DNA from: Actinomycetota bacterium
Lineage (GTDB): Bacteria; Actinomycetota; Actinomycetes; Nanopelagicales; Nanopelagicaceae
Assembly (NCBI GenBank): GCA_009697555.1
Contig: WLQV01000055.1
Span: forward strand, 1-7,341
Direction: 5' to 3'
Length of the DNA stretch: 7,341 bases
In this document: positions 1-7,341 of the stretch, one piece after another
Layout of the letters: the number at the start of each line of letters is the position of its first letter
Position numbering within the stretch: position 1 is the stretch's first letter
Notes under the pieces: model-generated
The model's database searches: none
What the model saw: only the letters and a program-made list of their open reading frames with translations
What the model was told of the DNA's origin: nothing
Translations under genes and position numbers: made by a program

Positions 1-107
1 AACCTTCGCGAAGAATAGCCCAAGGTTCACATAATAGGGAGCCCCTCAGATTGTCACTACCAATGTTCTATGAGCAGAAGTATGGTGATTTGGATCTACA
101 AAAAGAT
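1..107. other. Left-edge non-coding stretch with short inverted repeats
   Basis: No open frame here is convincing on either strand. Two small symmetric elements are visible: a perfect 10-bp palindrome CTTCGCGAAG at 4-13, and AACCTT (1-6) facing AAGGTT (22-27) across 15 nt. Because the stretch lies downstream of the minus-strand metallopeptidase gene, the 1-27 element could be part of its terminator. Any T-run that would confirm this lies outside the window. GATCTAC also occurs twice (93-99 and 105-111), the second copy overlapping the stop of the metallopeptidase gene. Confidence 0.35.
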
Positions 108-1268
108 CTACTGAGGTGGTGGTCCAAAAGTTGCATATTCGGCAGCCAAAACTTTAGAAAGTACCTTGGCCGCTTCAGCCCAAGTAATTCCATATACATT
201 TTTGAATGCAGTTGGAAAATCTTGACCACGTGCGCCAAGTGCATAAAGAGCCATAGTTGATTGTGGTCCCGCAATCGCAGTTAGGATTTCTGTTGCTGCC
301 GCGCCAACGGTGTAGCCCAAGCTGTAGACACCGCCATTAGAAATGCAGCCGTTAGGTTTGAAACTTTGACCAGGACCTTGGCTAGTTAAGTATTTTAAAA
401 GAGATGCCTCTGAATAGTCAGTGACGGTCGATGGCCCCTGACCGTAAGGGCGATCCTTAATCATCGTGGAATACATATCGTAAGTATCTGCCGCAACTGC
501 CCAACCAATGGAGTTTCCTTGGCCTTCAATTAACCAACAAGGTGCGAAAGTGTTTGCATCGTAACTTCTAGATACGCTAGAAGTTCCAATCCACTGAGCG
601 GCCTGGACTGCGTGGCCATACTCGTGACCAACAATTCCGCCGGTAGTAACCATTGAATCATTAGCAGCGCCTTCGCCACCTTGACCAAAAGTTAAAATCG
701 CATTATCTGAATTCTGAATTGCAGAAGAATCTGCGCCACGACAATTTGTTGGCTTACCGGAGAATTTTCCTGGTGCGGTTGACTTCTGACAATTGCCTGC
801 GATCCGCTGTATTTCTCCCTTGATGTCTCCTGCACTTGCTTTGGCTGCCTTACCGGTTATAGCCCAATCCTTCTCAGCCCATGGCTCGTCCTGTGCGTTA
901 TACATCAACAAATAAAAGTTTTTGACCTGTGAAAATCCAGCCCAAAGTTTTTCGCTGCGCGTTAAAATTGCTTGCACTCGCGGCATCCCACCTACAACAT
1001 CTAGCTTGGTGTTTGGACCCTGGTGAACAACATTGTTTACTTTAGGAGCGGTCTTGTTTGCCGCAATAACATCCTGCACATTTTGCCAAGCTGTCTGCGG
1101 AATATCTGAAACATGGCTTAAGACGTTTGCAAAAGTGATGGTTCCGGTTTGTGCCACCGGCAGAGTGATTGGAATTGGTGCCTTAACTGTTTTGCCGGCA
1201 TTTGCATTTCCGGTAGCTAATCCAGTGAGAAGTCCGACGCTAAGTACCAAGGCCATCAATTTTTTCAT
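108..1268 (-). CDS. Secreted zinc metallopeptidase-like protein (gluzincin-type HExxH)
   Basis: This 386-aa protein starts with a classical Sec signal peptide: MKKL, a hydrophobic stretch at about residues 5-20, and an AxA-type cleavage site ANA|G after residue 24. It is therefore probably exported and not lipid-anchored. The active-site signature is HEYGH at 215-219, followed by WLIEGQGNS at 246-253 with Glu248. An HExxH plus a Glu about 30 residues later in a WxxEG context is the zinc-binding pattern of gluzincin peptidases. Four cysteines (160, 176, 244, 308) could form two disulfides outside the cell. No known family name or substrate can be assigned from sequence alone. The start is supported by the signal peptide; a good Shine-Dalgarno is absent and a -10-like hexamer lies 6 nt upstream. 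The gene lies 63 nt downstream of a tRNA on the same strand. That it is a zinc peptidase is inferred from motifs. Confidence 0.85.
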   Translation of the reverse strand: MKKLMALVLSVGLLTGLATGNANAGKTVKAPIPITLPVAQTGTITFANVLSHVSDIPQTAWQNVQDVIAANKTAPKVNNVVHQGPNTKLDVVGGMPRVQAILTRSEKLWAGFSQVKNFYLLMYNAQDEPWAEKDWAITGKAAKASAGDIKGEIQRIAGNCQKSTAPGKFSGKPTNCRGADSSAIQNSDNAILTFGQGGEGAANDSMVTTGGIVGHEYGHAVQAAQWIGTSSVSRSYDANTFAPCWLIEGQGNSIGWAVAADTYDMYSTMIKDRPYGQGPSTVTDYSEASLLKYLTSQGPGQSFKPNGCISNGGVYSLGYTVGAAATEILTAIAGPQSTMALYALGARGQDFPTAFKNVYGITWAEAAKVLSKVLAAEYATFGPPPQ

Positions 1269-1274
1269 CTCGGA

Positions 1275-1280
1275 AGTATG
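1275..1280 (-). promoter_or_regulatory. Candidate leaderless -10 element for the metallopeptidase
   Basis: On the minus strand CATACT ends exactly 6 nt before the ATG at 1268, the spacing of a leaderless start. It matches the conserved A and final T of the -10 consensus but lacks the first T. I see no convincing -35. The call rests mainly on the same spacing at fprA and permease A. Confidence 0.3.
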
Positions 1281-1331
1281 TCAGAACGTGGATGAATACC
1301 TTTGAAACTTCAGCAACTTAATCGTGAATTC

Positions 1332-1407
1332 TGGTGCGCCTGAAGGGATTCGAACCCCTAACCTTCTGATCCGTAGTCAGATGCTCTATCCGTTGAGCTA
1401 CAGGCGC
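1332..1407 (-). tRNA. tRNA-Arg (anticodon ACG)
   Basis: On the minus strand a full cloverleaf folds: a 7-bp acceptor stem GCGCCTG/CAGGCGC, a 4-bp D stem GCTC/GAGC, a 5-bp anticodon stem TCTGA/TCAGA with loop CTACGGA, a 5-nt variable region, and a T arm with loop TTCGAAT. The anticodon ACG (1372-1374) reads CGU and, if A34 is deaminated to inosine by TadA, also CGC and CGA. The tRNA body is 73 nt (1335-1407), and the 3' CCA is encoded at 1332-1334, so it need not be added afterwards. It sits between fprA and the metallopeptidase gene, all on one strand. Confidence 0.97.
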
Positions 1408-1422
1408 CGGTCGTGCTGGTGA

Positions 1423-1451
1423 AGCCTACCCGTTTTTCTATGTGGTTATAA
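1423..1451 (-). promoter_or_regulatory. Candidate promoter of tRNA-Arg
   Basis: On the minus strand TTATAA (1446-1451, made of the last codon and stop codon of fprA) is separated by 17 nt from TAGGCT (1423-1428), which lies 15 nt before the tRNA 5' end. The spacing is right and the -10 fits TAnnnT, but the -35 is weak. Cotranscription from fprA is an equally good alternative, since no terminator is visible in the 38-nt gap. Confidence 0.33.
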
Positions 1452-2756
1452 AACCCCTAATTTCACTAATTCTGCGTGATTGGCCACTTTCTTGCGAGGT
1501 TTTCCAAGCGGCGCTCCCGCGGCAACTTCAGCAGCGTTGATGCGCTCCCAAGCAGATTGGTCGATGACTACTTTGCCTGCGAGTAATTCAGTGATGTCCC
1601 CGGCAGACTTTGGTTCTGCTGGCAATTGGCTGATGAGTAAATCAATGACATCACTTGCATCACTCTTATTTGTGCCGATAACTCCTGATGGCCCGCGCTT
1701 TGCCCAACCGACAACATAGAGATTGGTATTAGCAACTGCGCCATTCTCATTACGCACTCGACCTGCCTCGTATGGAATTCCCTCGATTGGCTCTGCTTCA
1801 TAACCAATTGCCGAAATAACTAAGCCGGTTTTTACAGTGCTTCTTTCACCATTTGCAGTGACTTTATCGTTAGAAACTTTATTGTGAGCAAAAGTAACGC
1901 TCTCTACTCTCTCTTGACCAGTTATCTCTTCTGGGGCAAGGAGAAAGCGAAACTCTAAAGTGCGCTCACTTGAATTGCGCCCATTTTCGGCAACATGAAG
2001 CATCGCATCGAGATTGCTTGCAACATGCTTTTCTGCATTTTCACCAACACGAGTGATGGCTTGGTGAATTTCATGAGCATCAATAATCACGTTTGTATGT
2101 TCGAGTTTGGCTAGTTCTCGTAACTCTGGTGCAGTGAATGCAGCATGTTCGGGGCCGCGGCGTGCACAGAGAATAACGTGGCGAATCTTTGATTGGTGAA
2201 ATGTACCCAAGGCGTGATCCGCAGTATCGGTGGGATCAAGTTCAATAGGATTAAGTGCCAGCATTCGCGCAACATCCATTGCAACATTTCCTGCACCAAT
2301 TACTACTGCGGTATCTGTATTGAGATCAATTTGATGACCGGCGAAATCTGGATGAGCGTTGTACCAAGGTACAAATTCTGCGGAAGAATGAGAACCTACT
2401 AAATGCTCACCCGGGATTCCCAGCTTTTTACCGATGGATGAACCAGTTGCAATAATTACCGCGTCATAACGCGCCCTTAGATCATCTGTAGATAAGTCTT
2501 TACCTAACTCAACATTGCCAAATAGGCGAAATCCCTCGCTCTTGGCAATCTTTTCAAAGACTTTTGAAACGCTCTTTATTTTGGGGTGGTCTGGTGCAAC
2601 ACCACTGCGCACCAAACCCCATGGAGTAGGAAGGCGTTCAAACATGTCTATCGCAAAGGTGCGCTCATCTGATGCCGAATTTTGAAGCGCTTGTGCAGCA
2701 AAGTACCCAGCCGGTCCGGCACCGACTATTGCAATGGAGTATCTCTTCTGCGCCAT
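1446..2756 (-). CDS. fprA: Ferredoxin/adrenodoxin-type NADP+ reductase (FprA family)
   Basis: This 436-aa FAD flavoenzyme moves electrons between NADPH and a ferredoxin. In actinobacteria such enzymes commonly supply ferredoxin-dependent enzymes such as cytochromes P450. It belongs to the adrenodoxin-reductase/FprA type, not the plant-type FNR. The N-terminal FAD-binding motif is VGAGPAGYFAA at 11-21, followed by the family block PTPWGLVRSGVAPDHPKIK at 43-61. The NADP-binding Rossmann motif is VIGAGNVAMDVAR at 152-164, and ARRGP at 198-202 holds the arginine pair that recognises the 2'-phosphate of NADP. GWAKRGPSGVIGTNKSDA at 350-367 is the conserved C-terminal FAD/NADP segment. Length is close to mycobacterial FprA and there is no fused N-terminal ferredoxin domain. 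The cytoplasmic enzyme's redox partner is not in this window. The ATG has no clear Shine-Dalgarno; a -10 hexamer 6 nt upstream suggests a leaderless mRNA. Confidence 0.96.
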   Translation of the reverse strand: MAQKRYSIAIVGAGPAGYFAAQALQNSASDERTFAIDMFERLPTPWGLVRSGVAPDHPKIKSVSKVFEKIAKSEGFRLFGNVELGKDLSTDDLRARYDAVIIATGSSIGKKLGIPGEHLVGSHSSAEFVPWYNAHPDFAGHQIDLNTDTAVVIGAGNVAMDVARMLALNPIELDPTDTADHALGTFHQSKIRHVILCARRGPEHAAFTAPELRELAKLEHTNVIIDAHEIHQAITRVGENAEKHVASNLDAMLHVAENGRNSSERTLEFRFLLAPEEITGQERVESVTFAHNKVSNDKVTANGERSTVKTGLVISAIGYEAEPIEGIPYEAGRVRNENGAVANTNLYVVGWAKRGPSGVIGTNKSDASDVIDLLISQLPAEPKSAGDITELLAGKVVIDQSAWERINAAEVAAGAPLGKPRKKVANHAELVKLGVL

Positions 2757-2762
2757 AAGAGA

Positions 2763-2768
2763 AGTTTA
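2763..2768 (-). promoter_or_regulatory. Leaderless -10 element of fprA
   Basis: TAAACT on the minus strand matches the actinobacterial TAnnnT -10 consensus and ends exactly 6 nt before the fprA ATG, so transcription would begin at or next to the start codon. The best-placed -35 would overlap the first codons of the divergent plus-strand gene and is poor (CATAGT). The whole divergent gap is only 32 bp (2757-2788), so the two promoters must overlap. Confidence 0.5.
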
Positions 2769-2770
2769 CT

Positions 2771-2779
2771 AGGTAAAGT
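2771..2779 (+). promoter_or_regulatory. Candidate RBS / -10 for the UxaA-like gene
   Basis: AGGTAAAGT lies 9 nt before the ATG at 2789. AGGTAAAG could act as a weak Shine-Dalgarno. Alternatively TAAAGT (2774-2779) fits the TAnnnT -10 consensus and would give a leader of only about 3 nt. The sequence does not decide between the two. I find no good -35. Confidence 0.3.
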
Positions 2780-2788
2780 TGCCGCACT

Positions 2789-3820
2789 ATGGGTATGAGA
2801 GATCTCTTTCACCGAGGCAAAGATTCAACACCAGAATATGTTGGCTATTCCAACAATATTCGTGCCGGAATCCGAGCAAATAATTTCGTAATTTCGCTTT
2901 CGACATGTGCCGATGAGGTTGCAGTAAGAATCAGTCGCACAGACACACTCTTTACAGTGATTGAGTACAGCAGTGAGATCGCAGATGCGCTGGCATCTAT
3001 TGTCAGCCATCCCAATACCGCTAGTGCCTTTCTTTTGAGTTATGGCTGTGAGTTGAAATCTTCACGTGAGTTCGCCGTCGAACTACGAGGACTCAATCCC
3101 AACATTGAATTCTTGGAGTTAGAGAATGGAAATCTCTCAGAATTTGCAATGACTATGGGTCCTGCGGTTATGCAGGAGCTTAAATTTCAAGCAAGTCCTG
3201 GGCTTGAAAATATTGAATCGCCATTAATTGCGGTAATTGCGCCACAGAGCGATGAGAAGATCGCAGCAGTTCTACAGGTATTGCGCGACGCCAAAATTGA
3301 AGTCCGTGAAATTTTCGCCTCTACTAATCAGAGAACAGCACTGGTCGACGCTGCGAAATTCGGCGCCCTCGCAATCGTGAATTTCACCGATGGAAATGAC
3401 TATCCATCAGGAACCTACATTTCACCGGTCATTAATGTCGCAAGCAACTCCGATTTTCACCAAAGTATTGCAGCGGACTTTGATTTAGGAGTTGGAGCCA
3501 CACCAGATGAAATTCTGCTGCGTGTTCAAGAGACTATAGGGCGATCTCCAACAGCAAGTGAAGTTGCGCGATCTTTTGAACCCTTTGGAGCATTGCTTGA
3601 TTCATCAGAGAAGCTTCAGGTTCTCAATGCAGTACTAAGCAACTTTGCTCGAGATCTAGCCCAAAATTTCTCCACTATTGATGCAAAGATTGCAATCGCT
3701 ACCGGTTCTGAGATTAATGAAATAGCGCAGTGCGCAAGTGACGGCTATGAAATCTTTGCAGTTACAGATCATGGTTCATTATTTGGATTAGCCGAAGCGC
3801 TCACTAAGAGATTGCAGTAA
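2789..3820 (+). CDS. Divergent, shortened UxaA/GarD-like (altronate/galactarate dehydratase family) protein
   Basis: This 343-aa protein has no signal peptide or membrane segment, so it is probably cytoplasmic. Two blocks resemble the UxaA/GarD dehydratases, which remove water from sugar acids. Residues 19-47 (GY, RAGIRANN, STCADEVA) match the family pattern GYxRxDGRxGxRNxxxxxPTxxCAnEVA, with Cys40 at the conserved cysteine position. Residues 192-258 (GALAIVNFTDGNDYPSG, ISPVINVASNS, then TASE) match the family segment FTTGRGTPxG...PIxPVIKVxxNs...TkSE. The central part differs: the family's GLECGGSD block appears as VIAPQSD near 149-155, and only about 45 residues separate it from the FTTGRG-like block, where typical members have well over 100. 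About 85 residues after TASE have no family counterpart I recognise. Dehydratase activity is therefore doubtful, and a repurposed or regulatory fold is possible. Family membership is inferred from remembered motifs. An ATG at 2795 is an alternative start. Confidence 0.72.
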   Translation: MGMRDLFHRGKDSTPEYVGYSNNIRAGIRANNFVISLSTCADEVAVRISRTDTLFTVIEYSSEIADALASIVSHPNTASAFLLSYGCELKSSREFAVELRGLNPNIEFLELENGNLSEFAMTMGPAVMQELKFQASPGLENIESPLIAVIAPQSDEKIAAVLQVLRDAKIEVREIFASTNQRTALVDAAKFGALAIVNFTDGNDYPSGTYISPVINVASNSDFHQSIAADFDLGVGATPDEILLRVQETIGRSPTASEVARSFEPFGALLDSSEKLQVLNAVLSNFARDLAQNFSTIDAKIAIATGSEINEIAQCASDGYEIFAVTDHGSLFGLAEALTKRLQ

Positions 3821-3861
3821 AAAGAGAACTCCCCGAGCAACCAGTGGCTGCCCGGGGAGTT
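3819..3861 (-). terminator. Intrinsic terminator of the sugar-transport operon, possibly bidirectional
   Basis: AACTCCCCG (3827-3835) and CGGGGAGTT (3853-3861) form a perfect 9-bp GC-rich stem around a 17-nt loop. On the minus strand the stem is followed by CTCTTTTTA, a U-rich tail that marks termination after the binding-protein gene. The five T residues (3819-3823) overlap the stop codon of the convergent plus-strand gene. On the plus strand the stem is followed by ATTACC, so termination there should be weaker. Confidence 0.85.
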
Positions 3862-3876
3862 ATTACCCTCGGTAAA

Positions 3877-5196
3877 TTACTTGCTGAGCAGTGCCTTAGA
3901 AGCTGCAGTACATACACGACCAAGTTCATCGTAGATGTTACGTGCTGCTTTTTCAGCGGTCTGTGATCCAGTAAGTGCCTTCTGGAATTCTGGAAGGCAG
4001 GTATTGGATACCCAGTTGGTGTAGCCAGGGAATGTGTATTCAGTGTCATAAACACCGATTGCCTTAAGTGCAACTTTGTACTGTGGTGTTGCACCTACAT
4101 AAGCATCTTCAGATGCTGATGCAGCTGTTGGGAAGTAGCCAGTCTCTTTCAAGAAAGTTACTTGAGCTGGAGCCTCACCCATGTAAGAGATCCATTCGAA
4201 ACCAGCATCTGGGTTCTTTGTCGATGCAAAGATGCCGTGTGCAAGTGGTGAGGTGAAGCCTGTGCTTGCACCTGCTCCTGCTGGCATTGCTGCTGTTTCA
4301 ACTTGAGTGCCGTACTTAAAGTAACCAGCTACTTGTACGAAGCTTCCAGTGTGGTGCATAACCATCGCTGCTTTTCCAGTTTGGAAGTTAGCCATGATTT
4401 GGGCGAAACCATCGGATGTAACAGTTGGGACAACAGCCTTATCTTTAACTGAGAGGTTAACCCAGAAAGAGACTGCATCGCGAACTGTTTCGAACTTCAC
4501 TTGACGCAGCAAAGTACGTGGGTTGATGAATGGACCATTCCATGCGTGAATCATCTTTGGAATGAAGCCACCACCACCGGAGCCACCGCGCATTGCAAAG
4601 CCATACTGGTTCTTGCTTGGGTTAGTCAGAGCAATTGCAGTTTGGCGGAACTCTTCAAGTGTGGCAGGAGGCTTTGTAATGCCAGCTGCATCAAAGAGAT
4701 CCTTGCGGTAGTACATCCAGTCAATAAATGTGAACCATGGGACACCGTATGACTTACCGCGCTCTGTAAATGCACCAATAGTGGTCGATACGCCATCTTT
4801 CGCTGGCCAATTCTTAACCTGAGCAGTGATGTCCTTAAGGCCACCAATCTTTCTCATGTCTTTGAAGCGTGCTGCAGTCACCATGAGAGTATCTGGACCA
4901 GACTTTGCAGCTGTTGCAGCAATGTACTTAGTCATCCAGTCATCATTAGTAACTGTTGTGATGTCGAGTGTGATTGCAGGAGACTTCACTTTGAAAGCAT
5001 CTACAACTTTGGCAAATCCTGCGCGCTCACCATCAGATGTGTAGTGATGCCAGAAAGAGATCTTGCCTGAACCCTTTGGGTTCGTCTTTGCAGCTGCGGC
5101 ACTTGCGGATGCTGTTCCCGCAACTCCTGCTGCAGAAGTCATCGCGCCGAGCTTTAGAAAAGTTCTACGCGAAAGACTTGAAATCAAATTTTGCAT
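3877..5196 (-). CDS. ABC transporter extracellular sugar-binding protein (family 1, Tat-exported)
   Basis: This 439-aa protein captures a sugar outside the membrane and delivers it to permeases A and B. The N-terminus carries a twin-arginine motif SRRTFLK at 9-15, a weak hydrophobic stretch at about 16-34, and an alanine-rich cleavage region near 30-36. This indicates Tat export in a folded state. The mature part begins with ISFWHHYT (46-53) and includes GVPWFTFIDWMYYRKDLFDAAG (151-172) and NFQTGKAAMVMHHTGSF (270-286), typical of MalE/UgpB-like family 1 binding proteins. The tryptophans and tyrosines suit carbohydrate stacking. No lipobox cysteine is present near the signal peptide. The only cysteines are 400 and 429, a possible disulfide. 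The gene is last in the cluster, behind its own promoter. The substrate cannot be named; oligosaccharides, glycosides or glycerol-phosphate types are all possible in this family. Confidence 0.94.
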   Translation of the reverse strand: MQNLISSLSRRTFLKLGAMTSAAGVAGTASASAAAAKTNPKGSGKISFWHHYTSDGERAGFAKVVDAFKVKSPAITLDITTVTNDDWMTKYIAATAAKSGPDTLMVTAARFKDMRKIGGLKDITAQVKNWPAKDGVSTTIGAFTERGKSYGVPWFTFIDWMYYRKDLFDAAGITKPPATLEEFRQTAIALTNPSKNQYGFAMRGGSGGGGFIPKMIHAWNGPFINPRTLLRQVKFETVRDAVSFWVNLSVKDKAVVPTVTSDGFAQIMANFQTGKAAMVMHHTGSFVQVAGYFKYGTQVETAAMPAGAGASTGFTSPLAHGIFASTKNPDAGFEWISYMGEAPAQVTFLKETGYFPTAASASEDAYVGATPQYKVALKAIGVYDTEYTFPGYTNWVSNTCLPEFQKALTGSQTAEKAARNIYDELGRVCTAASKALLSK

Positions 5197-5199
5197 TTT

Positions 5200-5205
5200 C
5201 TCACC
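5200..5205 (-). promoter_or_regulatory. Ribosome binding site of the binding-protein gene
   Basis: GGTGAG on the minus strand matches part of the 16S anti-Shine-Dalgarno complement, but only 3 nt separate it from the ATG at 5196. AGGA a few bases further upstream may contribute. It lies directly after the 5210-5241 stem-loop. Confidence 0.5.
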
Positions 5206-5209
5206 ATTC

Positions 5210-5241
5210 CTACTGGCTCTTCGAGGGTGAAGATTCAGTAG
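5210..5241 (-). promoter_or_regulatory. 5' leader stem-loop ahead of the binding-protein gene
   Basis: On the minus strand CTACTG (5236-5241) pairs with CAGTAG (5210-5215). Inside that, TCTTC (5229-5233) pairs with GAAGA (5218-5222). The two helices are separated by a 2x2 internal loop and capped by a 6-nt loop, giving 11 base pairs in all. It has no T-run and is therefore not a terminator. The start predicted from the promoter (about 5239) falls in the outer left arm, so the hairpin would lie at the mRNA 5' end, just before the ribosome site. A role in mRNA stability or translation is inference. Confidence 0.6.
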
Positions 5242-5245
5242 TGAA

Positions 5246-5274
5246 AGGGTAGGTGGGGAACTCCCCTAGGTCAA
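5246..5274 (-). promoter_or_regulatory. Internal promoter of the binding-protein gene
   Basis: On the minus strand TTGACC (5269-5274) and TACCCT (5246-5251) are separated by exactly 17 nt. The -35 matches TTGACA at five of six positions and the -10 fits TAnnnT. Transcription should begin near 5239, leaving a leader of about 43 nt. It lies in the 106-bp gap after permease B, so the binding-protein gene can be expressed independently of and above the permeases. Confidence 0.7.
5255..5266. promoter_or_regulatory. Operator-like palindrome in the promoter spacer
   Basis: GGGGAACTCCCC on the plus strand is an inverted repeat with 5-bp arms (GGGGA/TCCCC) around 2 nt. It lies entirely between the -35 and -10 of the binding-protein promoter, where a bound protein would block or remodel RNA polymerase. 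No regulator gene is in the window, so an operator role is inference. Confidence 0.4.
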
Positions 5275-5302
5275 CGAAAAAGGGGGTAAAACTATAGGAT
5301 TT

Positions 5303-6145
5303 CTACTCTTTTAGGCTGCCCGCGGTGATACCCGCGACCATTTTGCGCCCTACTAGGGCAAAGCCGATAACCACTGGCAGAAGGCTCATAATCGCTGTGG
5401 CGGTTAGCAGCTGCCACGGCAATTGGAATTCGCCGATCATTTCACGCAAACCAACGGGCCAAGTACGAGACTTGTTTGATGAAGTCAACATGATTGCAAA
5501 GAGAACATCGTTCCATGCGGTAATTGCAGTGAGCGTTCCTGTTGCGGCAAGACCTGGCAAGACAAGAGGTAAGGAAATACGCCACATAGCACCAAGGCGC
5601 GAGCAGCCATCAACTCTTGCTGCATTCTCTAGATCAGGAGGCAATGAATCAAAGAATCCCTTCATGAGCCAGATCGTTGCCGGCAATGTGAAAGTTGTAT
5701 AAGCAAAGGTGAGACCAAAATAAGTATCTAGCAAATGGAACTTGTACATCATGATGTAAATAGGTACGAGAAGTAAAACACCTGGGATCAACCGAATAAC
5801 TAAGTAGGAGAGCAATACTCCTTGACGCCCTTTAAATTTTGCACGCGATAAGGCGTAGCCAGCTGCAGTTCCAAGTACCAAACTCAGAAGCACAGTCATG
5901 CTACTTACGATGAGGCTGTTACGAATGAGAACTGGGAAATTAGTATCACGCCAAATATGTGTGTATGCCAAGAAACTAAGGTTTTTAGTAGTGAGCATCG
6001 TTGGGTAACGAGTAATGGAGACTTCCTCACGAAGGGAAACATAGAAAGTCCAAAATAATGGCAAGATTGCAAAGAGAACTAAGCCAGTAATGCCGACATT
6101 GGCCATGTAGTAAGAGAACTTCTTTCGTACCTTTTTAGGCTTCAT
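5303..6145 (-). CDS. Sugar ABC transporter permease B (MalG/UgpE type)
   Basis: From the ATG at 6145 this is a 280-aa inner-membrane subunit with about six hydrophobic segments (roughly 16-37, 77-99, 110-133, 143-162, 197-219, 247-266). The EAA loop that docks with the ATPase is clear at 173-194: ENAARVDGCSRLGAMWRISLPL, with the invariant DG. The C-terminus MVAGITAGSLKE matches the usual (F/Y)VxGLTAGAVKG ending of MalG-like permeases. A TTG at 6151 in the same frame would add MI, but it is only 1 nt from the Shine-Dalgarno. The ATG is 7 nt from it, so I chose the ATG. The gene begins 2 nt after the permease A stop, so the two are translationally coupled and should form a heterodimer. Substrate is unknown. 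Confidence 0.94.
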   Translation of the reverse strand: MKPKKVRKKFSYYMANVGITGLVLFAILPLFWTFYVSLREEVSITRYPTMLTTKNLSFLAYTHIWRDTNFPVLIRNSLIVSSMTVLLSLVLGTAAGYALSRAKFKGRQGVLLSYLVIRLIPGVLLLVPIYIMMYKFHLLDTYFGLTFAYTTFTLPATIWLMKGFFDSLPPDLENAARVDGCSRLGAMWRISLPLVLPGLAATGTLTAITAWNDVLFAIMLTSSNKSRTWPVGLREMIGEFQLPWQLLTATAIMSLLPVVIGFALVGRKMVAGITAGSLKE

Positions 6146-6147
6146 GA

Positions 6148-7071
6148 TCAATCCTCCTTACCAAACTTGGCAAAACGAATGTAGACCATTGCAAAACCTG
6201 CAATTGCAGCGAGGACTAATACCGAAATAGCTGAGGCATAACCAAAGTCATAACCTTGGAATGCTTGGCGGAAGGCATACAACGGAAGAACCAAGGTGCT
6301 ATCTCCTGGTCCACCATTTGTTAGTAGCAACATCAAGGTTGGCGAATTAATAAGGTGAATTACACCTAATAGACCAGAGACAATAAGAACCGGCTTAATC
6401 AGTGGAAGAACTACATATCTAAAGTGTTGAAAAGCACTTGCGCCATCTACCGATGTTGATTCACGCATGTCTTTTGGAATACCTTGAATGCCAGCAAGAA
6501 TAAAGAGCATAAAGAATGGATAGGACGCCCAGAGATCTACGAAGAGCGCACCGAAAATTGCCAGGTGCGGATTGCCCCAAATTCCAACTTCGCCAAATGA
6601 AATCCCTACATCTTTAAGTAACTGGATAATAATTCCAGCATTTGTATCGAGCATAAAGCGCCACATGTATGCAGTTACTACTGGTGGCGTAAACCATGGC
6701 AGAACAACAAGCACACGAATCAAGCCGATGTATTTGCGCTCTTTGCTCAGGAGCATTGCTGCACCTAAACCCAGAAGCATCTGTGATGTGAGGCCGAATG
6801 CAGCAAAAACAAAGGTGTTCTGTAGCGCTGTAATAAATGTGGGATCAGCGAATAAATTCTTAAAGTTCTCAAAGCCGTTGAGGGTTGAGTCCGGACCTTC
6901 TAATAATTTTGTCCGAGTGAAAGCTAAGAAAACACCACGGTATAAGGGATAGAAAATGAAAAGCGCGATCATTAACAAGCTTGGAATGAGAAGGAACCAA
7001 GCAAAGAATCTTCCTTCTAGACCCCGAGCGATAAACGCTAGAGGGCCACGAGTGATGCGTCGCTTGGCCAC
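6148..7071 (-). CDS. Sugar ABC transporter permease A (MalF/UgpA type)
   Basis: This is a 307-aa membrane subunit of the importer. Hydrophobic segments lie at about 23-50, 85-107, 116-138, 171-194, 224-246 and 279-299, giving six helices. That is the short UgpA-like form, without the extra periplasmic domain of E. coli MalF. The cytoplasmic EAA loop is at about 204-225 (ESTSVDGASAFQHFRYVVLPLI), with the DG pair. The TNGGPGDST segment at 251-259, followed by LPLYAFRQAF and GYASA, is typical of this permease family. The start is GTG with no Shine-Dalgarno, but a strong promoter places transcription at or next to it. It is the first gene of the cluster, followed by permease B and the binding protein. 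No ABC ATPase gene accompanies it. Confidence 0.94.
   Translation of the reverse strand: MAKRRITRGPLAFIARGLEGRFFAWFLLIPSLLMIALFIFYPLYRGVFLAFTRTKLLEGPDSTLNGFENFKNLFADPTFITALQNTFVFAAFGLTSQMLLGLGAAMLLSKERKYIGLIRVLVVLPWFTPPVVTAYMWRFMLDTNAGIIIQLLKDVGISFGEVGIWGNPHLAIFGALFVDLWASYPFFMLFILAGIQGIPKDMRESTSVDGASAFQHFRYVVLPLIKPVLIVSGLLGVIHLINSPTLMLLLTNGGPGDSTLVLPLYAFRQAFQGYDFGYASAISVLVLAAIAGFAMVYIRFAKFGKED
6152..6159 (-). promoter_or_regulatory. Strong Shine-Dalgarno deciding the permease B start
   Basis: AAGGAGGA on the minus strand is a near-perfect anti-Shine-Dalgarno complement. It is built into the GKED codons ending permease A and sits just before its TGA. The distance favours the ATG at 6145 over the upstream TTG at 6151. 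It contrasts with the poor or missing ribosome sites of fprA and permease A. Confidence 0.85.
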
Positions 7072-7077
7072 CTGAGA

Positions 7078-7106
7078 AGATTAGGTGCGACCAGCCCCAG
7101 CGTCAA
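7078..7106 (-). promoter_or_regulatory. Leaderless promoter of the sugar-transport operon
   Basis: On the minus strand TTGACG (7101-7106), a 17-nt spacer and TAATCT (7078-7083) form a near-consensus housekeeping promoter. The -10 ends exactly 6 nt before the GTG at 7071, so the mRNA would begin at or next to the start codon. This explains the absence of a Shine-Dalgarno. Confidence 0.8.
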
Positions 7107-7131
7107 GCATTCCTATAGGCTTTTTAAATGC
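7107..7131. promoter_or_regulatory. Possible operator upstream of the transport-operon promoter
   Basis: An 8-bp palindrome CCTATAGG (7112-7119) lies between the facing arms GCATT (7107-7111) and AATGC (7127-7131), immediately upstream of the -35. The 7-mer CTATAGG recurs at 5292-5298, upstream of the binding-protein promoter, but at a different distance from its -35. Regulatory function is inference, and the AT-rich arms could have arisen by chance. Confidence 0.25.
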
Positions 7132-7160
7132 ACTATTGATTCAAATACTCCCAGGTAAGG

Positions 7161-7341
7161 CTAAATCTGGGCTAGCTGCTCCAAAATTAATTCAAGAATC
7201 ATCTGCCGTGGATCAATTAACTCGAAGTGCCCGACGTTCTCTAATTCAATTAACTTGATGCTTGGACTAGCAGCTTTTGCTACGTAATCTCTTGAAAAAG
7301 CTACTGGTACTCGAATATCCAGAACTCCGTGTATGAGCGTT
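7161..7341 (-). CDS. Alpha/beta-hydrolase, C-terminal 59 codons (partial)
   Basis: This is the 3' end of a gene whose start lies beyond the right edge. The frame uses codons from 7340 down to the TAG at 7161-7163. The translation contains LIHGVLDIRVPVAFSRDY near its start, with the HGxxDxxVP pattern that carries the catalytic Asp of alpha/beta-hydrolases. GHFELIDP follows about 30 residues later and holds the catalytic His. The nucleophile serine would be outside the window. Esterase, peptidase or formamidase activity cannot be told apart from this fragment. It is on the same strand as the transport operon and ends 89 bp before it. The intervening promoter suggests a separate unit, although read-through is possible. 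Confidence 0.85.
   Translation of the reverse strand, partial: TLIHGVLDIRVPVAFSRDYVAKAASPSIKLIELENVGHFELIDPRQMILELILEQLAQI

Follow-up and report, generated by a model that had tools for sequence, protein, structure and literature searches.

The window, that is, the whole stretch of 7,341 nucleotides analysed here, contains at 2789-3820 (+) a gene encoding a 343-residue protein of the UxaA/GarD type, the frame of which starts with ATG and has no internal stop; that the frame is intact had been stated in an earlier note on this DNA. This protein and the homologues that share its added C-terminal domain are referred to as the long form, or "orphan" UxaA/GarD-like protein. The neighbouring genes encode the substrate-binding protein of a sugar ABC transporter, with a likely TAT signal (3877-5196, -), and two ABC transporter permeases identified by the Pfam scan (5303-6151 and 6148-7071, both -). 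A hairpin (3827-3861), likely a two-way terminator shared by the two convergent genes, occupies the 56-base gap between the long form and the binding protein, and the RNA fold of 3815-3880 has a value of -25 kcal/mol (z -4.64), a stability reached by none of 200 shuffles. The window also carries a tRNA-Arg(acg) gene (1332-1407, -) beside fprA, and a gene (108-1268, -) for a likely secreted protein of 386 residues, with a HEYGH zinc-peptidase motif recognised by eye and a marginal match to Peptidase_M4 (E 0.064).

The window protein is related to the Pfam families GD_AH_second (E 8.8e-6) and GD_AH_C (E 1.2e-4), with significant E-values, although its scores, 26.3 and 22 bits, lie just under the curated cut-offs of 27.3 and 26.8. 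Searches against NCBIfam (E <= 1) and PDB sequences (E <= 10) gave no match for the protein. Its structure model has a GarD-like fold, the tail being barely covered by the VIA and Foldseek rows. In the VIA list, receiver and LacI-type domains are also similar to the middle domain (residues 142-256); this arrangement is common and shows no function. Among the open-licence papers searched, no title or abstract opening dealt with this protein or with a division of the cysteines among UxaA subunits.

The first protein search retrieved 15 homologues, namely 14 full-length ones (P0001-P0013 and P0015; 341-343 residues, 59-94% identity) and the partial P0014, which was excluded from the comparisons of 23 long forms and from the tail tests. 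Five more distant homologues (P0016-P0020, 30-34% identity) were added by a profile search, P0016 being the protein of genome G087. Genome searches covered 151 genomes of the family and then 296 in all, a set that was identical at the level of the order, and located the long form in five of them: G000, which is the window genome and the sole one of its genus in this set, G087 and G099 (genus g3), and G211 and G212 (genus g16), the G212 protein being cut by the contig end. Among the matched stretches of viral contigs there was no relative of the window protein. A short, basic N-terminal extension (MGMRDLFHRGK...; 2789-2830 in the window) is present in the window clade and in G211 and absent in G087 and G099; the confidence of the model of the window protein is below 50 at residues 1-13, and the extension could be a membrane-contacting helix.

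The nearest relatives of the window protein are the compact subunits of a three-gene altronate-type dehydratase, which are annotated in the sources as 'altronate dehydratase', 'altronate dehydratase large subunit' or 'UxaA family hydrolase'. Residues 15-272 were aligned by hhalign with the compact-subunit profile at 99.9% probability (E 6.9e-33), and in a tree built without P0002, P0004, P0005, P0009, P0014 and G212, 18 long forms fall in a single clade (100/99), to which the 36 compact proteins are connected, the program warning of long branches. By homology and tree position, the window protein belongs with this subunit, to which the region of residues 15-262 (2831-3574, +), formed by GD_AH_second and a shortened Rossmann-like domain, is homologous. 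The 36 loci considered are the fetched ones with a compact match, one per genome and within the family (compact matches outside them occur in G008, G017, G023, G035, G053, G080, G092, G149, G233 and G241), and the subunit read in them has about 270 residues (251-273). Apart from the five long forms, the other 32 of the 37 genome matches at E <= 1e-25 do not extend past query position 281 and lie in frames with 262-308 residues, which agrees with what a compact subunit would show.

In the three loci that were fully read, the compact gene sits between a SAF-domain gene and a large UxaA gene. The window genome has an operon of this kind of its own (G000:C75; L034:1962-4197), with the SAF gene at 1962-2240, the compact gene at 2237-3043 and the large gene at 3040-4197, downstream of which there are a convergent gene for a mannitol-dehydrogenase-type reductase and then UxaC; its large subunit matches GarD (6u7l) with an E-value of 1.4e-59. 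Neither a SAF gene nor a large-subunit gene was found beside the long form among the six window frames scanned. To regard the window protein as a full enzyme shortened by deletion is too simple, since its closest relatives are a subunit that was compact already; the gap of some 100 residues is thus common to that subunit and is not new here.

As for the extent of this gap, in the large subunit of the same genome about 149 residues separate the cysteine of GLECGGSD from FTTGRG, whereas about 50 lie between VIAPQSD and FTDGND in the window protein, so that the shortened middle section noticed earlier is confirmed, with about 100 residues missing. The stretch is absent in all 12 homologues aligned, and the homologues have the same length as the window protein or align without it, which answers in the affirmative the question whether orthologues keep the deletion. 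Beyond it, the long-form alignments contain a conserved late block, FTDGNDYPSGTYISPVINVASNSDFHQSIAADFDLG (residues 199-234; 3383-3490, +). The VIAPQSD block (residues 149-155; 3233-3253, +) is likely the degenerate counterpart of GLECGGSD, as had been proposed, if the alignment is made through the compact subunit: VGLDLS coincides with VLGLECGG in the alignment of the compact and large profiles (E 5.3e-21), and VIAPQSD falls on VGLDLS in a profile alignment. However, direct alignments of the long form with the large subunit, both profile-profile and by MAFFT, place VIAPQSD further downstream. The motif cysteine, C4, is absent from the window protein under every alignment.

According to Watanabe and colleagues (PMC6336799), four cysteines, conserved across UxaA/GarD enzymes except for sulfolactate sulfo-lyase, are the proposed iron ligands. 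The four that E. coli UxaA and GarD have in common (UxaA 132, 166, 199 and 264) are taken here to be those, and are called C1 to C4. Aligned with these two enzymes, the window protein keeps C1 as Cys40 (2906-2908, +) and C3, within GCE, as Cys87 (3047-3049, +), and lacks C2 and C4. All 36 compact proteins have C1-C3 and lack C4, so the window protein differs from them in the missing C2. In the large proteins of the 36 loci, one of these proteins being cut by a contig end, C4 is present and C1-C3 are absent at the aligned columns; in four of them (G065, G075, G113 and G125) there is a cysteine two positions beyond the C1 column, which softens the clean split. From this complementary division, seen in 36/36 loci, the sequences suggest a composite iron site between the compact and large subunits.

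The window protein is a variant within the UxaA/GarD superfamily that lacks defining features of the enzyme: the four cysteines are incomplete, a GLECGGSD-type motif is absent and the catalytic domain is about 100 residues short. Dehydratase activity has likely been lost by the long form. It might be proposed that the protein is still a working sugar-acid lyase, isomerase or epimerase with changed chemistry, based on the C40/C87 pair or on no metal, which would replace or supplement the enolase-type dehydratases of other loci. Two cysteines retained in the window clade could indeed bind a metal; C1 and C3 are kept together in 19 of the 23 long forms, 27 positions are invariant in this set (G212 being ignored where cut), including R29, H74, E88, H224, D232 and E258, and the long form of G087 comes after a sugar-acid-dehydratase-like gene. 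Nevertheless, C2, C4 and some 100 residues of the catalytic domain are gone, and both remaining cysteines have been lost in P0020, G099 and G211, while the G212 protein lacks C3 and has its C1 position off the contig. An altered enzyme is therefore considered a doubtful, though still tenable, alternative.

The C-terminal domain (residues 263-343; 3575-3817, +) had been described as novel. Instead, it is likely a remnant of the N-terminal GD_AH_second domain of the large subunit, to which its similarity stands above that of decoys. In a comparison with 35 large subunits in their N-terminal domain, 16 of the 23 tails beat the best of 483 decoys (460 shuffled and 23 reversed), the best tail reaching 12.5 bits and the best decoy 5.4, and seven did not; against the compact-subunit domain there was no signal, the best tail scoring 2.5 bits and the best decoy 3.6. 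The tail profile was aligned by hhalign with that of the large N-domain over 110 columns at 91% probability, with a score of 42.8 that none of 300 column permutations equalled (22.1 at most), the reversed profile giving 11.2 and the compact domain 11.6. The same program gave no signal for an origin of the tail from the middle or N-terminal domain of the protein itself (probabilities of 0.2% and 0.3%).

A tail HMM run on 401 frames from the fetched loci, among which there are 37 large-type and 36 compact proteins, ranked the five long forms first and then, consecutively, 27 large subunits, these hits being mutually related. The best large-subunit match is the one encoded by G000 itself (E 2.4e-4); E. 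coli UxaA comes in with an E-value of only 1.6, and the best 60 rows do not include GarD. The same pairing of tail and N-domain was obtained, weakly (E 0.061), in BLASTP of the window protein against the large subunit of its own genome. By eye, the order of strands and helices in the tail agrees with that of the large-subunit domain, and in G087 and the proteins nearest to it the tail finishes in NRNSREPL or alike, close to the KREPAPW found in the large subunit just before the catalytic domain. From these comparisons we infer, on strong grounds, that a compact gene and a large gene were joined and that the large catalytic domain was lost afterwards.

In Pfam, the tail alone has no match reaching the cut-off. 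A PHP domain (E 0.11 for the whole protein and 0.02 for the tail alone, the best value for the latter) spans 27 residues, below the cut-off, and was attributed to chance, as were the FGase (E 0.059) and Gp44-like (E 0.16) matches on tails.

A gene with such an origin could be a functionless and slowly decaying remnant of the fusion, and both the loss of catalytic residues and the rapid divergence relative to neighbouring genes would agree with it. The long forms of G211 and G212 (L071:5382-6506 and L072:8410-9273) are 53% identical, against 91% for the binding protein and 92% for a permease, a faster divergence than that of the transporter which fits relaxed constraint too. However, the frames are open in the genomes read, apart from the contig end in G212, the full-length homologues of the first search number 14 and keep almost the same length, and pN between G211 and G212 is 0.319 against a saturated pS of 0.802. 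Moreover, residues 68-140 have a mean identity of 93% to the window protein in the 14 near relatives of its clade (0.68 at residues 141-195 and 0.73 in the tail), and the place of the gene is conserved in three genera. Decay is hence very improbable, and the opinion of the earlier note that this is a conserved protein with a changed role has been upheld by the intact frames, the single clade and the loss of iron ligands.

With regard to its surroundings, the five genomes where the long form was found, which belong to three genera, all have its gene facing the same sugar ABC transporter in convergent orientation, with gaps of 31-62 bases. In these loci the transporter comprises the binding protein and two permeases, the contig of G087 ending within the first permease. 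The linkage to fprA that had been envisaged does not hold: according to the frame lists of the four loci whose contigs extend over that flank, fprA adjoins the long form in the window only, and it is the transporter linkage that is conserved.

At E <= 1e-80, the binding protein was detected in nine of the 296 genomes, that is, the five long-form genomes and four of genus g12. In the latter (L085-L088), each transporter lies near one or two genes for enolase-superfamily dehydratases, five in all, two of which were profile-scanned and the others assigned by evident sequence likeness. These flanking genes make it likely that this transporter type is linked to sugar acids; the solved relatives of the binding protein include proteins that bind maltose/acarbose, xylo-oligosaccharide, sorbitol and sulfoquinovosyl-glycerol, and so leave room for ligands of several kinds. 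A FAD_oxidored-type gene (one scanned) also flanks the transporter in 3/4 of the g12 loci. In G087, the long form is preceded by genes for a short-chain dehydrogenase and an L-rhamnonate-dehydratase-like enolase, the latter below the curated cut-off of that family, with gaps of 39 and 12 bases, and in G099 by overlapping SMP-30, DUF4432 and MFS genes. These two orthologues are likely part of sugar-acid operons, so that the absence of sugar-acid genes nearby, noted earlier, holds for the window if the transporter is left aside, and does not extend to the G087 and G099 loci.

Taking into account its compact-subunit ancestry, the long form might also regulate or stabilise the canonical three-subunit dehydratase as its partner, serving as an alternative compact subunit for a large or SAF subunit from another locus. 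A canonical large subunit is indeed encoded in the window genome and in G099. However, none was found in G087 (92% complete), G211 (76%) or G212 (65%), so that the long form likely does not need one, and its gene stands by the transporter and not by uxaA; we consider such a partnership unlikely.

The reading that we prefer, with a probability of about 0.5, is that the long form is a conserved UxaA/GarD relative, with a compact-subunit front and what is likely a large-subunit N-domain tail, and that it is predicted to bind sugar acids without catalysis, as a partner of the neighbouring ABC transporter. The parent enzyme would build its iron site at the junction of two subunits, the compact one contributing C1-C3 and the large one C4. 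The long form likely arose by the joining of the adjacent and overlapping compact and large genes, with loss of the large catalytic domain, and the fused tail would replace the partner subunit, holding the protein as a self-contained pseudo-dimer. In the structure model, residues 276-343 touch residues 15-135. The second domain of GarD is reported to form its dimer interface. Through the retained polar residues R29, H74, E88, H224, D232 and E258, binding of a sugar acid, or of the product made from it, would plausibly be preserved. Lacking the iron site, the protein would carry out no dehydration, and it may report on, or adjust, the uptake and catabolism of the transported compound, a role to which the gene linkage points. 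A more elaborate version is only tentatively put forward, namely that a split-iron dehydratase gave rise, through fusion and catalytic-domain loss, to an iron-free sugar-acid receptor with two second domains as an internal pseudo-dimer, which would couple the filling of the ABC transporter to catabolism without a DNA-binding domain.

It has to be noted that genus g12 has the same transporter type and no long form beside it in 4/4 loci, and that convergent genes share no promoter; both points count against a partner of the transporter. In addition, the tail matches are weak when taken one by one, as the best bit score and the pairwise E-value given above indicate. Overall, the interpretation made from the sequence in the earlier note is partly supported.

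An apparently novel C-terminus may be explained here as the fossil of a subunit fusion. The analysis also brings to light a dehydratase of three genes in which the proposed iron ligands are shared out between two subunits. Should the long form be a receptor, an enzyme subunit would have been recruited to sugar-acid uptake in small-genome actinobacteria.

Compared with known systems, the closest is the compact UxaA subunit, such as that encoded at 2237-3043 of G000:C75, which like the window protein has GD_AH_second and a shortened Rossmann-like domain, is devoid of the catalytic stretch of about 100 residues, and conserves the GCE, HPN, PVIN and DFDL blocks. This subunit has C1-C3, about 270 residues and a gene placed between those of the SAF and large subunits; in contrast, C2 is missing from the window protein, which is extended at the N-terminus and carries a further domain at the C-terminus, and its gene stands alone. 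The large UxaA subunit, with 384-417 residues in the family (one being cut by a contig end), has an N-terminal domain that likely corresponds to the C-terminus of the window protein, followed by a catalytic GD_AH_C with C4; in the window protein this catalytic domain exists only in shortened form, as part of the compact half. Finally, E. coli GarD (6u7l) and UxaA are single chains which bring together an N-terminal SAF-type domain, the four shared cysteines and a complete GD_AH_C with the CGGSD motif.
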